In this document: in pieces, positions 1-38,450 of the stretch
Layout: every line of letters begins with the position of its first letter
Numbering within the stretch: position 1 is the first letter of the stretch
Virus record (IMG/VR): IMGVR_UViG_3300036859_000076
Span: 1-38,450 of that record
DNA length: 38,450 nucleotides
Source: a virus
Direction: 5' to 3' (one strand)
Made by a program: the position numbers and the translations under genes
Notes under the pieces: model-generated
Databases searched by the model: none
What the model saw: the letters and a program-made list of their open reading frames with translations, nothing else
What the model was told of the DNA's origin: nothing

Positions 1-14
1 AGAATGGAGGAGAT

Positions 15-365
15 ATGAAAAATAAAAAGAAAGTCAAAGCAGCTTTAGTAGCGGCCTTTAAAGATGGTGTTGCGGAGCGGGTAATACCGTTACATTGTGT
101 TGATACAGATTCAATAGAAGATCGACAAGGTTTTGTTTACAAATACGATTCCATCGCTAAAGAAATTATTCGTCGTTCTAAGCCTATGCGTGAATATCCA
201 ATGCTTTCAATCAGAAAACGTGACCTTCCTAGATTGTGGAAGTGGTATTGGCCATTTGGTTTGAAGATTAAGGTAAATCCAAAGAAGTGTAGGGCAATGT
301 CAGATGGAGAAAAAGCTAATTTTGAAGAACAGTTTAAAGAAGTAGTAGAAAAATTGAAAAAATAA
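15..365 (+). CDS. hypothetical protein, 116 aa, basic
   Basis: I do not recognise this protein. It is basic, with a lysine-rich N-terminus (KNKKKVK), a central aromatic stretch (LWKWYWPFGLKIKV, about residues 74-87) and a charged, probably helical C-terminus ending in VVEKLKK. No signal peptide or membrane segment is evident. The start is well supported by a strong ribosome binding site, GGAGGAG at positions 6-12, one of the few in this window. It is the first visible gene of a rightward trio, and the next start is 2 bases after its stop. The gene could continue the rightward early block at the other end of the window if the genome is circular. A function cannot be assigned. Confidence 0.75.
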   Translation: MKNKKKVKAALVAAFKDGVAERVIPLHCVDTDSIEDRQGFVYKYDSIAKEIIRRSKPMREYPMLSIRKRDLPRLWKWYWPFGLKIKVNPKKCRAMSDGEKANFEEQFKEVVEKLKK

Positions 366-366
366 T

Positions 367-495
367 ATGAAACTAACAAGAAAAATAGGCTGGCGTACCT
401 TCCGTGGAATGGTGAGAACACTAAAGGCTGCTAACAAAAGACTTCAAAAGCTAGGAACTACAGGGGAGTTTACTGTTAAATTACCGCTTAAGTAG
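367..495 (+). CDS. small basic protein, 42 aa
   Basis: This short reading frame begins ATGAAACTAACAAG two bases after the previous stop and ends in TAG immediately before the next start codon. It encodes a basic peptide (MKLTRKIGWRTFRG at the N-terminus, then a lysine/arginine-rich helix and a short strand-like tail, EFTVKLPLK). The tight packing between two neighbours is the main evidence that it is real. No ribosome binding site is visible, so translation may depend on coupling to the upstream gene. Function unknown. Confidence 0.55.
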   Translation: MKLTRKIGWRTFRGMVRTLKAANKRLQKLGTTGEFTVKLPLK

Positions 496-660
496 ATGGC
501 AATTAATCCACTAGTCCAAATCATCTGCGCTACCTGCCATAGGATATTCCTAACCCATTACACCAAGAAAAAGTATTGCTCAGGTACATGCCGGATTGAC
601 TCTAGGGAGGCTAGACAAAGGGCAAGGTATAAGCGGAAGCGTGAAGATCTGGTGAAGTAG
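496..660 (+). CDS. small zinc-knuckle protein, 54 aa
   Basis: The start codon directly abuts the TAG of the preceding gene. The protein has two cysteine pairs, CATC (residues 11-14) and CSGTC (28-32), in a layout like a short treble-clef or zinc-ribbon (compare the YCSxxC motif of MYND/FCS-type fingers). A very basic tail follows (REARQRARYKRKRED), suggesting nucleic-acid binding. It closes the rightward trio, and a roughly 300-base non-coding stretch follows. The zinc site is read from the spacing of cysteines; the function is inferred only in general terms. Confidence 0.6.
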   Translation: MAINPLVQIICATCHRIFLTHYTKKKYCSGTCRIDSREARQRARYKRKREDLVK

Positions 661-713
661 CCAAAGTTGTGGGAAAAGCTATTGCGCAATTTTTAATATG
701 GTATTACAATCAT

Positions 714-748
714 CTCGTTTAATGGACTGGTACTCCATTGAGCACGAG
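714..748. repeat. hairpin with two stacked stems
   Basis: Two nested complementary pairs are visible: CTCGT (714-718) with ACGAG (744-748), and AATGGA (721-726) with TCCATT (734-739), around a 7-base loop. It lies in the non-coding stretch between the rightward trio and the 45-codon gene. There is no T-run, so it does not look like a terminator. It may be part of the same structured transcript as the larger element that follows. Confidence 0.5.
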
Positions 749-783
749 CACCTTAGCCATCCCTACAATTGATCCGATAACAG

Positions 784-883
784 AAAGCTGTGTCGAGTTC
801 TGGCGTAGGTAAATAGTACCAACGCCGATGGCGTTTCCCCAAAAGGGATGGCGCCTACGCTAGAACTTGTTACAGCTTTTTTT
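784..883 (+). ncRNA. candidate structured RNA: long stem with inner hairpins, ending in a T-run
   Basis: Arms of about 26 bases (784-809 and 854-879) are complementary with a few mismatches or G-U pairs. The left arm begins AAAGCTGT and ends GGCGTAGG; the right arm runs from CCTACGC to ACAGCTTT and leads into a run of seven Ts (877-883). The 44-base apex holds a perfect hairpin, AACGCC-gat-GGCGTT (821-835), and a small TCCC/GGGA stem (836-848), giving a branched, Y-like shape. On the + strand it could act as an intrinsic terminator for the trio upstream, but it is much longer than a terminator needs to be, so a small RNA or processed element is possible. I do not recognise an RNA family. Confidence 0.5.
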
Positions 884-909
884 GTACCTTAAAACTCGCT
901 GGTTCAAAT

Positions 910-1142
910 GTGACTACGAGACTTGTGCTGACCCATACAGACTGGAGGTGATTGCAATATGGATAAACAAACATGTTTCATAGGCGACGACAACTGGATG
1001 TACTGCAATGCTGTGAAACGGAACGGGCGTCTGGTATTTGCCACTGGAAAGTGGTTCAGATTCTTGCCAAAAAAGAAAAAGGCTACATCCGTCTAAAGAG
1101 ATAGCCAATTTCTAAGTCTAATTCTTAACCCCTCGTAGTCAC
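910..1142. repeat. 11-base inverted repeat flanking the 45-codon gene
   Basis: GTGACTACGAG at 910-920 and its exact complement CTCGTAGTCAC at 1132-1142 enclose the small gene at 959-1096. The arms could pair in a transcript covering the gene or mark the edges of an inserted segment. No target-site duplication was noticed. Confidence 0.45.
959..1096 (+). CDS. small protein, 45 aa
   Basis: This short frame has the best ribosome binding site in the window: GGAGGTGAT at 944-952, fully complementary to the usual 3' end of 16S rRNA, 10 bases (from GGAGG) before ATG. The product starts MDKQTCFIGDDNWMYCN, carries two cysteines and several tryptophans, and ends in a basic tail (LPKKKKATSV). It stands alone between structured non-coding elements and is flanked by an inverted repeat. 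No family is recognised. Isolation plus a strong ribosome binding site is typical of small phage genes acting early on the host, but that is only an inference. Confidence 0.6.
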   Translation: MDKQTCFIGDDNWMYCNAVKRNGRLVFATGKWFRFLPKKKKATSV

Positions 1143-1164
1143 TTTTGAGCTAGTCAGAGTTTCG

Positions 1165-1181
1165 GAAGCCTGAAAGGCTTC
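1165..1181 (+). terminator. short hairpin before the tRNA-like element, weak terminator at best
   Basis: GAAGCC (1165-1170) and GGCTTC (1176-1181) form a six-pair stem with a 5-base loop, followed by TTATCT rather than a clean T-run. It lies between the 45-codon gene and the tRNA-like element, so it could end the small gene's transcript or shape the 5' leader of the tRNA. Confidence 0.35.
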
Positions 1182-1189
1182 TTATCTGT

Positions 1190-1261
1190 GCCCCCGTGGT
1201 GTAATGGATAACACCCTACCCCTGTAAGGTTTTGATCCCGGTTCGAATCCGGGCGGGGGAA
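1190..1261 (+). tRNA. tRNA-like, probable tRNA-Thr(UGU), atypical
   Basis: The fold is close to a tRNA. The acceptor is GCCCCCG (1190-1196) with CGGGGGA (1254-1260). The D-stem is GTGT (1199-1202) with ACAC (1211-1214), and the D-loop contains GG. The T-arm is perfect: CCGGG (1249-1253) pairs with CCCGG (1237-1241) around TTCGAAT. The anticodon loop is CCTGTAA, giving UGU (Thr). Oddities: position 33 is C instead of the nearly universal U; only three anticodon-stem pairs are good; the first acceptor pair is G-A; CCA is not encoded. The flanks TTATCTGT (1182-1189) and ACAGATAA (1261-1268) are complementary, so the acceptor helix can extend by eight pairs. It may be a degenerate tRNA or a tRNA-like fold with another role. 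Confidence 0.6.
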
Positions 1262-1376
1262 CAGATAAAGAGCTTTTCAAAAGTACGCAAAAAGGACTCT
1301 ACACTTATCATCTAACCAATATACCTGTCAAGCCTCCTAATTTCATAGAAAATAACATCCTCTAAACCGATATTAT

Positions 1377-1393
1377 TATACTACGATAGTATA
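1377..1393. repeat. hairpin in the stretch downstream of the late cluster
   Basis: TATACTA-CGA-TAGTATA (1377-1393) is a perfect seven-pair stem with a three-base loop. It sits about 30 bases beyond the last leftward gene, where the long late transcript should end, but there is no T-run on the minus strand, so it is not a convincing intrinsic terminator. The rest of 1262-1425 shows no gene. Confidence 0.4.
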
Positions 1394-1425
1394 TTCCCAA
1401 CAAGTAAGTTCGGATAATGTTCGGC

Positions 1426-1521
1426 CTAGAATAGACTTGCCAAGAATCTTTGTACTGGAGAAGCGATAATAATTCCAATAGCAATAGCAGCTACTAATTC
1501 GAGCCAATAGATGAGTGTCAT
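1426..1521 (-). CDS. single-pass membrane peptide, 31 aa, lysis-region
   Basis: This tiny frame starts at 1521 in the context TAATACTATG, like other late genes here. It encodes one strongly hydrophobic helix (residues 3-20, LIYWLELVAAIAIGIIIA) with a short polar tail. It is the last gene of the late cluster, directly after the two-helix holin candidate and the endopeptidase. Small one-helix proteins in this position often act as a second holin, antiholin or spanin-like partner, but no such motif is present, so the role is inferred from position only. Confidence 0.45.
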   Translation of the reverse strand: MTLIYWLELVAAIAIGIIIASPVQRFLASLF

Positions 1522-1541
1522 AGTATTATAGGTTACTTTGA

Positions 1542-1745
1542 TTATATCTGTTTACCTTTTGGTTGGCGCTTGTAATCGACAAGTCCCTCGACCGTCAACC
1601 AAGTCACTGTTATTCCGGTGAGCATAGCCAAAACCGTGTCGGGAACAACAAGCACTTTATTAGCACCAAGGATTGAAAGAGCCAATAAAGCGATGAATGA
1701 AGCCAACCCAATCAGGAACTTACGAGAGGTGAAACGTTTTTCCAT
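1542..1745 (-). CDS. putative holin, 67 aa, two membrane helices
   Basis: A short basic N-terminus (MEKRFTSRK) is followed by two hydrophobic helices (about 10-30 and 36-53) and a positively charged tail (YKRQPKGKQI). Size, two helices and charged ends are what is expected of a class II-type holin, which opens the inner membrane so that the endolysin reaches the wall. It lies 13 bases downstream of the M23 peptidase gene, completing a lysis cassette with it and the coiled-coil membrane protein upstream. There is no sequence signature specific to a named holin family, so the call rests on topology and context. Confidence 0.65.
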   Translation of the reverse strand: MEKRFTSRKFLIGLASFIALLALSILGANKVLVVPDTVLAMLTGITVTWLTVEGLVDYKRQPKGKQI

Positions 1746-1758
1746 ATATTTTACTTAA

Positions 1759-2550
1759 TTATAATGAGAACTTTTTAACTACTGACTCTGGTTTTTCCTT
1801 AACTAAGTGAGTTCCAAAGAACTTTTTAATTAACCACAAAGTCATATTTCTAAGACCAGATATTTCTTGGTACCTTTGAGATACACCGTCAATACGTTCA
1901 AATAAAGATAACTTTCCAGTCGTGTTTTTGTATATCAGAACGTCCTCTACTGGTTGCTTAACAAAACCACCATTAGTAAGCTGATCGTTTAGGTAAGACA
2001 GTTTCTCCTCCGTATCTTTTTTGAATGTATCGAATTCTTCTCGAATCATACTTTCTTCATTAAGTTGGTTAGATTCCTCCTCATTCAGAGCCCTTAAAAA
2101 CACATGCTTTCCAAAACCAGTTGCAGTATCAAATACCCCAATCACTTCCGAGTCCTCACAAGCCAAAATTGGGGTGCCAATATCAGAGTTCCCTGGGCCG
2201 GCATTTAAGTCATCTCCAGGGTGTATCTGGCCATCTGCATTGACCTGCCCAAAGACATACCCGCCATTGGCCCTGTAGCCTCCTAGAACAGGGAAAACCT
2301 TGTCTTTTAGGTAATCTACTGGGTTATAGTATCTATCCTCAACCTGGGCCATTGTGAGCCCTGTGGTATACCTATTCTGCCAATTAGTACCTAATATCCT
2401 TGGGTCTATCTTCCAAGCCTCAAAATGGCAATGAGCCGAGGTAGACGATCCGGTAGACCCCAAAGTGCCTATTTGCTCACCGGCCTTAACTATTTGGTCA
2501 ACTACCACCTTAATCTCGTTAAGATGGGCAGAATGAGTGAAACCTCTCAT
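1759..2550 (-). CDS. M23-type peptidoglycan endopeptidase with permuted half-domains (putative endolysin)
   Basis: M23 (lysostaphin-type) metallopeptidases cut peptide cross-links in peptidoglycan using a zinc held by an HxxxD motif followed later by HxH. Here the order is reversed. The protein begins with the C-terminal half of the fold (AHLNEIKV, then GEQIGTLGSTGSST and the HxH motif at H40/H42, followed by FEAW). Residues 76-80 (NPVDY) look like the normal end of such a domain. The N-terminal half follows: FPVLGGY, HPGDD with H110 and D114, and GTPILACEDSEVIG up to GFGKHVFL near 145-152. All expected zinc ligands are present. A coiled coil (about 155-195) and a basic tail come last. The gene sits beside a holin candidate, so endolysin is the likely role. 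Alternatively it is a remnant of two tandem M23 domains, each missing a half. Confidence 0.75.
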   Translation of the reverse strand: MRGFTHSAHLNEIKVVVDQIVKAGEQIGTLGSTGSSTSAHCHFEAWKIDPRILGTNWQNRYTTGLTMAQVEDRYYNPVDYLKDKVFPVLGGYRANGGYVFGQVNADGQIHPGDDLNAGPGNSDIGTPILACEDSEVIGVFDTATGFGKHVFLRALNEEESNQLNEESMIREEFDTFKKDTEEKLSYLNDQLTNGGFVKQPVEDVLIYKNTTGKLSLFERIDGVSQRYQEISGLRNMTLWLIKKFFGTHLVKEKPESVVKKFSL

Positions 2551-2555
2551 AAGAT

Positions 2556-2861
2556 TTATTTAAGCATGTTTTTAACTCGATCAACCACCAAGGTTGCCGC
2601 TAGCGATATTATGAATACAATCACGCTTCCGGCACCAATAGCCCTTGACTTCCAAGCGTCAAATCCATCCATCCGTTCATGGGCTCTCAACAAACTTGAA
2701 ACATCTGCTTTTGAGTCTAGCTTTTCATGCAATGAATTCATTTGGTTTTCAAGACTTTCTAACTTAGAGCTTGTATTTCGAGCTTGTATTTCTACTCTTT
2801 CATCTATACGGACGAGTAAGTCATGATCGTTCATATTCTGTGAGCCAAGCTCTCCAGTCAT
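2556..2861 (-). CDS. XhlA-like coiled-coil membrane protein, 101 aa
   Basis: The N-terminal two thirds form an amphipathic coiled coil (RIDERVEIQ... LESLENQMNSLHEKLDSK), and one hydrophobic helix occupies about residues 74-93 with a short basic end. This matches the architecture of XhlA/hemolysin-like proteins found next to holins and endolysins in phages, which sit in the membrane and help lysis. It lies 5 bases upstream of the endopeptidase. An in-frame ATG at codon 10 is an alternative start; the first ATG was chosen because it follows the previous stop by 5 bases. Confidence 0.65.
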   Translation of the reverse strand: MTGELGSQNMNDHDLLVRIDERVEIQARNTSSKLESLENQMNSLHEKLDSKADVSSLLRAHERMDGFDAWKSRAIGAGSVIVFIISLAATLVVDRVKNMLK

Positions 2862-2866
2862 ACGAG

Positions 2867-3049
2867 TTACTTACCTTTACGTTTACGACCGGCAGCTGAC
2901 ATTTTAGCCATACGTTTTTTACCGTATTTTTTCATACCCGCCATAGCAGCAACGGCGGCTGGATTGCGTGCGCCAGACTTCTTAGCAGCAACTTTAACTG
3001 CCGCAAAGCGCTTTCCCTCACCCAACTTAGGTTTACTTTTCTTTTTCAT
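2867..3049 (-). CDS. small highly basic protein, 60 aa
   Basis: About a third of the residues are lysine or arginine. The middle reads KKSGARNPAAVAAMAGMKKYGKKRMAK, a pattern I associate with small basic proteins carried by many podoviruses near late or virion genes. The high charge and lack of a hydrophobic core suggest binding to DNA or packing in the virion, but this is inference. It lies between the ejection-protein genes and the lysis cassette and is one of three consecutive lysine-rich genes. Confidence 0.65.
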   Translation of the reverse strand: MKKKSKPKLGEGKRFAAVKVAAKKSGARNPAAVAAMAGMKKYGKKRMAKMSAAGRKRKGK

Positions 3050-3068
3050 AAAAGAAACAGTCAGTTAA

Positions 3069-3188
3069 TTAGTACATGTACTTTTTCATTTTCTTCTTCA
3101 TGGACTTCATTTCATTTTCCTTCATCATCATTCCTTTTCGTTTCATAGCTGATGACTTTTTTGCTTTCTTCATTGGTTTCTTTTTCAT
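3069..3188 (-). CDS. lysine/methionine-rich peptide, 39 aa
   Basis: This frame has an extreme composition: about 17 lysines and 10 methionines in 39 residues, starting MKKKPMKKAKKSSAMKRK and ending MKKYMY. A ribosome binding site, GGAG, lies nine bases before the ATG, inside the end of the preceding gene, which supports it. No known fold fits. It could neutralise DNA charge in the capsid or act on host RNA or DNA. The opposite strand also has a phenylalanine-rich frame, which I treat as the shadow. Confidence 0.6.
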   Translation of the reverse strand: MKKKPMKKAKKSSAMKRKGMMMKENEMKSMKKKMKKYMY

Positions 3189-3192
3189 AATA

Positions 3193-3351
3193 TCACGCTC
3201 CTTTTCTTTTTGCCTTTTTAGGCTTAATTCTTTTAGGGAGCTTCTTACCCTTACTAGCCTTATCGAATTCTGCTACAACCTTAGCACTAATTTTCCCTTG
3301 TTTTAATAGGCTGTGGAACTTTTTACGCTGGGCCTCACTACGGTATGGCAT
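3193..3351 (-). CDS. small basic phage protein (MPYRSEAQRKKF type), 52 aa
   Basis: The N-terminus MPYRSEAQRKKFHSLLKQGKI followed by VVAEFDKASKGKKLPKR matches a widespread class of short phage proteins beginning MPxxSxAQRRKF, usually of unknown function and often near packaging or late genes. The last 20 residues are nearly all lysine, arginine and proline. It lies 4 bases downstream of the large gene at 3356-5329 and overlaps the ribosome binding site of the next gene. Basic charge points to nucleic-acid binding; the exact job is unknown. Confidence 0.65.
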   Translation of the reverse strand: MPYRSEAQRKKFHSLLKQGKISAKVVAEFDKASKGKKLPKRIKPKKAKRKGA

Positions 3352-3355
3352 ATAA

Positions 3356-5329
3356 TTATAGTCTAATATTCACTGGTCTTGTTGGTCGTGGCTCTATGTA
3401 AGTAAAGCTGTATTTACGGTATATCTCTCCTTTTACAACGTCCTTCAATTTGGTAATCTGCTTGGCCTTGTCATCTTCAGAAAGTTTCTGGTAAGTAGGA
3501 TCAGACTGTAGTTTTTTAAGCCTTTCTACATACAAGGTGTTAAAGTCTTGATTTGCTTGGTTGAATTTATCCTTGCCAACTTTTTCTTTGAATTGCTGTA
3601 ACTCTTTACTAGAACTTGTATTCCAATCCGTTGTTCCAGTGTAGGATTCACTAACAGAAATGCCTAATCCATCAGCAATCATAGATAACACGTCATTTGC
3701 TGAGTTAGGGTCTTTAAGTAAGGTCTGTAATGTCTGAATAGGAATTGGTATAAACATATTCTTTAGTAAAACAGTAGGCGTAGGCTTCTCTCCTGAGAAA
3801 GTTTGACCTTTCAACATATCCCTCACAGCTCCTGCCGTTGGTGATAGCTTACCTTCCCAGAACTGTTCAACAACATCTAAACCTGTTTGTAGACCAAACT
3901 CACCAGTATTCTTTTGTAGTACACCACTGGAACTTTTAGTAAACGCAACATCAGCGCCCAACGCTTCTGCAATAGCTAATGATCCTCTAGTTGCCAAAAC
4001 AACTAACGACGACATACCGCCAGTAATATCAAACTTAGTGTTGCCTATCTTGATCTTACCAAAGTCTGAACTTCTAGGGTCTGTCTCAACACTCCCTGGC
4101 CATAGTATATTTGCCAATGTAAGAACGGCAGACGTGCTTAAAACAATTTTGGTTAGATTTTTCGCTGCTTGCTTCTTAGCAAATGAACTCATTGTACGGT
4201 CAAACTGATGTGCAGTTAATACATCAAAGTTTGACTTCAAAAACTTAATAGAGAAAAATGCAGCATTCACTTCTCCACCAATAGACTCAAGTCTTCCTAT
4301 GCTTCCACGACCAGTCATAGAGTTTACCAACTTTCCAATACTTTCAATTTGTACTTTGTCCTTTAAATTAATACCTTGATCTTCTGCTAATTTAAACACC
4401 CGGTCTGCATAATCTGCGCGCATACGCAAGGCCGCGCCATTATAAGCTTGTTCTGAGGCTTTAAATACCCTATTCAACAAAGGCACTTTCTCCCAGACTT
4501 GAGACGGGAAAGCTTCTTCTGTACTAATACCAATATCTGTTTTAGATCGAGCATAGTCGCCATTAAGCGCTCTATCTCTTGACCATATATCTGCTTTTAC
4601 AAGATCAATTGAATCAACACCTTTTAAAGCTCTACCAATATCTCCCCATGATTTTATAAATGCTTTACCCCATATTGTAGGGTTGGTATAAAGCATTTTA
4701 ATACCCTGCCGTCCAAAAAAACTATTGTCTAATGTAGCCACTGCGGACTTAGCAGCACTAGCAACACTTTTAATAACAGCTCGTGGACTTTTGATCCACT
4801 CTTTAAATGATAATTTTTCAGCACCCAGTTTTAATTCACCAAGATATTTTTTATATAAAACTAAAGCTGATCCATATTCCAACTTTTGCGAGCTTCCGTC
4901 TTTAGTTCCTTTTGCCTTATCTTTTAATTCAGCAACATTCTGTGAAAATTCACTGAGTGTTTTAGCCTCTTCAAAAGTAATGCCAATACCTAATTTATGG
5001 TCAGCTAAATCATTCAAAAATGCTTTCTCTTCAGCAGGATTTAATATCTTATCCATTTTCTGAATACGACTTACCATGTCCCGTTGAGCTGCTGGTTTAT
5101 TTTCAAGAACCTTTTTTGCCCATGCCATCATTCCTTTCTGCTGGTTTTTCAATAACAGTTTACTTTCAAGTAAAGCATTAACCTGGCCAGCATTTTGTTC
5201 TCCTACGTGCTGACTAAAAAAATCATGTCTTTCCTTTGATGTCATGTCATTCAACTTGTCAGGTGTAGTATCTTTCAAAGCCTGCTGAAGTTTTTTTACT
5301 TGTTCTGGTAATAAACAAAAAGTAGCCAT
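3356..5329 (-). CDS. large virion-associated protein, probable internal/ejection protein, 657 aa
   Basis: The N-terminal 130 residues are charged and helical (LPEQVKKLQQALKD...). A middle region (about 195-400) carries the aromatic, helix-rich block SFFGRQGIKMLYTNPTIW. A hydrophobic helix occurs near 390-410 (IVLSTSAVLTLANILWPGS), and the segment DPRSSDFGKIKIGNTKFDITGG follows. I have a sense of similar proteins in uncultured podovirus genomes, where they lie in the ejection-protein cluster, but I cannot name a family. It is the last of four large consecutive late genes downstream of the tail hub, the usual place of P22-type ejection proteins. A membrane-active segment would fit passage of DNA through the host envelope. 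Role inferred. Confidence 0.6.
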   Translation of the reverse strand: MATFCLLPEQVKKLQQALKDTTPDKLNDMTSKERHDFFSQHVGEQNAGQVNALLESKLLLKNQQKGMMAWAKKVLENKPAAQRDMVSRIQKMDKILNPAEEKAFLNDLADHKLGIGITFEEAKTLSEFSQNVAELKDKAKGTKDGSSQKLEYGSALVLYKKYLGELKLGAEKLSFKEWIKSPRAVIKSVASAAKSAVATLDNSFFGRQGIKMLYTNPTIWGKAFIKSWGDIGRALKGVDSIDLVKADIWSRDRALNGDYARSKTDIGISTEEAFPSQVWEKVPLLNRVFKASEQAYNGAALRMRADYADRVFKLAEDQGINLKDKVQIESIGKLVNSMTGRGSIGRLESIGGEVNAAFFSIKFLKSNFDVLTAHQFDRTMSSFAKKQAAKNLTKIVLSTSAVLTLANILWPGSVETDPRSSDFGKIKIGNTKFDITGGMSSLVVLATRGSLAIAEALGADVAFTKSSSGVLQKNTGEFGLQTGLDVVEQFWEGKLSPTAGAVRDMLKGQTFSGEKPTPTVLLKNMFIPIPIQTLQTLLKDPNSANDVLSMIADGLGISVSESYTGTTDWNTSSSKELQQFKEKVGKDKFNQANQDFNTLYVERLKKLQSDPTYQKLSEDDKAKQITKLKDVVKGEIYRKYSFTYIEPRPTRPVNIRL

Positions 5330-5333
5330 ATAA

Positions 5334-7553
5334 TCAACACTTTATACTAGAAATAAAATCTGACCAGTCTTTGATTTTTGGTTTGCTATCCTTAATAGCT
5401 TTCTCCCCATCTTTCACTGTTTGCGTTTTATCTTTCTTAGCAGAACCTTTAGATCTAGTTTCACTAGCTTTCTCACGGGATTTTATAAGACTCTGCATAT
5501 CTGCTACAGGGTCTATTTCAAGATTATTGAACCCACTAGCACCTAATGTCTGAGCTGCCTCACTACGAGCCTTAGCAACAGGAGAATTAGCCAATTGACG
5601 TAATAGCTCAATATCCCCTTCTTTAGCTGCCTTATTCTTCAAAGCATTAAATATAACCTGTTCTTCTGCACCACTAATGCCAGACTCATTACCCAATGCA
5701 ATTTGTTTAGCCTTATCCGGTGATTGTTCTAATAAGTCAGCTGTAGATTTTAATACAGCTTCTTTCTTGATAGGAGTATACTTAGCTTGTTCTTCTAATG
5801 GCAGTTCATCGAATCCTTTAGAGACTAATGTTTTGTTTATATCACTAGCAGCCTTAGTCACTCCTGGCGCACGATCGACAGGTTTAGAAAATTCACTTAC
5901 TGGTGCCTCAGCTTTTGGCTGTTTAATAGCCTCCGGAGCAGTTACAGGAGCAGTTATCTGAGGTTCTTCCTTTACTTTACTCAAAGCCACGTCTCTTACG
6001 TCCTTAGCCTTTAAGACCCTTTTTAAGGTGAGCGGAGTTGGATTAGTATTATACTTCTGAAGAGCCTCTGTGTATGCGTTGACTGCCCGTGTAATTTCAA
6101 CATTACTCTTGATAACCTTATCCGTGGCTGTAAATCCCTTACCTTGTATACCAGCTTCTTTAGGAGCGCCAAGAAGCAATGGGTTTGATTGAGTTGGTAA
6201 ATACTGTGGTTTTTGAGATAACTTCTCAGACAAACTCGTAGCTACTTCTTGAGTTGGTACAGTGTATGTTCCTTGCTGCTTTTTAGTATCAAAGGTGAAA
6301 ACAGACTTAATTGGCTCACCTGCTACTGGCTGAGGTAAAGAAGTGTCAATCTTAAATATATTATTCTCTCTTCCAGGTAGAGAAGTTTGTAAAATCAATC
6401 CCTGGTTTGTAGATATTTCAACCGTCCCTTGTGGGATAGTAACCTCCATTTTTGTGGGTATTTTAATATCCACTTTCTTGGCCACGTCACTCACTATAAT
6501 CTTAGCCATATCAGGGGTGATTGGTACCCCGGCATCATCATAAGATTTCACTTCCTTCTGAAGCGTATCCACATAGTCTGTGTGAGCCGTTTCTAACCCC
6601 TTCTTACTTCCAACTATCCCAATAGCGTGTCCTACTCCCAATTGAGCGCCTAACGCCGCTAATGACTCTATAGGGCCTCTGAGTATTTCCTTAGCACTGT
6701 CTGGTATGGGGCCTAAAGTGACAAAAGCACCACCCACTTCTGATGCCTTTTTAGCTATACCTTCAAACGCAAGACTGGCTACTTTTGCTGGGACAGAAGA
6801 TATTGGGCTTTCACTGGCCTTTGAGGCCTCCAAGCCAGTAGTAAAAGCCAACCAACTAGGTATAAGACCAAGACTGGCTGTGGTTGCATTTACTACTTTT
6901 CCAACAAACTTTACTGGAGCTTTTGTTCCATAACTAGCAGTATCTTTAACATTAAACAGATCACCATAACTTTGTATAGCAGTTCCTATGGCTCCACCTT
7001 TAGAAAACATGGGAAAAAGTGTTTCGCCAACATTGACCGCTAGCTCCTTTACATTCGTAGGTGCTTTTTTCTCTCCAAATATTGCATTATAAGCACCAGT
7101 TACCGGTCCCATTGGATTTGGTAAAAACTCTTTTCTGATTTGTGATCCTAATTCTCCAAATGTTTTAGGTGGTTGGGGTAAACCCAAGTTCTGGTTAGCG
7201 TAAGAAATTGGATTAGGATACTTTTTAAGAAAATTAAGAATGTACGGTTTAATACTTTCTATTAATCCATTAGTAAAACCTTGTTGTGTAGACGGCGCGG
7301 TTTCTCTTGGTTCAAATAATGAACTTGACGTAGTAGCGCTTCCTTGTGGTGAGTATGTTTCAGTTTGCCTTGGTTCAAATAGAGTATAATTAGATTTAAT
7401 TTCTGGTGGTGGGGCGGGTTGTTCTTGTTGAGTAACTCCAAGGGCGTTGCCAACATAAGCTACTGGATTCTCAAAAAATCCAGGAGTCTCTACTGGCTCT
7501 GGTGTTGGCGTAGCCTGTCTAGGCTCAAATAAAGTATATTTTGAATCCGCCAT
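5334..7553 (-). CDS. large probable internal virion protein with TLFEPRQ repeats, 739 aa
   Basis: The proline-rich N-terminus contains a short motif three times: TLFEPRQ at 7-13, TLFEPRQ at 57-63 and LFEPRE at 79-84, separated by low-complexity linkers. A long central region has several weakly hydrophobic glycine/alanine segments (about 200-300, for example ATTASLGLIPSWLAFTTGLE), and the C-terminal 250 residues are lysine-rich and helical. There is no enzyme motif. Its position in the four-gene block after the hub suggests an ejection or core protein. The repeated motif looks like a docking peptide for a partner present in several copies, which is inference. Confidence 0.55.
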   Translation of the reverse strand: MADSKYTLFEPRQATPTPEPVETPGFFENPVAYVGNALGVTQQEQPAPPPEIKSNYTLFEPRQTETYSPQGSATTSSSLFEPRETAPSTQQGFTNGLIESIKPYILNFLKKYPNPISYANQNLGLPQPPKTFGELGSQIRKEFLPNPMGPVTGAYNAIFGEKKAPTNVKELAVNVGETLFPMFSKGGAIGTAIQSYGDLFNVKDTASYGTKAPVKFVGKVVNATTASLGLIPSWLAFTTGLEASKASESPISSVPAKVASLAFEGIAKKASEVGGAFVTLGPIPDSAKEILRGPIESLAALGAQLGVGHAIGIVGSKKGLETAHTDYVDTLQKEVKSYDDAGVPITPDMAKIIVSDVAKKVDIKIPTKMEVTIPQGTVEISTNQGLILQTSLPGRENNIFKIDTSLPQPVAGEPIKSVFTFDTKKQQGTYTVPTQEVATSLSEKLSQKPQYLPTQSNPLLLGAPKEAGIQGKGFTATDKVIKSNVEITRAVNAYTEALQKYNTNPTPLTLKRVLKAKDVRDVALSKVKEEPQITAPVTAPEAIKQPKAEAPVSEFSKPVDRAPGVTKAASDINKTLVSKGFDELPLEEQAKYTPIKKEAVLKSTADLLEQSPDKAKQIALGNESGISGAEEQVIFNALKNKAAKEGDIELLRQLANSPVAKARSEAAQTLGASGFNNLEIDPVADMQSLIKSREKASETRSKGSAKKDKTQTVKDGEKAIKDSKPKIKDWSDFISSIKC

Positions 7554-7559
7554 AAGTTA

Positions 7560-8759
7560 TTATGGAGTAATATAATGACCATACTCGTCTTGATAATCAG
7601 CTGGGTTTCCGCCTAGTTTACGAATTTGAGAATCTACATACGCAGTATCTGCTAAATCCTCTGGTGATAGGTTGCCTAATTGTTCTTGAATTTGAGCATC
7701 AGATGCCCGCGGTTCTGTTGAAGCCACCTGTTGTTGATATTGAGAGTATACGGAGTTTATATAAGGAATTTCTTTACCAGGGTCTCCGTTACCAATTCCT
7801 GAGTCCTGTCTACTGGATTGATTGATTAAATAATAATTAGCAAAGTCAGGTCCTAAGCGTTGTAAGTATTCAACTGCGTTGGCACCTAAACCTGTATTAC
7901 GCATAAAGAAGTCAGTAGTTTTTGAAGCCGCACTACCAGACCCACTACCACCTCTTGGTCTCCTCGCATACGCCTCCTCCTCTTTCGCTTTGTTACTCGC
8001 CTCTTCCCAACTCCTTCTCATATTCTCAGGGACACCAGGAGGCATAACGCCTGATAATAAAATACCTGGTTGGAAAGCAAAGTTAATCGCATCCTGTTCT
8101 CTTTGATACGCAGTCTGCTCTGCTTGTGTAACCAATCCAGCCTGATACTGTTCTTGTCCTTGTTGATACATCAACTGTTCTAATGTCATACCTGAGGCTT
8201 GAATGTCAGCTTCAATACCCATACGCAACTGCTCAGCTAATTGGGTTATGTTCCCTTCTGCCTCTTGTCTTTGTTTTTCAATATAGTCTAGTTCATTTCT
8301 CCAATACCCAATTTGGTTAGCACGCTTTCTGAGAATAGTACCTGGATCCATGTCCTTAAATGCCTTTTGTCCTGGTAAGGTGATCAGTTTATTCTTAATC
8401 TGCTTCTCTTTCTGTAAGTAAGGGGCTGATATTTTCTGTTGATTTTCTAAAGCGTCCTGCATCAAAGACAAGAAATCACTCTTGGTTTCAGTTTGCTGAA
8501 CCATCTTATTCTGCGTAGCGGTGATCTGTTCACCTAAAGGAGCCGTTGGAGACGGAGTAGTAGACGCGGCTGCGCCTTGTTGTTGAGCCGTGGCTAGTTG
8601 TCTACCCTCTGGGGATCCAGGGGTAATCTTCCCGTAGCTTTTAGACACAATATCAAGTCCACTTTTTTCAGCAGCCTGGTAGTCCTCCTCACTAACCCGC
8701 CTACCTGGAAAGTACTTTTTGAATTCTTGGTCTATTTCTGCTCTTGTTGGAGTTGGCAT
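7560..8759 (-). CDS. probable internal virion protein, glutamine-rich, helical, 399 aa
   Basis: The protein is hydrophilic and rich in glutamine and glutamate. The N-terminus (MPTPTRAEIDQEFKKYFPGRR) precedes a threonine/proline linker, a long helical stretch (about 110-240) and a glycine/serine linker (RGGSGSGSAASK, about 268-279). The C-terminus resembles a small helical domain ending DYQDEYGHYITP. No catalytic motif is visible. Its spacing of 6 bases from the next gene and 1 from the previous one ties it to the same operon and probably the same ejected complex. Confidence 0.55.
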   Translation of the reverse strand: MPTPTRAEIDQEFKKYFPGRRVSEEDYQAAEKSGLDIVSKSYGKITPGSPEGRQLATAQQQGAAASTTPSPTAPLGEQITATQNKMVQQTETKSDFLSLMQDALENQQKISAPYLQKEKQIKNKLITLPGQKAFKDMDPGTILRKRANQIGYWRNELDYIEKQRQEAEGNITQLAEQLRMGIEADIQASGMTLEQLMYQQGQEQYQAGLVTQAEQTAYQREQDAINFAFQPGILLSGVMPPGVPENMRRSWEEASNKAKEEEAYARRPRGGSGSGSAASKTTDFFMRNTGLGANAVEYLQRLGPDFANYYLINQSSRQDSGIGNGDPGKEIPYINSVYSQYQQQVASTEPRASDAQIQEQLGNLSPEDLADTAYVDSQIRKLGGNPADYQDEYGHYITP

Positions 8760-8760
8760 A

Positions 8761-10335
8761 TTAGTATTGGTAGTTAGATTGTCTAGCCGCTACTTCTTGG
8801 TCGTATATAGCTTGTTCTGCGGCTGTCCTGGCGTACTTATTCTCACGTAAGTCTTGTCTATATTGTCGTCCTGCACTGCCGTATTTATATCCGGTGCCTG
8901 TTGGTACCTCATAACCAGCGTAAACACCGTCTAAAGCCCCCACAGAGCCTCCTACGGCCCCTGCAACAGCGTCGGTGCCATAAGTACGGGCGGCTAAATT
9001 AGTTGCATCCTCTACATAACGACCGTAGTTAGTAACAGCGGTATCACGTCCTGTTCTATACGTACGGTTAATATCTCCCTCTAACCCTCCGGTACCGGTA
9101 TACCCCATGGCTGCTATAGCCTCTGAGCCGAGCAATCCTTCTGCAGTGCTCACTTGTCCTCTAACATTCTCTTGGTACCTAGCTAACGCATCGGCAATAT
9201 CGTACTCAGAAGCCGCAGCGGTCGTTCCTGTAACTCCTCCACGTAGGTATTCTGAAACTCCGGCAATTCCTTTTAATGCCTCAGAACCAAATTGATCTTC
9301 CATTGCTCGTGCCACGTCCATTTTCTGTCTCTTACTCACTGAACTGATAGCACTCATAATATCGACATTTTCTTCACCTAATGTAGTTTCGTCTTTAGTC
9401 CGATCATCTGCCCAAGCATACCCCCGTTGTTGCATGGAATCCTGAAGGTTGGTCAGTTGATTTTTATACTGTCGTTCTTGTCCTCTTAAATTCCTCAATT
9501 CATCTTCATTAGCACGACCAATGCCTTCTTCCACACCGGCTTTAGCTGCACTTATTTGTTGCTCTAAATAGGATCTCTTAAATTTCACGTACTCGTCTCG
9601 TTCTTGTGTGTAGTAAGCAATAGCCCCTTGCATATCTGCCTGAGTCTTCTTTATCTGCTCAGCCTTGTAAGAATCACCCTCATCTAAAGCTTTCTGTAAA
9701 TCTGCTTGAGAACGTTCAAGTCCTGTTTTAAGGTCATCTAAGCTATCAGATAAACCTACTTCGTATTCAGTATCAATATCCTTTTTCTTTTGATCGTAGT
9801 ATGGATCGACAGATTTAGCTGCGAAGTTAGCTAGGGCCTTTAATTCTTTTTTAGTCAGCTCAGAAGATAAGACTCCGGAGTAATCATAACTTTGGACAAT
9901 TTTCTCTATAGCCTGCTTTTGGTCTGGGGAAAGGAGTTTATACCGGGGGTCGTTCTTAATAAAATCTAAAGTCTGTTGAAAGTCCATTTCACCAACTCCA
10001 CCAACTTTATTGGCTTGAATCTGACGTTTCAACTCTTGTTTTCTTTCTTGTAATTGACCAACTAAGGTAGCATCGCCAGCCTTCGTAGCGGCCTGGATCC
10101 TTTCGTCCATTGAATCAACTCTGCCTTTTAAGTCTTTTATACTTAAATCCCCAATATCTTTTGGCCCTTTATCAATGTTAGGTTTAGCGTCAATAATACC
10201 AATATCAGTAGACGGATCGTGAATCCTACCTCGTTCCCTATCCCGTTCGCGCTGACGTTCGTCATCAGGAGCCCCAGTCATGCGTACCGTTCCAGCTTTT
10301 TCAGTTTTAACTGGTTGTGTTTTTCTTTGAGCCAT
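8761..10335 (-). CDS. probable internal virion protein, coiled-coil, 524 aa
   Basis: Residues 1-60 are highly charged and likely disordered (DDERQRERDRERGR). Residues about 75-330 form long coiled coils (DSLDDLKTGLERSQADLQKALDEG and similar). The C-terminal 200 residues are alanine/glycine/tyrosine-rich (TYGTDAVAGAVGGSVGAL) and end in a charged tail. Such an elongated, helix-rich, non-enzymatic protein directly downstream of a P22 gp10-like hub fits an ejection protein stored in the capsid. No family could be assigned. The stop is 2 bases from the upstream gene's end region, so start choice is constrained. Confidence 0.55.
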   Translation of the reverse strand: MAQRKTQPVKTEKAGTVRMTGAPDDERQRERDRERGRIHDPSTDIGIIDAKPNIDKGPKDIGDLSIKDLKGRVDSMDERIQAATKAGDATLVGQLQERKQELKRQIQANKVGGVGEMDFQQTLDFIKNDPRYKLLSPDQKQAIEKIVQSYDYSGVLSSELTKKELKALANFAAKSVDPYYDQKKKDIDTEYEVGLSDSLDDLKTGLERSQADLQKALDEGDSYKAEQIKKTQADMQGAIAYYTQERDEYVKFKRSYLEQQISAAKAGVEEGIGRANEDELRNLRGQERQYKNQLTNLQDSMQQRGYAWADDRTKDETTLGEENVDIMSAISSVSKRQKMDVARAMEDQFGSEALKGIAGVSEYLRGGVTGTTAAASEYDIADALARYQENVRGQVSTAEGLLGSEAIAAMGYTGTGGLEGDINRTYRTGRDTAVTNYGRYVEDATNLAARTYGTDAVAGAVGGSVGALDGVYAGYEVPTGTGYKYGSAGRQYRQDLRENKYARTAAEQAIYDQEVAARQSNYQY

Positions 10336-10337
10336 AG

Positions 10338-10826
10338 TTATGCATTATTTGATCTAGCCAATTCGACCCAATTTGTTCCGTCATAGAGCAGTGTAATCCT
10401 ATCCTGCGTGTTATCCAAGGCAAACACTCCGGCTAGACGCAAGTTCCCCGTTCCGTCAGTTAGCGTAGGAACACGTGCATTAGCAGTAGACTTAATAATT
10501 AACAACGTCCCAGCTACCGCTATTCCGGCTGTAATGGTGTCTAAGTTGTCAGCCGCGGCGGCGGCTTCGGTATCAACCTCCATGTAACTAGACGCATATA
10601 ATATAACCCCAGTAGCAATAGTCGCCGTAGTTTTAACAAAAGAGGCTCCACTACCAAAGTTGACTAAGTCGCCCTCAAACGTAGCTGGTAGCTCTATTCT
10701 CTTAGCTTGAATTTTATCACCCTTAAAAGCAGACGTAAGTCCGCGCGAATACCGCTCACGGTCAGTGAGGACTGTTCGCCCAACCATACTAGGGTCTTGT
10801 AAAAATGTGTTATCGCTTGATTCCAT
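10338..10826 (-). CDS. probable tail accessory or fibre-type protein, 162 aa
   Basis: I place the start at 10826 (MESSDNTFLQDP), which overlaps the end of the upstream gene by 17 bases; an upstream in-frame ATG would overlap further. The protein is beta-rich, with a middle of alternating small and hydrophobic residues (TATIATGVILYASS) and an end typical of small virion decoration or fibre domains: RLAGVFALDNTQDRITLLYD followed by GTNWVEL. It lies between the hub and the ejection proteins. In P22-type phages this position holds a tail needle or an assembly factor, but the sequence does not resemble the P22 needle. Confidence 0.55.
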   Translation of the reverse strand: MESSDNTFLQDPSMVGRTVLTDRERYSRGLTSAFKGDKIQAKRIELPATFEGDLVNFGSGASFVKTTATIATGVILYASSYMEVDTEAAAAADNLDTITAGIAVAGTLLIIKSTANARVPTLTDGTGNLRLAGVFALDNTQDRITLLYDGTNWVELARSNNA

Positions 10827-12312
10827 AGGATATAACATCAGTAAATTCAAATCCCTCGAACTCAAATGCTTCGTCTGAGTTTTCGACTAACAGCTCAAAC
10901 TCAAAGGTAAAGCCTTCTAAGTCTACATCAAATACAATCATTGAGTCGGTTACCCGCTCCCTCCGTTGAAGCTCAGTCCACTTCGTTTCCCCATTTACCC
11001 GTACCATCAGTTTTACCTGCCGGTCAGTCTTTATGTGGAGTACCATTCGCTGAATACGCTTTCGTTGAATTCTTGAACCAAACTCCAAAGGTTTAGTCCG
11101 TAATCTACAAAGTATGGGCGTGCTGTTATCGGTCGTGCCTGAGTTCCAAGTATAGATTTTCCCATTATTATCAGACACCACAATTGACCTTGTCCCTCCG
11201 GCTTGAGGACGGACTGTCCCATGTTGTGAAGCAGTAATCCTATTAGTCATTTCGTCGGCCAAGGTATACACAGACCAACTGCCTTTTGAAATACAGTATC
11301 TTAATACCATGTTAGCAAAGGCAACGCTGTTTACAGTTACATCACCTACACTAAAAAACACATGGTCATCATCAGTCCAGGTCGTCCAAGTAGAACTATT
11401 GGCTAGTGAAAGTGCATCAAAGAAGTTTCTGATAGGTCTTGAAATTTCTCTAGGATATTCACCTCTGTACTCAAACGCTGCGAGATGAGTTTTGTTGGAT
11501 CCTATAAAGTAAGTGACACCGCTCGTTGTCGCTACACATTCTTGGGTCGGAGTTCCAATAGGAATAAGCAAGTCGGCCTGCGTAGCTCCGGCAGAACTCC
11601 AAGTATACAAAGCAGATGATTTGAAACACAGTAGAACATTGTTAAATTCTAGGGCCGTTAAATAGTCGTTATCATCCGGGTTGATTGGAAGTTTCGTTCC
11701 GCCACCAGTCCAAGAAATAGTGTTACTTGAGACTAGATCAGATCTCGTGATAGTAGACTCGTCTCCACCGGCCGTGTTTCCTACAATGACGCGGTCATAG
11801 CAAGAGACAATGAGTGATCCAATAGGAGCCGATGTAGCATTGGTTGTCCCCCAGGTCGTCGCCACGTCGCCATTCCAGGTACGAAGTGCGTTTGACCCGT
11901 TAGCAGCAAACACGTAATCAACGAATGTAGTAGTACGGACTTTCGTGCTGGCTGTCCAAGTCGTAGTCGCGTCTATTTCTGTGAAGTTCCCTGAAGAGTT
12001 TACATAGTACGCCCTCGCTGCGGTATTGCCTGAATTATTCATCCAAACAACTAATCGATCTGGGGTCCCTGTTCTATCTAAAAACCCACATACTCCTAAA
12101 GCATTCTTACCAGATACAATTTGAGCATCAATAATTGTGTATCCAAGTCTTCCACGTACATTCCCATAATGGTTACCATCAGCCTCGTCGGTATATAAAT
12201 TTTCTAGTAATCGAGGGGTATTATCGGGAGTAAGGAAATCAGAAACAGACGTGACCATTCCAGGGGTCATGTCTCGGAACACGTAAGATTGTGATCCTTG
12301 GAGTTTTTCCAT
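10810..12312 (-). CDS. P22 gp10-like tail hub / head-completion (stabilisation) protein, 500 aa
   Basis: The start MEKLQGSQSYVFRDMTPGMVTSVSDF, a glycine/asparagine-rich segment around YGNVRGRLGY, and repeated short beta segments with WTWT, TTWGTTN and YTWNSG turns suggest a beta-propeller-like fold. The size (500 aa) is close to P22 gp10 (about 470 aa), which closes the portal channel and carries the tail spikes. It sits immediately after the adaptor candidate, as gp10 follows gp4 in P22-like genomes. The identification rests on size, fold impression and gene order, not on a clear motif. Confidence 0.55.
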   Translation of the reverse strand: MEKLQGSQSYVFRDMTPGMVTSVSDFLTPDNTPRLLENLYTDEADGNHYGNVRGRLGYTIIDAQIVSGKNALGVCGFLDRTGTPDRLVVWMNNSGNTAARAYYVNSSGNFTEIDATTTWTASTKVRTTTFVDYVFAANGSNALRTWNGDVATTWGTTNATSAPIGSLIVSCYDRVIVGNTAGGDESTITRSDLVSSNTISWTGGGTKLPINPDDNDYLTALEFNNVLLCFKSSALYTWSSAGATQADLLIPIGTPTQECVATTSGVTYFIGSNKTHLAAFEYRGEYPREISRPIRNFFDALSLANSSTWTTWTDDDHVFFSVGDVTVNSVAFANMVLRYCISKGSWSVYTLADEMTNRITASQHGTVRPQAGGTRSIVVSDNNGKIYTWNSGTTDNSTPILCRLRTKPLEFGSRIQRKRIQRMVLHIKTDRQVKLMVRVNGETKWTELQRRERVTDSMIVFDVDLEGFTFEFELLVENSDEAFEFEGFEFTDVISYGIKR

Positions 12313-12314
12313 AC

Positions 12315-13775
12315 TTAATCGTCATCTCTGTTAATGCTCGTATCAGTGAAAATAGAATCTTTCAATCGACCTACAATTGGCAACAAAATAGAAAACGTCC
12401 TTTTTTGACCGCTAGTTTCGTTTCTTTTCAATGTTTCTAGTCTTTGTTGAAATTTAATTAGGTAGGTATTAGCTTTGTCTGAATGATCTAAGGAATCCTC
12501 TACAGCCCATAGGACGTAGTAGAAAATCAACATCTGGTCTGGGATGTCTATAATATCATTTTCAGAGTTTACCTTTACTTGAGACTTATAATAATCAATG
12601 TCTATTCGTCGCAGGTAAAGTGTAGTGTCAGGAACTTGTGGAAAGTAAACCGTTCGACCATAGATCGTATAGTATCTTGGATTGCTACTGAACGTCGCAC
12701 CAACCCAAATATCTGTACCAGAGGCATGGGTAGTAGTTACAGAAGTTGAAACGCCGGATAAAGTGAGTGTATTGGTTGACCTATTATTAGCTGTCCAAGT
12801 CACCGTGTTCTTAGTGGTTGTGGTAAAAATTACGAATGACCCAGTGTCTCCTAGGTTTGATGAATCCGTAACTGTAAGGGTAGTTGAAGCAGAGGTGAGA
12901 GACTGTGTAGTCGTGGTATTTATCACGTCTTCCATTTTTTCATCGAACTCTTGTTTGTCGATGTAAATTAAGTTTTCACCATTTTTAATACGAATAGCCT
13001 TAACAGCTCTATTCGTATAATTAACGTCAATGTTTCTTGGTAGATTGTAGTAATTTATCCCCGGAGTGATCTCTGACAAACTGGCAGAGAACGAATGTTT
13101 GTTACTCCAACGCTTTCGTTCTTCATCTATTTCATCTAAAGCGTTATTTACCTCTGCAATGAGCATGGTAGAAGTGATCTGAGCAAACTCAGTTTGTCCT
13201 ACGTCTTTTCTAAGACGCAACATAACTCGCTGTAGAATCTCACCTACCGTTCGGTTCTCATACCCATCAGGAAGAATTGGATCAGAATAGGTTGAGTAAA
13301 CAGCAGTATCTGATTTGTAATACCTGTACCTATAAGACCTAACCACCCCGCTTGTATCATGGTAAGTGGTATTCTTTTGAGACGGCTCAATATCAACTGT
13401 AGTAGTCGCTGTCCACGTAGCAGCGGCGGAAGCTAAGGCAATCGTTGCATACAGATTAGTATCAAGTAACGTCTGTAAGTTTGTTGAGTGTTCAATAGCA
13501 ACCTGATTGTAAGGAATATACGTTACCTGCGTGTCTATGGCGTGAGCAAAAGCAATGGCAGTATCTATGTTGAATGATGTGTCTGCCGGCGTACCGTTCA
13601 CGTGGAAAATTTCAGCCGCTGGAGTACCTAAGGTATTAAAGAATCCATAATCGTTATCTGCGAATACACCGCCGGTATTCACTACGTTAATCGCAGTCGA
13701 CCCTACCGCCTCAGCTGCCGAGAGGTTAGTTGAAGGATAGTCGCTTACTTGTGGGTGTGGGATTTTTAATATCAT
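12315..13775 (-). CDS. head-to-tail adaptor candidate (P22 gp4-like core) with added beta domains, 486 aa
   Basis: The core (about residues 175-275) begins TVGEILQRVMLRLRKDVG and continues with a helical stretch containing NNALDEIDEERKRW, then a beta region with YYNLPRN. This pattern occurs in phage adaptor proteins that bind under the portal. Two beta-sandwich-like insertions flank it: an N-terminal one (about 20-95) and a threonine/serine-rich one (about 285-355, SASTTLTVTDSSNLGDTGSF). The C-terminal part (IDIPDQMLIFYYVLWAVEDS) returns to the adaptor type. P22 gp4 is far shorter, so this would be an expanded version. Next to the hub gene, adaptor is the best guess. Confidence 0.55.
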   Translation of the reverse strand: MILKIPHPQVSDYPSTNLSAAEAVGSTAINVVNTGGVFADNDYGFFNTLGTPAAEIFHVNGTPADTSFNIDTAIAFAHAIDTQVTYIPYNQVAIEHSTNLQTLLDTNLYATIALASAAATWTATTTVDIEPSQKNTTYHDTSGVVRSYRYRYYKSDTAVYSTYSDPILPDGYENRTVGEILQRVMLRLRKDVGQTEFAQITSTMLIAEVNNALDEIDEERKRWSNKHSFSASLSEITPGINYYNLPRNIDVNYTNRAVKAIRIKNGENLIYIDKQEFDEKMEDVINTTTTQSLTSASTTLTVTDSSNLGDTGSFVIFTTTTKNTVTWTANNRSTNTLTLSGVSTSVTTTHASGTDIWVGATFSSNPRYYTIYGRTVYFPQVPDTTLYLRRIDIDYYKSQVKVNSENDIIDIPDQMLIFYYVLWAVEDSLDHSDKANTYLIKFQQRLETLKRNETSGQKRTFSILLPIVGRLKDSIFTDTSINRDDD

Positions 13776-13776
13776 A

Positions 13777-14592
13777 TTAGATTGCAGCTACAGTACCAAT
13801 CGCAAACCACATGGTGGTGGAGGCAGCTCTAGCACCAGCATCAGTGAAAGCATCTATATTAAAACCAGTGGTGGTGATCGTGTTAGTTACTGCGAAATTC
13901 GTAGCACCGTCTACAGTAGCAATCATTAGTGGCGTTTCAGTAAAAGCAACTGGAAATGTCACCGCAGTAGTCCCTGCGGCACTACTTGTAACCGAACCAG
14001 CCTGCATAAAAGCAATGTCGGTATAATTTGTTGTACCAGCAGTAGGCCAAGAAGTAGCGCTTCCTCCCCTTCTGTTCATCAAGAATGAATGATTACCCAA
14101 GGGAAATTGAGAGTCACCACTACTATTCACAACCATTAAGTTAGTTGCTCCACCAGTGTTGGTGATAACGAGTCTATTGGTACCTTCACTATCACCAGCA
14201 CCAGTTGATCTTAAAGCAAAAGTAGTACCGCCACCTAAAGAAAGTCTAGGTCCAACCGTATTTGTTGTAGTAACTGATAAGTTTGTTCCAGCCCCACCCA
14301 CCGCTAAAGTGTTCGCTACACTGGTAATTGTCCCGGTAGTCAAACCAGTTAAAGTAGGAGTCGCTGACCAAGAGGAAACGCCGGCCGCTGTACCTCGAAG
14401 AACACTATCTGCTATAGGTGTACTTGCGCCTGTACCTATTTTTGTATCTGTGGCTAATATTTCTTCTATGTGTTCAATATGAAGTGTTGCGTGGCCCCTG
14501 GTACTGTCGTTCGTGTAGAGCGCAGCTAATGTACCGGCTGAGAGGCCGTCTATAATGCTTGTTGGTAGAGCCGCAGGAAAATCAGCACTCAT
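13777..14592 (-). CDS. tail fibre / receptor-binding protein, 271 aa
   Basis: The first 100 residues resemble fibre attachment or shaft regions: low-complexity, threonine/glycine-rich, with LTGLTTGTITSVANTLAVGG. The C-terminal 70 residues (TTAVTFPVAFTETPLMIATVDG, ending TTMWFAIGTVAAI) have the look of the compact beta domain that caps many phage fibres (H-type-lectin or gp53-like tips), with the typical FxxAFxxxPxV-like strand. It lies between the adaptor and a homing-type HNH gene, among other fibre genes. Receptor binding is inferred from this architecture. Confidence 0.6.
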   Translation of the reverse strand: MSADFPAALPTSIIDGLSAGTLAALYTNDSTRGHATLHIEHIEEILATDTKIGTGASTPIADSVLRGTAAGVSSWSATPTLTGLTTGTITSVANTLAVGGAGTNLSVTTTNTVGPRLSLGGGTTFALRSTGAGDSEGTNRLVITNTGGATNLMVVNSSGDSQFPLGNHSFLMNRRGGSATSWPTAGTTNYTDIAFMQAGSVTSSAAGTTAVTFPVAFTETPLMIATVDGATNFAVTNTITTTGFNIDAFTDAGARAASTTMWFAIGTVAAI

Positions 14593-14596
14593 ATAT

Positions 14597-15103
14597 TTAT
14601 TGTTTAGCGGTATTTAAGTAAGCAAACTGACCAAAAAAACTTCCAGCCTTTTCATCATACGCATTAGCCGCATTAACCTCAGAGTCAAAATAACCAATGT
14701 GTTTTGTTTTTCCATCTACTTTTATTTGTGCCCTCCACTTTTTGGCGTTCTTTGACCAACAAATCCCTTTGAACTTTGAGGTACAATTTTTTCTTGGCCT
14801 AGCATTCCAAACATTTTGTTGTTGCGTAGAAAACCTAAGATTTTCTTTTTGGTTATTTAATCTGTTGCTATCTATGTGATCTACTTGTTTTCCTTTTTTA
14901 GCATCCATAACCACCCTGTGCATCAAAATAGTAACTTCTTTTCCATTTATTGAAGTTTGAATTTCCGCATACCCAGAATTACCAATTCTCCAGTTTCCTA
15001 AACAAACAAGCCTTTCATAATCCACATCATCAACCATCGCAAAAACGTTGTCTTTCAACGCAGCGTACTTTCTATGATTTACTCTTAGTGGTATGAGTTT
15101 CAT
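14597..15103 (-). CDS. HNH-AP2 homing-type endonuclease, 168 aa
   Basis: The N-terminal region (LKDNVFAMVDDVDYERLV, then NWRI) and the HNH core (MHRVVMD with H62, VDHIDSNRLNNQKENLR with H76) match the HNH_3 type, and an AP2 DNA-binding domain follows (about 109-160: KFKGICWSKNAKKWRAQI, then AANAYDEKAG). Enzymes of this kind nick or cut DNA to copy their own gene into related genomes. It is inserted between two virion genes of the fibre cluster as a free-standing gene. It is a clear paralogue of the protein at 28875-29360, with the same domain order and core wording. Confidence 0.9.
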   Translation of the reverse strand: MKLIPLRVNHRKYAALKDNVFAMVDDVDYERLVCLGNWRIGNSGYAEIQTSINGKEVTILMHRVVMDAKKGKQVDHIDSNRLNNQKENLRFSTQQQNVWNARPRKNCTSKFKGICWSKNAKKWRAQIKVDGKTKHIGYFDSEVNAANAYDEKAGSFFGQFAYLNTAKQ

Positions 15104-15115
15104 ATATTTATTTCA

Positions 15116-15292
15116 TTAAGAGCTTAAAGTTGAACCTCTTGGTTTATTATCGGATAAAGTAATTTCACCATTGTTATAAGTATAGCTCCCCGACTCGTAC
15201 TTTACACTCCCACTTTCATAGGTAACAGTCTTAGAGTAGGCCGTATAATCAGGGTCTACGAAGTTTAGGTATGGTGCTCTTGGGTCTGCCAT
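15116..15292 (-). CDS. small virion-region protein, 58 aa
   Basis: This frame starts MADPRAPYLNFVDPDYTAYS at 15292 in the context TAAACATATG, identical to neighbouring fibre genes, and ends in TAA just before the HNH gene. It is polar, rich in tyrosine and serine, with short repeated wording (TYESGSVKYESGSYTY), and probably beta-forming. It follows the SGNH fibre by 4 bases. It may be a small accessory subunit of the tail fibre complex; no family is recognised. Confidence 0.6.
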   Translation of the reverse strand: MADPRAPYLNFVDPDYTAYSKTVTYESGSVKYESGSYTYNNGEITLSDNKPRGSTLSS

Positions 15293-15296
15293 ATGT

Positions 15297-16739
15297 TTAT
15301 ACCGCTGTTGTTCTAGCTGCAGCCGTTGTTCTAGCTGTATCCAATGATTTCCTATTCATGGTTGGTAGGCTACTTGTTATCCACGTAGCTGTGCCAATGG
15401 TTCCATTCTGGTTGCCTGTAGAATCAGTCAGCGTAGCTCCGCTTCCATCAGTGTGTTGGTACCGTCTAATCAACGTAGGGCCAGTAGGTAAAATGTAAGA
15501 TGAATACCAATCCTGTACTTGAGCAGCGGTCATAGCACTCCCACCATTCCAAACAGTGAAGTCAGCCATATCGAACGTCCCAGCCGCACCACCTGATACA
15601 GCAGACCCAATAGCGTTCTTATTAGTCGATCCAGCTAAACCAGAACCATTAGTTAAAGTAATGCTCTGTGCGTCGATATAAAGCTTGTAAGATGTATCTG
15701 CTGTTCGATCTACACCGTCAAATGTAAGAACTACGTTATGCCAACCTTTGAACATTTTTTCTCTGGTGTTTGGACTGATTGAATTATTTGGAAAGAAACG
15801 ATCAAAGTTTGCATTAGAACCAAACTCAACATATCGTTCATTACTACCAATTACCAACATCCAAAAAGCTGTTGCCTGATCTGTTTTAAGAATCCAAAGA
15901 CCTTTGTTAGTCGTTACGCTGTTAAGAGATAAATCAATGTCCATAGACACGGCCCAGGGTAGGGTAGTATCTAAAGTAGTCCCAGTTCCCAGTGTAGTGT
16001 CTGTTGAAGCTGTATATTGTAACGAGGCGGTGTGTGGCTTAATTGATCTACGGAAACTCGCTGTTGTTCTTGGCATAAGTGAAATGTTAGTTTGAATTGC
16101 GGTCTGAATAGTGGTGGCCATAACTGACTCACCAGCACTATTGGGATGAGTGTCATCATTCATGTAGTCCGTGGCCCAGGTCGCATCATTCTTAAACGCC
16201 GTATTACAATCCGCTGTGAATATACGACTTGCATTAGCATGAGCAGCCACCATAGTTGCCATCGAGGAGTTCCAGCTGGTCATGCCAGCGTCATTCGTGG
16301 CATCTCGATTAGGAATGATCTTACATACACAGACTATAGTGTCTGACTTGTTGGCAAATATAGTAGTCAACAAAGTAGATAGATTGGTAATGGACAAGGC
16401 TATCGACCCACCTACCCAAGCACCTGAGATGCTTTGAGTAACATCATTCGTCCCAATATGGATAATCACCAAATCTGGTTGTTGTCTCAGCACTTGACCA
16501 CCTGGATCGTAAGATGAATTTATATTGTCCACCCGTTGACCAGAGGCTCCACACATCTTTGTACCAGCCCATGAATTTGTCCCAAGCGCTGGGTTTTCAC
16601 CTACCCATACTATGTTAGCCCTAAACCACTTTGAGAATGGTTGCCCAAAGTAATAGCGATATGCACCATCTAGTGGAGCAGTCGCGTCATAGGTAATGGA
16701 GTCTCCTATCGCTAGGACTCTTGAGCCTAATAAGATCAT
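15297..16739 (-). CDS. SGNH/GDSL hydrolase fused to LamG-like domain, tail fibre enzyme, 480 aa
   Basis: Residues 1-210 form an SGNH esterase: IGDS with the catalytic serine S14, a glycine in CGASGQRVDNI (64-73), GTND (96-99) with N98, and DDTH (195-198) giving D195 and H198. All four blocks are intact. From about 225 to 420 a concanavalin/LamG-like beta sandwich follows (WAVSMDIDLSL, MFKGWHNVVLTFDGVD, YKLYIDAQSITL), and residues 400-445 include VQDWYSSYILPTGP, as in LamG_3 proteins. Phage proteins of this design remove acetyl or other ester groups from surface polysaccharide while binding it. Placement among fibre genes supports a receptor-processing role. Confidence 0.8.
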   Translation of the reverse strand: MILLGSRVLAIGDSITYDATAPLDGAYRYYFGQPFSKWFRANIVWVGENPALGTNSWAGTKMCGASGQRVDNINSSYDPGGQVLRQQPDLVIIHIGTNDVTQSISGAWVGGSIALSITNLSTLLTTIFANKSDTIVCVCKIIPNRDATNDAGMTSWNSSMATMVAAHANASRIFTADCNTAFKNDATWATDYMNDDTHPNSAGESVMATTIQTAIQTNISLMPRTTASFRRSIKPHTASLQYTASTDTTLGTGTTLDTTLPWAVSMDIDLSLNSVTTNKGLWILKTDQATAFWMLVIGSNERYVEFGSNANFDRFFPNNSISPNTREKMFKGWHNVVLTFDGVDRTADTSYKLYIDAQSITLTNGSGLAGSTNKNAIGSAVSGGAAGTFDMADFTVWNGGSAMTAAQVQDWYSSYILPTGPTLIRRYQHTDGSGATLTDSTGNQNGTIGTATWITSSLPTMNRKSLDTARTTAAARTTAV

Positions 16740-16749
16740 TCTTTAATTT

Positions 16750-16986
16750 TTAAAGGACTACCTTACCATCCACAATAGAGGCACCTTCAATTACAGCAGC
16801 TACAGCAGCAATGCTATCTAATCTTACTTGGTCATCGTCTGCTGTCTGTTGAAGTTGTCTATTGATTTCTTCTTGTTCAAGTGAATCTACTTGATACACC
16901 TCAGCTGGCTTACCATTAAACTCAACCATACATTCAAACTTAGTTGGATGACTGAGGATTTGAGTAACTTTGTAGGTACCTGCCAT
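16750..16986 (-). CDS. small hypothetical tail-region protein, 78 aa
   Basis: I choose the start at 16986 (MAGTYKVTQILSHPTKFE) rather than an upstream in-frame ATG at 17034, because it has the standard local context (ATAAACATATG) and avoids a 44-base overlap. The first half looks like a small beta domain (YKVTQIL, CMVEFNGKPAEVYQVD) and the rest is an acidic helix ending in a short strand. It may be a chaperone or adaptor for the neighbouring fibres, but no similarity is recognised. Confidence 0.6.
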   Translation of the reverse strand: MAGTYKVTQILSHPTKFECMVEFNGKPAEVYQVDSLEQEEINRQLQQTADDDQVRLDSIAAVAAVIEGASIVDGKVVL

Positions 16987-16990
16987 ATGT

Positions 16991-17425
16991 TTATACTTCG
17001 TAATTGAATTTAAGTCGCACACTTCTAGTTGCATTATTCTGCTCTGCTCCAGTCATTACGGTAAAGTTATTCAATACATCCTCATAAGCAAAATCAATTA
17101 CTGTTCCACTTGCCGCTATCTGTCCCCAGATTGGTTCTTCAGCTGTACTGTTAGCAAAGAAACCGCACGGAAAGTACGAAGTTGATTGGCTAGCGCTGGC
17201 TGTTACAGGTAGAGCAACTGAGAAGGTTCCTGTTCCAGCTCCTTCTGCTCCACCATCTCCAGTTAAGTACACATCTACAAATACCCGCTGGCCAATTTGT
17301 TCGTACCTACCTGCATTAGTTGAGTACACAGGCACCGTATTTCCAGCTCCACCAACTAAGGTAACGGTTGGGGTATAGGTAGTTGGTGCTGTGTATGTTG
17401 GTCTTGAGTATGTTCCAAGTGCCAT
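16991..17425 (-). CDS. small fibre-like structural protein, 144 aa
   Basis: After a threonine/tyrosine/proline-rich start (TYSRPTYTAPTTYTPTVTL), the protein has the composition of a single beta-sandwich: GGAGNTVPVYSTNAGRYEQI and then GQRVFVDVYLTGDGG, with an end strand RSVRLKFNYEV. Fibre tip and baseplate decoration proteins often carry such a domain (compare YxxxGxxVxVxVxL in phage tip domains). It starts 5 bases after the stop of the repeat-containing structural gene upstream. Structural role inferred from composition and context. Confidence 0.6.
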   Translation of the reverse strand: MALGTYSRPTYTAPTTYTPTVTLVGGAGNTVPVYSTNAGRYEQIGQRVFVDVYLTGDGGAEGAGTGTFSVALPVTASASQSTSYFPCGFFANSTAEEPIWGQIAASGTVIDFAYEDVLNNFTVMTGAEQNNATRSVRLKFNYEV

Positions 17426-17430
17426 ATGTT

Positions 17431-18408
17431 TTATGCGTAATTCACGTCAACTAAAGCATCATTGGCAGCAGTGATAATTGTCTTGGTTTGTGAGGTAGTT
17501 GAGAAACACCAAGCAATCCCAGTAGCAAACGCTCTACCCATTGGCCACTCAAAAGCTGCCCCGCCATTAGCTGGCATGACAAACTCAAGGACAGGAACAG
17601 TTGCATCAGCTGGTACAGTGGTTGAATTGAAGAATTGAAGATACCGAACAGCAGCATTACTATTTGTAGCTGAAAAGCCGTATAAGTTACCAGCCGAAGC
17701 TTTGGTAACTGAGGATTTTTCTGCGGCAGCTGAAGTATCTTGAGTTGGAGTGTAGGTCGAGACCGAGACTGGTTTGGTGATGACCTGTAACAAGTTGTTG
17801 GTTTGGTCTTCACCTGAAATCAAATCACCTTGAGAGGTCTTCAAGAAACGAGTAAGTGTCATACGAAGACCACCAAAGTCTCCCTCGTCTACGCTGTCGC
17901 CAGCTGTTTCATCGGCCATCGCGCCAATCCAAAGAGCGTAGCTGTTAGCCCCGGCCGGAGTAATAGCTGTGTCGTCTACATAAGAACCAGCAACAAGTTG
18001 CTTACGGTCTGCTGAAATTCTCATCCACCCAGCATCTCCCTCGTCAACGGCATCAGATGCGGTATCATCAAAAATGCCGCCAATCATACTAACTCGTGTT
18101 CCAGTTTCTGGAGCGGCATCGTCCGTAGTGTCGCTTGCCATGATCTGACGTCGATCTAAAGTGATACGGGCTGCTCCAGCATCTCCCTCATTTACGCTAT
18201 CGCTCGCGGTTTCATCGGCCAAATATCCAATTACATCTACGTTTGAGGTTCCTGGAGTAAACGCCGCATCATCAACCAATACAGCCGAATCAAGACTCGT
18301 GATGTCTACAATCAAGGCACCCGCACTGTTTAACAAAAGTGAGCTTGGCTCACCAAGAACTAGAGATGGGGCGGTTCTATATACGCCCTGAGCTACGCCA
18401 CCAGCCAT
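17431..18408 (-). CDS. structural protein with VDEGDxG repeats, 325 aa
   Basis: Three related blocks of about 55 residues occur between about 40 and 190, each containing DETASDSVNEGDAG, DDTASDAVDEGDAG or DETAGDSVDEGDFG, followed by R(I/M)xLDRRQ or similar. The C-terminal 130 residues are a separate beta-rich domain (SAGNLYGFSATNSNAAVRYLQF, then FVMPANGGAAFEWPMGRAF). I associate this combination with structural proteins of uncultured phages. The acidic repeats may bind a metal or fit into a repeated lattice on the head or tail, which is inference. The start follows the common TAAAAACGTATG-type context. Confidence 0.65.
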   Translation of the reverse strand: MAGGVAQGVYRTAPSLVLGEPSSLLLNSAGALIVDITSLDSAVLVDDAAFTPGTSNVDVIGYLADETASDSVNEGDAGAARITLDRRQIMASDTTDDAAPETGTRVSMIGGIFDDTASDAVDEGDAGWMRISADRKQLVAGSYVDDTAITPAGANSYALWIGAMADETAGDSVDEGDFGGLRMTLTRFLKTSQGDLISGEDQTNNLLQVITKPVSVSTYTPTQDTSAAAEKSSVTKASAGNLYGFSATNSNAAVRYLQFFNSTTVPADATVPVLEFVMPANGGAAFEWPMGRAFATGIAWCFSTTSQTKTIITAANDALVDVNYA

Positions 18409-18492
18409 ACGTTTTTAGGTAATAGTTATGAGACACTCAATCAGTGCCTTCTCCTCACCCCCACTCGTCAGTGGTGATGAGAGAGAAGAAAC

Positions 18493-18723
18493 TTATTTAA
18501 CTTTCTTTTCCTTTTCTTCTTTAGGGGCAGCAGGAGCTTCCGGTTCTCCTAAGAGACTTTTCACTTCTGCAAACGCTCCCTGAAGTTGTAATACACGAGC
18601 TTGAATCTTGCTCATCTCTTGATCCAATTCTTTACGCTGCGCACCCGCTTCTTCAAAGCGTTTGTTCAGTTTCTCGAACTCGGACTCAAGAGCCTTTTTG
18701 CGTTCCTCAAGTTTTGCATCCAT
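18493..18723 (-). CDS. short coiled-coil protein, 76 aa
   Basis: Residues 1-55 are a continuous coiled coil with heptad-like spacing (MDAKLEERKKALESEFEKL, then LQLQGAFAEVKSLL), followed by a proline/alanine hinge and a lysine-rich end (KEEKEKKVK). It lies downstream of the giant repeat protein and may be a trimerisation or assembly factor for it. The 84-base gap between this gene and the next leftward gene contains an imperfect hairpin near 18467-18486. Confidence 0.6.
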   Translation of the reverse strand: MDAKLEERKKALESEFEKLNKRFEEAGAQRKELDQEMSKIQARVLQLQGAFAEVKSLLGEPEAPAAPKEEKEKKVK

Positions 18724-18774
18724 AGAACTATTGAATTTAACGGACTAATTAAGTTTCTAATTTGGCCAATTAGA

Positions 18775-21700
18775 TTAAGCAGAGGTTGGGTACCAAAGGC
18801 TGGTGTTTCCGACAGGCCCGCTAGTACCAGTCCAAACAAATAACTGACAGGTAAACTGTTCAATTACTGTTGAGACACCCAAGGCTACGTTAGACGTACC
18901 AGAGGCAGCCATTGTAATGGTCTCAGCTGCATCAGATACATTCACCACACACAGTTTCTGACCTTCACGTAAACCAGGGGAAAGAATCACACCAGTCCTA
19001 GAAGCACCGCCACAATCGTAGTAGATAATGTTGGCAGCAGATGAAAGTGTTTCACCGTTACCAGCACCAGTTACCAGAGTTGTGACTGCTTCAAAGAACA
19101 GACCTGCGGTAATTGCCAAAGCTTCTACGTTCGTACCAGTAGCGGAAATGGTTACCGCATTAGCACCGGCTGAGGCTGCACCTGTATCTTGTTCAATGGC
19201 TAACAGGTTAGAAGAAGCTGAGATGCTGCCAGTTGAGTGAATACGAACTAAGTCAGCACCAGCGGCCAGGTTGCCTGTGTGTTGAACGTCCATAGCTGAA
19301 CCTTCCCCAGACACACCAGTGGCGGCTGAGTTAATGTCGATAGCCATACCAGCTACGTTCACCGAACCCATGTCAATTTTAATGACATCGGTGGTGGAGG
19401 CAGCGACGGTGAATGCTACATCGAGGATGGTACCAGCGTGGAGTCCTGTAACATCAAAGTCCATCAACGCTCCCGTACCTGTGTTGGTTACGTTTACGTC
19501 AAAGAGGCTGATGTTTCCTGAGCCGTCGAATGTAACATCGAATAAGTCGGCAGTTCGTAATCCGTTACCAGCATCCAAGGCCATAAATGGAGCAGCTAAA
19601 GCCGCGTCCATATCTACATTGAACACCGTACCAGTCATGGCACCAGAAAGCGCGATGTCCATCATGTTCCCTGTATATACAGCAGAGATATTGATATCCC
19701 AGATGTGTGCATTGCCAGTGGAGCTGTCATCAATTTTGAAGAGGTCGTCAGTTCTGACACCAGCCGCAGCGACTACTAAAGCGCTACCTGCAAGGTTGGT
19801 TCCCATGTCTACTACCAAGGCATCTCCAGTGGCAGCGGCCGCTGAATAGGCAATGTCTAAACAGTTGCCAGTATAAACACCGGTGAAGTTAATATCGAAG
19901 ATGTGGCTGTTTCCAGTACCAGACTCATCGATTTTAATCATGTCGTCCGTTCTAGCGCCAGCACCAGTCAGTACAAGAGCAGAAGCAGCAACCGCATTGG
20001 TCATATCAGCCACAAACACATCACCAGTGGCAGCAGTAGAAAAGGACACATCGATGATGTTCCCTGTATACACGCCGGTCATGTTGATATCGAAGACATG
20101 AGAGTTTCCGGTGGACGAGTCATCAATCTTGATCATGTCGTCAGTCCGAGCACCAGCTCCGGTCAATACCAAGGCGCTACCAGCGACGTTGTTCGTTTGG
20201 TTGATAACAACCGAATCACCTGTAGCAGCAGCGGAGTACCCAATATCAATGACATTCCCTGTGTAAACACCTGAAAGGTTAATATCGAAGATGTGGGAGT
20301 TGCCTGTTGAAGCGTCGTCGATCTTGAAAAGATCATCAGTTCGTGATCCAGCGGCCGTCACAATCATTGCTGAACCAGCTACGTTGTTAGCCATGACCAC
20401 AGAGATAGCTTCACCTGTAGCAGCAGCGGAATAAGTAATATCTAAGACGTTACCAGTTTGAGCGGCCGTAACATCCACGTCCCAGACGTGTCCAGTTGAG
20501 GCACCAGAAACGGCAATCGACATGATGTCGCCTGAAGGAGTGCCAGAATCAGTCACTGCAATTAAGTCAGTAGAACGTGACATGGCACCAGAGGCAACCA
20601 CCAAAGCCTGAGCTGTAGTAGCAGTTGCGCCCAAGTTTACATTCAAGGCATCTCCAGTAGCAGCTACAGCACCGAAAGCAATATCCACAATGTTACCAGT
20701 GTAAACACCAGTCACATCAACGTCGAACAATGGGTTGGAGGCGGCGCCTGTATTGGTTACGTTAATATCAAATAACGTACCACCAGCAGTGCTGCCAGAT
20801 CCATCGAATGTAGCGACAACCATTGGAACGGTACGAACAGCAGCACCAGCGTCAAGCAGTAAAGCTGAACCACCAGTAGCGGCATTCATGTCCAAGTTAA
20901 TCACGTTTCCAGTGAAAGCACCGTCAGCAGACAAATCGATCATATCTGCAGAACCTGTTTGTGTACCAATCAATTCAACAAATGGCTGAGTCCGAGCACC
21001 AGCACCAGAGACTGACAAGGCGGTCATAGCAACCGCATTGGTCATTACGGCACTCCACACGTTTCCAGTGGCCGCAGCACCTGAAGTGAATGACATAACA
21101 TCGCCAGTAAAGACACCGGTTAAGTCAACGTCAATAATATCAGCGCTACCAGTTGAAGCGTCGTTAATATCAAGAGCAGGAGTTGTGCGCACACCTGTAC
21201 CACGAACAATCTGAATAGCCGTAGAATCTAATCCAGCAGCATTATCAAATGTGAGTTTGGCACCAAAGCTAGCGGTTGAACCAGCAGCTGAATCTTGAAA
21301 GTCATATCCAGTTGAGGCACCAGAACCAGTCTTTTCAATGTTGAAGACTGAATGTGTAGCAGTTGAGTCATCTTTGACATCAATATCTTTTCCAGTCCGA
21401 GCACCAGCTCCGTTATCAATAAAGATACCTTTCGCAGCTATCGCGGCGTCCATATCAATATCAATGGCATTGCCTGTAACAGCAGCGCTGAGGGCCATAT
21501 CAATCACATTGCCTGAACCTGCACCAGATTTGGTTAGAGCTAAGGTATTAGCTGAACCAGTTGTAGAATCATTTAAGGTGAGAGCACCTTGGTCGACTGT
21601 AATGGTTTGGCCATTAGAGTATGCGCCATCAAGATCGCTACCAACACCGCCTGAACTCTGACCATTCAGTTTGGATAGAGCGGAACCATTCCACCAATAT

Positions 21701-21834
21701 AAATCGGTAGATTGACGTACGAGTCCAGGGTCAACTGAGGTAGCTGGTGTAGCAGTTTGCGCTGTGCGAAACTGTACCATCTCGCCTACGCTCAGAGAGC
21801 TGTATCGTGACGCTTTTTTTTCTAAGTATGCCAT
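18775..21834 (-). CDS. giant repetitive beta-solenoid-like virion protein, 1019 aa
   Basis: The N-terminal 70 residues resemble a head- or tail-attached module (RQSTDLYWWNGSALSKLNG). Most of the rest is built from short units of the type hxhDhx-TGNxhDIxhxxAATG, giving a predicted parallel beta-solenoid. Between about residues 498 and 760 there are four or five 65-residue repeats, each starting RTDDxxKID(D/E)xxTGNxH. The last 110 residues form a distinct tip (IIYYDCGGASRTGVILSP, then VVNVSDAAETITMAASG). It sits between the capsid gene and the fibre genes, so a long head or tail fibre is likely. Which of the two cannot be told from sequence. The DNA also shows the repeats, at roughly 19560-20345. 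Confidence 0.7.
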   Translation of the reverse strand: MAYLEKKASRYSSLSVGEMVQFRTAQTATPATSVDPGLVRQSTDLYWWNGSALSKLNGQSSGGVGSDLDGAYSNGQTITVDQGALTLNDSTTGSANTLALTKSGAGSGNVIDMALSAAVTGNAIDIDMDAAIAAKGIFIDNGAGARTGKDIDVKDDSTATHSVFNIEKTGSGASTGYDFQDSAAGSTASFGAKLTFDNAAGLDSTAIQIVRGTGVRTTPALDINDASTGSADIIDVDLTGVFTGDVMSFTSGAAATGNVWSAVMTNAVAMTALSVSGAGARTQPFVELIGTQTGSADMIDLSADGAFTGNVINLDMNAATGGSALLLDAGAAVRTVPMVVATFDGSGSTAGGTLFDINVTNTGAASNPLFDVDVTGVYTGNIVDIAFGAVAATGDALNVNLGATATTAQALVVASGAMSRSTDLIAVTDSGTPSGDIMSIAVSGASTGHVWDVDVTAAQTGNVLDITYSAAATGEAISVVMANNVAGSAMIVTAAGSRTDDLFKIDDASTGNSHIFDINLSGVYTGNVIDIGYSAAATGDSVVINQTNNVAGSALVLTGAGARTDDMIKIDDSSTGNSHVFDINMTGVYTGNIIDVSFSTAATGDVFVADMTNAVAASALVLTGAGARTDDMIKIDESGTGNSHIFDINFTGVYTGNCLDIAYSAAAATGDALVVDMGTNLAGSALVVAAAGVRTDDLFKIDDSSTGNAHIWDINISAVYTGNMMDIALSGAMTGTVFNVDMDAALAAPFMALDAGNGLRTADLFDVTFDGSGNISLFDVNVTNTGTGALMDFDVTGLHAGTILDVAFTVAASTTDVIKIDMGSVNVAGMAIDINSAATGVSGEGSAMDVQHTGNLAAGADLVRIHSTGSISASSNLLAIEQDTGAASAGANAVTISATGTNVEALAITAGLFFEAVTTLVTGAGNGETLSSAANIIYYDCGGASRTGVILSPGLREGQKLCVVNVSDAAETITMAASGTSNVALGVSTVIEQFTCQLFVWTGTSGPVGNTSLWYPTSA
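19560..20345 (-). repeat. tandem 195-base coding repeats
   Basis: Four or so units of about 195 bases encode the 65-residue repeats of the giant protein. On the + strand they can be recognised by recurring words such as GTTCCCTGTATACACC and ATCGAAGATGTG. The copies are similar but not identical, so they are old or under diversifying drift rather than a recent expansion. Repeats of this kind are prone to copy-number change by recombination, which may tune fibre length. Confidence 0.65.
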
Positions 21835-21922
21835 TTGTTTAAGTTAGATCGTTGCTAACATATTTCCTTTGCAGGCTTTCCACCTCTCATGGCTAAGAGG
21901 GTCAACGCAACAATCATTGAAT

Positions 21923-22153
21923 TTAAGTTGTAGGAGGCTCTTCATTAACGTCCTCTACCTCTTTTTTAGGACGACCACCTTTTTTCTTAGGTAGGTATTG
22001 TCTGAATTCGTCACTAACTACCGTTTCAAGTCCTATTTTATCCTTGAACACAACGACATTTTCTTTCTCAGTAAACTCACCGTTTCCTTCACGGGCCTGA
22101 CTGAGCAAGAAGTTTCGAAGTACCCCTGGATTACTTAAGTCAATTGAACTCAT
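21923..22153 (-). CDS. small head-region protein with basic AT-hook-like motif, 76 aa
   Basis: The N-terminus (MSSIDLSNPGVLRNFLLSQA) is helical and the middle is beta-like (NVVVFKDKIGLETVVSDEFRQ). The motif KKKGGRPKKE near residues 56-65 has the GRP core of an AT-hook, which binds the minor groove of AT-rich DNA, followed by an acidic tail. It lies between the capsid genes and the giant fibre gene. A role in packaged DNA or head assembly is possible; the motif match alone is weak evidence. The 88-base gap downstream contains a short imperfect hairpin near 21881-21900 and nothing else. Confidence 0.6.
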   Translation of the reverse strand: MSSIDLSNPGVLRNFLLSQAREGNGEFTEKENVVVFKDKIGLETVVSDEFRQYLPKKKGGRPKKEVEDVNEEPPTT

Positions 22154-22157
22154 AGTC

Positions 22158-22364
22158 TTATTTTTTAATCATCTTCACGTGCTTCTCGAAGTTACGCATG
22201 TCCTCATAGTGAGGATCACGCATCTCGTCTTTCCATTCACGCTGAGCACGGGCGTCCATACGATCAAATTCATCTTGTTTGACTCCTTGTTCTCGTAAGT
22301 ACGCCCGCTCTCCAGCAGATAGGTCATGAGCTGAATCCAACTTTCTATTTGGATTAAAGCCCAT
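22158..22364 (-). CDS. small charged head-region protein, 68 aa
   Basis: Highly charged and helical throughout (LSAGERAYLREQGVKQDEF, then RAQREWKDEMRDPHYEDMR), with no hydrophobic segment. It is placed 2 bases downstream of the capsid gene and 4 bases upstream of the next one, so it is in the head operon. No family recognised. Small charged proteins in this position are often assembly or head-completion factors, which is an inference from position. Confidence 0.6.
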   Translation of the reverse strand: MGFNPNRKLDSAHDLSAGERAYLREQGVKQDEFDRMDARAQREWKDEMRDPHYEDMRNFEKHVKMIKK

Positions 22365-22366
22365 AT

Positions 22367-23359
22367 TTAGACAGCAGTACCGTCACCTTTAGTACCAGCA
22401 ATGAAGTTAGCTTTGGTTGTACCAAAGTCATACAACATGGTGGTCAAGAATTCCCAAGTTGAGGACTCAAATACCTGTTCAGGTGCCTCAAATTTCATGT
22501 CTTGAGACACTTCTAAACGGAAACCGTTGTAGTCTTTATCTTGAAGTTTAGCGACGAAGCAGTAGCGAATTTTGCTAGAGTTCCGAGCTTCAGTGGAATG
22601 AGTCATATCAATGAACGGCACAATCAAGTGTTTATAAGCACTCTTGAAAGTGTTGGTGTCATTGTTAGCTGTTCCAGCCAATAACTCAGAGTTCAACATA
22701 CGTCGTACAGTGTGGACTGTAGGAGCATGTTCTCCGGTAATGATAGTGTCAGGTCGGCAAGGCACACGACGACCGTCAGTGTCATCAATGAATGAATTGA
22801 ACTTTTCTTCTAAGGCTTCCAACGTATCAGGGCTGATTGCGTCGTGAGTCGTAGAAATTTCATTCGAGAATGTGTTGCTTGAACCATTGGCGGTGTGAGC
22901 AGTGTTAATCAACGACAAACCATCTGGGGTAGTAACAGTTACTGTTTCACCATCCAAGTTGGCGTAGGTTGAAGACCACGCAAAGGACAACAAAGAAGCA
23001 ATATCAAGTTCAACACGACGTTCTGCAGACCGTGCCATTTCACGCATCCGGCGCATAATTTCATCGTACTTGTCGAACATGCGGAGTTGTTTCGTAACAT
23101 CCACTTGCAAGGCAATTTCTGCTTGCGTGAATGTTTTGCTGTACCCTTGAGTCAGATCGGACTTGTAAGCATCATCACCTTCATCACGTCGACGTGCAGT
23201 TTTGACAGTCGATAGTGAGCTGAAGACGTTGGTTTTAGTAGCAGATGGAACGATGGTTGCTAACTCTTGACGCACCGAAGGGAACTCTTTGCGAGCTTGT
23301 TCCCACTGGATGATTGAGTTAGAAACTAGATCGTTGAACTGCCCAGTTGTTAAAGGCAT
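22367..23359 (-). CDS. major capsid protein, 330 aa
   Basis: Position between a scaffold and decoration gene upstream and head or fibre genes downstream, together with size, points to the major capsid protein. Features fit HK97-fold shells: an N-terminal helical arm (MPLTTGQFNDLVSNSIIQWEQ), an E-loop-like stretch (RRDEGDDAYKSDLTQGYSK), a long spine helix (KYDEIMRRMREMARSAERRVELDI, about 98-121), and an A-domain/P-domain pattern ending in the beta strand KANFIAGTKGDG. PDTIITGEHAP at about 203-213 resembles the conserved strand seen in many phage capsids. I have no measured similarity, but the context makes it the clear candidate. Confidence 0.8.
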   Translation of the reverse strand: MPLTTGQFNDLVSNSIIQWEQARKEFPSVRQELATIVPSATKTNVFSSLSTVKTARRRDEGDDAYKSDLTQGYSKTFTQAEIALQVDVTKQLRMFDKYDEIMRRMREMARSAERRVELDIASLLSFAWSSTYANLDGETVTVTTPDGLSLINTAHTANGSSNTFSNEISTTHDAISPDTLEALEEKFNSFIDDTDGRRVPCRPDTIITGEHAPTVHTVRRMLNSELLAGTANNDTNTFKSAYKHLIVPFIDMTHSTEARNSSKIRYCFVAKLQDKDYNGFRLEVSQDMKFEAPEQVFESSTWEFLTTMLYDFGTTKANFIAGTKGDGTAV

Positions 23360-23377
23360 AGTTTATTTAGATTTCAA

Positions 23378-23803
23378 TTAGATCGTATTACCACCAGATA
23401 CAGATTTCATTATTCCAGCTGCACGAGTTGCGCTAATAGCACGAATACAAGTGAATACATCATTCGTGGTGTCTGCTTGATCCACAGTGTAGGCATTTGA
23501 AATACCATAAGACGTACCCACAGTTAAGGTGGTAGAGCAGTCCATTTCAACTTCGTCTCCAGCTTCAATTACTTCCACCAGTTTTTTAGCACCAGCTGTG
23601 GCGTAATCAGAATCAGTTGAGGCAACTTCTTGTAAAATAACTCCGTAAACAATTACATCGTTGTCATCAGCTGGGTTAATCAAACCTGAAGCAAACTCCA
23701 CTAAGGAGTTACGATCAAAGGCTTGAGAAGTTGTTTTTGCTAAGGAAACAATGTGAGGCTTCTTACCGTTTTTACGGGTAATACGAACATTACGATTGGC
23801 CAT
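23378..23803 (-). CDS. head decoration-like protein, 141 aa
   Basis: The protein is a compact beta-rich domain: NSLVEFASGLINPADDNDVI, VYGVILQEVAST, and VEVIEAGDEVEMDCS. The phrase GDEVEMDCSTTLTVGTSYG matches the small barrel (SH3-like) decoration proteins found directly upstream of capsid genes in many phages, which clamp capsid subunits after expansion. It is 18 bases upstream of the capsid gene and 42 bases downstream of the scaffold, where a perfect GTTGGG/CCCAAC hairpin (23818-23836) lies. Confidence 0.7.
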   Translation of the reverse strand: MANRNVRITRKNGKKPHIVSLAKTTSQAFDRNSLVEFASGLINPADDNDVIVYGVILQEVASTDSDYATAGAKKLVEVIEAGDEVEMDCSTTLTVGTSYGISNAYTVDQADTTNDVFTCIRAISATRAAGIMKSVSGGNTI

Positions 23804-23817
23804 ATAAGTTTAGTTGT

Positions 23818-23836
23818 GTTGGGTCTTTCTCCCAAC
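23818..23836. repeat. hairpin between scaffold and decoration genes
   Basis: GTTGGG (23818-23823) and CCCAAC (23831-23836) form a perfect six-pair stem with a seven-base loop in the 42-base gap. There is no T-run on the minus strand, so it is probably not a terminator. Processing or stability of the head mRNA is a possible role, allowing scaffold and capsid mRNA levels to differ. Confidence 0.4.
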
Positions 23837-23845
23837 GAGTAGCTG

Positions 23846-24469
23846 TTATTTAGAACCGTAAACATCTTCTGGTCGGTTCCCACAAGCAATCGCCATTTTA
23901 ATTTGAGCCTCGCTCAACTTGGTAACTGTCTTGTGTTGCATCGACCCACCGCCTTGTGCGCCACCAGCCATACGTTTTTGCATCTCTGACCCTGCGACCT
24001 CACCAGCCGAAAAGGTTTGTGAGACTTCAGGATTAAGGATCAACTCCGCACGTTTGTAGTTAAGCACACGATCTTCAATAGAAGTTGGTGGAAACTCACG
24101 GTCAACAAGTTTCACCAATTCGCTAAAACGAGATACCTTCTTCCCATCAGGATCACTCTCAGATGAGTATTGTTTTTGATACCAGTCTTCAGTTTTAACC
24201 CTAGACATGGCCTGCTCTCGTTCTTTCTTTTCTTCTACTTCAAGGCGATTTTCCACTGCTTTCAGTCTTTCTGCTAGTTCTGAGGACGCTTGACCATCTT
24301 TAGCCGTATGGGTTTCAGATTGTTTCCGAAGTTGCTCTTTTAATCGAGCAGCTTCTTCTTCTTTCTTGGAAGCCAAAGATTTGGTTTCCTCATACAATGC
24401 TTTGTAGTCTGGTTCAGAACTTGACTGAACTTCCTCGGTCTCTATTGTTTCCTCTTCTAAGTTTTCCAT
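23846..24469 (-). CDS. capsid scaffolding protein, 207 aa
   Basis: It is acidic at the start (MENLEEETIETEEVQ), with a continuous coiled coil (about 25-95, ARLKEQLRKQSETH, ELAERLKAVENRLEVEEKK) and a C-terminal glycine-rich linker plus a short helical end (AQIKMAIACGNRPEDVYGSK). Scaffold proteins typically have this coiled-coil body with a C-terminal capsid-binding helix. It lies upstream of the decoration and capsid genes in transcription order, which is standard. The start follows a 281-base non-coding stretch with elaborate inverted repeats. Confidence 0.75.
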   Translation of the reverse strand: MENLEEETIETEEVQSSSEPDYKALYEETKSLASKKEEEAARLKEQLRKQSETHTAKDGQASSELAERLKAVENRLEVEEKKEREQAMSRVKTEDWYQKQYSSESDPDGKKVSRFSELVKLVDREFPPTSIEDRVLNYKRAELILNPEVSQTFSAGEVAGSEMQKRMAGGAQGGGSMQHKTVTKLSEAQIKMAIACGNRPEDVYGSK

Positions 24470-24582
24470 TGAATTGAAGGTGAGTTAATTACTTGTCGTT
24501 TAACGGCCGACTAGCCGATCCCCAGTAACGCCTGGGTACGCTTCGCAGCAAGTGACACTCACAAGAGGTGTTAAAACAAACA

Positions 24583-24695
24583 ACAGCTCCCGTGTTGGGG
24601 AGCTGTATAAAACCTTAAATAGAGAACCTCAAGCAAGAGAAACTCTATCGAAGGCTTTATACAGCCCCCAAAGTGTTTTGCTTGAGATTTTTTTT
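24583..24695. ncRNA. nested inverted repeats with possible pseudoknot in the head cluster
   Basis: The 281-base gap between the scaffold gene and the 124-codon gene upstream holds three interlocked pairings. A: ACAGCTCCC (24583-24591) with GGGAGCTGT (24598-24606), perfect. B: 24597-24624 with 24643-24669, an imperfect stem of about 25 pairs (CTGTATAAA core) that uses half of A. C: CTCAAGCAA in the loop of B (24628-24636) with TTGCTTGAG (24678-24686), followed on the + strand by eight Ts (24688-24695). A and B exclude each other, and B plus C make a pseudoknot. On the minus (coding) strand, A is followed by a T-rich stretch (TTGTTTGTTTT), so A could be a leftward terminator that B prevents. 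The rest of the gap has only weak short stems. Confidence 0.55.
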
Positions 24696-24750
24696 CTGTT
24701 AAAGGACAACTGACTTAAGGATACTACCTTTCCACCGGGTGTCAAGAAGC

Positions 24751-25125
24751 CTATTTTCGTCCCACTATATTAAATGGTCTTTGTAGTTTTTTCTTCTCCT
24801 CAGTGGATAGGTTTTGCATATAAGCAACCAACCGTTTTCTTAGAAAGATTAACTCACTTAGTCTAGCTCTGTTCACTGTAGTATCAAACTCATCATAGTA
24901 CAACATCTTCTTTTCAAACTCCGCTATTCGCAAGTCAAAGAACTCTACCAACGGTTCTAGTTTGGTGAACTTAGACAATACTCCCTCTAACTGTTGATCC
25001 AACTCATACGCATACTTTGAGTTATCTATATTTGGTAACAACTTAAATAATGACCAATACTCAGCTTGGGCATGTAGCCATTCCATTAATTTCTTTAGTC
25101 TATGGTTAAATAAATATTTCTTCAT
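24751..25125 (-). CDS. hypothetical helical protein, 124 aa
   Basis: It is mostly alpha-helical and charged (MKKYLFNHRLKKLMEWLHAQ, LVEFFDLRIAEFEKKMLY), with a basic end. The start codon overlaps the portal stop as ATGA (25122-25125), so the two genes are translationally coupled. No family recognised. Being fused to the portal operon, it may assist portal or procapsid assembly, but that is inference. Confidence 0.6.
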   Translation of the reverse strand: MKKYLFNHRLKKLMEWLHAQAEYWSLFKLLPNIDNSKYAYELDQQLEGVLSKFTKLEPLVEFFDLRIAEFEKKMLYYDEFDTTVNRARLSELIFLRKRLVAYMQNLSTEEKKKLQRPFNIVGRK

Positions 25126-27146
25126 ACCGGCCTCATGCCTTGAAGTTGTTTAGTCGACTTTGCTGGACTACCTACCATTTGGCGCATACGAGAGGGTATT
25201 CTCGTAGCTTCTTCTGATTGGCCCTTACTTGCCCCTTGAGGCCCTTGTCCCTGCCCAGCTAACGCTTGCATCAACTCTGGTGGTAAACCTTGCCCTTGGC
25301 CTCCTGGTGCCGTCTGAGCGGCTTCCTGTTCCTGACTTGTAGCTCTTAGTATCTTTTCTTTAGGTAACTTGAACCGTTCTAATGCTTCCTCGTACAACAC
25401 TTGCGCCCCGGCTTGACCTACTAACTGTGGAAAAGACTGGAGAATAAATTGAGCCCCTTCTACGAACATCGCCTTCTGCATACTCTCCGTCTCAGCGATA
25501 GAACTGTTCGGTACGATCCTCACATCAAATTCTATATTGGCTAACTTCGCTGGGGTAGTATAATAAATCTCTGCCGTCACACCTTCTTTTTCTTTCGTCT
25601 CATCAACTTCTTCCTGAATAGCTGACTGAGTAATGGGTTTTTCTTTTGGATCAACTAAACGAATAATCTGAAGACCAATACTTCCGTCAGATAGAATGGC
25701 TTGTTCACGACGGATCTCTTTCTTGGTCACTTCAAATTCCCCAGTCGCCTGCTTAATCATCGTGTGCTTTGGGTAGAATTGGATAATGTTGGACACGCGC
25801 TGACGAGTTCGAGACTTCTCCATCCACATCATAAAGTTCAAGGTTAGGGTAAACGCCCTGACTGCTGCCTCGCGCGCCATTTGAATAGCCGTAGCTGTCT
25901 CGCCTGAGACTTCGCCTTCCTGCGCTGGATCAACTGAGGAACGGTTAATAGCGTCAGTGATAAGGCCGTGCATAGACAAATCACCTTGTTGCACCGCTTG
26001 TACGTTCCCTTCCTTCATTTGGTCTACATTCGGTACCTGAACCCTACCTCCTGGACGTAAAGTGTTATCCTCAATCTCATCCTCAAACCCAGTAAACCAA
26101 AATGGGAGGACTGAGAAGTATGTCCGGTCTAAGAACATATTTATTAACGTATCAGATATTTCTTTAAGCTTTAAGAGCTTGATCGTCAAAGGCTTGCCTG
26201 GTGCAAAGTCCACGGCGTACTTCTGTGCTTTAGCCCATGAATATGGGTAATCTTTATGGTCAAAGATAATAGGACTGTCTATAGAGTTTAGAGGGATTCC
26301 ATTAACAATAATGTTGTAAGTATCTTCTTCCCTGTTATATCCGTGCAACACCTCTACATTCTCACTTTCAACTCGCCCGTTCCAATTCTGGTAAAAGTAA
26401 AAATTAGATTCCTTCTGTTGTTCTGTAAAAGAATTTTTAGTTTGAACGTACTTCCAGTTAGGATACTTACCATACACAGCTTCAGCGGTTGTATATGGCA
26501 TTTCCTCACGTTCGTAGACATATTGCTGCTTCTGCAAATCAGGCTGGTAAAAGTCAGGGAAGTAAAAGTTTTCACACGGTACAACGCGGGCATTTGGTCG
26601 ATCAATATCGATCCGTTGACGCTTCTTAAAGTCAAAAGCCCCAGTTTCAAAGTTGTACTCTGTTAAGTCCTTAGTTTCCCTTGTTCGGTATTCATAACCC
26701 TCGTAAACTATAGCCAATGGCTTAATCAACAGTTCATAGAAAGCATCAATAAACTTTTCATCAAAGTTTTCTATGTCTAAAAACTTTTCATTCAAAGCTG
26801 AAACGATAACTGATAGGTTCTTATTAGCAGTCTCACCTTTACTCCTCGCGCTAATCTCAGACCTTAGACGCTGCTGAGCCGCAAAAGACATCATGGTTTG
26901 AATCTTTTGTTCAACGTCTGGCATTGATACTCGATGTTTCCACTCACCTTCTACTCTTGGTGGAAGATAGGAAATAGCCACCTTAACTGACTCATTGATC
27001 ACTTCCTCGTATGTCATGTCGTCAAAGTAATGACGAGGAACTTGTCTTTCGTTTACGCAATGCTGAAACTGGTCATAGTGCTTTTTAATCGCAATCTGCT
27101 CTTCATCTGAGAATTGATATGGTTCGTATGTAGTAACCTCAGCCAT
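25122..27146 (-). CDS. portal protein, 674 aa
   Basis: Portal rings sit at one vertex and pass DNA during packaging and ejection. This protein follows the terminase, has the size of P22-type portals (about 725 aa), and shows typical portal text: an N-terminal helical clip and wing region, ARVVPCENFYFPDFY (about 191-205), and a stem/crown segment with the sequence GEVSGETATAIQMAREAAVRA (about 425-445), which resembles the conserved channel-helix region of phage portals. The last 90 residues are glutamine/glycine-rich (APGGQGQGLPPELMQALAG) and end basic, probably disordered. In P22 the C-terminus forms a long barrel. Confidence 0.8.
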   Translation of the reverse strand: MAEVTTYEPYQFSDEEQIAIKKHYDQFQHCVNERQVPRHYFDDMTYEEVINESVKVAISYLPPRVEGEWKHRVSMPDVEQKIQTMMSFAAQQRLRSEISARSKGETANKNLSVIVSALNEKFLDIENFDEKFIDAFYELLIKPLAIVYEGYEYRTRETKDLTEYNFETGAFDFKKRQRIDIDRPNARVVPCENFYFPDFYQPDLQKQQYVYEREEMPYTTAEAVYGKYPNWKYVQTKNSFTEQQKESNFYFYQNWNGRVESENVEVLHGYNREEDTYNIIVNGIPLNSIDSPIIFDHKDYPYSWAKAQKYAVDFAPGKPLTIKLLKLKEISDTLINMFLDRTYFSVLPFWFTGFEDEIEDNTLRPGGRVQVPNVDQMKEGNVQAVQQGDLSMHGLITDAINRSSVDPAQEGEVSGETATAIQMAREAAVRAFTLTLNFMMWMEKSRTRQRVSNIIQFYPKHTMIKQATGEFEVTKKEIRREQAILSDGSIGLQIIRLVDPKEKPITQSAIQEEVDETKEKEGVTAEIYYTTPAKLANIEFDVRIVPNSSIAETESMQKAMFVEGAQFILQSFPQLVGQAGAQVLYEEALERFKLPKEKILRATSQEQEAAQTAPGGQGQGLPPELMQALAGQGQGPQGASKGQSEEATRIPSRMRQMVGSPAKSTKQLQGMRPV

Positions 27147-27218
27147 TTTAGTATCAAAATAAATAATGCGCTTGAGGTTTGGCGATCATGGATAGTATAA
27201 CAGGTTTAGAATAACTGA

Positions 27219-27605
27219 CTATCCCTCTCTTGCCACCTGCACTTCTTCTTCCTCTACCCTACGTTCAAAGCTAGGAGTAAGTTTTTCACCCACCTCTTTC
27301 AATGTTTTCATCACATTCAGCCGTTGTTCCCCAACCTGCTTGTGTAGCCGGAAGAACACCTCAAGGGCTAATAACTGGTACAGCCTCCGGTCTAGTTCTA
27401 AGTCTACGTCCTTGAACACTGGTTGTTTCTTATCATCACACAACTCTGTCTCAGTTAGTAGTCCCAGGAGTTCTAATAGATCCAACCCCTCGTAGGTTGG
27501 AATGGTCTTATACTCTTTGAAATGTCCATGTTCGTTGGTGATTGTCTTGGTACCTAAACAATCAAACAGGACTTCACATTCGGACTTGGTTAAATGTAGT
27601 TTCAT
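27219..27605 (-). CDS. hypothetical protein between terminase and portal, 128 aa
   Basis: It starts one base after the terminase stop and is separated from the portal by 72 non-coding bases. The protein is acidic and helical (LTKSECEVLFDCLGTKTITNE; YQLLALEVFFRLHKQVGEQR) and ends in a charged tail with EEEEVQVAREG. No known domain is recognised. A packaging accessory role is suggested only by position. Confidence 0.65.
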   Translation of the reverse strand: MKLHLTKSECEVLFDCLGTKTITNEHGHFKEYKTIPTYEGLDLLELLGLLTETELCDDKKQPVFKDVDLELDRRLYQLLALEVFFRLHKQVGEQRLNVMKTLKEVGEKLTPSFERRVEEEEVQVAREG

Positions 27606-27606
27606 A

Positions 27607-28878
27607 TTAGTATCCGCCTATTCGGCTTAATGATTTAGTTAATGGTTTACTGCGATCCTTGTCCTGTTCTCTTACGCCTATTTTACTACTTACAGCAAAA
27701 TACCTCCAGGCATCGGCCCCGTTGCTGGCCCAGTTGTGAAGTGGCTCTTTGCTTCGTTGTCCGGTCTCTGTGTTAACTCCCCATTGGTAGTGTCTTAAGG
27801 CATTTAACCCGTCCGCACAATTCTCACGATCAAAGTAACAACGGTTAAATATAGTTCTAGCCGCCATTATACCATCATACCTTGATATACTTGGAGTAAT
27901 ATAGACCTTCCGACCTAATGACCTTAGTTGTTCCTCAACGCTCATTCTTGTTCCTAGACGTTTAGCCTTAGCGTCATGCGGCAGCCAGTCATCACCGTAC
28001 ACATACGGCTTGTCTTTCAACACTTTAACGTAAAAGGCTACGTCGTCCTCTAGGTTGTTCTCGTAATAGTCTATGACATGGAACTCCATACCTGCCCGTT
28101 GAACGAACCATATGGCCGTTAAGTCGCTTCTACCTATGTCCCAGAAGGTATGGACTAGGCTTGAAGAGTCATATGGTACTGATCTGATCCTGTTAGCCAG
28201 CTCTGCCTCCTGTAGTTGCTTGGCGTAGATAGCACCTTCTACAGCCTGCTTACACTTACCTTCCCAGACGTTGAGATAGGCGGCTAAGTCCTTCTCCTTC
28301 AGCTCTAACCGTTCCTGTTCAAGTACTGCCGGAAACCATGGATTGTCCTTATAACTCATCTCAATCACAATACTGTCTTTTGGTGGGTGGACGATAAATC
28401 GTTGATATGTCTCGTCTGTCTCGAGTTCTGGATTAAAGGTGATCCATATTTCTGATCCTTCTTCACGAATAGTAGGGATAAGAATATCCCAGCTAGACTT
28501 AGAAACGGTCTGTGCTTCCTCAATCCAAACCAGGTTGACCCCCTCGAGAGACTTAATTGATTGGATATTGTGTCGTAACCCAGCAAAGATAAACTCCGTA
28601 CCGTTACTCCCTGTAATGGTATTGTTTTGGATGGTGTAAAAGTCATCAAGTTTATTTTTGTTAATAATATCTGATAAAAGTTTGTGAACCGAATCAGCTA
28701 TTGAGTTTTGGTATTCGCGAGTGCAAAGAATCCGTAATGGCTTTTGCGCTCCCTTGATCAATAATGCACACGCTACCGTCCAGCTTTTGCTAGCGCCACG
28801 ACCTCCGAACAGTACCTTGTATCTTTTAGGGGAGAAAAGTGGTTGAACCTTCGTTGGTAAAACTATCTGCGCTATCAT
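27607..28878 (-). CDS. terminase large subunit, 423 aa
   Basis: This is the DNA-packaging motor with its headful nuclease. Walker A is GGRGASKS (25-32), Walker B is VNLVWIEEA (114-122) with the catalytic glutamate at 120-121, and coupling residues follow in EIWITFNP (143-150). The wording ILCTREYQNSIADSV and IKSLEGVNLVWIEEAQ closely matches the Sf6/P22-like motor as I remember it. The RNase H-fold nuclease shows acidic residues in FWDIGRSD (D247), GDDWLPHDAK (D296/D297/D302) and GADAWRY (D389). The ATG overlaps the stop of the HNH gene upstream (ATGA). The length is somewhat shorter than Sf6 gp2 (about 470), within the normal range. Confidence 0.92.
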   Translation of the reverse strand: MIAQIVLPTKVQPLFSPKRYKVLFGGRGASKSWTVACALLIKGAQKPLRILCTREYQNSIADSVHKLLSDIINKNKLDDFYTIQNNTITGSNGTEFIFAGLRHNIQSIKSLEGVNLVWIEEAQTVSKSSWDILIPTIREEGSEIWITFNPELETDETYQRFIVHPPKDSIVIEMSYKDNPWFPAVLEQERLELKEKDLAAYLNVWEGKCKQAVEGAIYAKQLQEAELANRIRSVPYDSSSLVHTFWDIGRSDLTAIWFVQRAGMEFHVIDYYENNLEDDVAFYVKVLKDKPYVYGDDWLPHDAKAKRLGTRMSVEEQLRSLGRKVYITPSISRYDGIMAARTIFNRCYFDRENCADGLNALRHYQWGVNTETGQRSKEPLHNWASNGADAWRYFAVSSKIGVREQDKDRSKPLTKSLSRIGGY

Positions 28879-29360
28879 AACGAAAAGTTTAACCGTGCAA
28901 ACTCACCAGAGTTTTTCTTGGCGGCAACGTCATAAGCTCTAGCTGCGGCCTCTTCGTTATCGAACAGCCCTAAATATCTTTCTCCACCAACTCCTATGTG
29001 CGCTTGCCACTTGCCTGCTTTTTTATGCCAGGACACGCCTTTATACTTTGAACTACCCCCTCGAGAGACTCTTTTATTCGCCTGATTCTGTGTTCCTGTA
29101 GCTATCCGAAGATTTTCCTTCTGGTTATTCAACCCATTACAATCAATGTGATCTACCTCCATGCTTTCTTTAAGTAATCCGTGCCACTCCATCACTACGC
29201 GGTGGAGTAATAGTTTCTTATATCGTGGAGCAGGTTTACGTGCGTGCTTTACTGCGTACCCCCTCGAACCATAATGCCACTTTCCCATCGCCACCAAGCG
29301 GTCGTAATCTTCATCATCGACCAAAGCTACCTGGCCTTTTGATAGTGCTACTTTTTTCAC
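28875..29360 (-). CDS. HNH-AP2 homing-type endonuclease, 161 aa
   Basis: The HNH core has LLHRVVMEWHG (H53), VDHIDCNGLNNQKENLR (H71, N79-type), and an AP2 domain from about 104 to 150 (SKYKGVSWHKKAGKWQAHI, then AARAYDVAAK). It is a close relative of the protein at 14597-15103. Both ends are coupled to neighbours: its ATG overlaps the stop of the gene at 29357 and its stop overlaps the terminase ATG. It may be a selfish insertion or, like some HNH proteins next to terminases (HK97 gp74 type), take part in packaging. The HNH-AP2 type favours homing. Confidence 0.88.
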   Translation of the reverse strand: MKKVALSKGQVALVDDEDYDRLVAMGKWHYGSRGYAVKHARKPAPRYKKLLLHRVVMEWHGLLKESMEVDHIDCNGLNNQKENLRIATGTQNQANKRVSRGGSSKYKGVSWHKKAGKWQAHIGVGGERYLGLFDNEEAAARAYDVAAKKNSGEFARLNFSL

Positions 29361-29587
29361 TTCGGTATAGCATTCTTTTGAATAAAATCATCCATCTTCT
29401 CATGGAACTTATCGTAATCTACCCTCCCACCTGAAGTAGCCCTGTTCACATTCTTCTTATACTCCTCAACTAAAACCTCCTTAGCCTTATTAAAATCAAT
29501 ACCTTGATGTACAGCCATAGAAGCGGCGTGTCCTTCTAAGACACATTCATCGTCTCCGAGGCCGTAGTGTTTAGACTGTCTACTCAT
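29357..29587 (-). CDS. hypothetical protein in the terminase operon, 76 aa
   Basis: It overlaps the small terminase gene at its start (29580-29587) and the HNH gene at its stop. It is helical, with DFNKAKEVLVEEYKKNVNRA (about 31-50) and a charged C-terminus. No motif or family is seen. The position suggests a role in packaging, or a gene simply carried by the operon. Confidence 0.6.
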   Translation of the reverse strand: MSRQSKHYGLGDDECVLEGHAASMAVHQGIDFNKAKEVLVEEYKKNVNRATSGGRVDYDKFHEKMDDFIQKNAIPK

Positions 29588-30146
29588 TGATCTTTGGATT
29601 ATCCGGTCTTACGAATGTTACTGCTAACCCGTCTACACGTTCACCTTTACTGGTAATATCTGTTTCCGTCTTATCAGTCCAACCAAAGTTCTTTAATGAG
29701 AAAATGGGCCCTGCTGCATTCTTGCCAACATACATTTGTTTCTCAGCATATTCCATAGCAATTCCCTTCAATCTTTTTATGGTGTCAAAGAACGTATCTT
29801 TTTCTTCGTAATTCATTAATGTTTCACGTGAAGTATGTAAAGCTAGACATAGTCCTGAAACGGTAATTGGCTCACCATTTATATTACACAGGTTGATATA
29901 ATCCATACCTAATTTTTCTACTTGTTTTGGATCAGTCCATAATGGTGGTCTACCACACCTAGAACACTTACCATTTACTTTTTCATCACCATGGTTACCA
30001 CATAACTCCACTACTGGAATCTTGGTAACTTCATCTGTTCCACGTGGAACATTGGTCGTAAGTTCTCCTTGACCATTAAGAGTAATTCCCTCCATATGTG
30101 CTGGAACATTCTCCTGAGTCCCGTCTGGGTTTTCTACTTCATTCAT
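29580..30146 (-). CDS. terminase small subunit, 188 aa
   Basis: The small subunit recognises viral DNA and feeds it to the motor. Residues about 92-165 hold the typical helical DNA-binding part: GEPITVSGLCLALHTSRETL, then FDTIKRLKGIAMEYAEKQMY and AAGPIFSLKNFGWTDKTE, a wording I associate with phage small terminases. Upstream (49-65) is a zinc-knuckle pattern, CGNHGDEKVNGKCSRCG, which is unusual for small terminases and may be an added DNA-binding module. It overlaps the genes on both sides and is followed two genes later by the large subunit. Confidence 0.8.
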   Translation of the reverse strand: MNEVENPDGTQENVPAHMEGITLNGQGELTTNVPRGTDEVTKIPVVELCGNHGDEKVNGKCSRCGRPPLWTDPKQVEKLGMDYINLCNINGEPITVSGLCLALHTSRETLMNYEEKDTFFDTIKRLKGIAMEYAEKQMYVGKNAAGPIFSLKNFGWTDKTETDITSKGERVDGLAVTFVRPDNPKINE

Positions 30147-30328
30147 AGTTTTTTTAAATCATTTTCAGTTAAAGCGTGAACGTCGCCATCTTCCCCAACG
30201 TACCCAACTAATACTATTTCACCTAGTTTTAATTTCTTCAATTCTTCCCTTAAGGAATTAGTCGAGGCAAAGCATACAACATTCCCCATACCAGGAGTAA
30301 ATTCAGCACCATCAATTTCCTCGTTCAT
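30143..30328 (-). CDS. small hypothetical protein, 61 aa
   Basis: The stop overlaps the small terminase ATG (ATGA). The middle LREELKKLKLGEIVLVGYVGEDGDVHAL suggests a helix followed by a strand-turn-strand. No family recognised. The gap upstream contains a perfect palindrome, CGCTAA-CC-TTAGCG. Confidence 0.55.
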   Translation of the reverse strand: MNEEIDGAEFTPGMGNVVCFASTNSLREELKKLKLGEIVLVGYVGEDGDVHALTENDLKKL

Positions 30329-30409
30329 AGTCTTATATTAACACTTAATCCTCAACTTTTCCACACTCCCCCAAGTTGTCTATGGTGCTAATCCCCTCTT
30401 CAATCTTTC

Positions 30410-30423
30410 CGCTAACCTTAGCG
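30410..30423. promoter_or_regulatory. palindrome CGCTAA-CC-TTAGCG
   Basis: A perfect six-base inverted repeat with two central bases lies in the 139-base gap between two small leftward genes, upstream of the terminase operon. It could be an operator for a dimeric regulator or a hairpin in the mRNA. No promoter elements are clear nearby. Confidence 0.4.
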
Positions 30424-30467
30424 AATGTATTTTGAAAGTGCTATACCCACCCACCGGGGGAGTGGGG

Positions 30468-30593
30468 TCAATCTGTCACTTTCTTCACCATATCCACTAC
30501 CTTCTGCTTACCGCACTCAGCGCACCTTTTAAGCTTAAATCGCTTGCTTAAAAGTAGTTTAGCCGAGTCAACGAATTTATGTTTATGCTTCAT
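30468..30593 (-). CDS. small zinc-knuckle-like protein, 41 aa
   Basis: It starts at 30593, overlapping the previous stop as ATGA, and ends with TGA. It is very basic at the start (MKHKHKFVDSAKLLLSKRFK) and carries one CAEC pair (residues 24-27), half of a zinc site. It follows two other cysteine-pair genes in a coupled run. The coupling supports it as real; the role is unknown. Confidence 0.5.
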   Translation of the reverse strand: MKHKHKFVDSAKLLLSKRFKLKRCAECGKQKVVDMVKKVTD

Positions 30594-30790
30594 TGTGTAC
30601 CAAATGTTGGATAACCAAAGTCGCGTGCTTGAGTAACCGGCTTAACTTGAAAACAGATATCACATTTATCCTCATGCCAGGTTGATACTTCTAACCTAAT
30701 TTTACCATGGTTTACTTCTTTTTTCAAAGCAGTCTCGCCGCATAATTCACAGATCCATTCTGGGTAAGTAAAGTTTACGTACATCGACAT
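30590..30790 (-). CDS. small zinc-ribbon protein, 66 aa
   Basis: Two cysteine pairs, CELC (residues 14-17) and CDIC (43-46), are about 26 residues apart, as in zinc ribbons. It starts 4 bases after the previous stop in the context AAACATATG. Such ribbons bind nucleic acid or act as structural folds in phage regulators. No catalytic residues. Function unassigned. Confidence 0.6.
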   Translation of the reverse strand: MSMYVNFTYPEWICELCGETALKKEVNHGKIRLEVSTWHEDKCDICFQVKPVTQARDFGYPTFGTQ

Positions 30791-30794
30791 ATGT

Positions 30795-30947
30795 TTATTC
30801 CACTATAATTTCAATATCCTTGTCTTCATTACACTGAAACACTATCACCTCAGTCCCTTCGAAATCGTCTTCTGGCTGATCGACGGTAAAGTTTCCTTTG
30901 AGGTGCATGTAGTTACCGCAGTTCTTGCAGATAGGTGGGGTTATCAT
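30795..30947 (-). CDS. small cysteine-pair protein, 50 aa
   Basis: The start ATG at 30947 overlaps the stop of the ribbon-helix-helix-like gene as ATGA. The protein begins MITPPICKNCGNYMHLK with one CxxC pair (residues 7-10), has a single later cysteine (39), and ends in an acidic strand. The coupling and the zinc-type start support it. It may be a truncated zinc ribbon. Function unknown. Confidence 0.55.
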   Translation of the reverse strand: MITPPICKNCGNYMHLKGNFTVDQPEDDFEGTEVIVFQCNEDKDIEIIVE

Positions 30948-31153
30948 TTCTGGTTATAATAAAACTCAATCATAGCGAGTTTAACACTTAGCCCATACCC
31001 TAATGCCCAACGAATAACATCGTTTCTGGTCACCTTATTACCTGATTGTTCTGATAGGTATTTAGCAACCGTACTAATTCCCCTGTGTGATTCGTTAGAG
31101 ATCTGGGTGGTAATACGCTTAGCTCCTTTTTCGCACTTCCGAGGTCGTCCCAT
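30944..31153 (-). CDS. ribbon-helix-helix-like DNA-binding protein, 69 aa
   Basis: The basic start (MGRPRKCEKGAKRITTQI) leads into a short strand, and then helices (SNESHRGISTVAKYLSEQSG; TRNDVIRWALGYGLSVKLAM) of the type found in Arc/MetJ-like repressors, which bind DNA as dimers with the strand in the major groove. It is the first gene of the small-gene run upstream of the terminases. Direct repeats lie 27-50 bases upstream of the start, so autoregulation is plausible. The fold call is from pattern only. Confidence 0.55.
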   Translation of the reverse strand: MGRPRKCEKGAKRITTQISNESHRGISTVAKYLSEQSGNKVTRNDVIRWALGYGLSVKLAMIEFYYNQK

Positions 31154-31179
31154 TGGTTTAGTTTAACAACACTCTATAT

Positions 31180-31203
31180 GGTGTATATACTAACAGGTGT
31201 ATA
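31180..31203. promoter_or_regulatory. direct repeats GGTGTATA, candidate operator
   Basis: GGTGTATA occurs at 31180-31187 and again at 31196-31203, a 16-base period that puts both copies on nearly the same face of the helix. The pair lies just upstream of the ribbon-helix-helix-like gene. Such proteins often bind repeated short sites and repress their own operon. An AT-rich -10-like stretch overlaps the repeats on the minus strand. Function is inferred. Confidence 0.4.
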
Positions 31204-31237
31204 AAAGAATGCAAGGGGAGTAAAAAGAAAACCATAG

Positions 31238-31741
31238 CTACACAATAGACTTCTTACTAGCGGCCTTGGCCCATTGTTCGTCAAATGATCCAAAACGCTT
31301 TTCATAACTACCAACCACCTGCTTACTTAAAAGTCTTCTCTTAAGTTGTTGCCGTTGAGCTTTTCTTATTGACTTTAGTTTAGACTTTTTAGCCTTCCTC
31401 CTACTTTTAATCGTCTTGCCGTAATAAGATGGTTGCCAATTATTCTTTTCAACCGGCATGACCACTCCGCCTCCCGCCTTAATTACAAGCTCTGTCCAAT
31501 AATGAAGTGAATTACTCCTATCTGCCTTAAACAGATCGTGGCACTTAAAATGACACGGCTTACAAAGTAGGACCAAATCACTTAACTTCTCTTCGCCAAG
31601 ACGTTTATATGTTTTGTGGTGAACACCTAGGTTACTACCAGAATTACATGCCTTACAATAAACGTCCCGTATATAAATCAACCTACGTTTCTTCTTCCAC
31701 TCATCAGACTGCATGTATTGCTTATAAAATTCGTATGCCAT
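31238..31741 (-). CDS. HNH endonuclease, 167 aa
   Basis: The core is CKAC (29-32), GVHHKTYKRLGEEKLSDL (39-56) with the metal-binding histidine pair H41/H42, and CKPCHFKCH (60-68). This is a typical four-cysteine HNH finger (McrA-like), unlike the HNH-AP2 pair elsewhere. The C-terminal 60 residues are extremely basic (KSRRKAKKSKLKSIRKAQRQ) and should bind DNA. It is the first gene of the late cluster as read leftward. It may be a homing enzyme or a packaging/host-DNA nuclease. Confidence 0.85.
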   Translation of the reverse strand: MAYEFYKQYMQSDEWKKKRRLIYIRDVYCKACNSGSNLGVHHKTYKRLGEEKLSDLVLLCKPCHFKCHDLFKADRSNSLHYWTELVIKAGGGVVMPVEKNNWQPSYYGKTIKSRRKAKKSKLKSIRKAQRQQLKRRLLSKQVVGSYEKRFGSFDEQWAKAASKKSIV

Positions 31742-32282
31742 AGTTTTCTGCCTTCTTGTACTACTGCCGGAGTGGTGAGGAGTTTGAGGATTGGGGACTA
31801 CCCCCCTACCCCCCTTCCAGTGAGGGGTTAGTTTTACCTATAGTCTAGTGTTAGATTGCTAGACCGAACAGATAGGTTCTCGCTCTTAGCTTAACCCGCC
31901 TTAGGTAACTCCATGCCTTTGGAGTGCTTAGCCAGGACAGTGAGTTGCCTGGTGATCTTTTAACGTCAGTGTATGCAATAGACGGATAGGCTTGGTTACT
32001 ATCATTCAAATCTGCCGTGGTGGAGCCGGAGAATCGGTGTGTCGCCAGCTTTATTTTGAAACGTACCTGCAATAACCACTTCCTGGTTCCCACAGTGCTG
32101 GACTTAGGTCTACCGTACGTTTAGAAGGTATAAAAAATACCCGCTTGACTAGGCAGGTAGTTGGCTATATGCTTTAACTATCTGATTCATCATCGATAGC
32201 ATACGCTCACTACCACCCTCCTGGCAAGTGGGCGCTTTGCTTTATAGACGCATTAGTTGTGGAAAAACTGTGGAAAGATTGT
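31742..32282. other. non-coding, hairpin-rich stretch upstream of the late cluster
   Basis: No convincing gene lies here; the one long frame (31851-32093, minus) has an odd composition and no start context. Several stems are visible on either strand: CCTAT (31837-31841) enclosing a GTCTAG/CTAGAC stem; ACTCCA-tgcctt-TGGAGT; CCAGG/CCTGG; AAACGTAC (32059-32066) with GTACGTTT (32115-32122), perfect; and a long imperfect hairpin near 32156-32215 (GGTAGT/ACTACC outside, CTATC/GATAG inside). Two C6 runs (31801-31806, 31809-31814) give G-tracts on the minus strand near the HNH start. This looks like a structured transcript or a complex regulatory region; no RNA family is recognised. Confidence 0.45.
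32128..32173 (+). promoter_or_regulatory. candidate rightward promoter with nearby inverted repeat
   Basis: TTGACT (32145-32150) and TATGCT (32168-32173) are 17 bases apart, giving reasonable -35 and -10 boxes on the + strand. A small inverted repeat, GGTAT-aaaaa-ATACC (32128-32142), lies just upstream and could be an operator. The predicted transcript would begin in the hairpin-rich stretch and run towards the opposite-strand tRNA, so an antisense or non-coding RNA is possible. Confidence 0.35.
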
Positions 32283-32356
32283 TGGAGCCTCCGCCCTGGA
32301 TTGCACAGGGGTTTGCGCATTACAAGTGCGCCGTTCTGCTACTGAACTAAGGAGGC
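32283..32356 (-). tRNA. tRNA-Thr(UGU) with encoded CCA
   Basis: Read on the minus strand: acceptor GCCTCCT (32356 downward) with CGGAGGC, D-stem GTTC/GAAC, anticodon stem GCGCA/TGCGC (perfect) with loop CTTGTAA giving UGU, T-stem CCCTG/CAGGG, and an encoded CCA at the 3' end (32283-32285). The last acceptor pair is mismatched (T-C), and the T-loop reads TGCAATC instead of the usual TTCxAxx. Even so this is a much better tRNA than the element at 1190. It stands alone between the late cluster and a small leftward operon; it could supply Thr ACA codons for late translation. Confidence 0.85.
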
Positions 32357-32369
32357 GTTAAACAAAATA

Positions 32370-32399
32370 CGCTACACTCAGCCGTGGCCATGTGTAGCG
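32370..32399. repeat. perfect hairpin upstream of the tRNA
   Basis: CGCTACAC (32370-32377) and GTGTAGCG (32392-32399) form eight pairs around a 14-base loop, 14 bases upstream of the tRNA 5' end on the minus strand. There is no T-run on the minus strand. It may be a processing signal for the pre-tRNA or part of the same structured region. Confidence 0.45.
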
Positions 32400-32463
32400 C
32401 TAGTGTTATTCGTTCCAAAGGTTTATTTTCCGATGGACAGTTAGCCGAATAGGTCAACATAAT

Positions 32464-32475
32464 ACCATATATGGT
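32464..32475. promoter_or_regulatory. 12-base palindrome ACCATATATGGT
   Basis: A perfect palindrome without spacer in the non-coding stretch between the tRNA and the small leftward operon. A similar word (CTATATGGTGTATA) overlaps the repeats upstream of the ribbon-helix-helix-like gene, so both might be sites for the same regulator. Weak evidence. Confidence 0.3.
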
Positions 32476-32501
32476 GAGATACTGTCTACTTATATGTAGA
32501 T

Positions 32502-32529
32502 ATTAAACAGAAAACCACCCGAAGGTGGT
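32502..32529 (-). terminator. intrinsic terminator of the small leftward operon
   Basis: On the minus strand the sequence ACCACC-TTCG-GGTGGT (32514-32529) is followed by TTTTCTGTTT. A GC-rich six-pair stem with a UUCG tetraloop and a T-rich tail is a good rho-independent terminator, about 80 bases beyond the last gene of the leftward trio 33070-32609. Confidence 0.7.
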
Positions 32530-32608
32530 AGTCTGCTAACGGGCTTCCTGATCCATTGAGTAGGGACTTTATCCCAAAAGTCCAAACCTATTGTAAACAA
32601 ATAAATTC

Positions 32609-32776
32609 CTATTGTCTACTTAGAAGCTGTCTAAGCAAGTAAATAGTCGTAACAATAGCGGTACTGCACATAACCACCATAGAAATGGCGTACAGTACAT
32701 TTTCAATAATATGACTAGCCGTAGGCTGACTTCGTCTAATACGTCGGTTCGGTAAGCAGCGCTTCATTCTTGTCAT
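32609..32776 (-). CDS. small single-helix membrane protein, 55 aa
   Basis: The basic start (MTRMKRCLPNRRIRRSQPT) is followed by one hydrophobic helix (about residues 27-47) and a short charged end. It overlaps the end of the preceding gene by 41 bases in a different frame, which is unusual but seen in compact phage operons. A start further down is not available. Together with its two neighbours it may act at the host membrane, for example in superinfection exclusion. Role inferred. Confidence 0.5.
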   Translation of the reverse strand: MTRMKRCLPNRRIRRSQPTASHIIENVLYAISMVVMCSTAIVTTIYLLRQLLSRQ

Positions 32777-32885
32777 AGAACACCTCACAATACTCCAACC
32801 ACACTTCCCTCGTTAGCTCACTTGGATAGCTAGGCGCCGAATCCCACAACATGCCTTGAATACGCAGGAACAATTCCTTGGTCAT
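32736..32885 (-). CDS. small acidic protein, 49 aa
   Basis: The start overlaps the stop of the membrane protein upstream (ATGA at 32882-32885). It reads MTKELFLRIQGMLWDSAPSY and continues with an acidic, aromatic-rich helix (REVWLEYCEVFYDKNEA). No family recognised. Coupling on its 5' side supports it as a real gene. Confidence 0.55.
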   Translation of the reverse strand: MTKELFLRIQGMLWDSAPSYPSELTREVWLEYCEVFYDKNEALLTEPTY

Positions 32886-33070
32886 ACGTAGGCCTGTAAA
32901 ATGTAGAGGAGGAACAGAGTGGCGAGGATGCCACCTATCACACTAATCACGATTTTGAATGGGGCTGGTAAAGGAATTTGCGAAATGATCCAATACCCAA
33001 TCCCTAGAACGGCCAGGAAGATAACACCGGAGATGACCAAGGACACGAGAGAGTTTGTCATAAGCGTCAT
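32882..33070 (-). CDS. small two-helix membrane protein, 62 aa
   Basis: Two hydrophobic helices (about 8-28 and 39-60) with the loop SQIPLPAPFK. This wording (I.QIPLPxPFKxxIxVIGGI) resembles small membrane proteins of unknown function found in bacteria and phages (Thivi_2564-like). An internal ATG at codon 4 is an alternative start. First gene of the leftward trio that ends at the terminator near 32514. Confidence 0.6.
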   Translation of the reverse strand: MTLMTNSLVSLVISGVIFLAVLGIGYWIISQIPLPAPFKIVISVIGGILATLFLLYILQAYV

Positions 33071-33134
33071 TTAATGACTTATGCCTTTAGTATACTCCGT
33101 TCCTAAAATGTGTATACTTTACTTGAGGTGACTC

Positions 33135-33353
33135 ATGTTTCAATCCTTTACCTGCCCGTCCTGCAAGACTGATTCCAGCCTGAAGCATACCCGGCACACG
33201 GAGGAACTCCCGCACGGGGTGTTCAAGAACGTCCAGTGCCAGCACTGCATGGCCGAGGTGGTCGTTCAGGTGTCATCTACCCAGTGGGCCATGGAACATG
33301 CGGAGACCTTGACCTACAACCCGGGTTCTAGTTTTGACGGGGTTCATGTCTGA
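33135..33353 (+). CDS. small zinc-ribbon protein, 72 aa
   Basis: The start is supported by a ribosome binding site (GAGGTGA, about 33125-33131). Cysteine pairs CPSC (residues 7-10) and CQHC (35-38) make a classic zinc ribbon. The gene is distinctly richer in GC than its neighbours, with many C- or G-ending codons, which hints at recent transfer. It is the first rightward gene after the divergent operon; two TATACT-like boxes (33091-33096, 33113-33118) lie upstream, though no -35 box is clear. Confidence 0.65.
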   Translation: MFQSFTCPSCKTDSSLKHTRHTEELPHGVFKNVQCQHCMAEVVVQVSSTQWAMEHAETLTYNPGSSFDGVHV

Positions 33354-33442
33354 TGCACTTTAGAGAGGTTCGGCGGGTAAGCCTAAAAAATCCGCCACCA
33401 TTTTTAATAAGAGGGTTTTGGTATGGTCGACTATTTCGCTAG
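33353..33442 (+). CDS. possible 29-aa peptide coupled to the zinc-ribbon gene
   Basis: The ATG overlaps the stop of the preceding gene as TGATG, a common coupling arrangement. The product, MHFREVRRVSLKNPPPFLIR followed by GFWYGRLFR, is basic and aromatic. It is short and contains a terminator-like stem, so it may be chance. Low confidence. Confidence 0.25.
   Translation: MHFREVRRVSLKNPPPFLIRGFWYGRLFR
33372..33405 (+). terminator. weak intrinsic terminator
   Basis: GGCGG (33372-33376) can pair with CCGCC (33392-33396), followed by ACCA and a run of five Ts (33401-33405). The loop is 15 bases long, so it is weak, but it is in the right place to end the zinc-ribbon transcript before the next promoter. 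From 33443 to 33568 there is no gene apart from the promoter. Confidence 0.4.
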
Positions 33443-33510
33443 GGTTAGCCAATATAATGTCTTTGTGGGGAGCTGGTAGGGAGCATGTGGAAAACTTTAC
33501 GTTTTGGGTA

Positions 33511-33539
33511 TTTACACCAAATACTAGGTATGCTATAGT
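33511..33539 (+). promoter_or_regulatory. promoter of the early rightward operon
   Basis: TTTACA (33511-33516) and TATAGT (33534-33539) are separated by exactly 17 bases. Each differs from the sigma-70 consensus in one base. The start of transcription would be about 33546, some 23 bases before the ATG at 33569, after which a closely packed rightward operon runs to the window's end. This is the best promoter I can see in the window. Confidence 0.65.
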
Positions 33540-33568
33540 TTAGGTATTAACAACTTCTATACAGCTCC

Positions 33569-33820
33569 ATGTATAGACTAATTACAAACCGTATGAACCA
33601 ATACGTCGAGTCCAACAAGGAAAGCGCAAAAGAACTGCAAAGCCTCTACGGGTCAGTCCGTGAGGCTTATTTTAGTGGCCCTTGGGGGAATTTCACCAAG
33701 AGCTTTAAGTGTGTCGAGTGCGGGGAATTTGTTAGTGGATTTGTAATGAAGTTTTATAACTACGACTTTGAGTCGGTACTTTGCCATGCCTGTCAAAAGA
33801 AAGAATCACTAATAAAATAA
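33569..33820 (+). CDS. small zinc-ribbon protein, 83 aa
   Basis: An N-terminal helical part (MNQYVESNKESAKELQSLYG) is followed by two cysteine pairs, CVEC (48-51) and CHAC (72-75). It is the first gene after the promoter at 33511, and no Shine-Dalgarno sequence is visible, so translation may start on a short leader. Probably a DNA- or RNA-binding early protein; not assigned to a family. Confidence 0.65.
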   Translation: MYRLITNRMNQYVESNKESAKELQSLYGSVREAYFSGPWGNFTKSFKCVECGEFVSGFVMKFYNYDFESVLCHACQKKESLIK

Positions 33821-33824
33821 ATAT

Positions 33825-34019
33825 ATGTCTAACTTTCAAACTGAAATCTGGGAAGAAACCCAACGTGAGAATCAAGAGGAAGCGGAGGCGATAGAGAAAG
33901 AAGAAATGAAAAAGGAATTTCAAAGAATGTTAAACATAGGGCTGCGGTCTTATGAACGCTGGGAAGCAATACGAAAACTTAATCAATCAACTTTAGAGAA
34001 CGGTAAACTATTATTCTAA
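33825..34019 (+). CDS. small charged helical protein, 64 aa
   Basis: It is almost wholly charged helix (EIWEETQRENQEEAEAIEKE, RMLNIGLRSYERWEAIRKLN), with no hydrophobic or zinc motif. It lies 4 bases after the previous gene and 5 before the annealing protein. It may assist recombination or replication by context only. Confidence 0.6.
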   Translation: MSNFQTEIWEETQRENQEEAEAIEKEEMKKEFQRMLNIGLRSYERWEAIRKLNQSTLENGKLLF

Positions 34020-34024
34020 ACTAT

Positions 34025-34624
34025 ATGGCAATCTATAAAAAGCTACTAGACTTTCAAAAGCTAGACATAACAGTAAAAGCTGACGGTAAAAATGATTACT
34101 TCAAAAAAGAAGGTAAACCGTCAAAGTACGTTACCCTTAATGAAGTTTTGGATAAAGTAAAAAAACCACTTAACAACCTAGGTGTACTAATTATCTTCCA
34201 ACCAGAAGCCGCCGGACTTCGTACAATCTTACTAGACACTACAGACGACACAAAGGTTGAGGGGTATATGCAGTATGTAGGTGCTGATAACGCTCAAAAG
34301 TTATTAGCCTGCAATACCTACTATCGGCGCGGCAGCTTGGTAGCACTTCTTGGTTTAGAAGACGAAGACGACGATGGCAACGCCGCAAGTACACCTCAGA
34401 AGCAAATAAAGGCCCTAGGACAGACGATAAGCACCCCACTGGCCTCTCAGTCTGGTAGCCGTCCAATTAAGACTCCTGGGGCAAAGTGTCCTGATTGTGC
34501 TAATGGTAAATTTATGTTGAATCCTAAGACTAATAAGATCTTTTGTTCAGAAAAATGTTGGCTACAACCAAAAACGACCCCAGAACCAGCTATAGACTAC
34601 GGTGAACCACTATTTGAAAACTAA
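34025..34624 (+). CDS. erf: ERF-family single-strand annealing protein with C-terminal zinc ribbon, 199 aa
   Basis: ERF proteins anneal complementary single strands for recombination and circularisation of phage DNA. The domain runs from about residue 5 to 120: LLDFQKLDITVKADGKNDYF, then GKPSKYVTLNEVLDKVKKPL and YYRRGSLVALLGLEDEDDDG, the last being the family's hallmark (usually ARRYSLxALLGLxxExDDD). A linker follows, and then a zinc ribbon with CPDC (153-156) and CSEKC near 171-175, an addition also found in some ERF relatives. No exonuclease gene is next to it. The P22-like head module and an ERF protein agree, as P22 itself uses Erf. Confidence 0.85.
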   Translation: MAIYKKLLDFQKLDITVKADGKNDYFKKEGKPSKYVTLNEVLDKVKKPLNNLGVLIIFQPEAAGLRTILLDTTDDTKVEGYMQYVGADNAQKLLACNTYYRRGSLVALLGLEDEDDDGNAASTPQKQIKALGQTISTPLASQSGSRPIKTPGAKCPDCANGKFMLNPKTNKIFCSEKCWLQPKTTPEPAIDYGEPLFEN

Positions 34625-34625
34625 T

Positions 34626-34853
34626 ATGACACCAGCAACCCATAGTTACGTTATAAATCTTCATCATGCCAACCAGATAGACAAACACACACTCCGGACA
34701 TTAAAGGAAAATGGTAAGAACCGACATAGTATGCGAGAAGCCCTATTGGAAGTTCTGGCAAACAACGAAAGTATTGAAGTAGACGACGGAGGAGTGACGC
34801 TAATAGCCAAAAGAACAGGGGATCAAATCAGTGTTAGGGAAGTCGAATACTAA
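34626..34853 (+). CDS. small hypothetical protein, 75 aa
   Basis: I use the start MTPATHSYVINLHHAN at 34626, right after the annealing protein's stop (TAATATG); an earlier in-frame ATG would overlap. It is a mixed helix/strand protein (HSMREALLEVLANNESIEVD, then GGVTLIAKRTGDQI). No family recognised. It is in the recombination segment by position. Confidence 0.6.
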   Translation: MTPATHSYVINLHHANQIDKHTLRTLKENGKNRHSMREALLEVLANNESIEVDDGGVTLIAKRTGDQISVREVEY

Positions 34854-34854
34854 T

Positions 34855-35298
34855 ATGGTTGCCTTATTACTAGCCCTATATCTCCACACACCACAAGAAT
34901 CTATATTTGAGGCCATACATGATCGGAGCGTACTATGTAGCCTTGAGACGGTAGAATGTGACAATGAGATCGTAGAAATGTCGCCTAGGCCCATTAAAGC
35001 CCAACCAGCTACTAGTCTAACGGCTACTGTAAGTGCATACACAGCCATTGAAACGTGCCCTAATAGATCTTGTGTTACAGCGTCTGGTCAGCTTGCTGGC
35101 CCAGGAGCAGTAGCCTGTCCTCGCACAATTCCTTTAGGTACAAAAATTGAGATAGAAAATATGGGAACATACACCTGCTTAGATAGAACAGCCGCGCGGG
35201 TAGACGGACGATATGATATTTGGTTTGGGTATACGGAAAAGGACTATCAGGCAGCCATACAGTTTGGGATCAGGAAACTGGTTGTGAAAAGAATATGA
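34855..35298 (+). CDS. 3D-domain cell-wall hydrolase (lytic transglycosylase-type), 147 aa
   Basis: The C-terminal 90 residues follow the 3D (Asp-Asp-Asp) double-psi beta-barrel found in wall hydrolases such as MltA-type enzymes: TATVSAYTAIETCPNRSCVT, then GPGAVACPRTIPLGTKIEIE and RVDGRYDIWFGYTEKDYQ. Asp occurs in LDRT and in DGRYD; the usual DTG is altered to DRTA, so activity should be tested. A short hydrophobic start (VALLLALYLH) could be a signal or anchor. It lies in the early operon, away from the lysis cassette, with overlap (ATGA) to the next gene. Confidence 0.7.
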   Translation: MVALLLALYLHTPQESIFEAIHDRSVLCSLETVECDNEIVEMSPRPIKAQPATSLTATVSAYTAIETCPNRSCVTASGQLAGPGAVACPRTIPLGTKIEIENMGTYTCLDRTAARVDGRYDIWFGYTEKDYQAAIQFGIRKLVVKRI

Positions 35299-35657
35299 AA
35301 ATAAAAATTGACCCAGCTGACAGAATTTTCTCGGAATACATAAGACGACGTGACGGTAAATGTGTCCGTTGTGGAAAGCTAGGGACTGGAGATAAGGGTA
35401 TTATTGGATTGCAAGCCTCACACTTTTTCGGAAGAGCTAGAGAGAATACTCGTTACGACCCAGATAACGTTGATGCGCTTGACATGGGGTGTCATATGTA
35501 TTGGGGATCAGCTAACCATGAAGATTACAGAGCTTTTAAGCTGAAGCAGTTAGGTGAAACGAGGTTCAAAATGCTGCAAATAAATGCTAATATGTACAAG
35601 AAGAAGGATCGCGCAATGGAACTTTTGAAAGCTAAAGCGTTACTTAAAGCACTATGA
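35295..35657 (+). CDS. NinG/Rap-like recombination nuclease, 120 aa
   Basis: The text FSEYIRRRDGKCVRCGKLG (about 12-30) with its cysteine pair, LQASHFFGRARENTRYDPDN (about 41-60) with a conserved histidine, and DMGCHMYWGSANHEDYRAFK is the pattern of NinG-type HNH proteins. In lambda-like phages these act on recombination intermediates, together with the annealing pathway. The start overlaps the 3D-gene stop (ATGA), and its own stop overlaps the next start. A longer in-frame ATG at 35220 would overlap the 3D domain heavily and was rejected. Confidence 0.8.
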   Translation: MKIKIDPADRIFSEYIRRRDGKCVRCGKLGTGDKGIIGLQASHFFGRARENTRYDPDNVDALDMGCHMYWGSANHEDYRAFKLKQLGETRFKMLQINANMYKKKDRAMELLKAKALLKAL

Positions 35658-35995
35658 ACATTACCCTCCCAGCAATTCTTATGCCACTACATCTTAAAGT
35701 AGATCGTAGTGCTACGCTAAAATTTGCCACTAGGGAACTTACCCCCCAAGAAGTAAAAGAAATTGTTGAACAACACAACCAGGAAGGGTACGTTTTATTC
35801 GCACCTAATCCTATACAGGCAGCAGCTATTCCAAAAGTAGACGCTGAGACTAAACAAAAGACACCAGGCCAACGATTGCGCGCAGTTCTATTTGTTAAAT
35901 ATACCCAACTAGGCGAGCCAACTGGAGACTTTGAAAGATTTTACGCAGACGAAATGGAAGAGTTTATATCTACAATTAAGTCTGAACTAATATAA
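35654..35995 (+). CDS. hypothetical protein, 113 aa
   Basis: It overlaps the nuclease stop as ATGA. The start MNITLPAILMPLHLKVDRSATLKF and the end (RFYADEMEEFISTIKSELI) suggest an alpha/beta fold, and the middle KQKTPGQRLRAVLFVKYTQL looks strand-rich. I do not recognise a family. Placement next to NinG- and ERF-type genes points to DNA metabolism. Confidence 0.6.
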   Translation: MNITLPAILMPLHLKVDRSATLKFATRELTPQEVKEIVEQHNQEGYVLFAPNPIQAAAIPKVDAETKQKTPGQRLRAVLFVKYTQLGEPTGDFERFYADEMEEFISTIKSELI

Positions 35996-36001
35996 TAAAT
36001 T

Positions 36002-36502
36002 ATGAGCATGTATGTTAATCATTTAGGAATGGAACCTAAATCAGAGGACATAAAATCAAACTGCTGCAATGCCCCCATGAACGCTGACATCTCAGATGAA
36101 GGTACTGGGTGTTGGATGTGTAGTGCTTGCTCCAAACCGACAGACCCTAAGTTTATATTAAGTTGGGAGGAAGAATTCGACCTTAAGTACAACCATGATA
36201 ACCCGGATGGTAGAGCTTTAATGTTGTTTGAAGATGATACCCAACGACCGGCACAGTATGAGATAAAGACTTTCATTCAAAAGACTATAGACCAAGAACG
36301 TAGCACCCTACTTGATGAACTGTTGGAGGCAGGGCCGAAGGATACACCATTTGAAAGTAAGCTTTGTCAAAACAGAAATGGTCTTGATTACTGTGGCACC
36401 TGTGAACAAGTATGGGAAGTATGCTCATGTCCAGCTAGGAATACAGGTTTCAACCAAGCCAACACTGAGTGGCGCAATACTATTAAGAAACTAAGGATAT
36501 GA
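36002..36502 (+). CDS. zinc-knuckle protein, 166 aa
   Basis: The N-terminal part has CCNAP (21-25) and CWMCSAC (37-43) cysteine groups followed by KPTDP, the wording of many small phage proteins with a treble-clef-like finger (CCNAP...CxxCxKP). A second cluster near the C-terminus (CGTCEQVWEVCSCPARNTG, about 126-144) gives another possible zinc site. Between them is a charged helical part. Regulatory or structural role unknown. Confidence 0.65.
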   Translation: MSMYVNHLGMEPKSEDIKSNCCNAPMNADISDEGTGCWMCSACSKPTDPKFILSWEEEFDLKYNHDNPDGRALMLFEDDTQRPAQYEIKTFIQKTIDQERSTLLDELLEAGPKDTPFESKLCQNRNGLDYCGTCEQVWEVCSCPARNTGFNQANTEWRNTIKKLRI

Positions 36503-36741
36503 TATATCCAGTAATTATCCCAACAGTAACTTCCTTAAACATAAGTGGTGCTCATACGCCTAGAGACGCAGGTATAGTAGTCCTATGCGCTGTTGGTATT
36601 GTGGTTTTTGTTTTTTGTTTTGCATGGTTAGGAAGTAAAGTCCAAGAAAAAATAACCGGAGAAGAATTAGGAATGGTAGGTGGTTTAATTGGTTTGTTTA
36701 CAGCTTTTTCTTTAATAGGGTTACTATTGGTATTTATATGA
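36499..36741 (+). CDS. membrane protein with two helices, 80 aa
   Basis: Two long hydrophobic helices (about 25-45 and 58-80: AGIVVLCAVGIVVFVFCFAW and GLIGLFTAFSLIGLLLVFI) are joined by a charged loop, VQEKITGEELG. It overlaps the preceding stop (ATGATATATC) and the next start (ATGA). The coupled pair of small membrane genes may protect the cell from superinfection or alter the envelope; that is inference. Confidence 0.65.
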   Translation: MIYPVIIPTVTSLNISGAHTPRDAGIVVLCAVGIVVFVFCFAWLGSKVQEKITGEELGMVGGLIGLFTAFSLIGLLLVFI

Positions 36742-36920
36742 TCTTACACGCAATAGGTTGGGGGATATTGGCTGGTACTTTATCATACTTTTCTATTTAC
36801 CTTTATAGTTGGTGCACAAAATTGAGATTTAACAGTTCTTTCAAGGCTAGGACATTTCAATATACCGCAAGGCTTTTCTCTCTTCTAATCGGCCTCGCTG
36901 TAACTTTGATACAACTATGA
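36738..36920 (+). CDS. small membrane protein, 60 aa
   Basis: Two hydrophobic helices (about 2-24 and 42-60) with a basic loop (CTKLRFNSSFKARTF) between them. Starts by ATGA overlap with the preceding membrane gene and ends by ATGA overlap with the next gene. No family recognised; likely a partner of the preceding protein. Confidence 0.6.
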   Translation: MILHAIGWGILAGTLSYFSIYLYSWCTKLRFNSSFKARTFQYTARLFSLLIGLAVTLIQL

Positions 36921-37357
36921 CCAACCGACTTGAGGAGTTTGAAGTACAAGCAATGAATATTGTCTATCAAATAGGCGATCTACTTTACACAGCTTTACCG
37001 CCTGACATAGCACATGAACATTTTGTCAAAGCCAGGCAATCAACAAACGACTTAGCAATTGAATTCACAAAGAAAATAATACAACAAACCCTAGACACCC
37101 AACGTGCTGAAATAATAGAGGAACTAGGAGGCTACCCACCTCAACTAGATGTTCATGGACATGTTAAGTATTCTGAGAAACAGTTAAAAGAATATCTCAA
37201 CACCCAACTCTTCATGATTGAGGAGGAGGTGGAAGCTAAACAACGGTATTGGATAGAGTGGTTAAAGAATCCATCTAACGATGACAAGCCACATACGCTT
37301 GGTAGAATCGGCGCTATGGGAGAGATACTCCAACTAATCCACGAAGCTAAACAATAA
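36917..37357 (+). CDS. hypothetical helical protein, 146 aa
   Basis: It is mostly charged helix (RLEEFEVQAMNIVYQIGDLL, EEEVEAKQRYWIEWLKNPSN), with no membrane segment, zinc site or enzyme motif. Coupled at its start with the membrane gene before it. Function unknown. Confidence 0.6.
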   Translation: MTNRLEEFEVQAMNIVYQIGDLLYTALPPDIAHEHFVKARQSTNDLAIEFTKKIIQQTLDTQRAEIIEELGGYPPQLDVHGHVKYSEKQLKEYLNTQLFMIEEEVEAKQRYWIEWLKNPSNDDKPHTLGRIGAMGEILQLIHEAKQ

Positions 37358-37362
37358 ACTAT

Positions 37363-37890
37363 ATGCGTTTCACATTCCCACAACCAACTAAGAATAAGGA
37401 ATCACATAAGAAAAGTTCCAAAGCTATCTTTGAACATGATAAACAAAAGGACGGCTGGACTCTGATCGAGGAAGGCCCAAAACTATCAAAGAAGAATCAG
37501 AAACTAGAGATAGTCTCATTCTTAAAAGAAGGTGAATCCTATATCAACGGAGAAGAAATGAGGAAACGAGCTAAGGAATTAGGTAGTTTAGGTCAACATC
37601 AAGCGGAGCAGTTATTAAAACAAGCGAGTGACATACCAGAGGAGTGGAAGAATTACTACCTACTATTCCCTGAGACAGTCTGGCGGCACCCCGGCGGCCT
37701 CCTCTACGTCCCGTACCTGTACTGGGACGGCGGCAGGTGGGTGCTCCGCTTCGGCTACGTCGACGACGCGGCCGCTGGGATGGCGGCTGTCGGGTCGTCC
37801 GTCTCCGCAAGTGATTGGCCCTTGGACTCCTGTGTTTTGGTACTTTTGTCCCCTTGGATTCTTGGTCCGTCCTGTAGTCCTAGACGCTAA
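37363..37890 (+). CDS. candidate variable-repeat (DGR-type) target protein, 175 aa
   Basis: The first 105 residues are ordinary for this genome: lysine-rich and helical (KLEIVSFLKEGESYINGEEM; EEWKNYYLLFPETVW). From about residue 107 the sequence changes abruptly to a GC-rich segment encoding HPGGLLYVPYLYWDGGRW and VLRFGYVDDAAAG. The wording FPxTVWRxxxGxLxVPYLYW..GRW is one I associate with short proteins from uncultured bacteria and phages, some of them linked to diversity-generating retroelements. The end (SVSASDWPLDSCVLVLLSPW) reads less naturally than frame +2 over the last 80 bases (VIGPWTPVFWYF...), so a frameshift is possible. No reverse transcriptase is in the window. Confidence 0.6.
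   Translation: MRFTFPQPTKNKESHKKSSKAIFEHDKQKDGWTLIEEGPKLSKKNQKLEIVSFLKEGESYINGEEMRKRAKELGSLGQHQAEQLLKQASDIPEEWKNYYLLFPETVWRHPGGLLYVPYLYWDGGRWVLRFGYVDDAAAGMAAVGSSVSASDWPLDSCVLVLLSPWILGPSCSPRR
37681..37880 (+). other. adenine-depleted, GC-rich patch (candidate variable repeat)
   Basis: By my hand count A makes up about 17 of 200 bases (8-9%) on the coding strand, whereas T is about 53 (26%) and the 60 bases just upstream have about 20 A (33%). The last 80 bases of the patch keep low A (about 7) while T rises to about 31, so the effect is not merely high GC. Diversity-generating retroelements mutate adenines of a template copy, giving variable repeats poor in A on the coding strand at the 3' end of a gene, as here. 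Confidence 0.55.
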
Positions 37891-37913
37891 TATAATTAGA
37901 AAACAATAAGGGG

Positions 37914-38099
37914 ATGGAAAAACAAACTATAATTCACTACGGCGTAAACGATCAGTTACCTCAGACTAGGAGGGAATCAATTGCTGCACTGAATAATCTA
38001 GTAGCTCAAATAAAAAAGACGTCCCCTGGAGCAATGATTTTAACAAAAAAACCACCATACAAAATATGGGTGAAGATTAAAAAACTACTAAACCTATGA
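37914..38099 (+). CDS. small basic protein, 61 aa
   Basis: A weak ribosome binding site (AAGGGG) precedes the ATG. The product starts MEKQTIIHYGVNDQLPQTRR and has a central helix (SIAALNNLVAQIKKT) and a basic C-terminus (KIWVKIKKLLNL). Normal AT-rich composition resumes here after the GC-rich patch. Its stop overlaps the next start as ATGA. Function unknown. Confidence 0.6.
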   Translation: MEKQTIIHYGVNDQLPQTRRESIAALNNLVAQIKKTSPGAMILTKKPPYKIWVKIKKLLNL

Positions 38100-38263
38100 C
38101 CAAAACATATTGTGATCGGTGTGGGGAGGAGCCTAAAGGAAGTTTCTATTGTTACGTTAAAGGTACACTAAAAGATCTACTTAATGGATCAGACCAAGTA
38201 GATTTTGAGCTTTGTAAAAAGTGTTTTAAGTCACTTAAACAATGGTTAAAGAAAGGGGAATGA
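38096..38263 (+). CDS. small zinc-ribbon protein, 55 aa
   Basis: The frame starts by ATGA overlap with the preceding stop. Cysteine pairs CDRC (residues 6-9) and CKKC (40-43) make a zinc ribbon with about 30 residues between them, followed by a basic helix (FKSLKQWLKKGE). It resembles the other small ribbon proteins of this window in layout. Confidence 0.6.
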   Translation: MTKTYCDRCGEEPKGSFYCYVKGTLKDLLNGSDQVDFELCKKCFKSLKQWLKKGE

Positions 38264-38264
38264 T

Positions 38265-38435
38265 ATGAAGAAACTTATCTGTAAATATTTTGGACACAAG
38301 TTCCGTTGGGTAATAGCCCATAGTTGCGTTGCTTGTATTCGTTGTCATGCTGATGACGTAATGAGCCTCACTATCTCAGATGTAATGATTAACTTTTTGA
38401 AAAAAGGTAAAAGAAAAGTATTAAAATCTTACTAG
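38265..38435 (+). CDS. small cysteine-rich protein, 56 aa
   Basis: The start ATGAAGAAACTTATC lies one base after the previous stop, with a purine-rich stretch (AAGAAAGGGGA) as a likely ribosome binding site. Cysteines at 6, 21, 24 and 27 (HSCVACIRCH) may form a zinc site with the histidines. The C-terminus is basic (LKKGKRKVLKSY). Function unknown. Confidence 0.55.
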   Translation: MKKLICKYFGHKFRWVIAHSCVACIRCHADDVMSLTISDVMINFLKKGKRKVLKSY

Positions 38436-38440
38436 TTTAT

Positions 38441-38450
38441 ATGACCAGAC
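38441..38450 (+). CDS. start of a gene cut by the window edge
   Basis: ATGACCAGAC at the very end follows TAGTTTAT, the same AT-rich start context as other genes in the operon. Only three codons (Met-Thr-Arg) are visible, so nothing can be said about the product. Confidence 0.35.

Follow-up and report, generated by a model that had tools for sequence, protein, structure and literature searches.

We found that the 3' end of a gene in the virus record IMGVR_UViG_3300036859_000076 is almost certainly the variable repeat (VR) of a CPR-type (chiefly Paceibacteria) target gene of a diversity-generating retroelement (DGR), which a P22-like tailed phage carries in its early operon. The whole chain, in which this phage-borne target lacks a reverse transcriptase (RT) and its VR was most likely written in trans by the DGR of the infected cell, we hold with moderate confidence. 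CPR-type DGR targets are known; what is new is one carried by a phage without the machinery, with a net 5-nt insertion in its VR. The window, which is the whole stretch of 38,450 nt analysed here, equals the full IMG/VR record and is classed as linear. Its gene set, with a terminase, head proteins, an ERF recombinase and NinG, is that of a tailed, P22-like phage. A complete relative found through the terminase is a circular unassigned podovirus of 36.6 kb, and the wider kin of this terminase include Pseudomonas phages.

The target gene was recorded as an open reading frame (ORF) of 175 aa at 37363–37890 on the plus strand, with a frameshifted C-terminus. It follows a tightly packed row of phage genes (36499–37357, plus strand), the last of which ends 5 nt ahead of its start (37357 to 37363); homologues of this last gene (36917–37357) were sought in IMG/VR by peptide pattern, and none were found. 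Since the target gene belongs to the early genes, is encoded on the other strand from the structural genes and starts only 5 nt after its upstream neighbour, its product is probably not a tail protein.

Analysis of the base composition confirmed the adenine-poor, GC-rich patch that the original prediction had placed at 37681–37880. The patch contains 8.5% A, 26.5% T, 33% G and 32% C (65% GC), and the 200-base windows elsewhere in the record have a minimum of 13% A and a maximum of 59% GC. The predicted loss of A without a matching loss of T is therefore evident. The composition flips sharply within the single ORF: the segment 37363–37678 has a phage-like composition (40.5% A, with 39% GC in the constant part), 37679–37812 has 9% A and 72% GC, 37813–37890 has 38.5% T and 11.5% A, and A is back up to 44.5% in 37891–38099. 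The A-poor stretch splits into two adjoining features, a coding patch (37679–37811) and a T-rich tail (37815–37884). The rise of T in the last 80 bases, which had been taken as part of the same signature, is thus real but belongs to a tail that follows the expected stop, not to the VR.

Homologues of the phage gene were found in CPR genomes. A degenerate DNA pattern (P x T x W ... V P x L x W x G), run on 84,980 bacterial and archaeal genomes, matched 20 stretches, of which five are from Patescibacteria (Wildermuth-, Komeili-, Yanofsky-, Colwell- and Parcubacteria); a homologue is encoded in each of these five. By profile, family members were detected in 48 of 380 genomes sampled across the Patescibacteria phylum, in 86 of 384 sampled from one class, and in 61 of 244 from one order. 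The phage gene shares 41–52% identity with many CPR targets over the constant domain and the VR scaffold. Its constant N-terminal part (37363–37678, plus strand), assigned by homology to CPR targets and by HMM, is closest to the Colwellbacteria target L045, with identity of up to about 51%. The VR (37679–37811, plus strand), placed by alignment to 26 template repeats (TRs) as the counterpart of the segment copied from the TR in relatives, encodes the scaffold W..GG.L.VPYL.W.GGRW.L.F..., in which VPYL.W.G..W is invariant in the first six family sequences; the region around VPYLYWDGGRW had been read in advance as a conserved scaffold with variable positions. The family HMM matched the phage gene with an E-value of 1.9e-54, the phage sequence being one of the six in the HMM. 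In the family tree, the phage gene falls inside the CPR set on a long branch, with weak support and no clear sister. Only about 30 aa precede its conserved domain, fewer than in most chromosomal relatives. No Pfam family was found for the gene 37363–37890, and PHROGs gave a weak "homing endonuclease" match (E = 0.006) to the helical part of the target protein. Direct protein and DNA look-ups of the gene in a phage collection and IMG/VR returned no match, and neither did a tight VR-skeleton pattern in IMG/VR. A looser skeleton pattern gave 23 chance matches with no DGR target among them, and a further VR pattern gave a single match, also due to chance.

Analysis of the CPR loci revealed the template repeats of this family. 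In 26 loci, a near-copy of the target 3' end (the TR) lies 351–568 nt downstream of the VR, and comparison of the 26 cis VR/TR pairs showed differences at 465 of 849 template adenines and at 13 of 2383 other bases. An RT with the motif GLPLGNLTS follows the TR in nearly all loci checked. In L046/L044, the target is followed by the TR 409 nt downstream and then by the RT, and in the L046 RT the GLPLGNLTS motif is followed by Q, the form known from DGR RTs. The VRs of 18 relatives contain 6–16% A and 57–75% GC irrespective of the composition of their constant parts, and the phage VR (9% A, 72% GC) is typical of them. In these relatives, an RNA copy of the TR is turned into cDNA that has random bases in place of adenines, and the VR is overwritten with this cDNA, which changes residues of the small C-terminal domain; such adenine-randomised rewriting of the VR explains the loss of A alone from the 3' end.

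To compare the phage VR with the TRs of its relatives, eight close-type TRs were aligned and the columns shared by at least 80% of them were scored. Mismatches fall at 15 of 23 A, 2 of 12 C, 5 of 15 G and 0 of 14 T columns, that is, at 15 of 23 A columns and 7 of 41 non-A columns (p = 1.5e-4); against all 26 TRs, 14 of 22 A columns and 5 of 38 other columns differ (p = 8.5e-5), both p-values serving as a guide because the sites are partly dependent on one another. The same pattern appeared for seven of eight real VRs when, as a positive control, each was matched against TRs from other genomes only. Homology of DNA and protein to CPR VRs that have a TR and RT, together with this bias (15/23 versus 7/41), upholds the predicted reading of the 3' end as a DGR variable repeat. 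An ordinary GC-rich gene end unrelated to DGRs, for which the missing TR and nothing more can be cited, is hardly credible given the homology to VRs with visible TRs, the adenine-column bias and the shared tail. A second target-like copy was observed at L086 (genome G254; ORF from offset 10242), whose VR has two A and three non-A mismatches to the TR; it is perhaps a freshly seeded, undiversified target or a second TR.

Comparison of the phage VR with the TRs by MAFFT alignments (with 11 and 8 TRs) revealed a net 5-nt insertion at 37768–37775 (plus strand), where the phage has GCGGCCGC and the aligned TRs have 3 nt, so that the reading frame is shifted. Beyond the insertion, the other frame reads WDGGCRVVRLRK, which resembles the RLVRxRK of relatives, and the family's expected stop, TGA at 37812–37814 (plus strand), lies where relatives end in ...RK*. 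The RLVRxRK-like end and the CTTGG-rich tail are thus both present in the phage, with the stop out of frame in the recorded allele. As a consequence of the shift, 37815–37884 is read as coding, the recorded protein runs through the tail, and the final strands of the domain, equivalent to residues 134–144 of the L045 structure model, are lost. The phage gene is not alone in its family in having VR indels: L163 has a frameshift and L088 a 3-nt deletion. The frameshift in L163, a CPR target of genome G726, lies at a CCCC run, and together with the phage VR it suggests either that broken alleles of the VR are no rarity or that both are assembly errors. DGR reverse transcription is reported to add and remove bases in AAC repeats (PMC12875486), but in multiples of three, and the 5-nt change is no direct fit. 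The insertion may be a genuine null allele, the product of a merged assembly, or the mark of a cognate TR of another length.

Hypervariable stretches assemble poorly, and the frame-breaking insertion could be taken as a sign of misassembly, either of a CPR DGR target onto a phage contig or of several VR alleles into one; merging of alleles could possibly explain the 5 nt. We consider such an artefact very improbable, because the break lies inside a gene whose two halves have their homologous counterparts, in the same order, in a single intact CPR gene, because the gene begins 5 nt past a phage-like gene and the A-rich phage composition returns directly after the tail, and because a CPR cassette would have come with its TR.

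The T-rich tail (37815–37884, plus strand), identified by composition and CTTKG count, contains 40% T and 10% A, and the corresponding tails of relatives mostly contain 25–44% T (18% in two) and 10–28% A. The phage tail has three CTTKG motifs in 72 nt, a count reached by 0.2% of the windows of the record. A stretch of repeated CTTGG/CTTTG follows the stop in many CPR relatives and is strong in part of them, and its retention in the phage accounts for the rise of T in the last 80 bases. Bordetella phage BPP-1 needs a hairpin for efficient homing (PMC3240598), and by analogy with the BPP-1 IMH-hairpin, the tail may possibly be a cis-acting target-recognition element. In most CPR relatives, a strong GC-rich hairpin, which may be a terminator, follows the tail. 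Folding of the sequence after the phage VR gave no evident compact hairpin (z-score of 0.2), which counts against a target written in trans when set beside the relatives and the requirement in BPP-1.

The original prediction had also stated that neither a template repeat nor an RT is present. Searches of the whole record for a second copy of the VR and, with PF00078, for an RT were both empty, in agreement with that statement; the near-copy and the nearby RT that it proposed to look for are thus absent from the record, and TRs with mismatches at adenines were seen in the 26 CPR relatives. As to complete-cassette features, the record, which may be incomplete, holds neither a TR near-identical to the VR nor a DGR-type RT. 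The best-matching TR is that of L046, yet 21 non-A positions differ, indicating that it is the template of a relative and not the phage VR's own. The target gene itself was absent from the fetched stretches of 59 terminase relatives and from the whole records of 33 of them (0/33).

The phage might have its own TR and RT in a genome part missing from the linear record, the VR lying 640 nt from the end of the record. This seems rather unlikely, since the position canonical for the TR in relatives (350–570 nt from the VR) lies wholly inside the record and is filled by small phage ORFs, among them one at 37914–38099 (plus strand). In addition, the circular complete relative measures 36.6 kb, so that the 38.45 kb of the record probably come close to the full genome size; an RT was found in none of 22 related phage records; and a pattern search of IMG/VR for a CPR-type TR gave no match.

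Targets without a nearby TR are common in CPR genomes, and in at least one clear case, judged by sequence comparison, a VR is served in trans inside a CPR cell. In genome G235, the VR of L088 on contig C11 and the TR of L089 on contig C7 differ at 19 A and at no non-A position, apart from the 3-nt deletion. Most orphan CPR targets mismatch the TRs found in their own genome, so the evidence for trans action is clean in one genome only. Several family targets on different contigs were also observed in G105, G460, G480 and G482 (L081–L085, L181–L184, L188–L193), most of them without a matching TR in the same genome. For the phage, the prediction had allowed that the machinery acts in trans or lies outside the window. 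The empty TR position and the G235 case lean toward action in trans, but a cognate TR and RT were not found.

The phage VR would thus most likely have been written in trans by the DGR of an infected cell, and it could possibly still be rewritten today. The cell that supplies the TR and RT, continued activity in the phage and the binding of something by the protein are all inferred. We tentatively propose that the RT-less target is kept by the phage to have an early protein hypermutated in trans by the DGR of a CPR host. Beside the hairpin, three observations weigh against the trans-written target: the lack of a cognate TR, with 21 non-A differences to L046; for a CPR host, the terminase, which is weakly matched in 4 of 384 CPR genomes at 25–31% identity; and the frameshift in the recorded allele, which would cost the protein the final strands of its domain. 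Structural and replication genes of the record were sought beside CPR targets, and none were found. Two CPR genomes, G644 (L179) and G457 (L178), were seen to have a distant terminase together with genes resembling a small terminase or a portal, which belong to the same general type of phage.

The net 5-nt frameshift inside the VR, the lack of a hairpin downstream and the absence of TR and RT would also suit a fossil, that is, an already diversified CPR target that was picked up by the phage, on which no DGR acts now and whose VR is decaying; for archaeal VRs that lack an RT, fossils and remote targets have both been proposed as explanations (PMC4372165). We regard a fossil as an unlikely explanation. 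The constant part is phage-like (41% A, 39% GC) and sits in a tight operon, which argues against a fresh arrival, whereas the VR and tail keep their CPR look (9–10% A), which points to maintenance or re-writing. This argument is tempered by the relatives, in which VR composition is likewise independent of constant-part GC. Frameshift and indel alleles of the VR occur in CPR genomes as well (L163, L088).

The AlphaFold2 model of the relative L045 (pLDDT of 84.7) begins with a helical part, after which comes a small beta domain with the VR at its end. A Foldseek search of this model against PDB and BFVD gave nothing significant. In a second-look comparison with PDB, C-type lectins took 11 of the 13 top places, with Z-scores of only 3.4–4.9. 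The annotated VR regions of DGR targets are generally C-type lectin-like (PMC8144416), and the predicted ranking suits DGR targets in general without being proof.

Compared with the known systems, the phage gene is closest to CPR DGRs such as L046/L044 (Parcubacteria RIFCSPHIGHO2_02_FULL_40_12), which have the same target family, with the likeness running from where the conserved domain begins as far as the stop, and share the VR scaffold, the A-poor composition and the T-rich CTTGG tail. The phage target differs from them in lying in a phage operon, in having no TR 350–570 nt downstream and no RT, and in its frameshifted VR. The RTs of the relatives were placed, on the basis of host phylum, in DGR clade 2, which is described as almost entirely cellular (Roux et al. 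2021; PMC8144416). Remote (orphan) targets, as suspected in nanoarchaea (PMC4372165) and as in L088 of G235, likewise have a VR with an adenine signature and no cis TR or RT; the phage target is viral, however, which would put its template in another genome than its own. The Bordetella phage BPP-1 gene mtd is also a phage gene with a C-terminal VR, a likeness of layout; BPP-1 has a cis TR, avd and RT and diversifies a tail protein, whereas the present target has no RT and sits with the early genes, on the other strand from the structural genes. CPR-type DGR targets have no known function, and surveys that demand an adjacent RT miss remote targets (PMC8144416). A phage-borne target without an RT suggests that viruses and CPR cells exchange such genes and that the mutator of the cell may be used by the virus; if true, a virus would exploit the targeted-mutation machine of its host. 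The target gene may also connect this group of phages with CPR bacteria. The A-poor gene end, the VPYLxWxGxxW scaffold and the CTTGG tail together offer a recipe for finding further RT-less viral targets.

Elsewhere in the record, three ORFs on the minus strand (14597–15103, 28875–29360 and 31238–31741) look by eye like homing endonucleases of the HNH/AP2 type and are possibly invading elements; one of them stops where the terminase gene begins. The structural region also encodes a 1019-aa protein (18775–21834, minus strand) with degenerate repeats of SALVLTGAGARTDDMIKIDDSSTGNSHxFDIN.
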